Below the pieces are notes generated by a model. The model did no database searches and was not told the DNA's origin. It worked only from the letters and a program-made list of their open reading frames with translations. DNA of 64,000 nucleotides from Symbiodinium sp. CCMP2592 (taxonomy: Eukaryota > Sar > Dinophyceae > Suessiales > Symbiodiniaceae). The position numbers and the translations under genes were made by a program. Positions 1-64,000 of the stretch are shown piece by piece (within the stretch, counting starts at the first letter, position 1; each line of letters begins with the position of its first letter). Location: positions 1-64,000 of the forward strand of contig CAJNDT010003846.1 of assembly GCA_905221615.1 (NCBI GenBank), given 5' to 3'.

Positions 1-410
1 ATTCGACTCCGTATCCAGACCCGTATTCCACACTCTTCTTGGACCCTCTGCGAGCTTGGGAAATCAGACACGAAAAGTAATTCTGCAGATATTTTCGGAG
101 AAAGGACAAAAGGCTACAAGGAAGACGTTCGACAGTTTTCCCCAGACAACGAGGCCACACCGGAAGTAGAGCGACCCGCTACATGTAAGTATTCTCAATC
201 GTTTTTGTACGCGTATTTCGTTTCTCGACCTATATTCTCAACCGTATTCAAAACGGATTCAAGCCCACATCCGAACCCGTACTAAAACCGTATTCCATCC
301 AGCCCAACTCGTATTCCCAACAGTATTCGTATTCCAACCCGCATTCCCGCTTCGTACTCGAAACGTATTAGAGCCCATATCGGAGAAAACAATCCTGGAA
401 TCGGATCCGG
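1..410. repeat. degenerate CGTATTC repeat
   Basis: CGTATTC or a one-base variant recurs every 10-25 bp, often followed by CAACC or AACC. It appears to continue beyond the window start. Confidence 0.55.
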
Positions 411-2434
411 ATCCGTGGCTGACATACGGACTCTTGGATCTATTGAGAATGAGCCCTAAACCACGAACTGTCGGAGCATATGAGCGCTCAGGATTTCCAT
501 ATCCGCCTTGTCGCTTTTGTCTGCTGGCTCGCAACAGTTTAGGGTTTCAGATTTTGGGCTCCTGCACTTTCCGCCCTGCAAGCAGTTAGTGAGGCAGGCC
601 TTTTCAGCTGACAACTGAGCAATGGTTCTAGTAATGTATTTATCAATCGCAACACAGGAAATGCTTATGCGCATAAGCGACGTAAGCAACAATAGCCGTC
701 AAATGGATGACGAAATGAGTAGCATGGCATCAGCCACTGCACTAGTCACTGGTCTGTTGAAGCACTTGTGGTATGTGTGCGGACACAGGCAGCTCCACAA
801 GAAGTTGTTTTCTCCTGCCTGACGACGTCACACCACAATGAGCAGCCGTCAGTAGCTGTCATCCGAGGCCAGCATGTCTGCAGCGTTTCGACAACTGTTT
901 GCTTACTGCTCCTCTGCAGTCTCGTCCACCATCCTTGGTTCGTCACCCGCTGCATCCAAAATGGGGTGCATGGCTTCAGGTCGATGACCTTGAATGGGCG
1001 CTTCTTCCCCAGTTCAATGTTCAAAGGCCGAGTCTCCAAGTGGGAGGTGGGTCTGCGATCTTTGGAATCACGTAGGTGGTTATCGACCGAGGAGGAGCCT
1101 GGCATGCTCCGACTTTGAAGCTACGGCTTCCAGTCTTGGCTTTAAACTTCAGGGTTTCAGAACTGATAGTCCAACCGCGCCCCAAGCAACACAACCACTG
1201 AATGCACAACGCTGTAGGGGCCTCGCGATAGTCAGAATAAGCTTGCTTGGGGTCGACTGATTGGCGCTTATGCAACTCCCGCTTTGCAAGCCCCATTCTG
1301 CTTCTTTCGGCTTGCCACATATATTTGTTGAGGGGCAGATTCCGGGAGAGGGAGCTCCGTGCTTTTATCTGCATACACAAAAGTTGGCTGGCCACAGAGT
1401 CCTGCCCGTGCTAGTAGTGACAGTAACCCTGGCCCTGGAGCTTGCACCTCACCATGCAAAGAAACTCCAACACCACGCAAGGAGAGGCTCCAAATGCTCC
1501 CCAACATCCAAGCTTGACCCTTTGGCCGGCCTGAGTTTCGACAGATCTGCCGGCAACCTCGGCTGTTGGGAGATGAAGGCTTCCCCCTGTTTTAGCATTT
1601 AGAGCGGCGGTCTAGTGCTCTGGCCACAACAATGAACGGCTTTCATGGGCTTCGGGTGGCAAGGCCATCCCCAGATCATTGTCGTCAGGTGATGTTGCTG
1701 TGTAGAAGCTCAGGCATGCTGGTAGCATCCCGAGGCGAGATTCTTGCTGCCATCCTAAACTAGGCTTTGAAGTAGCCAAGGAGAAAAAGTATAGACTGTT
1801 ATTTCATGATGGTCCCCTGTAAATTGCAGGTCCCCGAAAAAGTATTAAAGTATGGTACTCCCAAGCCTAGAAAAAACGAAGCCATTGCTACATTAAAACT
1901 GTCGTCTTCGAAGGGTGAAGCTCGCAGCAAGCTATTCGATGCACATTTCGCAACAGCTGAAGGCATTTCGGCTTCTGACAGAATAAGAAGCATCCCGTTC
2001 TTCAACTACGTCGGCTGACCGACTTCGGCCTCCAGCAAAAACCGCAAAATCTGCAAGGCTATCACGCCACCACCCGAAGTCCTACACGAAAGGTACAAGG
2101 GGAAGCCTGTAAGGATTCAACACGCAAGGCAAAGTCAAGGCCCGATGCATGGATCCTGCGGGCTCTGAGCTGTCGGTTCTTGTCTTGCCTTTCGGCTCTG
2201 AGCTGGTGGGAGCAGTCGAATCTCAACCGACCAGAGCATAGCGGAATTTCAAGCTCTCTTGCCAATGCTACGAAGCACTAGCACGTAGCCGCTGCAAGGA
2301 TCCCTGGCCCCATGACAGCCTGAGGAGGCGGCTTGAAGCCAAAAGCCGATCTCGTAATCCTCCTGAAGGCTCTTTGGTGCCAGGCTTCATCAAGAAGTCA
2401 CAAGGTTCGGAGGCAAGAGCACAAGTCGGCACAT
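411..2434. other. downstream of the GH30 gene, unassigned
   Basis: No recognisable gene. A minus-strand stretch at 907-988 (HRPEAMHPILDAAGDEP and onward) has an AG|G acceptor and a GTAAGC donor and might be an exon of another gene, but no family was recognised. Confidence 0.3.
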
Positions 2435-3199
2435 CTACCCCTGTAGCCTAAACGTCAAAGGAGAATCCTGAGCCCAAGAGCTCGCTGGGATGTGGAGAAC
2501 TTTGCACTGCGATTTTTTGTGCGTCGAGAGTAGGAAGCCTGTTTTGTAGTCCACTTTCCTGAGGCCCTGAGCCAAGGAGTCCCTGATCAAGCGTGAAAAA
2601 TTGAAAGATTGAATTGCATCCTGATTGAGGACCACCGCCACCACGGAGCCATCCGGATTCACGAATCCCGTGGCCTGCCGGTCGATCGCTGGAGTCGGCT
2701 TCGGCCAGTCTCGCTCTCTGGGCTCGCACAACTACCCGAGGCTTCCGGGTACTCCAGCATTTTGTGGATGTGTGCTTCTCTCTCTCATTTCGGGAGCTAC
2801 AAAGTACATGATTGCTGTCGTGTCAAAACTTTCGACTGCTCTTCAGAAATTCTGGCCAAATGTGACATCAAGTGCCAGTCGGCTGCACACGGCCATCCCG
2901 AGCAAATCAAAGCTACAAAAATCCTATGGGAAAGTGTAGCAAAACCAGCTATAATTTGAATGAGTGTGCTCCTGCGATCTGTACATCGGAACTGAAGTTC
3001 CTGGTGTTGAACTGTAAGCTGCACCTCGTGGTCGTGTCTCACTCCGCACCCCAACGAAGCACGAAGCGTTGTAAATCTTTTTCCCTCTGAAGTTGGCGTT
3101 GGGTTGAGGATCGTTGGGTTCTGTGGCACTGTCGGCGCCTCGAGCTTGTCTCGGCTGCTACTGGTGGAGATTCGCTGCGCCCCGGGCTTGATGTACCGC
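2435..3199 (-). CDS. GH30 gene, C-terminal exons
   Basis: 3139-3199 codes [20 protein letters not shown], 2621-2674 codes [18 protein letters not shown], and 2435-2506 codes [13 protein letters not shown] to a TAG stop. These match the beta-sandwich end of GH30 glucosylceramidases. The first two are joined by a GC-AG intron in phase 0. The last exon has an acceptor followed by T rather than G, so its start is the weakest call. The frame is in fact open from 2674 to 2435, so an unspliced reading cannot be excluded. Confidence 0.75.
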
Positions 3200-6100
3200 C
3201 TCGTGTTTCCGGCAGGTTCCAAACGGTAGAGTCGGGTAAAGGGATAAGGGTTCCGGTGAAGTGGAACTCGAAGCTGACTGACAGCATGCCCGCAAGGTCC
3301 GACTGCAGCTCATAATTTGGCAAACCAAACCTGGACACCTCATCTCCGACATGCAATGCGGCAACCACAAAACTCGCAGAATGCTTGGGGAGCAGACGAA
3401 AACTGGCCGATGTAGTAGAAGGAGGAGAGGTACAGCAGCTTCCCCTTGAACTACAGGACCAGTCAGTGGCTTCGATTCTATGTTCTGTTGCTTGCTGTGG
3501 GTCTTAAGTTTCAAGTTCCATCAAACTGGCTTTAAGATTCTATCTATACTATATTATTTGATCCGTATTTGCTTATGTAATATATATATATATATATATA
3601 TGCATATGTATATGTATCATATTATGCTTCAAAATTTGTGGGCAGGTGTGTTCGTTGCGGCAGTTGGCGGTTGCACATTCGGCGACCTTGCCGGCTCGAC
3701 ACTCTAACCTGCAAGCTGCTTCGAAGATCCTCTGTGCCAAACCTTCCATGACAGCCGAAAGTTTCGTCGGACTAGAAGACCAATGAGGCGGATAGTTTTG
3801 ATCATGCTAGATTCCTACTTGTAGTAGGAACAGCACCACTCCTGGCCTGCACAATGCTGCATATAGTAACCCTGAGTAGCAGCTCCCGCCACATTCAGTA
3901 TGAGCTTGGTCTCCGGGCCCGCTCCGTGTCGAAGATCACAGGTGCCTTGTGCACTTCTTCACGTCTACTTCGAGTGCTATTCTTGAAAGGATTACTGTGA
4001 TCAAACACAACATTTGACGGTTTCATGTTGAGGGGAAATGCGTGACAGCTGCAGGTAGATTGGTCTGTGGCTAATCGTCGGCCACTGCATCAATCGATAC
4101 GCCAAGAGCCATGACTGTCAGAGCCAAGGTCCATGCCGACACCAGGTTCTGTACGTGATTCGGCCCCCCGCGCTCGTCCTTCAAGGAGGCATGCAACATT
4201 CCCGCGGAAGCCTTGCTTCCAAAAAAAGAACTACGGTACTCGTATCTGCTTCGGGTCGTGCTCTTCAATGTGGGTTTTATGAGGTTCAGGGCCTCAGTCA
4301 TCTGGTGATGCAAAGGGTAGCACTCAGCACGCGTCCGTCTCCGATACAGGCACGAGAAGGAGCGAGTATTTATTTTGTCTATTTTTCTGGTTTTTTTTGT
4401 ATATTTTCCTGGTTTTAGTTCTGTTTTCCTTGGTTTTCGGAATCTAGCCTGGTGGCCGTGACCGTTCGCCACCTCTGACTGGAGTTCTTTTTTGTGTATT
4501 TTTCTGGTATTTTTTGTACATTTTCCTGGTTTTAGTTATGCTTTCCTTGGTTTTCGGAATCTAGCCTAGTGGCCGTGACCGTTCTCCACCTCTGACTGGA
4601 ATTCTTCCTTGCGTATGTTTTCGGGATTTTTGTAGATTTTTCGGTTTCAAAGCTTCCCAAACTTCTTCGCTCGTCTCGCGGCAGCTGCTGGACTGTCCGA
4701 AGCTCCTGCCACAATGCTGCCGTGTCTCTCACACTTCTTTTTTGCCCCGCGCGCTTATAGCATCCGCGAAGCTTCTGGATTGAAACTCTAAGACTCTGCG
4801 GTTGCGGTCTGGGTGGAGAGGCGCCTGGGACTGTAGAAATAGATTGTATGGCCCATGTCTGCTGAACCTTAATCCGCACTGATTCCTGCACCTTTGCCCT
4901 AATGCTGAGAGATCAACGACCTGGAGGATGTTTTTTGTGTTTTTTTTTGAGAGGAGGAGGGTGGTATTTTTTGTTGGTCAAACGCGTATGTGCTGTCAAG
5001 CAAGCATGCCACTCTCGCACGTTCGGCGCATGCTTCCCAATTGCAAGCACACTTTTCACAAGGTGAAGGGTGTTGTTTCTAATTAAAAGATTCATCCTAG
5101 GATATGCTAGGCATCGCGGGTTTCCAAAACGACTCCTATGCTGTCATGCAATCACGGCTTATAGCAGCGGGGGGGTTGGGGGGGGCGCAACCCCTTCCAG
5201 TTGCAATCACGATCCTCGTATGGCTGGTTTACCACAAATCACATGCGGCCGGGGGGGTTTAAGGGCGGCAATCATGATGCTCGCATGGTTGGTTTTAAAC
5301 AAAAATATATGCTGTCAAGCAAAGCTGCGGTCACGCAAGCTTGCACATGGTTTAAAGCAGTGGGGGGGTTGGGGGGGCGCAGCCCCCCCGATTTGCAAGC
5401 ATGATGCTCGCGTGGTTGGTTAAAACATGTGTATGTGCTGTCACGACTCCTATGCTGTCATGCAACCTGGCACACGGCTTACACAGCGGGGGGGTTGGGG
5501 GGGGCGCAGCCCCCCCCAATTGCAATCACGATGCTCGCATGTCTGGTTTACAACAAAATCTATGCGGCGGGGCGGTTTAAGGGGGGCAGCTCATGAGGAT
5601 GCTCGCATGGTGGGGTTTTCAACAAAACACATATATGCTGTCAAGCAAGCTCGGCACTCTCGCACGCCCGTGGCAGGCCTTCCATTTGCAAAGACACTCT
5701 TTGCATGGTAATGGCATTGTTTCAAAAAGCCTTATATTTTATGCAGGGTGGGTTTCAAAAACGACGTCTATGCTGTCAAGCAAGCTTGCACACAGCTCAA
5801 AACAGCGGGGTCTCTGGTCTTTGCTTCTTGCTGTCTAATTATCCTGCTTTCGTTCTTGGGTTCTTTCTTTGCTCCGTTCTTTCTAACACTCCTTCTGGTC
5901 GTCCTTGCTGGCTTTCTGTTTTTCGATATTCATTTCTTCTGTTCTGTCTCTCTGTCTTTCCTGCGTTCTTATTTCTTTGCTTCTGTCTGTCCTTCTGTCC
6001 TTCCTTCCTTTCTTTCTTTCTCCCCATTCTGGTGTGTTGCTTTCTTGCTTTCTTCCTTTGTTCCCGTCTTCGTTCTTTCTTTCTTTCTTTCTGTCGTCCT

Positions 6101-9100
6101 TCGTTCCTTCCTTCCTGTCTTTCTGTCCTTCGTCCTTTCTTTCTTTCTCCTCTTCCTGGTGTCTTCCTTTCTTGCTTTCTTTGTTTGTTTCTTTGCTCCT
6201 TTCTTTCTTTCCGGCTTCCGTTTCTCTCCTTCTTTCTTTCGTTTGCGTTCAACCTAAAACCAGAAAAATAGACAGAAAAAAACCAGAAAAATTGACAAAA
6301 AAAATACGGTACCCGGCTCGAGAAGGAGGAGCAGCTAGGCCATTCTGAGCTGATGTGGAGATTGTTCCAATCCCAACAATCTTGACCATGCAAGTATAAG
6401 AGGGACCACCCTGAAGCGCGATTCCTGAGGCCCCTTGTCCCTTGTTTCAAGAAGCCCCAAGATGAGACCCTACTAGTACCCCTTGCAGCTTGAGGCCCCC
6501 GGAGAAGAGCACCAAGAAGCAGTCCAAGATCAGGTTCCAGTCGATCCACGCCTCGAGCCATGCCTCCAGGTCCTTCAATTCGGATGCAATGATCAAAAGG
6601 CCACAGCTGTCCGAAGTCCCAACATCCGCAATCGACCATGCAACTTCCGAAATTCCGAATCCCATGCTTGAAGTCCTTGATGATGGCCTCGGCATAGCGC
6701 TCCCCCAATTGCCAGTCTCCGATGCGAGGGCCAGTCTCCTGCGATACTTTCGCGTGTTCAGTTTCCATGTTTGGGCGCTGAGCAGCTTGCAACCCCAAGC
6801 TCCGAACCCGGTTTTTGGTAAGCCACGGCCGACTTCCTTCAGTTGCGAGGCCTTCTTTGCAAGGTGTGGTTCTTTCAAGCTAAGGCCCTGAAAGCACCTT
6901 CATCTTTGGAACGGTTCAGGGTTTTTGGCGTATCTTTCACCTTAGTCGTCGCGAGAGGATATGAGCAACCTTCAAGAACCGAGACGTGCGAAGTCACACT
7001 TCGTCTTTATAGAGCAACGATCTAGTATGATCAGCTATCTCACTTCCTGTACCGGGCAAAGCTGGAATTGCTCATGGTCGTGAGCATTTTAGACTCACTG
7101 CATTCACATATACCCCACGAAGACCAACCTATTCATCCTTGACCCGAAATCCTGAATACTAGGTTGTCAATGGCAAAACATGAGCCCTCGCCCCCCCGCC
7201 CCCCGCACAAGGTGACACCTGACATGCTTTGGGGCTCCTGGCAGGCCTCGGTCATGATGATGTGCTTATCCGGTCTCAACTCATGGACCTTCCGCACCTC
7301 AGGATTTAAAGGTTTGCTTTTAGGTTGAAGATGGACAGACTCTTGTGTTGGAAAGCCTCGAATGTTGCTGAAGGCTCCGAGGGCAAGGCATTGTCAAAAA
7401 GCGTCATGCCTGTCCGAGGCAATGGCTTTACCACGAAGTCATGACTCACGCACCGGATGCACCGGCTGTCATTGGGCGGGGCGTCTGTGTTTACAGCCTC
7501 TTGGCCTGCAGCAAGGTCGAGTGTGTCTAGTGCGAAGGGAGATATGTCAAATTGCAATTTGTGTTGCAGCTCTCGGAGAGGTCTTGGAATGAAACTGTCT
7601 CCATTCCACGGCAGAGCCTTGCTCTACGTAAAACGCATAGGAGACCGCTGCCGCTGTGCCCTGACGGCTACACCTCAAGCTCCGACTGGGATTGAGCACC
7701 TGGAATAATTAGAATAGGGTTTCGGGGCCCATTAGATTAAACATCATAAGGAAATAAGGAACCACCAAAATAATACTGTAATTATAATGAGGAACCCGCG
7801 CAAAAAAATACTGTAACTATAATAAGGACCCCCCCGAAACAATACTATAATTATAATAAGGAACCCACCCAAAATAATACTAAAATTATGATAATACTAT
7901 AACTATAATAAGGACACCCCAAAAAATACTACTATAGTTATATAATGAGGACCCCCCCAGCACAATCCTATAAGGAAAAATAAGGAACCACCCAAAATAA
8001 TACTGTAATTATAAGGAACCCCCGAAAATAATACTATAATCAGAATAAGGAACCCCCCAAAATAATACTATAATTAAAACAAGGACCCCCACCCAAAAAA
8101 AATAATACTATAATTATTAATACTATAGTTATAATAAGGAACCCCCAAAATAATACTATAGTTATACTAAGGAACCCCCAAAATAACATAGGTAGTTATT
8201 CAAGCACTCCCTCTGATAGCGCCTTCTCTGGCCGGCCAGAACTCGTAGCGTGGATCGCCATACCAATGGTATCCGATCCTTGTATAGTATATAGTTTAGT
8301 ATAGTCTGGTATATAGTTTAGTATAGTCTGGTTTATAGTTTAGTACATTTTAGTATATAGTTTAGTATAGTAATCTTAAGCTGCACCACTGTTTTGACAA
8401 TCATGCATACGGACCAGCAGAAACTTCAGGTCGCTGTCTATTCATGAGCTGCCCCCGTCGAAGAGCATGGGCCCTCCAAAACTTAAAAGTTTTAGGGTTT
8501 AGGGCCACTGTAATGCCGTGTGCGACTTGCTACGACAGGTGGCTCGTCAGAAAAGGCTTGAATCCAAGGGGACATTGAGACTGCTGGATGAATCATTGCG
8601 AACTTGACTCAAGAGGTATGAGGTAGGTCCCCCGCCCCCCCCCCCCAAGAAACTCAATCAGGAGTTGTTGATTGCGAGCCGAATCCAGAGTCAGAGCGCT
8701 CTGGTGACAGTTGCACCGAAAGAAGTGAAGACATGTCTCAAGGTGTCGACTGAAAGCTCGCGGCCAAGCTAGCTTCTGCGAACAGATGCCACGCACTGAG
8801 TCCCGAACCCCCAGATGTACTTTGCAGCCTCCGGGTCGCTGTAGATTGTGTGCCTCGGCAGCAACAGTGCCAAGAAGCCGACAGAGGCATGCCTGCAAGT
8901 GTGGATTGCTCCCACACAATCCAAGTGTGAGGGACTTGGGGCCAACCGAAAAAGTGGAGCTACCATGTGGTGTTATCGATGCTTTTTCGTTCCTACCCTG
9001 AGGTCTCGGCGCGCGGGCAAACATCTCGTCGCCTTTCAGGTTGACAGAAGAACGCACCGAGAGCAAACTGTGATTGCTTTATCCTGTGCCACTCTCATCA

Positions 9101-12100
9101 CGCGGCCATCGAAGCGAGGGTGTGCCTACTGTACCCCGACCGTACTCAGGTCGTGTAGGGCAGAGCAAGAACAAAAGCCCTTCTAAGGCATCTGTGACAA
9201 GTCCGAGCGGCGGTTGTGATCCCAAACGAGGAGTTTGAGATCCAGGCCACTGGCCTGCTGTGCATAACACGACTTTCGATGCACGGAGGAATGTTTGGAG
9301 TGTTCCTTGACAACTAGTGGAACCGCCCTGGCTTGTTCGCATTTCAAAACGATGCCAGTCCAGCTCGCCGACTCGATGTGCTGTCAAAGCCCAGAGATGT
9401 CCACAGGCTCAAGGTCTAGCGTGACATGTAACCCACGAGAAACAATCAGGCATCGAACCCAAACCGCGGACCCAATCAGTCACTGCAACATACACAATTC
9501 AGACCCACCACACTGAAGTACACCATAACCAGCTTCGAAGGCATGTGGCAATGAGATCCTTGCATTGGCATGTCAGCGAGATGGTCTGGATTTTGAAAGT
9601 GCACTGCAAAGACATCAATGTGACAGTGATCAAAGCAATAGTTTACAATAAAACGTTTTGGAAATCCAGAGACAAGAGACTGCTCTATTGTGAGCAGCAG
9701 ATTCGACAGGAAAACCCTCTCAAAAAAGAGGAGGGGTTGGACCTCCAAAGCAGGCCCCAGGTGATCTTTGACGAAGTCCCGCTCCATGTCGCCGTTGTAC
9801 AAACAATTCTCCCAGGGTGTGGTCCTTTGGATCTTGGCGGGTTTTCGACTCGAGGGTCTTCCCGACTGCTACGGTTATACGTGCAGTGCTGCCCTGGCAA
9901 CCTGTCATCGAAGGCTCAAGGCGGCGCTGTTGGGGACCAGATCCAGCGCATTCTATCCGCCAGTTGTGTTTGGCGGGTTTAGAGCTTAACGCTTTTGGGT
10001 TTGGGGTTTGGGGTATTTAGAGCTTAATGCTTTTGGGTTTGGGGTTCAGTGACTTCGAATATCGCTGTAGGGCTCCCAGGCTTCGGGGCTCGGGCTGCAT
10101 TGCTTCACGACAAGTCATCGAAACACCAAGCCTTAGGGTCAACCCTCTATATGGGAGTTTCCGAAGATAGGGGACCCTAATATAGTACCCTAAATAGTAG
10201 GATCCTTATTATAAGGACCCCAAAATAAGGTACCCCCCAATTTTCGGAAACTCTATATCAGTTTCAGCCCCAAGGCTGCGAACCGATCGAAGCTCTGCTT
10301 CTTGCCGGGATTTTGTGAGTATTGGTTCCGACGTATCAAGTTCCCAACATCTTGTCGCAAACGCGTCGCAGATCGGAATTCTTCCATATCAGGCCTTGCG
10401 TTTCTTCCAACACGTATGTGCGTGCGGTCCGCATATCGGAAGGCAAGGCTTACTGTATGGATGTCAGAACTCCAAGGCTAAATGGTCAAACGAGCACTGA
10501 GGCGGGGGCGCATGAGGCTCGTTCTGAACCTGGTGAGATGCTATCGTCTCAGTATTAGATGTGACTCTTCCACAGTATTATTGCTACTGCTTTGAAGTGC
10601 TGCTCCGGGCTCTGATGACTTCAAGCTCGTATTGCCTGTCGTCAAAATAGCTGATCGTAGAGAACGGAAGCTTGGCCCTTATCTCATGCAACAGCCTACA
10701 CTTGAACCAGGGTTTGCGTCTCCCTGACCCATCAATATTCCCCAGCCTTGCTTGAAATGAATTTCAACACTGAGTCCAAGTTCCCAGTCCCTGAAGTCGA
10801 CCCAGCCGAAATAGCCAAGAATGACATAATGACTTGTGGTGATTATGCGGCTTTGCCTGGGCTTCCGGGCAGTAAATCCCCAGAGCGGAGCACCCTCCTC
10901 CTTAAGGGCCTGTGCAAAGAGCACGTAGTGCTGTGCCCAGGAAGACCTGGGCAAAGTGCTCCGAGAAATTATCCTAATGTAGGGGCCTTAATAATTAGAA
11001 TAAGGTTTTGGGGTCCCTAATACTATAATAATTATAACAAGGAATCCCCCAAAATAGTATAGGTAATTGTTAAAGCCCCGATATGAACCATTTGGAAACT
11101 GCCTACGGACCCGCAGAGCCCAGCTGGGTCGACAAAGAACTTTGCAACACGGTCACCCTTCTCTAGCAGTTGTCTTGCAGCTGTACCGGCATCTGGAAAA
11201 CGAAGGTCGGTTGACGTGATCGCCTAGGACCGTTCTGCACATTTAGCAGCCTCTGGGCTGCGGGGCTTGAACTCATCTTTCAAGGTTCCGCCGCCTTGCA
11301 TGCGCCCTGTGTCCTGGCCAACAGGGCGGAGGACAAAAACCTCTAGAGCGAAGAACCTCCGTGCTGGATCTTCTACATATCTGTTTTATGCTGCTGGCCT
11401 TTACCTTCATTGTTAAGAACACGTCTTTTACTGTTAGTTATAGTACACCCCCGCAGCAAACGCAAAACCATTCCCGATCTTGTGCAGCCCTCAGCCCCTC
11501 AGCCTCCAGTCTCTGATCTCTAGACCCGAGCTCACACAGTGTTGCTCCTTCGGTAGGCGGATGGCCGTGCATGTTGATCAAGCTTATATGTACCCAGACC
11601 AAGACCATGGACCATGAACGCTACATCTACTATTCTTCCATTCCCTACTAACCAAAGCTTCCATTCCCTACTAACCAAAGATAAGAATCTCCTTCATCCA
11701 AGCTGGAGGACTCCATGGGGAGGCGATCAGCTGCAGCGGCCGCGAGGCGACCTCCAAAGTGCAGGCTTCAAGCTACTCTCGACTGTTCCAGCTTCGGACT
11801 CACCGTGTGACCTTGAGTTGGTTCTGTCATTTAGCGGGTCTTTCGAAGGTATCTTGAAGGGCTATTGCAGGTCCGGTATGATCTAGTTTCCGGCTCCAAG
11901 CGAATCTGATGGCAGTGTTTGCCATAAAGCTTCTTGTTGGTGGGTCGAGGCTGAGCCTTTGACGTGCTTTTCACTTGGCGACTCCTTTCACTCGCTCGTC
12001 AGGCTTAAAATGACAACGCTGGGAAATGCTCTCCCTTCTGCCTCCTGCGCGCGCTTGATCATTGGCAACATGGCCGTGCGGTAGCGCTCGATGCTGAAGC

Positions 12101-13030
12101 TTTTCAGCTCCTTGTCCTGTCGGGCTTGAAAACTCGGACGGTTCAAAACAATAGTGGACATCCGGCTTTCGGATGAAAGAAGTGCTGCATGTGCCCGGTA
12201 TAAGGTCGCAATGCAAAGGCGCAGCAGATCTGCAAGCATGCTTTGCATGGACTGCACATCGCTCTTTGGCCCCGGCATTCTCTTGCTCAACGCAGCTCCA
12301 GTTGCCCCTGCGAGCAATCAGAAATCAGTTGAAACCACCACAAGATGTGTCTCTTGAGTTCCCGGAAGGGACTACGATGCACACACTCATCCCCACCACC
12401 CCGGAGCACGGACAGTGCCGGAAGCCTGGAAAAGTCGCACGCACCTCAGCAAAAACGGGTATGAGAGAAGGGCTTTGTGGTGTTTCTGGCTTCATGGCCC
12501 AAACAACCGCAGGGCTTCTGCTGACTTGCGCTCATGATCCGAGGTCGGTGCCCATATGGACGCGACCCCAAGAGTATGCAATGCCCTTCTCCTGACACAG
12601 GGGGAAACCACAACGACACGAAATTAATGCTTCTCCGTATCCTATCTGTTCTTAGAAGCACTTTGTGAAGCTCACAAACACTGTCATGGAGTGCAGGCAT
12701 ATGCGTAGTTGCCGAAATCGTACCTCCAATTTGTCTGCGCCGGGCTTGCGGTCATTGAAATACTTAGCGCCTAGTGCTAGAGTGGTGCACCCAAGTTGCA
12801 CGGATGCAGCTGAAACAGGCGTCGGCCTTTGTGAGCGTGGAGGTTCGTGCTTCAATCTGTAGGAACATGACAAGACGTTACATATCGTAAATGCACACAT
12901 ACACGTCCCCGCACGCACACGTAGACAGGTAGTAGATATGTTTATATATAGCCAGATAGACAGACAGCCAGATAGATAGATTGACAGGCTGGCAAAGACA
13001 GGCATCGTTGCAGGCGCATACACAGAAAGA

Positions 13031-13075
<45 letters not shown>

Positions 13076-14894
13076 CGAGGGAGGGAGGAGGGTGGAGGCG
13101 TGCAAACACCGGCCTGGCTGAAGTAGGCTTCGATGACCTGCTCCTGCAATGAGAAACGAGACTTCCTGGTGCCTCCATCCGCCATCATTCCGAAGCACAG
13201 CAACAGTGACAAGATCAACCTCGACCACAGCAGAGTCGTTGTCATCCCATGTAAGCCCCATCATCATCATCATCATCATTATTCCGATCCTCCTCCTCCT
13301 CATCATCTTCACCAGCAGTGTCGACATCAGCAAGGCGCAACAACAACAACAGCAACTGCAACGACGAGGACGGCAATGAAAGTACCACCGCTGAGTCTGC
13401 TGATGACAATGATTCAACACGGGTTCTACTGACATATGCCCAACATGCCCATACCGCGGACCAGTTCCCGGTATGTTCAATCATCAATCGTATCGTCATC
13501 GGTATCCTGGTCGAAAGCCGCCACCAGCAATGTAGTTGCTCTCATCCGACGATTTCGAAGCACTTCAAGAATGCTGAAAACAACAGTTTTGTGAAAGTTG
13601 AGTTGCTTCTGCAGAGCATCTCAGGCAAACGTGGCTACAGTACCGAAAGCACTGAAACTCGACAAAGACTGGCAGTGTTTGCTCCATGCAACAAACACTT
13701 CGCGGGAGAGTGGCTTATGGTGACCATGGTAAAAGCAGGACAAGCTTTGAAGGCTTTTTCAATAACAGCTCTCCTGGGCTGTAACTTTTGAATATGGGGG
13801 TTTCCGAAAATAGGGGATCCTATAGTATCCAAATCAAACATCCCTTTTATAAGGACCCCAAAATACGGTACCCCGAGTTTTCGGAAACTCCCATATCCAC
13901 GTATGCAGAGACACCCGCTGCACATCTATGTGGGTAGTTATCAAAATTATGGTACCTTTTTGGGTCCCTAATGTAATACGGCACCTAATATTTCAGCACT
14001 CACTCTCGGACGAACCACAGCGAGGATTCCAGTACCAGCGACAGCACATTGGCCTTTCCCCAGCCGGCACCTTTTATTTAGGGTACCCAAAAAGGGACCC
14101 TAGTTTTGACAACTACCCATGTGGTCACGCAGGAGCCTGCTGGTTCGGCTTCATCTTCTGGAGGAGTTCGGCCGAGGACTCGGTGAAACTGCCGCCAAAG
14201 CCGAGAAAGGTCTGGAAGCCTCGGGGGACTTAGTAACTGATAAGTGCCGTAACCCCAGTTAGGGGAGAATGAAAAGGCTGGGGAGCTTTTTGAGAAACTC
14301 TGTTCTATACTATAGCCTAAATCCTGTCGCAAAGGAGTTGTGCGAGTTCGGGTTGAAGCTTTGAAGTTCAGCCGGCTCGGATGCACAGCTCCAAGTCTTG
14401 GATACCGGAGAAATTAACAGGCAAGGCTGGCAAACCTTCTGGCTGTCGCAACTCGGGATAAAGCAGTTGACGGGGAGTCTGCCCGAGGCCTCAAACCCTT
14501 GGATCTGGGAGTCAGCCAGCTCAATTTGAAGCTTCCGGAGCTTGTACGCTGAGGGCGTGGACTTGAGTTTAAGGTTGGGTTTCTTTTTGGTTTGGGGCTC
14601 CCTTACGGCCTACTATGTTGCAGGACTTTCATGAATCGGTCTTGGCTGCGCCTTATATCCCCATCCTCTGTCAAGGCTGCCTGGGCTGGCTCTGCAAATG
14701 CAAACAGCAACAAATCCCAACATCTGTATCCTTGAATGTCCTTGAGCTCCAGCTCTGCTTCTGGAGACAAGCACAAGATCCTTCGCACCGGGTGCCGCAC
14801 GCACACTCGGCTCCTCCGGCAAGCACTTCTACGTACACACGTCGTCATGTCGGGCAGGGGTACCGTGCCCAAGTTTGAAGACCTTTGGGGATCT

Positions 14895-14948
<54 letters not shown>

Positions 14949-15622
14949 AATCGAACAAGCTGGAGGCCGGGAGGGTCTCTCCTGTAGCATTTGCTGGCGA
15001 CAACAAGCTTCGTTCTACATGCGGCAAGACATTCGCAGCGTCACTGCAACCACCGAAACCTTCCCTGGCGACGTTTTTTCACTTGAATCTCTTCAAAAAG
15101 TCCTGGATCATAAACCTGAAGTCATAAAGACCACGTCCCTTCCGAATGAGAGCTCCAGAATGATCTTGGAACTGCCAGGCGGAGCGATTTGGTCTTGGAG
15201 CGCCAGGGATTGCAACACCTGCCACCACAAGATCGTACTCTCTTACTTCCACTGCTGCTGCCCCCGCTACCGACATATCAACACAATACGAAGGTGAAAC
15301 AAGCTGTACGAAGTCACCGCCATCACCATAATGGAGATCAGTTTGCTGTATCATCTTGTCGTTCTTGTGGATGTTGCTGCGTACTTTGTTCCTGTTGTTA
15401 TTCCTGCTGTTGTGCTCCTCCTTCTGCTCCTCTGGCTCCGCAGCTTGTACGACGACTGCGACGACTAGTGCTACCATCAGTGCTGTTAGACACGAACTCC
15501 TGTTGTTGGCACCAAAGCTGCTACCATCACCTCCGTTCAGAAGCAGAAGCAGTAGCCGTAGCAGCAACAACATCGGCAACAAGAGCAGTAGCAGCAGTAA
15601 GAGTAGCAGTAGGAGTGAAAGC

Positions 15623-15670
<48 letters not shown>

Positions 15671-18600
15671 CGTAGTAGTAGTAGTAGTAGTAGGAGTAGT
15701 AGCGGCAGTAGTAGTAGTAGTGTGGTGGTGGTAGTAGTAGTAGCCGTATCTTAGCAGAGGCAGCCGCAGGAGTGTAGTAGTGGCAGCAGTCGTAGTGGTC
15801 GTCTCGTAGTCGTAGTAGCAGCAATGCCCATGAGAAGTGGTCGTAGTAAGTCGTAGTCGTAGTACGGCGCCCATGCCGTTTGCTTCACTGCATGTGGGCA
15901 GGGCACAAGACTGTTATGGTTTTTGCGAAGAACATATATATGTATATATATGTATATACATATGTATATATATATATATATATATGTATACACATGCATC
16001 TGCATATGTACATATATATGTATGTACATCTGTATGCATCTATATACATATATATGTATATATCTATATCTACATATGTATATACATATTGGGCAAAGGA
16101 ATGGTAGCGAAACGCAACAGTAACAATGAAGAATATGCGTAAAAAAACATGGTTGCTACCGCGAAGCAGGCGAAATTCTGCGTTGAAGCGCAATATCCGA
16201 GGAAGTCGAGCTTGGGAGCGACAGTGTCATCAAAAGCTTGCCGACATGTACGACTTTGTCGAAAAGGGGCATGGGTGCTCCGATAAATTGACGTTGTTTG
16301 AGTCTACGCGTGGAAGCAAACAGAAATTGACCCTACTATGGTTTGGGCATGGATGCTCTGGAAAATGGATGCTCTTGCTAAATGGACGTAATTTTAGTTT
16401 GGGCACGGATGTTCTGGCAAATCTACGTTGTTATGGCTTGGGCATGGGCGCTCTGGTAAAGGAATGCTCTGGTAAATGGATGCTATTACGGTTTGGGCAT
16501 GGATGCGCTTGCAAGCAGTGACAGGAGCTAGAATCGACAGCGCCAGACAGGAGTCAGAAAAACCAGAAAACTCATACGCTCAGAAGCAGCAGCCAATAGA
16601 AGCAGGATATGGGCAAATGAGAGCACGAAACAGTAAGAAGAGCCAGAGATCGCACGACCAAACACGAGCTAGAAGAGCCAGAAAAATGCACAAGTGGCAG
16701 CCAGCACGAACAGGATAGGGACAAACGAGTTAGAAGAGCCAGCACAGACAGGATCGGGGCAGAGGGGTGCCCCAGACAGGAACTAGAAAGCCAGAAAAGT
16801 CACAAGCGGCAGCCAACAATGATAGGGGCAGATGTGCGCACCAGACACAAATGAGAAGAGCCTGAAAGCTCAAGAGTGGCAGCCAACAAGGATAGGGTTC
16901 CCATGCAGCCCAACTAAGACCTTGCAGCTACTTCCATCGCTGTACAATGTGTAGATATGTGGCAAGGACCAAGTTCTTGCAAATCGGATCGGGTTCCGCC
17001 GATTTCCACCCAACTGCGCATGCATGTCGACAAAGCATTGCCCCAACGCCGTGTGGCAACAAAGCCTTTAGCCGTTCTCCACCATCCTTGGAGGTGCGGA
17101 CCACCTGCACCTCAAGTGCGAAGAACGCCGCACAAAACCCTGCCAAATACCTCGCAGAAGCGGGCGAAACTTTTTGGAGCGGCTTGGCTCCCCACGTAGT
17201 TTGGCACATCTGGAGGCCTTCAGCCAAACATGGCATACGCCAAAACTTGTGACAGGCTTCTCTTCTGGAAGAATCTCGCTGTACATCTTGAGCTGGGAGT
17301 TCTTAAGATATGTGGGGTCCTACCATGCTGCTGCTTGTGAACATGGCACTATTTGCGTTTTGAGGCAGCGGCCACTGTTTTCTGCGGAGCTTTACTATGA
17401 GTCTTTTGGGCCTTTAGGGTTGAGGTCTTTAAGGCTTTAAGGGGCTTTAGGGTTTTTTCCCTAAATCACAGGACAGCCGAGGCTTTTTTGGTTAAAGTCT
17501 TCAGCCGCACGAGCCCCGAGATGTTGTTGAAATCATCTCGGCAAGAAGAACCCGACGATGAAAGAACTTTGCCAAACGAACCAAACGAAATTCATGCGAA
17601 GTTTGTGAGCTTGGCCATGGAAAAACTGGACAAGTTCAAAACCGTGGACGCACTTGACGGCAACAACTGACCTGCAAGGTGACCGCAGCAATCACCTTAC
17701 TTGACGACACCTGGCTTTTGCTGCTCCCAAATCAACGATTCCACAAATTTGGTTTCTCTTTACATTCTATCAACCTTTCTGTTACATCGCTTTTTTGTTC
17801 ACTGCCTTTCTCTGTGTCTTCCTGTCTCTGCCGAATGCTTGTTCTGTTCGCTGGCTCAAACTTCGGACTCGGTTTAGGAGGCGTCTCTCTCTCTCTCTCT
17901 CTCTTATTTTCTTGAGTCGCCATGCTTTAGCTGGGCGCACGATGTCGTGCATGGTCTCTCAACCCAACTACTTCAACCCCTTGACAACCTAGATTTTCGA
18001 TGAGCTTTTCAAGCTAAAAAACCCAAGCGAAAACCACGACGCGTGAGCCATTGTGATGCTGCTATACCACCGGTCTACAAACTGTTGCCACATCTTGCAG
18101 TTGAGCCGCAGTGGATCCAAAGGCGAAGCCTCCGCAGTGAGGTTCAGAAGGTCGCCCAGCCTCTGACTTTGGCAAGACTGACTAGAAGGCTAGAATAGCA
18201 ACGGATCATAAGTCCACGAGTCGCGGTTTGTTTTTAGAGACCTCGGAGATCCTCACGGAAGGTTTAGACTCCGACTGTGTCACTGCAGAAGACTGTGCAA
18301 AAAAGGGAACAGTCGGCGAATGCGAAACAGCTCAAAGAATTTTCTCGTGCATACTCTCGAAGTGTGGCTGCAATGTTCAGGTTTCACCTCGTACATCGCA
18401 GGAGCAAGTCCAAGTTCCAACAGGGGTCAATGTATGTACAATCTTCCCGAACAAGCAAGCTTGTTCAGGCATGCATGCTTGCGAATGGAGGCAGGGCGTG
18501 CCTGGGTGTGCCTCATCACGGCTGCCTTGTGAAACCTCTACCACTCTGTCGCTCGCACGTTCCTGCAGCTGCCGCGCCACCGCTGAAGCTCTCTGGAGCC

Positions 18601-18746
18601 ACGCAAGGCTGCAGTGTGAGCTCGGCAGGGGAAGTAGCTCATCTGAACCTCCACGCTCACCCTCGTTCCAGCCGCTGCGTGCGGCGGTGCGGATCGAGCT
18701 TGAGGTCGAAGCTGCGGCGCTTGCCATCTGCGACGGAGCTCCCCTC
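2435..18746 (-). CDS. GH30 glucosylceramidase-like gene, at least 22 exons
   Basis: Family role: glucosylceramide hydrolysis to ceramide and glucose. Exons in transcript order: 18683-18746, 14137-14219, 13110-13143, 12699-12723, 12042-12116, 11692-11751, 11267-11313, 10871-10946, 10509-10528, 9743-9824, 9199-9254, 8795-8853, 7357-7409, 7238-7297, 6676-6738, 6525-6572, 4137-4178, 3919-3945, about 3853-3871, 3139-3199, 2621-2674, 2435-2506. Joined in order they give family landmarks: [47 protein letters not shown] (acid/base Glu), [36 protein letters not shown] (nucleophile Glu), [53 protein letters not shown]. Phase is kept at every join where both ends were placed. Donors are about 12 GC, 5 GA and 3 GT; acceptors are AG|G nearly throughout. 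Not located: the N-terminus before 18746, a segment between 13110 and 12723 (expected GYS..R.PINS), and the GHFS stretch before 3199. The last exon is the least certain. Confidence 0.88.
3576..3620. repeat. (TA)n microsatellite
   Basis: TATATATA followed by TGCATATGTATATG. In a GH30 intron. Confidence 0.9.
4379..4612. repeat. 117-bp direct repeat, two copies
   Basis: The segment with TTTTCGGAATCTAGCCT and TGGCCGTGACCGTTC occurs at about 4379-4495 and 4496-4612 with a few mismatches. Confidence 0.8.
4980..5815. repeat. diverged tandem repeat with G-rich tracts
   Basis: TATGCTGTCAAGCAAGC recurs near 4986, 5309, 5635 and 5770 (related form near 5430). G7-TT-G7-type tracts followed by GCGCAGCCCCCC occur near 5167, 5362 and 5489. 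In a GH30 intron. Confidence 0.7.
5840..6245 (+). repeat. 400-bp pyrimidine-rich tract
   Basis: Nearly all C and T on the plus strand (TTTCTTTCTTTC, CCTTCCTTCC). It produces long open frames on both strands that are composition artefacts. Confidence 0.9.
6525..6738 (-). CDS. GH30 gene exon pair (DWQLGERY and WIDWNLIL)
   Basis: Two exons, 6676-6738 ([20 protein letters not shown] then K) and 6525-6572 ([16 protein letters not shown]), separated by a 103-bp intron with a GA donor. AAG|GAC is present at both intron ends. The second exon also has a GA donor and continues at 4137-4178 ([14 protein letters not shown]) after a 2.3-kb intron that holds the repeats at 4.4-6.3 kb. The spliced order matches the C-terminal half of the GH30 barrel. 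Confidence 0.88.
7238..7297 (-). CDS. GH30 gene exon with the nucleophile Glu
   Basis: Twenty codons: [20 protein letters not shown]. The Glu of TEAC is the catalytic nucleophile of GH30. The donor is GA, and the next exon (6676-6738) begins [15 protein letters not shown]. The bases CAG|GAG occur at both ends of the intron between them. Confidence 0.9.
7697..8204. mobile_element. family A inverted-repeat element with expanded interior
   Basis: Ends carry the family A sequence (AATAATTAGAATAGGGTT on the left, CATAGGTAGTTATT on the right). Between them the motif of AAGGAACCCCC and AATAATACTATAATTATAAT is tandemly repeated about 12 times with variation. Other copies are about 100 bp, so the interior has expanded. 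It lies in an intron of the GH30 gene. Confidence 0.65.
8278..8372. repeat. TATAGTTTAGTATAGTCTGG tandem repeat
   Basis: A unit of about 22-24 bp is repeated four times with variation. Confidence 0.75.
10149..10258. mobile_element. family B inverted-repeat element
   Basis: Terminal repeats ATATGGGAGTTTCCGAAG and TTTTCGGAAACTCTATAT, with an AT/CC-rich interior containing TTATAAGGACCCCAAAATA. It matches the copy at 13792-13896 through its length. In the GH30 intron before exon 9743-9824. Confidence 0.75.
10509..10528 (-). CDS. GH30 gene 20-nt micro-exon with the acid/base Glu
   Basis: Only 20 nucleotides, coding VQNEPH plus two bases. It joins the preceding exon (10871-10946, ending PLWGFT) and the following one (9743-9824, starting TTPWENC) in frame, giving WGFTVQNEPHATTPWENC. 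The Glu of NEP is the general acid/base in GH30. Acceptor AG|G, donor GC. Without this exon the motif and the frame are both lost. Confidence 0.85.
10980..11079. mobile_element. family A inverted-repeat element
   Basis: Starts TAGGGGCCTTAATAATTAG and ends AGGTAATTGTTAAAGCCCC, imperfect inverted repeats. The interior has ACTATAATAATTATAA. It sits in the intron between GH30 exons 11267-11313 and 10871-10946. Confidence 0.65.
13033..13071. repeat. (GA)n microsatellite
   Basis: About 19 GA units, 39 bp past the GH30 exon at 13110-13143 on the minus strand. Confidence 0.95.
13258..13330. repeat. (CAT)n / (CCT)n stretch
   Basis: CATCATCAT then TCCTCCTCCTCATCATC. Source of a spurious poly-His frame. 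Confidence 0.8.
13792..13896. mobile_element. family B inverted-repeat element
   Basis: Terminal repeats ATATGGGGGTTTCCGAAAA and TTTTCGGAAACTCCCATAT, near-perfect. 105 bp. In the same GH30 intron as the family C element at 13931-14119. Confidence 0.8.
13931..14119. mobile_element. family C inverted-repeat element
   Basis: 189 bp. Ends TGGGTAGTTATCAAAATTA and TTTGACAACTACCCA are inverted repeats, and both halves carry TTTTTGGGT.CCCTAA-type sequence. The other copy at 52994-53180 is 187 bp. On the minus strand it starts 18 bp past the donor of the GH30 GFGG exon. Confidence 0.75.
14137..14219 (-). CDS. GH30 gene exon, GFGGSFTES motif
   Basis: Encodes [19 protein letters not shown] followed by QKMKPNQQ. 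The GFGG(S/A)FTE motif is diagnostic of GH30 glucosylceramidases. The donor is GC after the second Gln codon. The next exon (13110-13143) continues [11 protein letters not shown], so the join reads [12 protein letters not shown] family C inverted-repeat element (13931-14119) begins 18 bp inside the following intron. Confidence 0.9.
14896..14946. repeat. (CT)n microsatellite
   Basis: About 25 uninterrupted CT units. Confidence 0.95.
15540..15860. repeat. (AGT)n trinucleotide tract
   Basis: Long AGT/AGC/GTC array, purest at 15621-15733. The Ser-, Val- and Thr/Tyr-repeat frames here are artefacts. Confidence 0.95.
15931..16091. repeat. (TATA/TGTA)n tract
   Basis: Alternating TATATA, TGTATA and CATATG. 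Confidence 0.9.
16290..16900. repeat. two adjoining diverged tandem repeats
   Basis: 16290-16510 repeats GTTTGGGCATGGATGCTCTG with a period near 60 bp. 16550-16900 repeats segments with AGAAGAGCCAGA, GGCAGCCAA and GGATAGGG with a period near 90 bp. Confidence 0.6.
18683..18746 (-). CDS. GH30 gene, first recognised exon
   Basis: Reads [21 protein letters not shown] and ends one base into a codon that the next exon (14137-14219) completes, giving [15 protein letters not shown], the usual lead-in to the GH30 barrel. The donor is GC. The following intron is about 4.5 kb, the longest in the gene. The start is placed at an AG|G acceptor; the signal-peptide end of the protein is upstream and was not recognised. 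Confidence 0.7.
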
Positions 18747-20702
18747 CTCGGCATGAGGTCCGCCAGCCAGAGCATGCACCAAAGAGCGGGAAGGCGCACC
18801 TGTCAAAATTCAGGACTCGAGACCAAACAGTTTCCAACCCAAGCCAATAGTCGCCATGCTTGATTACATGCCCTAGGCTCGCCACAAAGCGTTCAAATCT
18901 GTCCCTGACACGGATGCTTGCAGGCCTTGCCATTGGCCCGGTGCGGTGGGACTTCGTGTATCTTCGTGGTCCTGCCAATCTACTGCCTGGGCCCGGGTGC
19001 TCAAAGTATGCGGATGGCTTGCTTCTTTGGGATTTCGGGGTTGAATGGAATCACGTCTAGTGGAGCCTTGGGAGTTTTGGCAAAGCCATTTGCAAACAGT
19101 GCTGTCAACATCTTGACCGCTTAAATCCCCTTGTGCAGAGAGCAGCTTGTCCAGACTTCTTAACCCCCTGAATGTTGTAAACACTCTTCGATGGAGTGGC
19201 GGCGTTCGAAGTGCGCTGGCGCGCTTGTCACCCGGCCGGGGGGAGCCTAACAGAAGATCGGTTAACGATTTAGGGATAGCACAACAAACTGTCACGCTAA
19301 TACTAGTAAGAACGGCAATGCTGCTAACAATGCAGCAACAGAAGCTGGTGAAGAGTTCGGAAAACTCGCACCAAACACGGCAAACGCGAACAGCCAGTAT
19401 GCACAAATCCAGACTTCCGACAACAGCGTGAAACACGTCTGCCTGAAGTTCGAGCTTTGAAGCGGGCCAGGATTGCGGGCTCTCACATCGATTGAGATTA
19501 AGGCAGAAGCCAGAAAGTTTCAACCTTCCCAATCCATGTTCCAACTTTCTTGAGTTTGCTGTAGATTTTTCGGGTGCAGGCACGGTTTTGTGTTTGGATT
19601 TGGAGGCAGCTCGCGGCTCAATGTGCAATCGAACTGCTGCGGGCTGCGGACACTACAGGGCGAGACGACTGAGAAATCTTACCTTGTGCTCACGTTGCAG
19701 ACTGTAATACAATAAATATGGCATGATGTGTATCGTACTGTGTTATAATAAGCTACAGTACATTATGTTAGACTATAGTGAGTTAAAATGTTCTTTGATA
19801 TTGTACTAGGGAATGCTTCGAGAGCCGATGCTCAAGTAGCAAAGCCCGTAAGTGTTGCGTCCAGCCTGAGAAGACACGAAAACCCAGCTCAACCTCAAGA
19901 CCACTAAGCTTGCACACGAGATGCATGCTCGGCACAAGAGCTGTGTTCATGTGATTCCAGTGTTCCTGTTTGGGGGTTTACATGAGCGGAGTTTCCTACA
20001 GGCTTTTGCGTGGGACTTTCGCATTGAGCACAGGCGTAGAGCGTTTTAACACCCTTCAGACACTGTTTTTGAGCAGAGAGAAAACGTTAAAAAATCCTAT
20101 CCCTAGACCTAAATCTTAGGCCCCTACACCGTAAGACACCCGAAGGCCCGGGACCTCGATTCAGCACAGGCTGCGTGTCCGGCCGCGTGCTTCTGCCTGA
20201 GAACGCAAAAATCAAACAGCACCTTTTGTGCATTAAGGGCTTACACCTTCTTGTAGCTGTTACAGCGAATCCTGGTGACGGGGATCCACTGACACCTGGG
20301 TTAACATGAGTTTGCCGGTGGAGTCATCATGCAGCTTCTAAGCGTGGTGGCATGGATGCGGTCGTTGCCCAAGTTCGGGCAACGCAACCTACATAATCCC
20401 TAGCTTGCCAGCTAGGACATACAAGTTTGAAAAGGGTCCTGCCAAGCCCCCCCCCATGTTTCGACGGACTTACGTTTCCTCTGTCCTACCCCAAGCTTAG
20501 GCATCTCAACATTTCACAAGCCTCTGGGGGAGGACCAAAGCCTACAGTAAAACCCAAGTCCTAGTCATAAATATTGAAGCCTGAAGGCCGAACACGCTAC
20601 ACCGTCGCCACGGGCAGAAAACAAAAGCTCCGTCTGAAGAGAATCCCAAGATCTGGCAACATCACAATCTGCGAAAGCACAGGGTTCCCCTCTGCAACGG
20701 CT
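18747..20702. other. region between GH30 and EF-hand genes
   Basis: Should contain the 5' end of the GH30 gene and the 3' end of the EF-hand gene. No exon could be fixed by homology. AT-rich at 19700-19800. Confidence 0.3.
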
Positions 20703-23700
20703 TTAAAGTCTCCTTGCCCAAACCCGCTGGGGAGCTGGCGTGGCGGTGTAGATGTCGTACTGCTCGGTGCAGCCCTTGAAGCTCTCTTCCTTGGTACAGG
20801 GCTTTCGGTTTCGCACTTTATCAAGCCGACTGTGGCGAGGTCGCAGACACGGACACAAGACACGGACTTCGATCTTTGCACCGCATCCCTTAGCGATTCT
20901 CCAAATCGAAAGCCCAGCTGCGTAGGGCTCAGCGAAGGCCTCGTGCCAGTCCTTCCCAGGCCCAACGTGCATCTCAGCATTCACAGGCCACTCGCCCACA
21001 ACATCAACCTGGCGTTCTTCTGACGTGCTCCCCGAACCCCCCATGCCGTGGTCCTCGATGCAACGACGCTCTTGCGCTCGTTGCCCTGCACCTGTGATCA
21101 GGCTTGTACTGAGCAGAGAAAGGCCATTCTCGTAACTTGAAGTGCCGAGATGGAGGCCAGGGTTTAGGAAATCTCAGAACCCTGAACCTTCTCATCTGTC
21201 GTGGTCAAAAGGCGTTGCGTTCTGCGTTCTCTTCAGGATGTTTGGGGCACTCCTGAGCTGAGCGCGAATGTTGGACTTGCGGCCGGAAGGGAAGGCGTAG
21301 AATCAAAGCTGGAGATATCTGATTTTGCCAGATGCTGCGGTGTCTAAACGCAGTCTCCTACATCGCAAACCCCAGATCAATTCGAAAGCCTCCCCCACAA
21401 CTTCCCCTAAGGACCACTGAACTCATTCGGGGCACGGTGACGCGCGACTTCCTGGAGGGACTTGCGGGACTGGAAGCCTGGCTGCTGGGCTGCACCGTCT
21501 GCGCCTGCGGCGTGCCCGGGGGTCTTCCGGGGGTGTCTGATGGTCCGAAAATCCTTGCAAAGAGGTCTGATCTCAGCAGGCCTCGTTGTCCAGCAGCCGG
21601 GTTACGGGTTACGGCAAGAGCCCCCTTTCCAGAAGCCCTAAACCCTAAACCGTGTGAATGAACCGAGTTGGGAGCCCCTGCCTCGGCAGGGGCATCGGGC
21701 AGGATGCTTGAGGACGAAGCTGGCTCCTTCGTGGGTTCGTGGCCAGACGAACCATGTTGACATAGACCGACTAGTTAAGGTTCAGAACAGACCTTGAAAC
21801 TCAAAGCCTTGCTTAGCCGATTGATCCTGATTGGCTTCAATGGAAAAGGGGCCTGCCTGCGAATTGCCTCTTTACTATACTTCCTGCAAAAGGTATCCAA
21901 GGTCGTCTACCGTATGTCGCAGGATGTTGCGATGTCGGTTTTGGAACGCCCGGGCTCCTGTGCGGATTCCTTCGAGTCATTTTGGCTTGGCGCTGAGTCT
22001 GCTGCTGGTGCCGCCGGTGCCGCCATCATCAGGGCGTCGGGACTTTCCGGAGCAGGGCCTGGGGCCTCCTCTGCATTTTCCGTGGGCTCCGAGGTTTCCT
22101 GAATTCTGCTCTTCCCCTAGCCCCCTTCCATGCACATCACTGGGTTCTTTGCCAAGGAATCTTCTAACAAAAGTGAAGTGTGCTCAAGAGGGCCAAGTCA
22201 CAAGGGGCGCAGCAGCATCGCGGGCCTCGCGAAGTGGGCTCAGGGATCTTGCCGCCGCAGGCGGCTCAGTGGCTTCGACATCATCAGCGCCGGGACTTTC
22301 TGCGACAAGGCCGGCTGGTGCGTCGCTTGCCGTCGGCGGGGCTGCCTCTCGTGGGTCCTGCAGCGGGAGTTCGCTCGGTGAGCCGGGGCGCAAGCAGTAT
22401 GGCTGTTGTGTATATGTAATTCTTCTCTCTGCAGAAAGCCACAACGATATGGCATGATGACACGTTTTCCGGGATGGGTCCTTCAGTGCTCGGACCAGCT
22501 CTTTCATCTCGAGGACGCCATCGTTGTTTACATCGATGGCTGCCACGATCTGATCTAGCAGGTCTGGACTCGCCTCAATGCCAAGCCTCTTCAAGCCGCG
22601 GGCCACTTCTGTCTTATCCAGGCTGCCGCTGTCGTCTTTGTCCATTGCCTTAAAGAAGCTCCGGGCATCCGTGACCCGTGTGCCCATGATCAGCTGGGTG
22701 TTGCTTCGCAGCGCCGCGTTGATTTGGACCAGGGCTTCGAAGGCGTTGGATGCCGGGCCTCCCATCCAACGGACCCTCGTATTACTGCCGGTCTGCAATG
22801 AAGCCTCTCAACATCATATATCGTGCCTGTGACGAGTTGACTGGCTAGTCGTTTGCATCAAGTCAGCGGCCTATGCGCGTGTGTGTGTGTGCGCGCGTGC
22901 GGCGTGCGTGTGCGCGCGTGGCGTGTGTGGGTGTGTGAGTGCGCGTACGTGCGTGTCTTCCTCTTCGGCTGGATTTCGGCTTTCTACGGCAGGCACCTTC
23001 TACGACCGGCTCCAATGCCCCGGCAGCTGCCGCGACGGCCCTGACAGCAGCGTTCATGCCTCGCTGAAGCCTGAGCATTCGGGGCGGTGTAGACATGTTC
23101 CGCGCAGCCTGAAATGTCTGCAGTGTGCAAAACGGCAGAGCAAGGGCACAGGCCCAGCTGAGTCTACCGAATAGGCACCGGGCCAGCAACAAACTCTGCC
23201 GAGGAACTCTTGAAGGCTCACTGCCCCGGACGAATCCTGGCACCAGCACTGCCGTGGGGGATTGAAGCCTCCTATCTCCACACCAAGCCCTAACTGGGTG
23301 AGAATCGAAGGAAAGCGCTGAAGCTGCTCCGTGTGTTAGATGGCTTCAACTTCAACTCTGCACCAGCAGTGGCTGGAACCTGTCAAACCATTTCGGGGTC
23401 CCCTTGAGCGACGTTCTTCCGCTTCGGGGGATCCCAAACCATCATCTGAATCTGGGGATGATGGCAAACCAAACAACGAGCCATTCGCACCAAGCCCTAA
23501 ACACTCGTGCAGCGGAGATCCCCAAACAGTGAAATACTGGACCATTTGGAGCATGAAGCCATGCGACCCCTGTCGTGTGCGAACTGGGGGAAGATTGCTT
23601 GTGAAAACGCACAGAATGTAAGTAGTCAGCATCTGTATATATATATATATATATATATAATATCCCAAGTCGTTTCTTGTATCGCTTTCCCTGAAGTCCT

Positions 23701-26700
23701 GGCGGGATTCAGAAACCTTCGAGAGCACTTCTCCCCCCGCCCTCTGGCGGCTCCAGGACCACCACGAAAGTGCTTCATTATTATTGCTATCATTATTATT
23801 ATTATTATTATTTTTTTGTTACTACTATTATTAGTTTTATTATATTATTATTTTCGCCCAAGTACTGGTACTAGCACGTTTCGGAAGCACGAGACCTATC
23901 TCGTTTCTTGCAAGTACTGCTGCGATTCCAAGTTTCGAAAGCAACAAGTGGTCCATGTCGTAAAATTTAGAATCCACGGCAGGAGACGTGCGCCGTGAGC
24001 ATCCTGTATAAACGCAACGACGCGGGCATCAGACTTACACCATATGCTGTCAATATTAGGATGGGGACCTCAATCAATGAACACTGTCTCTGCCCTGGAC
24101 GCAAGACCCCAGAGTGTTACTGGGGAAATCTCCCATCCGGAAGGTGGTATACATGGGTACATACATACAGATATACATACATCATATGCTGAGCCTGGCC
24201 TTGTCCAAGTAGTTGATAATCGCCAAGAGCTCGGAAGCTGTCAATGCACAGCCCATCTCTTTCAAGCCCCGTTTCAATTCCTCAGTCATTCATTTCTTGA
24301 GTCTGGACAGTAGGTTAGAGGCCCTTGTTGTCGCTCTTGTGAACACCACACACAAGGATCCCAACATGAGCGGATTTAGCTTGCCGACTGCTATGTAAGA
24401 CTCATGAGAAACATGCTGGCGGAGCAGATTTCAATCGTGAGCACACACACACACACCAAAATCTTGCATGGCTGTCAAAGCTACATTCGACACTGTTCCC
24501 CTTCAACTCTAAAGGCAGCTTCAGAAGAGGCAAAAGATACACACTTTTCTGAAGTAACCCCCTCGCGTTGGAAGAGAGGTGTTGAGTTCGGAGGCCCAGA
24601 GCTTTTGGACGGGGCTCGGCTCGCGAGACTTTGCCGTCGCCGCTCGTGTCCATCTTGCGGAACCAGTCCACTGTCCGAGTCCTTCTGTCGAGATGAACTT
24701 AAGGATCCGAGCAGCCTTAGTAATTAGAATAGGGTTTTGGGGCCCATTGTACTATAAGCATAAGAAGGATCCCAGCAATGCAGTGATTGGTGTTTGCATG
24801 ACCATTCACCATTCCTCGCAATGGATGAGGGCGAGGAAGAAATTCAATACTGTTGCTCGCACGCGGAAGATTGTCGTCAATGTCATCCGATTCTGGTGAT
24901 GAAAGTAGCCACAGCTGCTCCTAGCCAGTTTCGTCGCCTAACCCCAACTCCCTCATCTGTTAACCCCCAAAATTTCCTAAACCCCTAACTCCGAAACTCC
25001 TTCATTGGCTTAATATTGCCTATATCCATGCCTCAATACTCCAATCCCCGCTCTCTCAACTTGCCGGGGGGCTTGGAGTTAGAGAGGTGCTCGTGCATCG
25101 CCGCCAAAACTTTCGTCGCGTCTTCCTCACGGCCTGGCTCTACCTGGCGTGCAGGAAAGGCTTCTTACATCGGGACAGTTTTGTTTCTTTATGTACGCCT
25201 ATGCTTTCTGGCTTTAATGTCTACCCATGCATTATTCCGATGGTGGTTTCGGCTGTTGTTCATGTCGTTGTCATTGTGCTTTGGTGCTTGTTGTTGTTGT
25301 CGTTGCTGCTGTTGCCGCTGCTGTAGAGGTTTAGGGTATGGCCCAAGACTCAAGAAGTATTGAAATGCCATGGATGCTCCAGCTGAGGTCTCACATACTC
25401 TACGATTCTGCAAGCCAGCGTGACCTTCGTTCTTGTCGCCTTTTCAGCCAAGGCTTTCAGTGCATCTGAAACCCAAAGGTGCTTGCAGCGACCCTAAAGC
25501 TCTGTGGGGGGTGAGAGTCTTATTCGGGTCGCTAAAACGCAAAACTCTCTCGAAACCTCATCCTGAATCCAAAGCATCAAGCTTCCAAGCCACTGGGGCA
25601 CGCTCCTTCTTCGGTTTCGCTTCGGGCAGGGCGAAAAGCTCTTCAGGATTTTGGAGCGCCTTCACAAACTCCTCCACGAACAGAGTGGGTTCGCTTTCGG
25701 GGTTCAGGGTCTGTGTCACGCCTGCCATAGCAAGCAACAATGTCAGTCTGGCTAGCTCATAGCCATGTGGATGTTCCAACAGGCCCGATCACTCTGAGTA
25801 ACTGATTCTCCGTTTCCCGGTCAAAAGCATGAATGCATGTCGCATGGTTGGTGCGCAGGGTCTGTGCAGAAGCACTGACAACGACCAAGATTTGGTCTTG
25901 ACAGGAAGAGGTTATGGGGATCAAATCACCAAAATCGAAGACGGTCTAACTCAAACTGCGCTGCCCCTAACTACAGCAAACAGAAAAACGCTGCAACCTG
26001 TCTTTCTACGGGCTCAGAAGCCCGCTGACTCCTCACGGTCGATGAGTCCACTCGAGTTTTTGTCCTCGTGAAGGGGCGGGTGATCGCCATCATATGCATT
26101 CAGGTTACACGCAACTTTCGACATGCAAAGCCTCCTGCCAAAAGGATTGCTCTGAGTCGCGCACACACGCCCACACCAGCGTCGTTCTCCTATGACTCCT
26201 ATTCATCACATGTTATGCATGTTCGTACTCCCTTCCCTTCTTTGTATCACCGACCATATTAGCAGAAAGCCGGCCGAGATTCTATGGAATCCACCAAGTC
26301 GTGCATGAGGCCCTCGTTCGTCACCTGGGTTTAGTTTAGGAGTCGCTTTTTAACATGAAATGGCCATTCATGAGGGTGGAACGACTTCTGTAGGGTTTAT
26401 GACAGGGCCCTAAAGATCAAACTACGGTCTTGGAGTCTGGCATAGTGTTTCTTTCCAAGGGCTTCTCGGGATAGTCATTTTGTATCTTTCAAGCCTCCAC
26501 AGCAGGGTGCTGTTCAAGAGGGGCTCAGAACTTCGCCACTCACTCTAAGAGTTCAAGACTCCTTGACATGCAACCTGCAAGCTCAAGCGCGGGGTTCATG
26601 CGGTCCTACACTTAGGCATCTTGTCGCATGATGCGGGGCAGCATCGGTCATTGGAGCAATTCCGCAACTCAGCATCCGAAAACTCAGAAATCTGAACTCT

Positions 26701-27968
26701 GAATCCTAAGCGGACTCTACGCATGAAAAGTTTGCATGCCCCAAGTGTTGCAAGGCTGCACAACCCTGGCAACTCTTGTTCTTCGTCCAGGCCAATCGTC
26801 GTCACCCCTTGCCCTGCTTTGCACTGGGCCTTTTTGGAATTTAAACCCTTCTACCCTACATTTAACACAAATCAACCTAAATCCAAATCCTACGCCCATA
26901 CTTACCAAGTCAAACCCTGATTACTCCTGAATCCTGAACCCCAAATCCCAAGCCTAAACCGATCAATCTAAACCCTAACTTCTTAAGCCTACACGCAGCA
27001 AACTAAACTCCACTTCAATCCCAACTCCGACGCCTATTAAGCTTTAAACCCACTGAACTACACTCCAACTATCTACCCCCCGCGATCCTAAGCCCAAGCC
27101 CTAACTTTGCCCAAAGCCCTTTAAAGGAGCCCTTATAGTACCCTTATAGTAACCCCATTAAAGGAACCCCTAAGCCTGCTTCCCGCACTTTGCCCAAAGG
27201 CGCCTGGATTCCCAACTTCAGGAGCCCCTTGGCCAGCTCCGAAGCATCCAGCTCTCCGCCTCGGTCCGTCATGGGAAGCAGGCTTTAGGGGGTACCTTTG
27301 GGGTCCTTAAAGGGGTCCTTTAAGGGATTTAAGGGTACTATCAGGGTTCCTTTAAAGGCCTCTATAAGGGTTTAGAGTTTCAAAGGCTTTTTCCCTTACT
27401 TGGCAAGGACGAAGCCCGCATTGCAGGGTACCTGGTGGAACAGTGGAAGTAAGCTAAAGCATTGAGCCCCCTTGGAAGGCAGTAGGTTTTTGGGCTTAAG
27501 GCTTAGGCGGTTTAGGTTTAGGGTTCTTACCTCCCCTATAAGCCAGAGAAATCAAAAGTTAAACTTTCCGGTTACTACTAAACTATAAGAACCCAACAAT
27601 TTTAAAGGTTGGGCATTGGGAAACTACGTAACGGTTTTAAATGCTTAGTGGTTGGGGTTGCTTGGAGTTCGGAAAACTGGGTGTCACTCTAGCTCCTGTC
27701 CGACTCACTCGTCAGCGCGATCTGACTAAGTGTTTTATCCACATGTTACCAGCTACCGGCTGGTAGGTTCCGTTAACTACCCAGGCTTGCGGTGGGGATA
27801 TGGCATAGTTGGCCATTGGGATCCATTGGCATTGTGATGACAACGTGCGGGCAGACCTGTCAGGCCAAAACAGTCTCTATTGCTACGGTGAGGAGCTGTT
27901 GTCCCGGTCGATGGCCCGGAAGAAGCTGCGGCTGTCGGTGACGCGGTTTCCAAAGATCATCTGTGTGC
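20703..27968 (-). CDS. EF-hand protein, multi-exon segment
   Basis: A chain of minus-strand exons: 27897-27968, 27204-27259, 26032-26064, 25594-25671, 24618-24670, 24200-24280, possibly 22997-23059, 22481-22792, 22202-22357, 21911-22098, about 21418-21553, and possibly 20703-21091. They carry at least five EF-hand loops, three of them split by introns (DRDNSGELDASE, DKNSSGLIDREE, DTSGDGKVSRAE) and two intact (DKDDSGSLDKTE, DVNNDGVLEMKE). After the last EF-hand comes an Ala/Pro/Ser/Glu-rich linker. Two exons repeat the same lead-in, RVTD(S/A)RSFF, so the protein is built of duplicated EF-hand modules. A role in calcium binding follows from the motifs; the cellular function is unknown. Some connecting exons were not found, and whether it continues upstream past 28 kb is open. 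Confidence 0.75.
21911..22357 (-). CDS. Ala/Pro/Ser-rich linker exons of the EF-hand protein
   Basis: Two exons, 22202-22357 (52 codons, DPREAAPPTASDAPAGLVAE and onward) and 21911-22098 (ETSEPTENAEEAPGPAPESP and onward). They follow the EF-hand exon in phase 0 and keep the frame. Both have GT donors. The composition is that of an unstructured acidic linker. A third stretch of the same type, near 21418-21553 (RPPGTPQAQTVQPSSQASS), fits the phase of the preceding exon. Confidence 0.65.
22481..22792 (-). CDS. EF-hand pair exon
   Basis: A 312-bp exon of 104 codons. It carries RVTDARSFFKAMDKDDSGSL then DKTEVARGLKRLGI, and DLLDQIVAAIDVNNDGVLEM then KELVRALK. Both loops have D1, D/N3, D/S5, G6 and E12 in place. 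The donor is GA (AAG|GACCCA), and the next exon at 22202-22357 also starts GACCCA, so AG|GACCCA is found at both ends of the 123-bp intron. The 5' boundary follows an AG|A site and could lie slightly further in. Confidence 0.85.
22871..22955. repeat. (GT)n/(GCGT)n tract
   Basis: Alternating GTGTGT, GCGCGT and GCGTGC. In the intron upstream of exon 22481-22792. Confidence 0.85.
23634..23660. repeat. (AT)n microsatellite
   Basis: About 13 AT units; an ATT-rich stretch follows at 23779-23855. Confidence 0.9.
24200..24670 (-). CDS. Split EF-hand exon pair
   Basis: 24618-24670 codes DWFRKMDTSGDGKVSRA and 24200-24280 codes ELKRGLKEMGCALTASELLA to INYLDK. Joined they complete the loop DTSGDGKVSRAE, with the intron between loop residues 11 and 12, a GA donor and an AG|G acceptor. 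The second exon ends with a GC donor after LDK, which looks like the first two residues of another loop whose continuation was not found. Confidence 0.8.
24713..24775. mobile_element. family A element, truncated
   Basis: Only the left end is clear (CCTTAGTAATTAGAATAGGG and the GGGGCCCATT that follows). The right end is missing. Confidence 0.45.
25594..26064 (-). CDS. Split EF-hand exon pair
   Basis: 26032-26064 is 33 nt and codes DKNSSGLIDRE. 25594-25671 codes EFVKALQNPEELFALPEAKP then KKERAP. Joined they form the loop DKNSSGLIDREE and its exit helix. The intron falls after loop residue 11, as in the pair at 24.2-24.7 kb. GAGGAGT occurs at both splice boundaries, so the exact cut is ambiguous; the in-frame solution needs a GA donor. 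Confidence 0.75.
27115..27365. repeat. inverted repeat flanking an EF-hand exon
   Basis: Left arm about 27115-27186 (with CCTAAGCCTGCTTCCC) and right arm about 27269-27365 (GGGAAGCAGGCTTTAGGG at its inner end) are imperfect reverse complements. The 56-bp exon 27204-27259 lies in the spacer. Confidence 0.65.
27204..27968 (-). CDS. Split EF-hand exon pair
   Basis: 27897-27968 codes TQMIFGNRVTDSRSFFRAI then DRDN and one base. 27204-27259 completes the codon and codes GELDASELAKGLLKLGIQ. The joined loop is DRDNSGELDASE, homologous along its length to the unspliced exon at 22481-22792. The donor is GC and the acceptor AG|G. The 56-bp second exon lies between two inverted repeat arms. Confidence 0.82.
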
Positions 27969-28500
27969 CTGCAGGTGGTCGAGAATGGTCATTCCCACAG
28001 GAGTACCTCTCTTCAATTAATTATGTGTACGTTGCGACGCCACGAGAAACTGGGGTGAACATGGTGTGTGTAAAAGTTTGTGTGTAGGCACCTACATCTA
28101 CTTTGGATGTAGGGATGCGAGATGACCAGTGTATCGGTATGTCCTACGGTCAGCCCTCAACCCAAACCAGTGCCACACCCTACAACTACAACCACAACCC
28201 AAAGGGAGGGGCGGGATGTGGTGCAAGCAGAGGAGGGAGAAGGGCAGATGGGGCACGTCTACCGTGGCAACTTCCCAAATAGTGCACGGTCCTGTGGCTG
28301 CTTTCTCGGGTCGCTACCACAACGGAAAGCCTAAGGAGTAGGACAGAATGGAGTTATGGCAAAGGCTAGAATCTGTTCGAACTTGACGGACGCTTGAAGG
28401 CACACATGAGCACGGGACTGTGGCAGGAGCGCGGTTTCCAGCCCAAACTAGGCACAAGCATCAGGCCTTCATGGCGCACAATTCATTAAGTTGAGCGGCC

Positions 28501-31500
28501 GATGCCAAGGCCCAAACCAGCATCAACAGTTCCCACACCAGTGGCTGTGAGTGCCAGGGCCAACACCATCAGTATCAGTCGCCCCTTTCCAATAACAGTA
28601 GCCGCAAGCGCCATTGCCCAGAGAAACGAGTGCCACCGCACATCAGCTGCCCCCCTTCCAACACCGCTGGTTGCCAGGTGCCAAGTCCAAAAGATACCAT
28701 CATCAGCATCAGCCGTTCCGTTCCGAGACCAGTGGCTGCGAGTGCCAAGGCCCAGAACTAGCCTAACTAGCCAGCTTCATCAGCATCAGCCGAACCCTTT
28801 CCACACCAGTGGCTGTGAATGCCGATTCCCAAAGCCAGCATCATCCACATCGGCGTCCCACCGCCAAAGCCAGCATCAGCAGCCCACTGTCGGCCACACC
28901 GTTTCAACACCAGTGGCAGTCAGTGCTAAGGACAGCATCATCAGCATCGGTGGCTGACCGTGCTAAGGCCCAACCAAAGACAGCATCATCGGCATCAGCC
29001 GCCGCCTTCCAACACCGGTGGCTGCGAATGCCATTGCCCAAAGCCAGCCAACATCGTCATCAGCATCAGCCACATCAGTACAATACCAGTTTCTGCGACC
29101 AACATCATTAGTATCAGCCGCCCCCTGCCAACGTCAAAATGGCTGCGATTAACAAAACTCGAAACCAGCATCAGCAGCACCAGCCGCCCCTTCCAACACC
29201 AGTGGCCGCAAGTGCTATCGCCCAGAGCAAACCAGCATCATCCGCATCAGCCGCAACATTACAACACCAGTGTGGTTGCCAGTGCCAACACCCAATTTCA
29301 GAATCATCAGCATCAGCCGCCCTCTTCCAACACTAGTGTTTACTAAGTTTACTAGTGGCTTGGAATGCCAAGGCTCAGATCATCAGCCCCCTTCCAACAC
29401 CAGTTGCTGTGAATGCCAAGGCCCAAAACCAGCATCATCAGTATCAGCCGCGCTCTTCCAACACCAATAGCTCGAGCCAGCATTATCAGCATCAGCCGCC
29501 CCCTTCCAACACTAGTGGTTTTGAATGCTAAGGAGAGAGCCAGCATCATCAGCATCAGTAGCCGCTTTCTAACACCAGTGGCTTTGAATGCCACAGCCCA
29601 AAGCCAGCATCATGAGCATCAGCGCCTCCTTCCAACACCAGTGGCTTTCAATGCCAAGACCCGAGCCCAGCATCATCAGCATCAGCCGGACCCTTCCAAC
29701 ACCGGTGACTGTGAATGCCGAGGCCCAAAGCCAGCATCATCAGCATCAGCAACCCACTTCAAACACTAGAGGCTGTGAATGCCAAGGCCCGAAGCCAGCA
29801 TCATCAGCATCAGCCATCCTCTCCTAACACCAGTGACTGTGAATCCCAAAACCCGAGGCCAGCATCATCCTCAAACGCCAGAGGCTGTTGAATGCCAAGG
29901 CCCGAAGCCAGCATCATCAGAGTCAGCGGACCCCTGCCAACACTAATGGCTTTGAATGCCAAGCCCCAAAGCCAGCATCATCAGTGTCAGCCGCCCGCTT
30001 CCAACACCAGTGGCTGCGAATGGCACGGCCCACAGCCAGTACCATCAGCATGAGCCGCCTCCTTCAAACACTAGCTGTGCATGGCAAGGCCGGAAGCCAG
30101 CATCATCAGCATCAGCGCCATCAGCCGCACCCTTCCAACACCAGCGGCTGTGAATGCCAAGGCCCAAAGCCAGCATCATCAGTATGAGCCGCACGCTTCC
30201 AACACCAGTGGCTGCGAATGCCACGGCCGGAAGCAAGTGTCATGAGCATCAGGCCCAACTTTCCCACATAACTCCCGTGGCTGCGAACGCCAAGGCCCAA
30301 AACCAGCATCATCAGCATCAGCCGCCCCCCTCCAACACCAGTGGCTGTGAATGCTAAGGCCCGAAGCCAGCATCATTAGCGTCAGCCGCCCCCTTCAAAC
30401 ACCAGTGGTGCCTGCAGCCAGCATCATCAGCATCAGCCGCCACCAGTGGCTGTGAATGCCAAGGCCCACAGCCAGCATCATCAGCATCAGCCGCCCCGTT
30501 CCAAAGCCAGCATCATCAGCATCAGCCGCCCACTTCAAACACTAGAGGCTGTGAATGCCAAGGCCCGAAGCCCATCGTCACCATAAGCGGCCCCTGCCAA
30601 CACTAATGGCTTTGAATGCCAAGGCCCGAAGCCAGCATCGTCAGTATCAGCCGCCCGCTTCCAACACCAGTGGCTGCGAATGGCACGGCCCAAAGCCAGC
30701 ACCATCAGCATCAGCCGCACCCTTCCAACAACAGCGGCTCTGAATCTCAAGGCCCAAAGCCAGCATCATCAGTATGAGCCGCCCGCTTCCAACACCAGGG
30801 GCTGCGAATGCCACGGCCCGAAGCAAGTGTCATGAGCATCAGTCGCAACTTTCCCACATAACTTCTGTGGCTGCGAACGCCAAGGCCCAAAGCCAGCATC
30901 ATGAGCATCCGCCGCCCCCCTCCAACACCAGTCGCTGCGAATGCTAAGGCCCGAAGCCAGCATCATCAGCGTTAGCCGCCCGCGAATGCCAAGGCCCAAA
31001 GCCAGCATCATCAGCATCAGCAAACACTAGAGGCTGTGAATGCCGAGGCCCGAAGCCAGCATCATCAGCATCAGCGGCCTCCTTCAAACACTAGCTGTGC
31101 ATGCCAAGGGCGGAAGCCAGCATCATCAGCATCAGCGCCATCAGCCGCACCGTTCCAACACCAGTGGCTGTGAACCCCAGAACCCGAGGCCAGCATCATC
31201 AGCATCAGCCGCCACCTTCCAACAGCAGTGGCTGTGAATGCCAAAGCCCAAAGCCAGCATCATCAGCATCAGCCGCCCCCTTCCAACACCAGCGGCTGTG
31301 AATGCCAAGGCGCACAGCCAGCATCATCAGCATCAGCCGCCCCGTTCCAACAGAAGTGGCTGTGAATGTAAAGGCCCAAAGCCAGCATCATCAGCATCAG
31401 CCGCAGCCTTCCAACGCCACTGGCTGTGAATGCCACGGCCGGAAGCAAGTGTCATGAGCATCAAGCCCAACTTTCCCACATAACTCCCGTGGCTGCGAAT

Positions 31501-34480
31501 GCGAAGGCTCAAAACGAGCAGCATCAGCATCAGCCGCCCCCCTCAAACACCAGTGGCTGTGAATGCTAAGGCCCAAAGCCAGCATCATCAGCGTCAGCCG
31601 CCTCCTTCAATGTCAAACACCAGTGGCTGCGAATGCCAAGGCCTGAAACCAGCATCATCAGCATCAGCCGCCTCCTTCCAACACCAGTGGCTGTGCATAC
31701 CGAGGCCCAAAGCCAGCATCATCAGCAAACACTAGAGGCTGTGAATGCCAAGGCCCGAATCCAGCATCATCAGCATCAGCAGCCTCCTTCAAACACTAGC
31801 TGTGCATGCCAAGGCCGGAAGCCAGCATCATCAGCATCAGCGCCATCAGCCGCACCCTTCCAACACCAGCGGCTGTGAATGCCAAGGCCCAAAGCCAGCA
31901 TCATCAGTATAAGCCGCCCGCTTCCAACACCAGTGGCTGCGAATGCCACGGCCGGAAGCAAGTGTCATGAGCATCAGGCCCAACTTTCCCACATAACTCC
32001 CGTGGCTGCGAATGCGAAGGCCCAAAACGAGCAGCATCAGCATCAGCCGCCCCCCTCCAACACCGGTGGCTGTGAATGCTAAGGCCCAAAGCCAGCATCA
32101 TCAGCGTCAGCCGCCTCCTTCAATGTCAAACACCAGTGGTTGCGAATGCCAAGGCCTGAAACCAGCATCATCAGTATCAGCCGCCTCCTTCCAACACCAG
32201 TGGCTGTGAATGCCAAGGCCCAAAGCCAGCATCATCAGCATCAGCCGCCCCCTTCCAACACTAGAGTCTGTGCATGCCAAGGCCCACAGCCAGCATCATT
32301 AGCATGAGCCGCTCTGTTCCAACAGAAATGGTTGTGAATGCCGAGGCCGAAAGCCAGCATCATCAGCATCAGCCGCCCCCTTCCAAGACGAGAGACTGTG
32401 AATGCTAAGGCCCAAAGCCAGCATCATCAGCATCAGCCGCCACCTTCCAACAGCAGTGGCTGTGAATGGCAAAGCCCAAAGCCAGCATCATCAGCATCAG
32501 CCGCCCCCTCCAACTAATGCCAAGGCCCACAGCCAGCATCATCAGCATCAGCCGCCCCGTTCCAACAGAAGTGGCTAAAGGTCAAAAGCCGGCATCATCA
32601 GCATCAGCCGCCCCCTTCCAACACTAGAGGCTGTGCATGCCAAGGCCCACAGCCAGCATCATCAGCATCAGCCCCCCCGTTCCAACCGAAGTGGCTGTGA
32701 ATGCCGAGGCCAAAAGCTAGCATCATCAGCATCAGCCGCCTTCTTCCAACACTAGAGGCTGTGCATGCCAAGGCCCAAAGCCAGCATCGTCAGCATCAGC
32801 CGCCCCCTTCCAACACTAGTGGCTGCGAATGCCAAGGCCCAAAGCCAGCATAATCAGCATCAGCCGCCGCTTCCAACACCAGTGGCTGTGAAGGCGAAGG
32901 CCCACAGCCAGCATCATCAGCATCAGCCGCCCCGTTCCAACAGAAGGGGCTGTGAATGTAAAGGCCCAAAGCCAGCATCATCAGCATCAGCCGCCCCCTT
33001 CCAACACTAGAGTCTGTGCATGCCAAGGCCCACAGCCAGCATCATTAGCATGAGCCGCTCTGTTCCAACAGAAATGGTTGTGAATGCCGAGGCCGAAAGC
33101 CAGCATCATCAGCATCAGCCGCCCCCTTCCAAGACGAGAGACTGTGCATGCCAAGGCCCAAAGCCAGCATCATCAGCATCAGCCGCTTCCTTCCAACACT
33201 AGAGACTGTGCATGCCAAGGCCCAAAGCCAGCATCATCAGCATCAGCCGCCTCCTTCCAGCACTAGTGGCCGCGAATGCCAAGGCCCAAAGGCAGCATCA
33301 TCAGCATCAGCCGCCACTTCCAACACCAGTGGCTGTGAATGCCAAGGCCCACAGCCAGCATCATCAGCATCAGCCGCCCCGTTCCAACAGAAGTGGCTGT
33401 GAATGTAAAGGCCCAAAGACAGCATCATCAGCATCAGCCGCCCCCTTCCAACACTAGTGGCTGCGAATGCCAAGGCCCAAAGCCAGCATCATCAGCATCA
33501 GCCGCCACTTCCAACACAAGTGGCTGTGAATGCCAAGGCCTACAGCCAGCATCATCAGCATCAGCCGCTTCCAACAGAAGTGGCTGTGAATGTAAAAGCC
33601 CAAAGCCAGCATCATCAGCATCAGCCGCCCCCTTCCAACGCTAGTGGCTGCGAATGCCAAGGCCCAAAGCCAGCATCATCAGCATCAGCCGCCGCTTCCA
33701 ACACCAGTGGCTGCGAATGCACAGAAGTGGCTGTAAATGTACAGGCCAAAAGCCAGCATCATCAGCATCAGCCGCCCCCTTCCAACACTAGTGGCTGCGA
33801 ATGCCAAGGCCCAAAGCCAGCATCATCAGCATCAGCCGCCGCTTCCAACACCAGTGGCTGTGCATGCCAAGGCCCACAGCCAGCATCATCAGCATCAGCC
33901 GCCCCGTTCCAACAGAAGTGGCTGTAAATGTACAGGCCAAAAGCCAGCATCATCAGCATCAGCCGCCCCCTTCCAACACTAGTGGCTGCGAATGCCAAGG
34001 CCCAAAGCCAGCATCATCAGCATCAGCCGCCGCTTCCAACACCAGTGGCTGTGCATGCCAAGGCCCACAGCCAGCATCATCAGCATCAGCCGCCCCGTTC
34101 CAACAGAAGTGGCTGTGAATGTAAAGGCCCAAAGCCAGCATCATCAGCATCAGCCGTCCCCTTCCAACGCTAGTGGCTGCGAATGTCAAGGCCCAAAGCC
34201 AGCATCATCAGCATCAGCCGCCGCTTCCAACACAAGTGGCTGTGAATGCCAAGGCCCACAGCCAGCATCATCAGCATCAGCCGCCCCATTCCAACAGAAG
34301 TGGCTGTGAATGTAAAGGCCCAAAGCCAGCATCATCAGCATCAGCCGCCCCCTTCCAATACTAGTGGCTGCGAATGCCAAGGCCCAAAGCCAGCATCATC
34401 AGCATCAGCCGCCCCATTCCAACAGAAGTGGCTGTGAATGTAAAGGCCCAAAGCCAGCATCATCAGCATCAGCATCATCA
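28501..34480. repeat. 64-bp minisatellite array, about 90 units
   Basis: Tandem units of 64 bp containing CAGCATCATCAGCATCAGCC and a segment like TTCCAACACCAGTGGCTGTG. Because 64 is not a multiple of 3, each strand's open frames cycle through all three phases, and the array creates dozens of overlapping but meaningless ORFs. Units at 28.5-29.9 kb are divergent and interrupted; those after 32.7 kb are nearly identical. From about 33.7 kb three-unit blocks repeat every 191 bp. A variant with TTTCCCACATAACT recurs near 30.25, 30.85, 31.47 and 31.98 kb, which suggests larger duplications of 510-620 bp. Confidence 0.95.
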
Positions 34481-34538
34481 GGCTCAAGCCTGGCGTCGAA
34501 CCCTAAGGTCCCTTGCCTGCGTGAAGGGAGCGGTTCAC

Positions 34539-34738
34539 TTCCATGAGCAGCTCGTACTCGATAAAATGAGCAGGGTCGATCATGACGTCCTGGTCTCCAC
34601 ACAATCTCTACTTGCATGTCCACACATGCCTTTTCGATGAGGGCTTCACCCCGACTCTGTCCTTGCCATACTTCTCCCGAACTGCTTCCTTGATTCCACG
34701 GTCCATTTCTTTCAAGTTGATGGTGCCGCCGGAATCCC
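34539..34738 (-). CDS. EF-hand second-half exons at the edge of the minisatellite
   Basis: 34650-34738 codes DSGGTINLKEMDRGIKEAVR and on to REKYGKDRVG. It looks like loop residues 3-12 plus the exit helix; the first half of the loop must be on an upstream exon that I did not find. 34539-34589 codes DVMIDPAHFIEYELLME in phase 0. Both start after AG|G and have GT donors. They end 60 bp before the 64-bp satellite begins, so on this strand the satellite lies downstream, probably in an intron. Confidence 0.6.
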
Positions 34739-35766
34739 CTCAGATGCGACTTTGGTTCCGCGTTGGCTGGCAGAGTTCATTAAGTTGAGAACTGATGGCA
34801 TCACCTAGTTTCAGTACGAGGTCACAAGTTTCAGCAAGGCTGCAGATGCCTGCGTCACGCATGCCCAAGATGCTTACAGCGAAGTTTCTGTTCACCGGGC
34901 CCAAAACCGGTAAGAATGCAATCCAAGTGTCTGTCCAGATGCCCTTAGCACACCAAAATGTCTGCCTAATTCTATTTACGGCAGTCTGACGTCTTCCGAT
35001 ATAGCTCTGATTTTGGCCAAGTCTCCAACTAAGGCCTTGAAGGAGGCAGGATCGATGTTCACCCCTATCCTCGGAGCTTCTCGGGCATGTGAGAGATACT
35101 GCAGCAAGTATCTTAGAGCAAGCTTCTGCTATCCTTGTCACAACCTTGTAGTAACCCTTACCACAAGTACCACTAGCACCATTCCCCTCTAACCACTTCG
35201 TAAGTATGCTATGATGATCTAAGATGCACCGTATCGCATCGCCAAGCCAACACTTCCGACGATTGGTGCCAGGCAACTCTTCGAGACCCTTCCGGAGCTC
35301 ACCTCAAAGATCGACAGGCGTGGCTCTGGCTGCTTTGCGTGTACGGCTTGGGGCTTTAGGTTCAAGGATGTTTAGGGTTTAGGGTGATCCGATTTCAAGG
35401 TGCCTGGGTCGTTCCTGGTCTTGAATGAGCGAACCAAGCTGTACTCTCTATTAACCGATGAATTTCCGTAGACAGCAGGACAGCGGGAAGCCTATCGCAC
35501 AGTCTGATCAAGCCAAAGCCACTTCTCGTGATGGTACCATCTCCACCTTTGCTAGCTGTTGGGTGCCCCAATCGATTATGATCTGACTTCTGGAATTACA
35601 GCAGAAAGGTCCGAGGCAGCTGAGTGGTTGCCGGCAGCACTGATCTGCATCTGAACGCCCCTTGCCAGCTGCTATCCGAGCCACTGCGGTCCAATAGTCT
35701 GAACAAATCCTGAGAAAAGCGACTTCTGCCGTGCAAATGACAAAATCTGGTGCAAGCAGCTGTCAC

Positions 35767-35842
35767 CTCTCCCAGCCGGACCTCTCACTCTCAGACTCTG
35801 CCCCGCTTGAAAACAAGCCAAGGAGCAATTGTCCTCATCTTC
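35767..35842 (-). CDS. possible exon, unassigned
   Basis: Open frame EDEDNCSLACFQAGQSLRVR bounded by an AG|G acceptor and a GT donor. No family recognised. It is supported only by splice-site fit and composition, so it may be spurious. Confidence 0.3.
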
Positions 35843-36186
35843 CTGTGATGTGATGAGTTGAACGGTTGAACCCGGAGGCGAACACACACTGCACTTGCCC
35901 CGTAAACCGACGCATCACCGGCTCCAGGATTCAAATCGGCCACAAGCCTTCCAACATGAACATCACCGTTCACGGCTTGTTCCCCACCTTGCTACCTGTA
36001 ACTGTAGTTGTGCCTCAACCATGCGACACCAGGGCTAAAGCAACTACAACTAGTGAACGCATGTTCCAAACAGGCTCATCAAGAAAAAATCCCATGTTTG
36101 CTTGTATCCTGGCGTGACGAGATCAACATGTGCGCAGAACCGTGATACGTCGATGCGGTCATACTTTAGCAGGTCCTACAGCGTAC

Positions 36187-36260
36187 CAGACAGCGTCCAA
36201 GGTGCGTCTCTTCCATGCGGCGGTGGATCTGGCGAAGCGCCTCCATGGCATCAACAGGGC
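36187..36260 (-). CDS. possible exon, unassigned helix
   Basis: Reads PVDAMEALRQIHRRMEETHL between an AG|G acceptor and a GT donor. It is an amphipathic helix with no family assigned. It is the first credible exon on the minus strand downstream of the copia element, which would make the copia insertion intronic if the genes are continuous. Confidence 0.45.
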
Positions 36261-36748
36261 CTTGCGCACAGGGAGGGGCATTGGTGATCCCCCCACTTCT
36301 TTGAGCTGAACCCTAAACCCTACACTTTACACCCTAGGGCTCAATTTAAGGTCGAGCCCCCTCAAGTCGAGCTGAGCCCGAGCGACACAGGAGGCTCTCA
36401 TAAAGCTGGACTCAACGCGCTTCTGGGAATCCTAACCTCCAACGATCTTCAAGGAGTACAGTTACATGGCGCCTGGTAACGTCTTTTCAGGGATTGCACG
36501 TCTGTGCAGTCTAGTTTTCGGGGAAGGGCTTGCTCAAGGTATTCTCGATGTTGGAGCATGTCCCGTGGCCGTTGAAAGTTGCTGTAAACCACGTTGGCAC
36601 CTTGGTCCTCGGTGCGGGCGTGCACGGTGAAGGAGCTCCTGCATGCTCCCTCTCTCTCTGTTTTTTCTTGCTTGCTTGGGGTATGGGTTCCTGCGAGAAC
36701 CCTGGCCCGAAGGCCTCCCCCTTCCACAGTCCGCAATCCTCAAGGTCT

Positions 36749-36806
36749 CTATCTATCTATCTATCTATATATTATATATATATATATATCTCTCTCTCTC
36801 TCTCTG
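36749..36806. repeat. compound (ATCT)n(AT)n(CT)n microsatellite
   Basis: Three simple repeats in direct succession. Confidence 0.92.
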
Positions 36807-37494
36807 CATCCAAAGGGTCTAATTTCGGGCTGGCATTTGTATTTGTGAAGAAGTCGTCTGCAAAACGAAGCCACAATGATCCCGCACTGGTACCGGTCGA
36901 ACATCTGCTGCATAGACGATTTCTAGAACAGCAACAACAACTGCTCCTGAGCTACTCCGAGTGCTACTTGCTCTACCAGTATATACCTTTTACTTCTAGC
37001 AGCAGGTCTGCCATAGAGAATTGAGTCAGCAGAAGAGCGAACACCAGCACCAGCAGCAGGATCCACGACCGCAACTCCACTACACGTAGAGTTTGAGGTT
37101 CAGGTTTTGAAATCGGATTCCTTTCAAAGCAGCTTGCCAACCAAGTCGAGGGAGCCGGCAAGATTGGTCTAGTTCTTCTAATTCCAACTCGCCAAGCTTT
37201 ATCGTGGTGCGTCGCTGAATGCTGACAAAGGACAAACTCACAAGCACACCTTCGGGTCCTCGGGGCGGGGCTGTTCTCGAGGCTGCCGCGGCTCTCCCGA
37301 ACATCCCGAGGTGCAGGGGCATGGGAGCTCCTGGATACAGAATTTACTGTAGGATTTCAGACTTGAGATGTCGAGACCGTCAAACTGACGGGACACCCCA
37401 GATCGAGTTGTGGGAGGGCTTGGTCGGAGAACGCACTCTACCCAGATGCACATCTTCGATGGCGGTAGCAGTCGAGGGTAGCAGGAGCTGTAGC

Positions 37495-37524
37495 AGCGGC
37501 AGCAGCAGCAGCAGCAGCAGCACT
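37495..37524. repeat. (AGC)n microsatellite
   Basis: About ten AGC units. Confidence 0.9.
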
Positions 37525-37757
37525 CGCAGATCGTAGTTGCCGTCGTCATCCTCGTCCTCTTCGTGGTAGTACATGCGGCAATCTTGGAAGTTGCTGCTTT
37601 TTGCAATGCTGTTGTGGATGGCTGCTGCGAGAGGCGTTGGAGCAAGGTAATGTTTCCAACTAGTCACCATCCGACAGCCAGTAACCAACATCGAGACTTC
37701 TCTGGCTTGATGGTGATGGTGGTGAACACCTTCTGCAAAACCAATTCCCAAGATCCC

Positions 37758-37861
37758 TTACACAGTGGGCCCTCGCGCCTTGGGCTTGAGCTTCGCCCCT
37801 GGCTGCTTCTCCTCGAGAAATGTGGCAAAGGAGTCATCTTTGCGGGGTTTTCGGCGTTCGC
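37758..37861 (-). CDS. possible exon, Lys-rich, with in-frame stop
   Basis: Frame ERRKPRKDDSFATFLEEKQP continues to a TAA stop at 37758-37760, after an AG|G acceptor. It could be a terminal exon of an upstream gene. No homology recognised. Confidence 0.35.
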
Positions 37862-38986
37862 CTGCTGAAACCTGCAATGGTGCCATGCCAAGGAAACGGT
37901 CCTGGATCCCCTCCTGCTGAGATCTGCCGCAGCTGCATCGGTGGAAGATCGAGTCTGAGGCTGAACCTCGAAGAGTCCGCGAGGAAACTGTTGTGCGCAA
38001 AGCACTGCAGTGCCAACATGCTGGAGAAAATGTACCCAACAGTGGTATCCAGGTGCAGGCTCTTCTCACTCTGTCGGAGAAACGCATCGTTTTCCCAGGT
38101 TGGTGAACAGCACACATGTATGTTGTGGAAAACAAGCAGCATGCCTAACACGATTCCGAGGCCTGTGTAGCACAAACACATGCGATTCAATGCTCTTTGG
38201 ATTTGCGTATGCGGACGCGTACGCTGTGAAAGCTTTTGATTGCGCTTCGAGTGCCCGTTTCCCGTGGCACATTGGGAGGAAAACATTTTTGGAGACCTAC
38301 GCCCTCGACGAACTTCTTCAGAAGTAAGTTCTCCGGCACAACTTACTCCGGGATTCTTCCTAACGACACATCTGAACTTTTTACGAGTCTACTCAACTCC
38401 CCTGAAGTCGTACCGTCTGACTCACCAACTTTCTTCTTGCGTCGCGGGTACAATCAAAACAGAAAGGACAACGCCCACACCACAATCAGGCCAAGCTACA
38501 ATCAGCAGAAACTCAGTTTTCTGTACGGTGGATAGCTGCTCCCTAAGCCCTATAACACTCGTAGTAACATTCTAATACCCAGAACCCTGTAATATAGGGA
38601 CATACTATAATCATAAAGAGGAGACGATTGGTAATTTTTTGGGCCCCTCTAGTGACCTGACTTTTCTCCTTCCGAGAGACTTGGGGCTCCGCAGCGCCGG
38701 ATGGGCGGCGACTGGGACCTGGCGACACGAAGGTTTGCAGTGAAGTCCTAGGTGAACTCCTCATTCGAACCCATAAATCTTGGAATTCTGCACCCTCCAG
38801 TAAACATGCTACTTGTATACACCAAAACCCTGTACTATACTATTCTTACTATTCAAGGCTTTGCTGCTACTGTTACCTGCAAGCAAGCGGCTGTTGAAGG
38901 GACTCTGGCGTCGTGGGACGCTGCCAGCCTGTGGTGCTGCGGAATGCTGGCATAGGGTGTGCTCCAAGTAGAAGAGTCAAAAGCTT

Positions 38987-39101
38987 CCCAGAGACTCCAA
39001 TATCCCTTAATTAAGGAATATACCCTATTTCATATTAGGGATCCTACCATGATTCAAGGTATATTCCTTAATTACAAGTAAGGGATATGGGAGTCTCTGG
39101 G
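38987..39101. mobile_element. family D inverted-repeat element, intact
   Basis: 115 bp with ends CCCAGAGACTCCAATATCCC and GGGATATGGGAGTCTCTGGG as near-perfect inverted repeats; similarity extends inward through TTAAGGAATATACC. Confidence 0.82.
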
Positions 39102-40221
39102 TTCAAGCAAGCGTTTTGCGTCCTACTAGCTTTGCGGGCCGAAACTTCGACCCCTTCGCGAAGAATTGACCTGTGGGGCCTCTAGTCCGAAGTTCGCAGA
39201 TTTTGTGGCCTGTCCCTTGTGTTTCGTGAAAGTCTCTTGTCACTGACGTTCCGGCTTGTTCTGCGCCGCCTATGCAGGACGAAGCGGTCTCGTTTCACCA
39301 ATCCCCAAAGCCTAAAAACAGCCGAAACTCTGGGCTATGTCGGCTTCCCACAGAAGACACCTCGAAGGAGGGAACCCCAAACCCCGCCCTGGGCCTGGGG
39401 CTGCTTATACCTGCCCGGGTCCCTGTTCCTGGCTTTTGTTTTTCATGCTTCCACCCTGGTCTCCGAGCCACCTCACGCGATCCCGCACCGGAAGCAGAGG
39501 AGAGTCGTCGGCCTCTCGATCCAACAACGGGGGGTTTAGGGCATGGGCCTACGCAGTCTGGGCTTCGGGGTGTAGGAGACTGAAGGCCTGCTTAATTCCA
39601 TGTTTGAGTCATGTTTCTCGTGAAATCCAGACCTTTCGAACCTGCGTAAAAGGCAACACGCCCGGAGATCGGCGGGAAGGATATGAGTTGAGATCCGGCC
39701 TGACCCGATAATCGGGATTTGCGTTGGCTTTCGGGCACATGGTTCCTCAAACATGCACGAACAATGGGGCGGAATCATTCTTCGGAAGACTCCGGAACCT
39801 GCTAAGTAGGGCTCTTGGTGCTGGCAAATGCTCAGGCTTGTATATGGGCTCAGAGCCCAAGCCCCTGACCCCAAAGCTTCGGGGATGTCATGATGGGCTA
39901 TGTGGTTCATGCCTGCATCCCCCGTGCTCGCAGCACGTACCGACGACGAGGACGGCCGACGGCTGGAGGAGAGCAGCGGCGGCGCTCCGGTCGCCTCGAT
40001 GATGCCTGGACAAACATGGGGATCTTTTAAAGCAGGGTGCCTTCTTCAGGTGTCCTTGCGATAAGGATCTGACTGTTTAAGTTTCTTTAGGTTAGGTCCT
40101 TTGTTTTCTGAAACCCCCCCACATCGCCTCCCAGCACAGTTTGAGACAGCGAGACACCCGCGACATGAACAATCCAAGACTTTGGATCCTCTTGCAGTTG
40201 CCACCAAGCATTGAACCTCGA

Positions 40222-40335
40222 AGCAGTAGCAGTAGCAGTAGCAGTAGCAGTAGCAGTAGGAGTAGGAGTAGGAGTAGTAGTAGTAGTAGTAGTAGTAGTA
40301 GCAGTAGCAGTAGCAGTAGTAGCAGTAGTTTTTTT

Positions 40336-40382
<47 letters not shown>
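40222..40382. repeat. (AGT)n trinucleotide tract
   Basis: AGT/AGC/AGG units with a short T7 interruption near 40330. Confidence 0.95.
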
Positions 40383-40383
<1 letters not shown>

Positions 40384-41101
40384 ATAGGATACTTCATGAC
40401 ACTCCCATGTGCACAGAGGTGCGGCTCTACGACTCTACATCCTAACGAAGGTTTGAAGCCATTGAGATTCTTCCTGGTCTTGGAGAGCTTAGGATTCCCC
40501 AGGGTTTTGGCTGAGGGTACCGTGCTGATCTGACGTGAAGCTTCTCTTTGCTAGGGTATGATTCGCTTTTCGAGGATCCTCTGAAGGTTTTACGTCGTGA
40601 CAGAGTCTTTTCTCGAATCTTCCATCCAGCCACAAGTGACAAGGTCACGGCCCAACAAGCCTCGATGTGGAATGCTGCTAAGTTCTACCAAGCCCTTCCC
40701 GAACTGTATTCAGCAAACGTTTAAAGAGCCCTGCATCGCCAAAGCTTCCGAACAACTATAGGCAAGTCGGCTCCAAAAGAGCTCGTGAGCCAAGAAGCTG
40801 GAACGTTTTTGAACGCCTGGCTGCAAGGAGCCGAACCAAGTTGACCCTAAACCCTTAAACGGTTCCCTAAACCGTAGACCCTAAACCCTTTAAATCCTTC
40901 CCGAAACTTCCAAACCCTGAACCCCCAGGTTTAGGGATATGGTAGTAATAGTAGTTGTACTTGTACCCCATTCCTCCATTCCCTACTAACCAAAGGTAAG
41001 GTTAGGGTTTGTAGGGTTGCCAGACGAGGTCTCGGGTTCGAAGTACTTTGACTGGTCAGGCACTAGTGGCTGGTAATCAAGGCTTGTAGGCCCTGCTGTC
41101 G

Positions 41102-41221
41102 GGAGCCAGGAATATGCATTCCATAGTGTGAAATGCAGATTTTGCCAATACCGGGACGCGCTCCTGCCCCTCCGACCTGAAAATATGCATTTCACACCAT
41201 GGAATGCATATTCCTGGCTCC
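41102..41221. repeat. long hairpin with TATGCAT core
   Basis: Arms 41102-41143 and 41180-41221, 42 bp each, are reverse complements with two mismatches. Each contains AATATGCATTCCA. Confidence 0.88.
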
Positions 41222-41281
41222 AAACTGACAACTGGCAGTACCTGCGTCGGCCGGGCGTCGCATCTGGCAGGGGCCCCAACA

Positions 41282-41318
41282 GTGAATATGCATTATACAG
41301 TATAGAATGCACATTCAC
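41282..41318. repeat. short hairpin with TATGCAT
   Basis: GTGAATATGCATTATAC pairs with GTATAGAATGCACATTCAC across a tiny loop. Same motif as the larger hairpin upstream. Confidence 0.65.
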
Positions 41319-41564
41319 ACAAATCAAAATGCACAACGGATATTGCACATTTTTCGGGCAGGAGTGCCAACAGGCCGGTGCAAGGCACATTTTCAGAGCT
41401 GGATGGCCGCACGGGCATTCTCGAATGCAGGCCACCAGGGAGCCCAGAATCCACCCATCGTGACCTCACGCCGCCCCTCCTTTTGGCCGTCGTCGTAATC
41501 GTAGTGTAGGAGGATCAGGAGGAGGAGGAGGATGAGTGAGAGTGGGAGTGGGATTGTTGCTAAA

Positions 41565-41760
41565 TGTGCATTCGCAAATGTTCATTGTTGGATCCGCAGG
41601 TTTCCAAATGTTCAGTGTTAGATCTGCATGTTACCGCATGTGCATTCGCAAATGTTGGCGAAATATGCATGGTTGCGACTACCGTACATGTTACGTGGAT
41701 GGTTGAACGGTACCATTGACTGGCTTTGCATTTCGCATCTGACATGTTCTGCTAACATTG
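41565..41760. repeat. TGCATTCGCAAATGTT repeat, left of copia
   Basis: Contains TGCATTCGCAAATGTT twice and TACATGTTACGTGGATGG. A related stretch lies on the far side of the copia element (50640-50845), with TACATGTTACTTGGATGG. Confidence 0.65.
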
Positions 41761-41769
41761 CAATCCTCG

Positions 41770-41774
41770 CGTGA
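41770..41774. repeat. target-site duplication, left copy
   Basis: CGTGA, repeated at 50620-50624 on the other side of the element. Confidence 0.85.
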
Positions 41775-42070
41775 CACAAGTGTGTTGGAAGCCTCACCGC
41801 TCGATCACAGCACAGATGCAAAAGCCGATGGCCCCGTAGGCCTGCAGAACGAGGTCACTGCTTTTCCGGTTGCGGCCGTCACGGTCGCTCTGTCGTCAGT
41901 CCACTGACCACGCACCGAGCCTATGGCTTCAAGCAAGCTTCCTTTAGAAGGACTATGTCGCGTAGCCTACAGATAAGCCAAAGGCGCGCCTGCGTGATAC
42001 AGCTGATTATGTGCTGAAAGTTGGATGCAGGCAAAGGTTACCTACAACTCAAGAGGCTGCCTCTCTGACA
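41775..42070 (-). repeat. copia 3' LTR
   Basis: Matches the 5' LTR at 295 of 296 positions. It starts 32 bp after the stop codon of the polyprotein. Confidence 0.93.
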
Positions 42071-42102
42071 TGCCCCGGAAACGGTTGCCGAAAGACTAAC
42101 TT

Positions 42103-45100
42103 TCAGCGTTCGGCCTCACGGGCAAAACAAGGGCCTAAGGCTTCAAGGGCACGCCGCTTCTTGGCGCTCATGATGGCTCCAGGATGGCGCAATCGCCAGC
42201 ACCCGGTGGTCAGGAAACGCTTGAGGGTGTCCTGCTTCTGCACCTTTGTGAGGCCGTCAGCAAGCTGGTGGTCGCTGTCCGTCCACTGAAGGTAGGTTCC
42301 CAAAGTGGTCATGCTCTGGGACAAGGCAAGAGTCTCCAGGGCCGAGAACTTATCCTTCATGTTGGAGATCGTCAGGTCACCCCGCTCCAAGGCATCATAT
42401 AAGGCACGAGCATCGATGACCATAGTGGCTGGGATGGAGCGGATCCAGGAATCCTTATCCTTGAGGTCGCCACGGCATCCGTTCATCTCTGACCAGGTGA
42501 GTCGTGCAAACATCATTTCGCCATCTAAGTCTGCCAAGGCCTGCGTCTCTGCTGAGAGGCTGCTCCGCGCAACTCGGTTGAGTCGACTGGACTTCCAGGT
42601 GATCGGGTTTATCTTCCCATAGCCGGCGCGAAACTCATCCGGGTTCATGAGGCCGAACAGGTGGCCACCGGTGGATTTGAGATCCGGTCTGTTGGCCACT
42701 GCGGCATCGCTCCACCCGACGAAGACCAGTCGAGAGGGGTCGCATCCGAGCTGCTGCACCTTCACCGACACATGGCGGGACGAATGAACCTCACGCACGA
42801 GCTTGTTGACCAGCTCCACTGCTTCGCCCTTCCGTGTCGCGAGAAGCGACAGAAGGTACGACACCTTGGCGCTGTGGTGTGGGCCACTCTGGGAAGCCCT
42901 CCACTGGATGGACCCCAAGATCGCGCGGGCTTGCGTGATCTCTGAACTTGACAGTTCGGACAAGTCCCCCTTCTCACGAGCTGGCATTTGCATGAGCTCG
43001 GAGCAGAACTCCGAATGGTCCAGTAAGATGCTGCCATCTGCAAATTGTTGGACCCGGATTCCGCAGTGATGGAAGCTGTCACTCTCCCACGGGCTCCAGG
43101 AGTACGCCTGATGGAGGTCGTGCAAGAAGTTGCAGTACTTGTCATTGCTTTCGTCCCCGCAAAACAGTATGTCGTCCACATACAGGCCCACAAGGCCAAT
43201 GACGGTCTTGTCATCATCAGCAAAGAGCCTCCAGATGCAAGGGTCTGAAAGACAAGGAACTGCATGGAGGCGTCGGAGGGTAGACGTCAAGTCTTGAAAC
43301 CACTCCCTCGGGGCTGAGGTTAGCCCGTAGGCAGAGCCTAGGAGTTCCACCATTTGTCTTTCCGACAGGTTCATGGCGGCCGCAAGTTCAGGTAGAGGCT
43401 GGGCGTGCAGAGGATGCTGACGGTCAGGAGCTCGAGCTTGAAGAAAGGCCGTCTTCACATCTCCTGCCAAAATTCTCCACTGTCTCGCCATGGCGTAGTT
43501 GAAGAAAAGCATCTTGCTCTGCCGACTCATTGCTGGAGACGATGTCTCTTGGTCCAGGAGCGAAGGATCGCTGTACCCCAAGATGACCATACGTGCTTTG
43601 GCTTTCACCTTCCCGGGCTCGGCTGCCTTGAAGGTGTAGATCCATCTCATCTTAAGGGCTTGCTCCTTCGTGATGTGGGGCAGAGCAGCTTTCACCACAC
43701 GATTGGTGAGCCATGAGTCCACTTCCGCGGCTTTGGCTTCAGACATGGCCGCTCGCTGCTTCTCATCCAAACGATTCCAGCTCACCTCCACTCCTTTTTG
43801 CACCGACTTGGCCATGAACTTCTTGGGATCCTTCAAGACCTTTCGCCACTCTTTGTCGTTGGCCGGCATGTCCAAGGTGATGGCATAGACGCCGTCTTGG
43901 GCTTCTTCCTCGGTGAAGAGAAGATCACCTTGTCGAACGTGCCATGGTCGATCATCCAGTTCATGCTGCCGTCGCTGTTCCTGAAAGGTTGAGGTGGAGG
44001 CAGAAGGCAGGTACCGGGGATCATTGAGGAGCCGGTCGATATCCAAGTCCATCTCAGAGGATGGCGGAGGTCGTGGTTCATGTAGTCGGGGCGCCTTTCG
44101 CATCGCTGAATCCGGCACCATTTCCTCATCAGACTCGAAAGGGGCAGTTGGAGGTGCTGCCGATGCTGAAGGTGGTTGTTCAGGAGGTAGCCGCGGGCGT
44201 CGAGGCACTCGTTCCGGACGTCGTTGAAGCCCTTTCTTCTTCTTTCCGATGAAGGATGATCGGGAAGCACGCTCTCGAGTCTCATCATCAAAGGACCCTT
44301 TGTCCAGGAGGCGAGTCAATGAGGTCATAGACCACGGCATGGTGATGTCGCGGAGGGCCTCGTGGGTGAGCTTCTCACTGGGCGACGCATGTCGAAGTTG
44401 AGAGGCATGAAATTTCTTGAGTCTTCCTCCACAGATCGCCCACACATATTGAGAGGCCTTCCGGTGGCGCTCCTCCACCTTGGTTTCACAACTTAGCACT
44501 CTCGCTGGCCCATACCATCGAGCTCCACGTAGGCGAGGTCGATCCACCCAGGAGTTCGCGGGAAGATCGGCTGGCGTTTTCATCCGCCGGAAGAACACCA
44601 TGTCTCCAGGATAGTAGTGGGCTTGAGACCTCACCTTAGCATTCTTAGCCCGGGAAAGCAGCTGTTCAGCACGATACTTCAGGAATCCCTGCTCGGCTTC
44701 CAGTCGGAGGCTCTGGCGTTGAGAGAAGGTAGTAGAGGTCGTTGCCGCCGAGATCTCATCCCCAGGAGCATCTTGAACTCGCCCACCAACTGACAGGTCT
44801 CGCCCCAAGGCCCATTGCATTGGCGAGAAGCCATGGACCCGCCCCAACGCATTGTGGGCGGTCACTGCCGCAATGGCAGCCTGGCCAGGGTGCTCAAAGG
44901 AGCCTCCCCTTAAGAAGCGTTCCAAATGCTGCTTGACAAACCCAATCTCACGCTCCACATCAGCAATCATCTCGTGGTATTCGGCGGGCGCCGGAACCAG
45001 ATCGATTCCCTTGTCCAAGCAGGCTTCACGTAGGACGGTACTCCTCAGAGCACCTTCCAAATCCAGCTTGAGGGTGTCGGGGTACCCAAAGTACTGGAAC

Positions 45101-48100
45101 CACGCTTCTTCCAAGGTATGTACCACTTCTTGGCCAGTCATGTTTCGGTGCTCCTCCTCGGGATGAGAGAACATCTCTCTCACCACCGCAAAGCCACTGG
45201 CTTCGTCCACCATCAACAGGTAGTGATAGACAGTTTCTCCGCAACGAAGATGAAAGCCATCAACCTGGAGACAGGACCATAGGCGCTCGCACTTGTCGAG
45301 GTTGACCGCGGGCGCAGGCATCTTGATCTGGGACTCCATGCACTCGTCGCACTCCAGTTGCGAGGCTGCCGCAATCACTTTCTCGTCGGCATTCCGGTGG
45401 ATCAGGTTCTTGATCAGTAGCCGGTTGGATGGATGCCCAAAGCGCCGATGCAGCTGCCTCACGTGTTGGTTGAGGCGTTCCAACTCGGTGGTAGTAAGGG
45501 TCTCCAGACACGAAACATCCACGGGATACACCGCAGAGGCTTCATCGTCCAGCAGCCAGGTGGTGGCTTGTTGAGTGACCGTAGTAAAGGTGGTCCAGAA
45601 GCGGTCCTCGGGCTGCCCAGGTGGAAGATCGCAGATTTCCAACACGTTGGAGTACACTTGCACTCCATCAACTGGAGAAGTCGCTGGGCCTTTTCCATAA
45701 CATCTCCAGAACCGTTGAAATTCCCGAAGTTGTCCCGCTTCGCTTTTGGAAGGCACCAGCCACAGTAGTTTGCCGCCGGTGAGGACGTGGTCCCGAGAGA
45801 GAAGTAGTAGATGTCGTAAGACCTTCAGGTAGCGCTTGATCCTGGTGGCGGCTTTCGGATCATTTCCACCACCGGCTTCATCAAATAGATGGGCTGGTCC
45901 TTGGGGTACATGACACCACAGCCACTCGGGTTTCAAGGTTGAAAGTTCACTTCGAGCCCGGTGGAAACCTCCATTGGTAGACAAATCGCATCCTTCTCCA
46001 AAAGAAAGCGTGTGGTACTTCCAGTCGAGTCCTTGTAGCGCCATTTCCATCGCCGCAGGGTCCAGCCACGGGTTGCAGAGGTTCACCACCTTGGCCGACT
46101 TCTCGTTGGGGTAGTGAACGAAGATCTCATTGAGCGCTTCCTCGTAGGCCACGTAGGAGCCCAAGATGGAGTTGCGATCCGCCTCAGTCAGGAGTTCCGC
46201 TTCGGGGCTTGCGGCTTCAATTTCTTCGACATCCTGGCCCTCATCCGAACCAAACAGAAGAGCCTCTCGTTCTCCAGACGACGTTCTCGTAGGCACACGA
46301 AGATTACGTAGGTCTCGATAGAGGTCCTCGTCACCACAAGCCTCACTCCAGCTCCGGGCGGTGTAGGCAACCACGGAGTAGCGATTGCCCGTCCAAGGCA
46401 AGGTTTTGTGGTATCGTTTTGGGCAAAACACAGTAGGGGTCCTCCACGTAGATAAAGTTTGGCCAGGAACCTTCTTGCCCCCCGGGACTTCCCGCCAGGA
46501 CACCGTAGAGCTCGGAACCGGAGGGTCTCCTTCTCGGTGCTCCACCCACAGTTCGCCTCCTTGGTAAGGACCCAATCCAAGTGCCAGGTTGTTGAAATCT
46601 GAGGCGTTGTGGGCGTCCACGTGCATATGGCCTTTCATATTCACCAGCACACTGAGAGAGGTCCAACGACAATCTTTGAAGGCGGGTAGGCGACGGAAGC
46701 ACTCATTAAAGAACCGACTGGTGGAAGGGTAGTGAAGAGAGTCTCGCGTCACCCCATAGTAGTTGCCGTGGGCGTACAGGCCAAACACCATGGCGAAGCC
46801 GTACTTCCGATCCCGTGTAGTGGCGGCTCTTCCCTCTTGAAACCTCCGGGGCTGCATCACCTCGATCAACTCTTCCATAGACTGGTAATCGAAGGACTCC
46901 AGATCCAGGAGGTACTCCGCAAAAGACTCTACCTCCAGGGAGTTCAACAGCTTGACAAAGTGGGCCTGGTCCTCGGTGTCATTGTTCAGGTCTCGCCCTC
47001 CAGCTGCTCGGGAATCGTGGAGCTTGGTCTCGAGGCCTTTCGACTGGGATGTGGTGGAAGCTCCTCGGGATCCACCACAATCGTTCCAGGGGAGAGTGGA
47101 CTTGAACCTTGTGACGGATGGCTCTTGCTCTCGTCCTGCACCTCGATGACCTTGGCCCCAATGGTCTTGGCGATCTGGTCCTGGTTCTTCAACTGGTCCC
47201 CGGTGGTCTCGGCGATCTGGTCCTGGTTCTTCAAGTGGTCCCCTGGTGGCATCTTGCGCGCTCCCTTGGTGTCCTCCGCGAGAGTGGAACGCCCTCCTCC
47301 CTTGCGAAGACGGCGTAGACTCTCCAGGCGGGCTAGCGCAGAGTTCTCGGCTGCCGTCAAGGAGATCTCCCGGTTCGACGGATAGGACTCGGTGTTGGGA
47401 GGAAGTTCTTGAAGAGCATCGGAGACATCCTTGGCCAGTGGGGCGCTCTTGCGGTGAATGCCATGGCAACCCATCCGAGGAGTGTACGTCAAGCGAAGTT
47501 TGCATACTTCGCATCCGGTCCAGCTCCCGTACTGGTTCGAGCCGGTCACACTTCCCTTGTAGCCCTTGGCCACTCGGTGGTTGCCGTGACATGGGGCCCC
47601 ACGGGTCCGTGGGTCCCGAGGGTCCGGGCCCTCTGATCTCTCCTCGTCCAAGGGATCGCTGACCTTCTTGGTCTTCGACTTTGAAGCTGCTGCCGCCTTG
47701 GCCATGAAGTGCTAAGAGGGAGGTAAGCACCGTCAGGGCCCTCATAGACCCTACTTCTTGAACTGCTGAAGGCTGCAACGAAGTCGAAGCCGTCAATACA
47801 TGCCCTGGGCTGGGTTCAGGTGGAGGTTCTGTCACTGGAGGATCATGCAGACAAATGCTTGCACTCAGATCGTCAACTGCATGAACTGACTGTGGAACCG
47901 CATCACACTCTTGATCATCCTGAACCATGAAACTGCTGGCGGGCCCTTCTTTTGAAAGACAAGGGAGAAGATCCGGCTGCCGGGTCAAGGAGTCTAATCG
48001 GTGGCCTTGTTGCAACCAATTGTCCTTCAGACTCACTAGAAGGTGACCCGACTTGCTGCGTCTCAGGGGAACAACCAGGCCTGCATCAACAGAGGCAAAC

Positions 48101-50181
48101 ACCGCACGACAATGGGCGAAATCCACCAAGGCATGCAGTCTCATCATGGTTTTGATGCCTATGAGTATGGGGACACCTACAACGTCCAGTGTAAAGATTC
48201 CCAGGTCCACTTGGTGATCCCCTATTTGTTGTGGAAGAAGAATAAACGAAGACGACACGGCGAATTCCCCATTCCCGAACTTGAACTTCTTGGGAGCCTG
48301 ATCAACCACCTGAAAAGGAGCTTGCGACGTGGATCTCTCCCGCACTCTCATAAGGGCCTCCAGCGCTGGAAGCGAAGCCACCGTCTCGGTAGCCCCAGAG
48401 TCCAGGACTGCATATCCAGAGAGGTCCTCCGAGGCGTCCTGGGAGTAGATCGCATCCCGGTTGGGGTCCTCCTCAATCGCATAGACGGAGGATGGCACGT
48501 ACTCAGGCTCCACGGAGTCGCCATAGAAGATGGTGGCCACCTCGGAGGCAAAATGGACGGCACCCTTGCCTCCCCCTTTCGACTGTCTCTTGGGGCAGTG
48601 GCGGAAGTCGTGGCTCTTGTTGCCACAGATGAAACAGCCGGTGTACGAAGGGTCGCCCACCGCGGCTCCAAGGAACCCACTCCCATCATCATCGCGCCCA
48701 GGTAGTCCAGAAGCCACAGAGGCCGCCAGGATGGGGTTAGAGGAAGCCGACGAGGAGGAAGGGAAACCAAAGCCTTTTCCCTTTGGCTTTCCTTTCCCCT
48801 TTCCTTTCTTTCCCTTGAAGGAGCCGCCCTTGATGGATGGCGTGAAGGGGTAGAATCCCCTTGAAAGGTTTCGAGCCTTCACCGCTTGCCGAGCTTCAAC
48901 GAAGTTCCGAGCCTTCTGGTCCACCGCTGCATAGGCCTCCTCCAGCTCTTTCTGCTGTTCCTGGGGAAGATCATCATACCACCAAGCGGCTGAAGGGTCC
49001 TCATAGCTCCACTCGTCCGGGTAGTAGTCCTCCCAGCCGCTTCCATAGTAGGTCCACTCATCAGAGTATTCCGGAGCAGGAGGAGAAACTGGATGGACTT
49101 GGGCAGGAAGCTGCTTCCCCACGTAGTGCACCTCGCCACCATCAAAGAGCTCGTCAAGGTCCATGCTGTCCCCAAGCCACATGGACCATTCTCCTTGTTC
49201 CTCCACCCAGTAGGTCCGGCCTCGTCCCTTTCCATGGTGACCCGGTCCTCCTCGCGGTCGAAGCTCTTGGGAGAGGATCTCGTCTTCCATGGCCCTCAAG
49301 CTCTTCTCGATATCATCAAGACGGAGGGAATTCCCTGCCGCCGACTGGACTGCCAGGCTGGCTTGGTGGGAGATTCCTGCTCGACGCAGCAGAAGCCATC
49401 CCAGCGCTTCACTCGGGAGCACATCCGGTAAGTGCTCGTCATAACGATCCCATAGGGCGAGATCCTCCAGAGCCAGGGCACTTTCATCAGAGTCGCTATC
49501 CCTTGCCTTCGGTGAGCGCTTGGCACGACGTCGCCACGACGGAGAAGATCTTCCAGGAACCTCGTCGTCCTCAAGGAGCTCCTCCCTGTCGTCCTCAGGA
49601 GGGCCCACGGTCTCCTCCCCATCACCAGCATCATCTTCGCCTTGAGGTTCTTCCTGGGTCTCTCGCGAGGCCCGACGTGGAGAGCTTGTTGAGGGAGGCG
49701 AAGATCGGGTTGGCCTCGAAGTAGAAGGCGACGAGGTCGAGGGGGCTGCCGCTGCAGCCGCTGGATCACCTTGGTCCTTTCGGACCCGTCCCAAAGCCAC
49801 CTGGAGCTGTCGGTAGTGATAGCGCAGTTGGCTTGACCAAGTTGACATGCTCTGGCCTGGTACACGGCGGATGCGCAAGATCAGGTTCTCGAGACGGGTG
49901 CCGATATCTGGCACCGGGGTGCGGCCTAACCGCTCGCGGAGGTACTCGAGCAAGTAGATGACGCCATTTCTCCGGACCAGCATCCGGTGATCCAAATCTT
50001 GAGTAATGACCCATGCCCGCTCGGTAAGCTGGGCCACCACCTCAGGACCAAGAAGGTGACGCTTCCTTCTGGGTGTCCGCTCAAAGGAGAGGCGGACTCG
50101 CCTCATGAAATCCGGATAGGTAGCCGGGTCGCCATTCCAAGCACATCGAATTCTGTTGTCGGGAGTCTCATGCGAAGCCAT
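42103..50181 (-). CDS. copia gag-pol polyprotein, 2,692 aa, single ORF
   Basis: Domains by approximate residue: gag-like region 1-500; CCHC zinc knuckle CFICGNKSHDFRHC at 516-529; aspartic protease DSGA at 594; a Pro/Ser-rich spacer; a dioxygenase-like segment with HVD at 1187-1189, His 1258 and Arg 1267; a second extra segment about 1360-1490; integrase HH-CC (RFGH, CDEC) then catalytic Asp 1641, Asp 1707 and Glu 1743 (the last two 35 residues apart); reverse transcriptase with DVKTAFL near 2241 and YVDD at 2334-2337; RNase H with SDA near 2480, SAETQAL near 2543 and DARALYDAL. It is much longer than usual copia polyproteins (around 1,300-1,500 aa), mostly because of residues about 620-1600. 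No frameshift or stop interrupts it. The start is the first ATG after the 5' LTR and primer site, 142 bp in. Confidence 0.95.
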   Translation of the reverse strand: MASHETPDNRIRCAWNGDPATYPDFMRRVRLSFERTPRRKRHLLGPEVVAQLTERAWVITQDLDHRMLVRRNGVIYLLEYLRERLGRTPVPDIGTRLENLILRIRRVPGQSMSTWSSQLRYHYRQLQVALGRVRKDQGDPAAAAAAPSTSSPSTSRPTRSSPPSTSSPRRASRETQEEPQGEDDAGDGEETVGPPEDDREELLEDDEVPGRSSPSWRRRAKRSPKARDSDSDESALALEDLALWDRYDEHLPDVLPSEALGWLLLRRAGISHQASLAVQSAAGNSLRLDDIEKSLRAMEDEILSQELRPRGGPGHHGKGRGRTYWVEEQGEWSMWLGDSMDLDELFDGGEVHYVGKQLPAQVHPVSPPAPEYSDEWTYYGSGWEDYYPDEWSYEDPSAAWWYDDLPQEQQKELEEAYAAVDQKARNFVEARQAVKARNLSRGFYPFTPSIKGGSFKGKKGKGKGKPKGKGFGFPSSSSASSNPILAASVASGLPGRDDDGSGFLGAAVGDPSYTGCFICGNKSHDFRHCPKRQSKGGGKGAVHFASEVATIFYGDSVEPEYVPSSVYAIEEDPNRDAIYSQDASEDLSGYAVLDSGATETVASLPALEALMRVRERSTSQAPFQVVDQAPKKFKFGNGEFAVSSSFILLPQQIGDHQVDLGIFTLDVVGVPILIGIKTMMRLHALVDFAHCRAVFASVDAGLVVPLRRSKSGHLLVSLKDNWLQQGHRLDSLTRQPDLLPCLSKEGPASSFMVQDDQECDAVPQSVHAVDDLSASICLHDPPVTEPPPEPSPGHVLTASTSLQPSAVQEVGSMRALTVLTSLLALHGQGGSSFKVEDQEGQRSLGRGEIRGPGPSGPTDPWGPMSRQPPSGQGLQGKCDRLEPVRELDRMRSMQTSLDVHSSDGLPWHSPQERPTGQGCLRCSSRTSSQHRVLSVEPGDLLDGSRELCASPPGESTPSSQGRRAFHSRGGHQGSAQDATRGPLEEPGPDRRDHRGPVEEPGPDRQDHWGQGHRGAGREQEPSVTRFKSTLPWNDCGGSRGASTTSQSKGLETKLHDSRAAGGRDLNNDTEDQAHFVKLLNSLEVESFAEYLLDLESFDYQSMEELIEVMQPRRFQEGRAATTRDRKYGFAMVFGLYAHGNYYGVTRDSLHYPSTSRFFNECFRRLPAFKDCRWTSLSVLVNMKGHMHVDAHNASDFNNLALGLGPYQGGELWVEHREGDPPVPSSTVSWREVPGGKKVPGQTLSTWRTPTVFCPKRYHKTLPWTGNRYSVVAYTARSWSEACGDEDLYRDLRNLRVPTRTSSGEREALLFGSDEGQDVEEIEAASPEAELLTEADRNSILGSYVAYEEALNEIFVHYPNEKSAKVVNLCNPWLDPAAMEMALQGLDWKYHTLSFGEGCDLSTNGGFHRARSELSTLKPEWLWCHVPQGPAHLFDEAGGGNDPKAATRIKRYLKVLRHLLLLSRDHVLTGGKLLWLVPSKSEAGQLREFQRFWRCYGKGPATSPVDGVQVYSNVLEICDLPPGQPEDRFWTTFTTVTQQATTWLLDDEASAVYPVDVSCLETLTTTELERLNQHVRQLHRRFGHPSNRLLIKNLIHRNADEKVIAAASQLECDECMESQIKMPAPAVNLDKCERLWSCLQVDGFHLRCGETVYHYLLMVDEASGFAVVREMFSHPEEEHRNMTGQEVVHTLEEAWFQYFGYPDTLKLDLEGALRSTVLREACLDKGIDLVPAPAEYHEMIADVEREIGFVKQHLERFLRGGSFEHPGQAAIAAVTAHNALGRVHGFSPMQWALGRDLSVGGRVQDAPGDEISAATTSTTFSQRQSLRLEAEQGFLKYRAEQLLSRAKNAKVRSQAHYYPGDMVFFRRMKTPADLPANSWVDRPRLRGARWYGPARVLSCETKVEERHRKASQYVWAICGGRLKKFHASQLRHASPSEKLTHEALRDITMPWSMTSLTRLLDKGSFDDETRERASRSSFIGKKKKGLQRRPERVPRRPRLPPEQPPSASAAPPTAPFESDEEMVPDSAMRKAPRLHEPRPPPSSEMDLDIDRLLNDPRYLPSASTSTFQEQRRQHELDDRPWHVRQGDLLFTEEEAQDGVYAITLDMPANDKEWRKVLKDPKKFMAKSVQKGVEVSWNRLDEKQRAAMSEAKAAEVDSWLTNRVVKAALPHITKEQALKMRWIYTFKAAEPGKVKAKARMVILGYSDPSLLDQETSSPAMSRQSKMLFFNYAMARQWRILAGDVKTAFLQARAPDRQHPLHAQPLPELAAAMNLSERQMVELLGSAYGLTSAPREWFQDLTSTLRRLHAVPCLSDPCIWRLFADDDKTVIGLVGLYVDDILFCGDESNDKYCNFLHDLHQAYSWSPWESDSFHHCGIRVQQFADGSILLDHSEFCSELMQMPAREKGDLSELSSSEITQARAILGSIQWRASQSGPHHSAKVSYLLSLLATRKGEAVELVNKLVREVHSSRHVSVKVQQLGCDPSRLVFVGWSDAAVANRPDLKSTGGHLFGLMNPDEFRAGYGKINPITWKSSRLNRVARSSLSAETQALADLDGEMMFARLTWSEMNGCRGDLKDKDSWIRSIPATMVIDARALYDALERGDLTISNMKDKFSALETLALSQSMTTLGTYLQWTDSDHQLADGLTKVQKQDTLKRFLTTGCWRLRHPGAIMSAKKRRALEALGPCFAREAER

Positions 50182-50310
50182 ACTGCAGGATCGTGTAAAA
50201 GGGCTCGTGCCTTCTCAATCTCCCTGCGGGATCAGGCCCCGGAACCAGGTACTGTATCACGTAGGCGAAGCTACCCAACACAGCCTTGAGCTCCCCAGCC
50301 GCTGGTACGA

Positions 50311-50322
50311 GCTCCGCTACCA
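50311..50322 (-). promoter_or_regulatory. copia primer-binding site
   Basis: One base after the 5' LTR the minus strand reads TGGTAGCGGAGC. TGG pairs with the CCA end of a tRNA. The stretch resembles the initiator-Met primer sites of other copia elements (TGGTA.C.GAG) with one change that would still allow a G-U pair with a metazoan-type initiator tRNA. Confidence 0.7.
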
Positions 50323-50323
50323 A

Positions 50324-50619
50324 CACAAGTGTGTTGGAAGCCTCACCGCTCGATCACAGCACAGATGCAAAAGCCGATGGCCCCGTAGGCCTGCAGAACG
50401 AGGTCACTGCTTTTCCGGTTGCGGCCGTCACGGTCGCTCTGTCGTCAGTCCACTGACCACGCACCGAGCCTATGGCTTCAAGCAAGCTTCCTTTAGAAGC
50501 ACTATGTCGCGTAGCCTACAGATAAGCCAAAGGCGCGCCTGCGTGATACAGCTGATTATGTGCTGAAAGTTGGATGCAGGCAAAGGTTACCTACAACTCA
50601 AGAGGCTGCCTCTCTGACA
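50324..50619 (-). repeat. copia 5' LTR
   Basis: Identical to 41775-42070 except for one base at 50500. It should contain the promoter and polyadenylation signals of the element; none is obvious by eye. Confidence 0.93.
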
Positions 50620-50624
50620 CGTGA
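50620..50624. repeat. target-site duplication, right copy
   Basis: CGTGA, matching 41770-41774. Confidence 0.85.
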
Positions 50625-50639
50625 ACCACGGAGGCAGCA

Positions 50640-50845
50640 TGCGCAGTCATAGCTGAATGTGCATTCGCAAACATGCATTCTCGGATCTGCAACCGGAGAA
50701 TATGCATTATTGGATTTGCAAGTTGCCACATATGCATTCGAAGATATGCATTCTTGCATTTACATGTTGCCGCATATGCATTCTCAAATGTTGGGAAAAT
50801 ATGCATTATCGCGATTTCCGTACATGTTACTTGGATGGCTGATCG
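50640..50845. repeat. TATGCAT-rich repeat, right of copia
   Basis: At least six ATATGCAT or CATGCAT motifs at 20-35-bp spacing, ending CGTACATGTTACTTGGATGG, homologous to 41620-41720. The copia element inserted between the two related stretches. Confidence 0.65.
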
Positions 50846-50868
50846 GCGGTCATAATTGTAGGGTGTAC

Positions 50869-50968
50869 TATAGGGGCCTAAATAATTACCATGCTATTTT
50901 GGGGTTCCTTAGTAGAATTATAATATAAAGGGCCCAAAAGCCCGATTCTAATTATTAAGGCCCCTATA
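50869..50968. mobile_element. family A inverted-repeat element, intact
   Basis: 100 bp with terminal inverted repeats TATAGGGGCCTAAATAATTA and TAATTATTAAGGCCCCTATA (one mismatch). TA at both ends could be a TA target duplication. It lies 250 bp from the copia element. Confidence 0.75.
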
Positions 50969-51527
50969 TTGGGGTTTAGGCGTTGGAGATGCTCGTGTTG
51001 GACCATGCTCCAGAGTTGTCTCAGAAACAAACAATCTTCTGCGTCGTCCTCTTGCTGTTACTGTCGCGTTGCTATTGGTTATAGATTGTAGCAAGTAAGT
51101 TTTGCTCGTCGTGTGTAACAGCACGCTTACTAGGTAATGGCACTGTCTGCTGAAGCTCGGATTGTCAAGGAACTTCCGAGATGTGTCAATTAACTCCGTA
51201 GGGGAGTTCTCCTAGAGTTTTGGACTTAGGTGACGCTTGGTGGAAGCTGGAATGTGCTTCCCTGTCACTCATGTACAGCAGACTAGAAATGCATCGCCGA
51301 GGAATGCTAACTTCGCCGTTTGGGAGCTTTGAATTGAACACCTCGTGCACGAACCTGTAATTTGCAGTGCAGACTTGTGGTGGCCAGCCACTCTCCTAGC
51401 TGTGTTCCATCAGTGCTTCGCAGTTGTGCTCATAGAAACAGATAAATGCTAGTAAACTAGTATAGTTGTAAAATACCAACCCACATATTATGATAGCAGC
51501 AGTCCTTGCAAATGCTACTTGGCCGAC

Positions 51528-52107
51528 CTTGGGGATTCTGCAGCGCATGGACCAGCTCGCTGAGTTCCTTCAAGGCTAGGAGAAAGTCAACCCCTGATGG
51601 ATAAACTCATTTCTCGAAGGGCCCTGTAGGATTCGTACTGTAAACCCTGTTCAAGTATATAGGGGGGATGTATTCATCAGGGGTCTGCGTTACTAGTAGG
51701 GTTTCTTTGGGGCTTTGTGGAATTTAGGGTTAAGGGCACAAAGACGTGGCACACTCACTGATTGTTCCAAAATCTACGGACGGTTCTTTGCACCTAATTT
51801 GTTACCCATGCTGTCGTGTTTGCAAACACAATGCAGGGGACATTTCGAATTCCGTGGTCTCCACTGCCTGCATGGACTGTGAACTCTCGGTCAAGCCCGT
51901 GCTGACTTAACAGTGCATGCACGGCACTCGCTACATGCGACTCGTCTTGCAGCTGACCGTTGGAAATGAGCACAACGAAACGGTCGTGAAGCCAGGCAAG
52001 ATATCAGGGTGCCGGCAAATCGCAAGATACTCTGCCGGAGAGGCTCTATTTTGCCATTTTCGTTGGTGTCCATCGCGTCCGTAAGTTGCTGCAAAAGAGC
52101 GTCTGAC
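51528..52107 (-). CDS. Split EF-hand exon pair
   Basis: 52047-52107 codes SDALLQQLTDAMDTNENGKI; 51528-51567 (40 nt) codes ELSELVHALQNPQ. Joined, the loop is DTNENGKIELSE followed by an exit helix much like that of the pair at 25.6 kb (ALQNP). The intron falls after loop residue 8, with a GA donor and an AG|G acceptor. The unspliced reading breaks the loop. This is the last exon before the copia element on this strand. Confidence 0.78.
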
Positions 52108-52555
52108 CTTGGCAATATCGTTGAACCAGAACACTCGCTTGCAAATGCACAAACTGCAAAGTAGAGGGCAAACACCTCAACGAATGTAAAGACTTGCAAA
52201 CACCCCAGCAGCACCCGAGCTAGAGCCAGAGATTCCCAAAACGGACAACCGCGTACTTTACACGTTAAACGTACTGGTAACCAGAAGTTTATCTACACAA
52301 AGCCTCTACTCCCGGCATCCTACACTCCAACCTTTAGTAAGCTCCTTCACCCGAACCCTCAACCCTTAGACCCCTTCACTCAACCCCTCACACTCAAGCC
52401 AAAGCTTTCAAACCCATACTCTAAACCCTAAGCCCTTTTCCCTAAACTTCTCGCTAGACTCTTTGCGGCCGGAAGCGGCACGGTCACGCCGAGGCGGCGA
52501 AAGCCCCGCTGAATCTCCGAGGGATCCAGGGCCCCACTTCCGTCCTGCAATAATC

Positions 52556-52862
52556 CCAGAGACTCCCATATCCCTTAGTTACGGAACATACCTCAAATTA
52601 TAGTAGGATCCCAAGTATGATTTAAGGTATAGTTCCTTAATCAAAGGATCCCAAGTATGATTTAGGGTATAGTTCCTTAACCAAAGGATCCCAAGGATGA
52701 TTTAAGGTAGAGTTCCTTAATTAAAGGCCTACTTGTCGGGTATCCTGGGGAACTAGAGGTTAACATTTTTGGGTATATAGGGATTATATAGCGGCTATGC
52801 AACCCCAAAAAGGCTAAAGGTTACCTACTCGACTACTAGGAAGGATATTGGAGATTCTGAGG
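52556..52862. mobile_element. family D element with three internal 40-bp repeats
   Basis: Begins CCCAGAGACTCCCATATCCC and ends GGATATTGGAGATTCTGAGG. Inside, a 40-bp unit (GGATCCCAAG..ATGATTTA.GG and onward) is repeated at 52607-52646, 52647-52686 and 52687-52726 with few changes. The intact copy at 38987 has a single related segment. Confidence 0.72.
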
Positions 52863-52866
52863 TAAT

Positions 52867-52960
52867 CCCAGAGACTCCAATATCCCTTAGCTAAGGAACA
52901 TACCTTACCTTATAGTAGGATCCCTATAATATGATTTGAGGAGTTTGTGGGGTCTCTGCA
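52867..52960. mobile_element. family D element, decayed right end
   Basis: Starts CCCAGAGACTCCAATATCCC four bases after the previous family D copy ends. The right terminal repeat survives only as GGGGTCTCTGCA. Confidence 0.6.
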
Positions 52961-52993
52961 GCCCTGGGTCTCCCCCCAACTCTGGTTTTGGGG

Positions 52994-53180
52994 ATATGGG
53001 TCGTTGTCAGAATTAGGGTCCCTGTTTGGATGCCCTAAATATCAAAAGGGAAAAGGAGGGACCCTTAATGGGGACCCCTACCCTATAAGGGGCTATATAA
53101 AGGGTATATGGAAAATTAGTAGGTGCCGTATTAAATTAGGGACTCACAAAAGGGAGCGTAATTGTCAAAACTACCCATAT
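52994..53180. mobile_element. family C inverted-repeat element
   Basis: Ends ATATGGGTCGTTGTCAGAAT and AATTGTCAAAACTACCCATA form inverted repeats. The right end touches a coding-like stretch at 53186-53400, and its terminal repeat supplies the sequence GG|GTAGTT on the minus strand. Confidence 0.75.
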
Positions 53181-53185
53181 CAGTG

Positions 53186-53400
53186 AGGCAAGCTCCATGT
53201 CCACGAATTTGCACTCTGCTGGTTCATTGCATGCAGACTGCAATTCCAAAATAGTTCTTGTGGCTACCAGGATCATCTTTTCTTTATCGCCCAAGTATGC
53301 ATCTTCGCAAGTATGCACCTCAGAAATTACTCCGATCTTGTCATCTATTCTAATCTCTTCCGTTTTCTGCAGCTCCCTGGTCAGTTCTCTCTGTTGCTCT
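53186..53400 (-). CDS. possible coiled-coil exon next to a family C element
   Basis: About 215 bp open on the minus strand, including QEQQRELTRELQKTEEIRID, LGDKEKMILVATRTILELQS and FVDMELASLIW, then a GT donor that lies inside the terminal repeat of the family C element ending at 53180. It is lower in GC than the EF-hand exons, and the acceptor is not resolved. No family recognised. Confidence 0.4.
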
Positions 53401-53467
53401 TGTACTTAAACCCTAAAAAGCCCTTAAGGGGCCCCGAGTCCGAGTCGTCCGTATCTTGTGCTGAAGC

Positions 53468-53495
53468 GGGTCCTTGTCGATCGCCTTGAAGAAGC
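53468..53495 (-). CDS. EF-hand first-half exon
   Basis: Twenty-eight bases after an AG|G acceptor, coding FFKAIDKD. This matches the entering helix and first loop residues of the EF-hands at 22.7 kb (FFKAMDKD) and 27.9 kb (FFRAIDRD). A GC donor would end it within loop residue 4. The exon that completes the loop was not identified. Confidence 0.55.
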
Positions 53496-53925
53496 CTAAT
53501 ATGGCTCGAAGCTAGGGCAGCCATTGCAACAGGGCTAATTGCGGATCAAGCTTCTTGGTGCGGGGATTCAGGCTTTAGGACATGTTATGGTACTAGAGAC
53601 TGTTGAAGACCTGTGATGAAGCGAAGACCTGTGATAGTTCTTTGCCCCAGGCGTTCACAGCTGCAGCTTTACTGGGCAAGGTCGCGGCCTGACGGTTGTC
53701 ACAGGCTTCTTTCACAGGCTCGCACATCAAGTAGTGGTACTTCGCCCAGCGTGCATGACATGTTTGCATCAGGTCACCGGGTTTACGGTGTATGGCCGAG
53801 TGGCTGTGCGCGTCGTGAATCTTACGCCCATACACCTGCAGCTTCTGGCCATGAGTTTGGGGTCGCCCGTGCCAACTCAGGAATGCTAAAAGTCTCTCTG
53901 CGCAGCCAGGATACTGTAAGTTTGC

Positions 53926-54654
53926 CCGACTGCAGGGCCGTGTTGACACGATGCAGCACGTCGCTGATGGACTCCTGTGGACTGTCCTCGGCAATCGCAG
54001 AGTTGCAAAGCTCTCACGAGCAGGTTCCTCCCGACATCCTGCCTTCATCACGCGCTGTGCTGCTGCCTCCAGGGCATCCAGCGCCGCCTCCGACTCCGTT
54101 GGCCAAGCGGTCGTGTGTGCACCATTTTCAAAGCTCGGATGAAGCGCTTCTAAGGCCCTGCAAAAGTGCTAGACACCGCGGCATCATGCACTTCCAAAGG
54201 CTGCCCCGAGACACCTTCTTTACGCACCGGTCGAGCTCCTTCACACTGATGGAGCCACTTCCTTACTGATTCCCACAGTGCTTTTCGCTGCTCTTGGTGT
54301 ATCGCTGTCATCAGTCCTTTGGTTGCAGTAGTAGCAGTAACAGTTGTTGTCTTGACTTGCACTGTCCTGTGTGTGTTCATGTTGCGATCGAATGCATGGT
54401 CATCAGCGTCTTCAACAGGGCCATCATCACCGGCCTAGTCAGCGGAAACGGCTTTATCATCAATGTCATGCTCTGTTTTCGTGTCGTCTGTTGGTGTCCA
54501 TCTGCATTGACAAGTGCCATTGCGTATCGGTGCAAAGGCTTCGTGTCGTGACTGGGCATCCCGCCATCTGCATCTAGAAGCTCCGTCAGTGCATCCAGCT
54601 CTTCAGCGCTGATCTCGTAGCCCAGCTTGAAAAGTCCTTTCAAATGTTTCAACT
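53926..54654 (-). CDS. EF-hand exon chain
   Basis: Four exons: 54565-54654 (LKHLKGLFKLGYEISAEELD then ALTELLDAD), 54215-54261 (SGSISVKELDRCVKK), 54043-54087 (AALDALEAAAQRVMK), 53926-53974 (ESISDVLHRVNTALQS). The first two join through a GC donor and an AG|G acceptor to complete the loop DADGSGSISVKE. The rest continue in phase 0 as amphipathic helices. Frame is kept at all three joins. Confidence 0.75.
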
Positions 54655-55109
54655 CTTGCGCTTGTTGGCATAACTGTCAACAGACATATGGATTACAAGA
54701 GAAAGTCATTCATGCCCATTATCTGCTTGCGCTGCAGGAATGCCAAAAGAACTGCAGAGACACCATCAGTATATCCAAGCTTACACACATGTCGATCACT
54801 GAAGGGCCTTCGCTTTAGCCTGACACTCAAAAGCCGTCTCTTCCAAACCAAACCCTAAATACCCTGTCCCCCAAACACATGAAGGTGATGACGATGGTGA
54901 TGCCGCTGAAGGGAAAGATGATGTCATTTATGCCAGAATTTTCCCCATGGCGAGAGCTTGAACGTGGAGGCGGCTCTGAATTAGGAAGGCATCCCCTCGC
55001 AGTAAGAGAGATGCACTCTCTGGGGGACAAAGACGGAATCCGAACTTTAGAAAACTAACCAAATTCTGAAGATCCGAGCTTGCTGGTTGTGTTCACCAAG
55101 CCATGGTAC

Positions 55110-55151
55110 CTTCCCGGAGCTCTGCCGGTGCGAGGTGGGCGTCGCTGTCGC
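55110..55151 (-). CDS. EF-hand second-half exon
   Basis: Codes DSDAHLAPAELRE between an AG|G acceptor and a GT donor. Aligned on the Glu as residue 12, it supplies loop residues 3-12 with Ala at position 6. The exon carrying residue 1 was not found. Confidence 0.45.
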
Positions 55152-55434
55152 CTGGGCTTTTTGAGCATCTGATTGGGGGCCCGGCTTATTTCGGAAAGCA
55201 GTGTTTCTGGTCCCGGATGAGCATGAACGGAAAACATGCAGTGTGGGAAGAAGACAGGGCCGCTAGGATAAATACGTTTTGCGAAGTCTCCCATCGAATC
55301 GCCGGAAACTTCTCCAACCCAACAGCACTGATCCAATTCTTCAGGACCCCAAGCCGCTCCAAAATAGAACCCTTCCCAACCTAGAGTTTGTCATCTCCGC
55401 GACTGTACCCCAAAGAAAGCTCCGGAGCTTTCAC

Positions 55435-57326
55435 CTCCTGCCCCCCAAAGAGTGTGCACAAAGGCCGAGCAACGGTCGATGAGTCGGATGAAGTCGATGG
55501 TCCGCAGCTTGTTCATCTCCAGGAGCTCGTAGATGGCTACAAGGGCCTCGAAAAGAACTCTTACCCGGATACCTCTCAGTGTACGTTTCGGGCTACTCAG
55601 GCTGGCTGAAAACTGAAAACTGAGGGGGCATCTATGAAATCATTTCATTCGGGTTTACTAAGTTGCCCGCATCTTCCGCCGGAGCTGAATAGGCTAGGAT
55701 CGGTTTCGGAGGTTCTTCTACCTGAGATCTGGCGGAAGTTCAAGGGATGCCTCGGTGCTTTGGAGCGGCCTTCATAAGTAGAGACCTAGAGAACTGCAAC
55801 AGAAAGTCTGCTGACGGGAACTAGGCAGGGTCTCATGGCCTGCCTTTCGCTGGGACTGCTTTCGCCTAGGATCCCGCCTGCTCGTGACGAGCGCAATGTC
55901 CTGAAGCATGATCTCGTCTTACCCAGGATCTCCTTCTTACAGAGCCTGGAACCGAGCCCTTGAAAGGATGGCAGTCAAGAGTCTTCTATGAAAGGGTGAT
56001 CGCCAAGTTTTGTACTGCCCTGTCGTTTAGGGTTTAAATCGTAAGCTGAGTCACAGCATTCGCGGTGAGCTCGCGCATGGTCTCGGGAGAAGGCAGCCTG
56101 GTTCAGTAGGTGCCCACATGCTGCTAAAACCTTTGCCCGGCTCTGCAACCTAATGTGAAAGTCGTGATCGCCGCTGCTCTATTTGTTTATCTATCTATCC
56201 ACATCATACTTTCACCGTTTGGATTGCTCCAAACTGAAACCCCCTCGGCTGCTTGCAGGCCAACGGCTCCAGCACCTGAGCCAGCTCTGCACTGTCGGGA
56301 CTTCGGCTGCCGGCACGACGCTGGGCTCCTGTGGCACAGGCGGAATAAATCCCAACATGAACTGCGGTTGATGCATCACTTTGAACCTCCCCACAGTTCC
56401 CTGGCTACCATCTTGCGCTGACCCGCGGGCTAGACAAGGGCGGCCGAAGTGAATAGCGCGACATGACATATTCGCGATGTTGTAACTCGTGCAGGATTTT
56501 GGGATACCGGGGGGAAGCCATGGACAAGTGCTGTACTTTTCCTGTGCCGCTTTTCAGTCAAGTTCGGCACCTGTTGCCTGGTTCTGCCGGCTAATTACCG
56601 GCTGCAGTCTGCTGCATGAGAGGAGCTTACTTCGACGGAATATGCTTAGACCCGCTCCGACTTCCAGGCCACCCCGGCGAAGGGCCCGGAACAGTTCCTT
56701 CAGGTCCTGGGCGCAGGCTGGAGGGCTCTGGCAAAGGAACACTCTCACCGTCATGCTGTTGCGGTTGTCCTCCGTCCTTGTCAGATTTCATGTTATGGTT
56801 GTTGTCGCTTTGCATCCATCGCTACCTACCTGGCTAAGTATCTGTAAGTATGTACGTATGTGTAAAGATGGATAATCTTCAGGAGCGGGGCTGCAGCATG
56901 CCACTCGAAGCAGTAGCAGCTGAGCCCATGACCACAAAGCCATTGAGATCCAAATCCATCCTCAGCCGCAGTCGGTTGTGCTGCCAATGAGAAACCCTAG
57001 GGCCCTAGGGCTTTCATTCTAACATCCTTTTTGCGCGAAGTCAGATGTCGCGACCTTCGGGAAGAACACACCCAACATGCAACCCACTGGCCACACTGCA
57101 GACCTCCACAACGGCAAACCCGGCACAACACGAAACCAAGTGAAGACGAAGAATCCGCTGTGTTGATTACCATAAAGCGGTTCCTTCAGCTGTAGATTCG
57201 CAATCCTCTAACCCAGCACATTCGGAGAAGTGGGAGTCCATAGCTAAACTTGAACGGGGCTCAAATCCATCAGCTCTCGCAGATCGGCGTCAGATGGGGG
57301 GTGCCCCGAGAAGGCCAGGGCGTCTC
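55435..57326 (-). CDS. EF-hand exon chain
   Basis: Exons 57256-57326 (DALAFSGHPPSDADLRELMD then LSP), 56933-56980 (HNRLRLRMDLDLNGFV), 56673-56706 (DLKELFRALRR), 56261-56328 (AQRRAGSRSPDSAELAQVLE then PL) and 55435-55546 (ALVAIYELLEMNKLRTIDFI then RLIDRC). The second and third complete the canonical loop DLDLNGFVDLKE, with the intron after loop residue 8 as at 52.0 kb. The last exon has a degenerate loop (EMNKLRTIDFIR). Phases fit across the chain. The boundaries of 56261-56328 are the least certain. Confidence 0.65.
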
Positions 57327-57343
57327 CTCGGATGAACGGCTAG

Positions 57344-57513
57344 TAAGTGCCTTAATAACTACCTATACTATTTTAGGGTTCCTTGAAAGGGTTCCATATA
57401 CGGGCTACTACAAGGATACGATAGGAAAGCCCGAAATACTTACCTATACTATTTTGGGGTTCCTTATTTTATAATGGCCCGCACATCCCTATTCGAATTA
57501 GTAAGGCCCTGTA
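57344..57513. mobile_element. family A inverted-repeat element with internal duplication
   Basis: Starts TAAGTGCCTTAATAACTACC and ends ATTAGTAAGGCCCTGTA. The segment CCTATACTATTTT(A/G)GGGTTCCTT is present twice. It is just upstream, on the minus strand, of the exon at 57256-57326. Confidence 0.6.
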
Positions 57514-57719
57514 GCATTGCAGGAACTGTAGGTCTCAAACATCCTCCAACAAACATGACAAGGTTAAAGGGCTTAAATGCTTCCTGAGGATGACGGTGGC
57601 ATTGCTTGTTTGAAGCATGACAGTGACATGTAAGGCTGCTGAGAGAAGCAACGAACCACTTCGAGGTGTCAACATAAGTGACTACGTAGCAGCATAGGAA
57701 GTGCAACTATTTCTTGAAT

Positions 57720-58480
57720 TCTCTACGGTAGCTCTCTGCATCTTCGGAATTACTCTAATCCTTTTCGAGCGGTTTTTGCTTTCATCGCACATGCCCAAAT
57801 TCCTTCCCAACGGTTCCCTTCGTTTCTGAAATACGCGTCTCATTTTCAAAGGGTCTGCTGCTCCGCTGCACGATGCTCTACGAGTGGTCCCTTTCATGCG
57901 GCTTGCTGCTCTGCGTCGAGTGTTCTTATGCCCTCGACTGTTTGCTCCTGTTTTGAAATGCACCGGTCACTTTCGAGCGGTTTGCTGCTTGTTATCAAAC
58001 AATCTACTCGTTGTCGAACCGACGGTTTGCCCGCCTCTTTCAGCGACTCGCTGCTCTTGCTTTGCCAATCGCTTTAGTCAGTTCCTTTCGAGGCCCTGTG
58101 TTTTCGACAGGGTTGTTGCTCTGTCTCGATGGGTCAAATTTCGAGCGGTTCGTTCGTGCGCTTGGCCGGGCCTTTTCCAACGCTAGTCCTTGGAAGTCGT
58201 TTGCTCCATTTAGAGCGGTAGACTCCTTTGTGGAACTCTCTAAGCACTTTCAAGCGCAGATGTGCTGATTTCTTTCTAGCGGTTGGCTGCTCTTTCTGAA
58301 AAAACGCTGGTCCGTTTCGAGCGGTTTGTCGCTATATCTGAAACACTCGACTCTACTCGATTTCGAGCAGCGTGCTTTTGTTCTTTGAATTGTTCTAAGC
58401 CCTTTCGACAGAAATTCTTGCATTGGGACTGGGTAGCACGTGCAACTCCTGTGCTTCGAGCCGTTCTATGGGGATGTTGC
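57720..58480. repeat. TTTCGAGCGGTTTG diverged tandem repeat
   Basis: TTTCGAGCGGTT or a close variant occurs about ten times at 50-75-bp intervals, with GCTGCTCT and GTTCTTT nearby. Confidence 0.65.
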
Positions 58481-58521
58481 ATAGGTTAATGTATCGTCAT
58501 GGAAGCCAGTCCGTGCTGCAC

Positions 58522-58586
58522 TTGCCAGGGCGCCAAGCTCCGAGACGGACCAAAAGCCGTCCTCATCCACGTCAAACTTGCGGAAC
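58522..58586 (-). CDS. EF-hand exon
   Basis: Codes FRKFDVDEDGFWSVSELGAL. The loop DVDEDGFWSVSE has all canonical ligands. AG|G acceptor, GT donor. It lies within a minus-strand series of EF-hand exons. Confidence 0.7.
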
Positions 58587-61500
58587 CTGGGATGCCGACA
58601 TGGATCTATCGATGATAGGGCCAGCCGTAAAGCTAACTAAAACAGCCGAACAGCAAGACAAGCAGTAACAGCAACAACCACAGCGACGACGATAAAGCGG
58701 GCTGCTGCATCTTGATGTCTCAGAGTGCTACTACTGTGCTATTTCACAGCATTTTCGCCCTTGGTGAAACTCAACATGCCTTGACTCTTGGTGGCTCCGG
58801 CTTCTGGGACATGCAAGAGGAACAGTTTAACAGGCTTTGGTTACTCGCCCCGCAGGTTTGCAAAGAGCATAAACGAAGCTGAAGAGCACACGGGGTCCAA
58901 ACAAACATGAGGGGCGCATGTAGGGCCCCATGCAGGCATGATCCTAAACCACCATTAACAGCGAAGCGGCAGCTCGCCGACTTGCATCTGCGCTGCCTGC
59001 TTGCAGCTACGTTAGGGATTTAGGGATGTGATTCCACACGAATGTCGGCGAAATCCGTTGCGGGCACACTGTTTACATTCAAATCTCCAGGACGGTGGAC
59101 CATAGCTGCCATAACTTCGTGGCTTCTATATGGTGACTAACAAAGTCGTGCGAGAGTTGGCATACTTAGAAGACTTGGGAGCTAGAAAGATAGAATATGA
59201 GGGACAGGAGCGGCATCATGCGTAGGAAAGAAATGGACAGAATATGCAAGGAAAGGAGCCGGACAGGGAGGGGAGGAGGTGGGAGGGCGGTTGACGGCAC
59301 CAGCTTTCAGATCCTCAACGACGTGTGTGCTGGCTGCTAGCGCTGATAACAGTATTGCGACTCCGCAGTGCCTGTTGCCATGTTCTGGACGGTACGAACG
59401 AGGCCATTTTTGTCCTGTAGTATCTCTACCAAAGCTGGTAAAACCAGGTCTTATATCGGAAGTCTGCATGTGTACGAATGTAAATTCATAATCGACACTT
59501 CGAGCCTCGATCTTCCGCACCAGCGCTCGGAGTGCTGCTGAAGAGATCTCCGGAGACCTGTCGAACGAAGACTTGGAAAAGTTCACGTCTTCTGCTTGTC
59601 TCCGCGACTTGTAGCTCCCCTGCCAGTTTGACAGGGCACCGATCCCTCGAGGCCGTGATCCGATGATGCCGGGCCCGGGCGACCGGACTCTGGAGAAGAC
59701 TTGGCAGTACTTGCGGCAGATCCCAAAGAGTGAAATCACAGCTTGGGCAGAGCGGTGCATTTACGAGGGAGTGTTTGCTCGGCGCCACCGTCTGCTTAGA
59801 GCCAGATAAAGAGTTGCACAACGACAAAACATGCCGATCCTTGGCCTTTCCCTTCTGTGCAAAGCGGTTTCGATGTCCGGCACAGCACCATAACATCCCA
59901 CATGCAGGGATCTACAGCAAGGCAAGCACAGAGGCCTCTCTCTCACTGCTTCCTCCCCTCGGCCGCCGAAACCTTCCAGGACAAGCGCCGCGCTCGGTAA
60001 ACCCCACGCTCTGGCAACGAAAGTGCGACCTTGCAGCATAGTGATGTGATGGATGGGTTCTATGTGAACCCAGGACGTGAGAACCCTAAACTACACCAAC
60101 AAACCTGGCCCGAGGGCACGGCCCGTTCTCATGACTGGTCCATGGACTGATTCTGTGCCGAAGCACGACAGCCCAGGAAGCTTCAACCAAAAGCCTGGAA
60201 GCCCTCAGGTGCCTTGGATTCGAAAGCTCTCAACACGAAAGCCCGAACCCTGAACCCCTCAGGCCCCCAAAGCCCTCAAACCGAAGTCAAGGCTTCGGAG
60301 CCAGTCGCCCGGCGCATGGCTCGCTCCAGCTCTTGCCTGGACGGGCTTGGGAAGGGCAGAGTGGTGTGGCCATCATAATAGTCTGAAGACGGAGATATGA
60401 TGTTGACGGAGGGAGGCAGAGGCAAAGGTTCTGTTGCTGGGGGCAGCGCTGCGCATGACGATAATCATGAAGGCGACGGTGCGAATGCTTGTTCAGTATA
60501 TTGCGACGAGCAATCGGTTTGATGGGGGCAGCTACACCATCCTAGCTGTTGAGGTGCACAGGCTTCCCTGTAGTAAACGCTAGCCAGCTCAATATGCACC
60601 ACTGGAGCGCAGGTGGCAGCTGTAAGGTGCTTGCTTTGACACCCACGGCGGCCCGAAATTCACTAGATGCTTCAGCATAGAGCTTCAGATGAAAGAGTCA
60701 TGCACGCTGCCAGCGGTAGTTTTCTCAGGAGGTTGCAAAGTTCAGGTCAATCCTGAGTGCTTGATGCCACGTGGGATTTAGCTACGGTCAACAGCACACC
60801 ACTGTAGATCCTTGCCTTGGTTGTGTGCCAAACAGCATGTATGTGTGAATTTTGCTGGCACCCGCGGCAAGACCCCACAGGCATGACTCAGCTACGGTGC
60901 AGGCCAGACAAGCCCACATACTTGGAATTGGGCTTTGGGGGGATATTGTGCCGATGCAGCAGTAGCATTATGATCTGTTGAGGCTCTTGCGCCACATTTA
61001 GCATGGGAGTTGTACAACCGTAAAATCTCGACGCACGATGCAAAAAAAACTGTTGTACCCCATCCTTCACTCTACGCTTCACTTTTATCGGCTTTACATA
61101 ATGTGACCACGAGTACTTTCAAAAGTGTGGGGGCTGCCTGAGCTTTGCCTCATGCTCAGCAGCTTCCAGTCGGACCTGGATCTCGGGTATCACTTTGTCG
61201 GGGCTACTTTGTGTCTGTGCTTATGTACATATGTATGCGTATGAGTATATTCTTTTTAGCACTCGCAGCTCGACAAAGTCAAGTATGAATACATACATAC
61301 ATTGATACATATGTTCACCTCTACGTGTATCTGTTCTGGGCACGTGCTTACATCTTGCGGTATCATCTCTTCAGTTTTGCCTGGTAGCTCGACGAGAACA
61401 TGAAACCCTCAAACAGTCTGACGAGAGCATGTCTGACCGATGGGAGAGCCCGGTTTGGGACATATCGTTTGTAGTCTTTAGTTGGTTAGGACTCTGAGGC

Positions 61501-61821
61501 ACTAGCGTCACTTGGCATCCCGCTTTCGTGCGTTATTTTGTGATTGCTACAGAAGAGTCTGCTTGAAGTCTAAGTTGCGCAGTCTGAACCGCCCTGGCAC
61601 ATCTTTACCCTCCGAAGGTTCTCTCACTTACAGCAACCCGAAGCCGACACCCACCGCATGGAAACACCTCACCTACACGGAGCGGTATCTAGGATCCTAT
61701 CCTATCTCCAAGCCCAAAACCACGAAACCTAGACTCGACCCAACTTCTGAAAACTTTACCTCTCCGAACCCTCAACCCGAAGCCTTCACGCCTAACACCC
61801 AAGCCCCGACGCCCAACCAAC
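58587..61821. other. sparse region with one possible EF-hand exon
   Basis: Besides 60309-60336, a minus-strand stretch near 59460-59560 (SPEISSAALRALVRKIEARS) may be coding. Otherwise nothing recognisable. Confidence 0.3.
60309..60336 (-). CDS. possible EF-hand exit-helix exon
   Basis: Twenty-eight bases coding QELERAMRR after an AG|G acceptor, with a GC donor. It resembles the end of an EF-hand loop (Glu12) and the exit helix. Too short to be sure. Confidence 0.35.
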
Positions 61822-61937
61822 ATCCCGTCCAGCGCACCGCGCGGTCCAACGCGGCAATCTCCACGCTGCCGATACGCTCTGGGTCCAGCCTTCCAAGGCG
61901 AGGAAGGACTTGAAGGAGGGCTTTCAAGACAGGGGGG
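61822..61937 (-). CDS. possible degenerate EF-hand exon
   Basis: Codes PPVLKALLQVLPRLGRLDPE followed by RIGSVEIAALDRAVRW. The arrangement helix, DPERIGSVE, helix is EF-hand-like but lacks several ligands. Acceptor AG|C, GT donor. Compare the exit helix with KELDRCVKK at 54.2 kb and KEMDRGIKE at 34.7 kb. Confidence 0.45.
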
Positions 61938-64000
61938 CTGTAGGAGTTAGATTCAGTATCGAAGGTTTTTAAACTTATTTCTGGTCTTGCATGACAGGGG
62001 GACGCTTTCTGTGTTAGCTGTGTACAACCAAAGTTCTTCACAGCTGTCAAAGGACAGTTTAACTTCAGCTGAGAGATGTGTCTTGCAGCCACGAGCAGAA
62101 TTTCTTCTGTAACCACGGCATCATACAAAAGCAGTATAAGCCGGCGAATGTACGAAACCATACTACGCAGCGTTGACTGTTTGCACAAAGCTACATGCAT
62201 GACATTGTCACCCTGATATGCCAGAATACCGAATAGGTGGACGGAGGGGATTGCAGGCTGTCAGTTTCGAGTTTTGCCATGTTTCTAACAAGACTCAGGG
62301 TCTGGGCACTTTCGGGCTTGGGGTGCAGATGCTGACAACCGCACCTCGCAAGAAGCTGGCGAAGTTCGTCGGGGGTGGGGCGATACCTCATGCGGAAGCA
62401 CTTGTGTCATTGGCATCTCCACAAAGTGTGCGAAGCCTGATATGCCTGGAACCTTCACACCCACCGAAGCCTCGAAGAAACGTGAACTGGAAGCCGTGAA
62501 GCCCATCAGCAAGTCTCAGCCATCCCAGCAACCGGGCCTCTTGGAGTTGTAAGTGGTTCCTATTCTTGAGGGAGCCCCCAACACTGACCATGCAACAAAA
62601 CATCCTCGTACTTTTTATATTCCGTAGACAAGCTGTGGAGACAAGCTTGACCAGTGAACTCCAGCCTTTCGACCTCAGAAGCTCCAAAATCTTGCCGGTA
62701 CCTCAGAAATCATACTCTTTCTTAGGGCCAACTCCCAGAACACAAGGGTTCTATGATTGTCCTATGTCCGAGCAGCCCGATGCTCTGCAGACATTTCCGC
62801 AGCTCCTTGTGATGTCTGCAGACTTCAGGACTGTAACAGGGCTTGAAACCTCACGTTTGTGATTTACGGTGTCACTGTGCCCAAAGGCTGGAACTGCAAG
62901 CGATCATGTTTTGGGGCAGGGGCAGCGGTGGACGTGCTCCCATTCCCAGCCTGCTGCACTTCACATCCAGACTTAAGGCACAACGCTTTACAAGCATCGC
63001 CTCGTTGCGAATCTGCATGAAAAACATAGGAACGCTGTTGGCGGCTCTGCAAGCGATCATTAATTACAACCGCAGGTACCGGACTGTAAGTTCTGATTCC
63101 TTCTCACGAATATCCAGGCATGCCTAGGATGTCGAGGATGTAGAGGCTGGCACATTGTCGTGACCATTGGTTGACAGCAGAAATGCCTACAACGGAACAC
63201 GCTCATCGAATGCGGCTGAATTGGGACATTCCAGTAGAACGCAAGTCTCCTGTTGCCATGTCCTTACTGTCAATCTTCCAAGGGACGAAGAAAGAACAAT
63301 GCAGCTCAGGCTCATCCGGTGTTAAGCGGCCATCATCGTCGCCGTCCAGCTGTGCGAAAAACTCCAGCGGGTTCCTTTGGAGGCTTGGTGCCTATGGCTA
63401 TTTCGCACCGAATCGCGGCAAGACCCCTCCGAGCCACGAACTTTGTAATGTAATTTATCAGGTTATCGGACATGGTGCCCCGGCACTAGACAGCAAACTC
63501 CCGCACTTCGAACTGAAGACTCCCGCAGGAGAATCAAGATGGCTCTAAGGCTCGTCCTGACAGTAACATCATGCTTGAACCCCCAATTTCCAAACACAAA
63601 CTATCGCAGGACAGCTATTGAGTAAGGCAGTTCAGAATGCAAACTTCTACGATCTTCTTGTGCATAGGTGCATGACAAGGTGTATATATGCGCGTGCATG
63701 TATGGTTAAGGCATTAACAGGTATTGCGATAAAAGAACGAATACAAACTGATGCGACTAACAGCTGCGATAGTAATGTACAGTTCGAAATCGTAACCGGG
63801 CTTGGCATGTTGAAGAATCGAAACCTCTACGTGCCACTCCATCTACCTACCCACCTACCTACCAATTCGTCTACAGTTAATATCACAAAACTGACTGTTA
63901 CCATGGTCTTAACAGAATGGTTAGCTGAACAGCTAAAAATATGACATTGTACAGTTTTTGTCGCTACCATCCCGCTCGGTCATCTGTGACCCAGCTCCCT
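61938..64000. other. right end of the window
   Basis: Contains the EF-hand exon 63314-63391 and a possible exon near 62350-62400 on the minus strand (YRPTPDELRQLLARC). The last 600 bp show nothing beyond short CTAC repeats near 63845. Confidence 0.3.
63314..63391 (-). CDS. EF-hand exon
   Basis: Twenty-six codons, APSLQRNPLEFFAQLDGDDD then GRLTPD. With the next Glu the loop would be DGDDDGRLTPDE, fully canonical. A GA donor after loop residue 11 would match the intron position seen at 24.6 and 26.0 kb. The partner exon was not identified. Confidence 0.68.

Follow-up and report, generated by a model that had tools for sequence, protein, structure and literature searches.

A candidate TET/JBP-like dioxygenase domain conserved in the polyprotein of a Ty1/copia retrotransposon lineage of Symbiodinium-like dinoflagellates

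Introduction

The genome of Symbiodinium sp. CCMP2592 contains, in contig CAJNDT010003846.1 (GenBank assembly GCA_905221615.1), a copia-type polyprotein gene with an HxD...H...R segment ahead of the integrase. This locus raises the question of whether a dinoflagellate retrotransposon carries a dioxygenase of its own, and whether such a domain is a property of a whole lineage of elements or of a single copy. The term "window" is used here for the whole stretch of DNA that was analysed, 64,000 nucleotides in length, from position 1 to position 64,000 of the forward strand of the contig. A preliminary description of the window, made from the letters alone, read the segment as a Fe(II)/2-oxoglutarate (2OG) dioxygenase of the superfamily that includes the TET/JBP enzymes, and regarded an element with its own base-modifying enzyme as a new idea.

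Results

General structure of the element

The polyprotein belongs to a complete Ty1/copia LTR retrotransposon located on the reverse strand of the window (Table 1). The element has both LTRs, a primer site, a zinc knuckle, a protease, an integrase preceding the RVT_2 reverse transcriptase (RT), and an RNase H, and its ORF runs through 2703 codons without an internal stop, i.e., it is an uninterrupted copia polyprotein. The LTRs do not differ at any of their 297 positions; given the way in which LTR elements replicate, this indicates a recent insertion. The usual target-site duplication of copia elements is 5 bp long, and the putative duplication found here has 4 bp. The putative primer binding site resembles the initiator-tRNA-Met (iMet) primer site known from plant copia elements. 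In the library searches of the ORF, RVT_2 alone gave a significant match; the remaining parts of the ORF, including the integrase, which starts at about residue 1649, were assigned by motifs and conservation. The gag_pre-integrs family was weakly matched in two relatives of the polyprotein, P0008 and P0011. A tblastn search revealed no second copy of the element in the window, and neither Rfam at gathering scores nor the tRNA search gave anything within it.

Table 1. Features of the retrotransposon and its polyprotein in the window (residues are numbered from the start of the ORF).
Feature	Position	Strand	Remarks
5' LTR (element sense)	50323..50619	-	297 bp, TGTCAG...TTGTGT
3' LTR (element sense)	41774..42070	-	297 bp, 100% identical to the 5' LTR
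Putative target-site duplication, CGTG	41770..41773 and 50620-50623	.	4 bp, flanks both LTRs
Putative primer binding site, TGGTAGCGGAGCTCG	50308..50322	-	Abuts the 5' LTR
Gag-Pol ORF, single frame	42106..50214	-	2703 aa; stop codon 42103-42105; first Met is residue 12
Gag zinc knuckle, CFICGNKSHDFRHC	48595..48636	-	Residues 527-540; motif reading
Aspartic protease motif VLDSGATE	48385..48408	-	Residues 603-610; motif reading
Overlapping +1-frame ORF, starts HFMAKAAAASKSKTKK	46986..47711	-	241 aa, Cys/His-rich; relatives, codon use
Candidate TET/JBP-like 2OG-Fe(II) dioxygenase domain	46285..46905	-	Residues 1104-1310; core 1140-1292 (46797-46339)
HVD: H1198 and D1200, predicted Fe(II) ligands	46615..46623	-	H1198 codon 46623-46621, D1200 codon 46617-46615
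H1269, predicted third Fe(II) ligand	46408..46410	-	Conserved in alignment
R1278, predicted 2-oxoglutarate-binding Arg	46381..46383	-	Conserved in alignment
Second conserved domain, no family	45520..46092	-	Residues ~1375-1565; 10/10 relatives
HRRFGHPS, start of the pre-integrase zinc module	45427..45450	-	Motif, residue 1589
Pre-integrase and integrase region	44515..45492	-	Residues 1575-1900; motifs and 75-85% identity in 10 relatives
Copia reverse transcriptase RVT_2	42988..43668	-	Residues 2183-2409; Pfam E 4.3e-19
RNase H motif SAETQAL	42535..42555	-	Residues 2554-2560; motif reading

The positions of the motifs place the dioxygenase-like segment between the protease and the integrase, where it had originally been described. 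The residues then listed as His 1187, Asp 1189, His 1258, and Arg 1267 are exact when counted from the first Met, and correspond to H1198, D1200, H1269, and R1278 of the ORF. The Arg follows the distal His by nine residues in the window's domain. Taken alone, such a motif is common by chance: the pattern H.D.{45,100}H.{8,10}R was met in 1593 of 2000 shuffles of the ORF, a looser form in 1957 of 2000, and the motif supplemented with GG.[LT] in 50 of 2000. The bare motif was therefore rejected as evidence, and the case must rest on conservation and on the comparison of profiles.

Conservation of the domain in related polyproteins

A search with residues 1090-1320 against 543 candidate proteins of polyprotein length (E 0.01 or better) revealed ten relatives, five of them named as Symbiodinium. 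The domain occupies the same place before the integrase in all ten, and the HxD motif, GGELW, the distal His, and the Arg are present in every one of them. The distance from HxD to HRRFGHPS is constant, 389-393 residues in all 11 polyproteins including that of the window. This conservation among related elements had been proposed as a check of the assignment, and the four residues indeed hold in 10/10 relatives, five of which have both the protease and RT motifs. The relatives are partly incomplete: the pre-integrase and integrase motifs were found in ten, the protease motif in seven, and the RT motif in eight. The earlier suggestion that the polyprotein contains a domain beyond the standard copia set is likewise borne out by its conservation in all ten relatives.

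When comparing the regions of the polyprotein with those of the window, differences in the level of identity can be noted. The dioxygenase-like domain of the ten relatives is 55-65% identical, the integrase region 75-85% (one relative covering 58% of the region), and the RT 79-87%; by this measure, the domain evolves faster than the integrase and RT. The spacer upstream of the domain can be aligned in five of the ten relatives, with an identity of 28-42%, a low level that is partly explained by a frame switch in a region of overlapping ORFs.

A second conserved domain, located between the dioxygenase-like domain and the pre-integrase module, is found in all ten relatives as well (48-62% identity to the window). 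By motif reading, it may represent a degenerate methyltransferase-like fold, and it appears to have no catalytic Cys. The libraries contained no credible match for it, also as a DNA methyltransferase. Its matches with TAL effectors were taken as chance, since the best E-value, 5.6e-5, adds up the contributions of many repeats, and no individual stretch reaches the threshold.

Overlapping ORF upstream of the domain

Just upstream of the dioxygenase-like domain, an ORF in the +1 frame overlaps the main frame, which remains open beneath it. The +1 protein is 57-66% identical to stretches of five of the ten relatives (P0003, P0006, P0007, P0010, and P0011), whose gene models switch into the +1 frame there; over the same bases, the main frame is 34-41% identical to P0004, P0005, P0008, and P0009. 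When codon use was compared in ten 40-codon windows whose first residues range from 840 to 1020, the +1 frame was favoured in each, if only marginally in some. If the +1 protein is fixed and its synonymous codons are redrawn from the rest of the frame, assuming equal codon choice there, 13.1 stops are expected in the main frame; none is observed, and every one of 20000 simulated sequences contained at least one stop. The reverse test gives weak evidence: when the main protein is held constant, 5.5% of simulations leave the +1 frame open, and open +1 stretches reach 195 codons in other parts of the frame. Judging by these comparisons, region 46986-47711 appears to code in both frames, and selection seems to have kept the main frame open. 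An open main frame under a conserved ORF argues that read-through into the dioxygenase-like domain matters. The main frame is the only route into this domain that requires neither a frameshift nor a splice.

Distant and stand-alone relatives

Two profile searches revealed short single ORFs related to the domain: five among 2889 candidates (P0012 to P0016) and nine among 7323 candidates (P0016 to P0024). ORFs P0016 to P0020, two of which come from Symbiodinium sp. CCMP2592, resemble a stand-alone version of the domain, with HVDAHN or HVDSHN, GGELW or a variant of it, and PHAVxxWxGER. Comparison of the copia and stand-alone profiles by hhalign gave 98.9% across 203 columns, in which the four residues line up, a result that is consistent rather than independent, because the copia profile itself had found P0016. 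No relative was found in viral contigs (profiles A1 and A7), in prokaryote contigs (A7), or in phages searched with P0016.

In the 18-row alignment A5, whose added relatives share 20-40% identity with the window, the Asp is present in 18/18 rows and the first His in 16/18; among the rows reaching these positions, the distal His is present in 15/17 and the Arg in 17/17. All four residues are among the 29 best-conserved of 220 columns (a probability of ~2.5e-4 if columns are independent), and the corresponding value for the 12-row alignment A6 is 1.1e-3. Alignment A5 leaves out P0009 and P0011, whose domains are almost the same as those of P0010 and P0008, respectively, P0014, which has the distal part only, and the broken or partial P0022 to P0024. 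Alignment A6 leaves out P0004, P0006, P0007, P0009, P0011, P0012, P0014, and P0020 to P0024, so that P0012 and P0021, each without a ligand, are counted in A5 and absent from A6. The first His is replaced with Arg in P0012 and P0021, and the distal His with Gln in P0013 and with Leu in P0021; P0015 ends before this site. These single ORFs, which are outside any visible polyprotein and have lost a ligand, may be decayed copies. The residue N1203, i.e., the Asn three residues after the Asp (HxDxxN), is invariant in A5. Such an Asn is present in TET2 and absent from CcTet, a fungal TET.

Comparison with known families

Neither Pfam, PHROGs, NCBIfam, nor the Protein Data Bank yielded a match for the domain of the window itself, and three consensus sequences had none in Pfam. 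Across the domain family, no Pfam family other than Tet_JBP (PF12851) was hit by two or more members. Tet_JBP is matched by five of the 12 trimmed rows (best E 8.7e-5, under the curated cut-off) and by one of the six close copia domains of A1 (E 0.16). Among the single ORFs, P0013 (E 1.7e-4) and P0016 (E 0.0068) match it in a scan of four whole proteins, and P0018 (E 0.084) and P0020 (E 0.11) also do; P0017, P0019, and P0021 have no match at E up to 1. Thus, three of the five stand-alone members match Tet_JBP weakly. Judging by the start positions of the matches, the His of HxD falls near model position 90 in P0013, P0016, P0018, and P0020. The matches of the last three span 34-44 residues only, in the HxD half; that of P0013 extends further, yet P0013 does not have the distal His. 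The top whole-protein score is 21.3 bits and does not reach the curated Pfam cut-off of 34.9. Given that this cut-off is a detection threshold and not a biological feature, the domain is named TET/JBP-like and is not filed as a member of the family.

In the Protein Data Bank, CcTet (8jkk and 7vpn) is the only match with an E-value below 10 for the profiles A5, A6, and A8, which share rows and are not independent queries. The E-values are insignificant (1.2 and 1.4 for A5, 0.27 and 0.29 for A6, 0.72 and 0.76 for A8), and the alignment, which is ungapped across the HRD motif of CcTet, covers 41-42 profile positions, with the distal His outside. The A1 profile of the six close copia domains matched nothing there; P0013, P0016, and the profile of the stand-alone family matched no TET, only unrelated proteins taken as chance.

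No other 2OG family was indicated. AlkB, prolyl-hydroxylase, and other 2OG Pfam families were not matched by the domain or its stand-alone relatives (E up to 10, with the HMMER filters dropping most matches above 0.1; one scan at E up to 1), and scans of the domain did not hit the AlkB/2OG-FeII_Oxy_2 profile (E up to 10, most matches above 0.1 again being filtered out). The FTO C-terminal family gave one weak match (0.11) in P0005 at 2108-2174, which is outside the domain. Matches of single members, namely with TEX13, four PHROGs, and four NCBIfam models (best E 0.019), were taken as chance.

The three-dimensional (3D) structure constructed using AlphaFold from six close sequences has a pLDDT of 42.9 and a pTM of 0.46. 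Its strands are located before HxD, at HxD, at GELWVE, at the distal His, and after the Arg, with almost all those residues below pLDDT 50; this order, in a model of low reliability, would fit a double-stranded beta-helix.

Discussion

The comparisons suggest, as the likeliest origin of the domain, that a copia lineage took up a divergent 2OG dioxygenase of TET/JBP-like type. As for the original assignment to the Fe(II)/2OG dioxygenases and the TET/JBP superfamily, TET/JBP is the one 2OG family to which the sequence links lead, which agrees with it, although they are weak and all lie under the accepted thresholds. The full reading, in which a Ty1/copia lineage of Symbiodinium-like dinoflagellates has captured a TET/JBP-like dioxygenase and fixed it as a Pol domain that oxidises DNA bases, is given a probability of about 0.55. 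The domain would be made within Gag-Pol and released by the protease, either as a separate product or together with the second domain and the integrase. It would then enter the nucleus with the cDNA-integrase complex and act in cis, oxidising the methyl group of a base (5-methylcytosine (5mC) or thymine) in the new copy or in the DNA around the insertion site. As a result, the new copy would escape, or come to resemble, the heavily modified chromatin of the host.

Both thymine and 5mC are plausible candidate substrates. Because fresh cDNA contains thymine and lacks 5mC, it could serve as the substrate of a thymine hydroxylase, whereas a 5mC oxidase would need DNA that is methylated, either at the target or in the resident copy. 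A narrower version, in which the lineage hydroxylates thymines of its own cDNA to 5-hydroxymethyluracil (5hmU) before or during integration, as camouflage or as a targeting mark, appears doubtful, and the link to the 5hmU of the host is circumstantial.

The best-placed alternative, unlikely but to be taken seriously, is that the domain is a 2OG dioxygenase with a substrate other than DNA bases, and that it demethylates the RNA of the element or hydroxylates a protein, for example Gag or the integrase. Retroelement RNA is there throughout the cycle, which suits an RNA demethylase, and GGELW resembles a motif of other 2OG enzymes. Moreover, an orchid Ty3 element is reported to have a 2OG domain with m6A demethylase activity in vitro (PMC9289625). 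This alternative is opposed by the Pfam scans, in which, within the E-value limits given above, the domain and its stand-alone relatives matched no AlkB, prolyl-hydroxylase, or other 2OG family, and no protein of this kind is among the Protein Data Bank matches of A5, A6, and A8.

It is less probable that the conserved domain has another fold, for example, that of a zinc- or nuclease-like module, and that HxD...H...R is coincidental. The frequency of the motif in the shuffled ORFs (1593/2000) speaks for such a coincidence, as do the absence of a significant library match and the model pLDDT of 43. However, the four positions are among the best-conserved columns down to ~20% identity, and Pfam and the Protein Data Bank both point to TET/JBP, albeit with overlapping queries.

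Slightly more improbable is a domain that has kept the fold and lost catalysis, contributing to the integrase complex through binding or as a scaffold, for example. Related single ORFs (P0012, P0013, and P0021) did lose a ligand, and the second domain, which by motif reading seems to be without its catalytic Cys, suggests that relics of enzymes may be tolerated in these polyproteins. Nevertheless, the four ligands are intact in all 11 polyproteins despite a domain identity to the window of 54-66%. Finally, an accident, i.e., a fragment of a host gene in this copy or an artefact of an open frame, is refuted by the same position of the domain in 10/10 relatives and can practically be dismissed, the more so as the copy has identical LTRs around it and a long open frame.

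Known systems are comparable with the proposed TET/JBP-like domain in different respects. The TET/JBP dioxygenases themselves (PF12851, with CcTet as the nearest solved protein found) have the same order of HxD, distal His, and Arg; the window's domain differs from them in being part of a retrotransposon polyprotein, in scoring under the curated cut-offs, and in being shorter than TET2. Fungal mobile elements also encode TET/JBP-type genes, proposed to help them escape methylation-based silencing; these are DNA transposons, in contrast to the LTR retrotransposon described here, and the study states explicitly that no retrotransposons with a TET/JBP-type enzyme were found (PMC12730594). The orchid Ty3/Gypsy element likewise combines an LTR retrotransposon with a 2OG domain; however, the latter is of the AlkB family, is encoded by an additional ORF, and is described as an RNA m6A demethylase. 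In the same study, 121 angiosperm genomes were screened, and the 15 unusual domains reported there all belonged to Gypsy-type elements, none to Copia (PMC9289625).

DNA-modifying enzymes are also carried by retrotransposons of dinoflagellates: the Symbiodinium elements SymbioLINE-Dnmt and SymbioDIRS-Dnmt3 carry DNMTs, in a genome described as mostly CG-methylated (PMC5890265). DNMT3 is reported from Copia elements of streptophytes and from DIRS elements (PMC12344493). In both cases the enzymes are cytosine methyltransferases, not dioxygenases, and the words TET, dioxygenase, and JBP are absent from the main text of PMC5890265. In Breviolum minutum, 5hmU is enriched over certain repeats and correlates with decreased accessibility (PMC11071213). 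The novelty suggested at the outset needs to be narrowed. Base-modifying enzymes in mobile elements were already known (fungal TET/JBP, DNMT, AlkB). Among the open-licence papers searched, no report was found of a 2OG or TET/JBP-like domain in copia elements, or of a TET/JBP-type domain in any retrotransposon.

If the domain oxidises DNA bases, these elements would be the first retrotransposons with a TET/JBP-type enzyme, as far as the searches of open-licence papers show. A base-modifying enzyme would then sit next to the integrase, in hosts whose genomes have unusually high levels of 5hmU and CG methylation. If the thymine-hydroxylating version holds, the enzyme encoded by the retrotransposon would be a second source of dinoflagellate 5hmU. 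The four-residue signature provides a handle for counting such elements across dinoflagellate genomes, and, if the proposed reading is true, whether transposons write or erase base marks would become directly testable.

A second non-canonical domain, and stand-alone relatives of the dioxygenase-like domain

The copia Gag-Pol polyprotein contains a second conserved non-canonical domain, which sits between the TET/JBP-like dioxygenase-like domain and the pre-integrase zinc module and is found in all ten related polyproteins sharing the dioxygenase-like domain. Library searches with this second domain revealed no credible match. The motifs read in it are KVVNLC.PW, GCDLST, PEWLWCHVPxGP, and GGKLxW; by motif reading, the domain may be a degenerate class-I methyltransferase-like fold lacking the catalytic Cys.

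The HxD...GELW...H...R domain also occurs in a family of stand-alone proteins of about 290–350 aa (P0016–P0020), two members of which come from Symbiodinium sp. CCMP2592. The P0016 and P0017 clusters each comprise 42 sequences.

Features of the copia element and other repeats in the window
Feature	Position	Strand	Basis
Second non-canonical domain, residues about 1375–1565	45520–46092	-	10/10 relatives
+1-frame ORF, 241 aa, overlapping the polyprotein frame	46986–47711	-	Gene models of relatives
42-bp tandem duplication	47151–47234
Repeats just outside the LTRs	41559–41710; 50652–50846
Tandem array, roughly 64-bp unit	29165–34473
Dispersed 93-nt repeats	38986–39078; 52554–52646; 52866–52958

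Overlapping reading frame

The +1-frame ORF is conserved in the gene models of five of the ten relatives. The main frame remains open beneath it, with 0 stops observed vs. 13.1 expected, and this region of the element is apparently dual-coding. The ORF encloses the tandem duplication, whose copies are 88% alike; some relatives have other short repeats near the matching site.

Repeats around the element

Elsewhere in the window, the tandem array exceeds 5 kb and also shows higher-order periodicity at 128 and 191 bp. Members of the dispersed family, which starts with TCCCAGAGACTCC, show 62–74% likeness to the reference copy.

The short repeats just outside both LTRs are similar to each other (63–83% for 40 nt and 80% for 103 nt). 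Given this flanking similarity, the copia element may have been inserted into a local repeat array.
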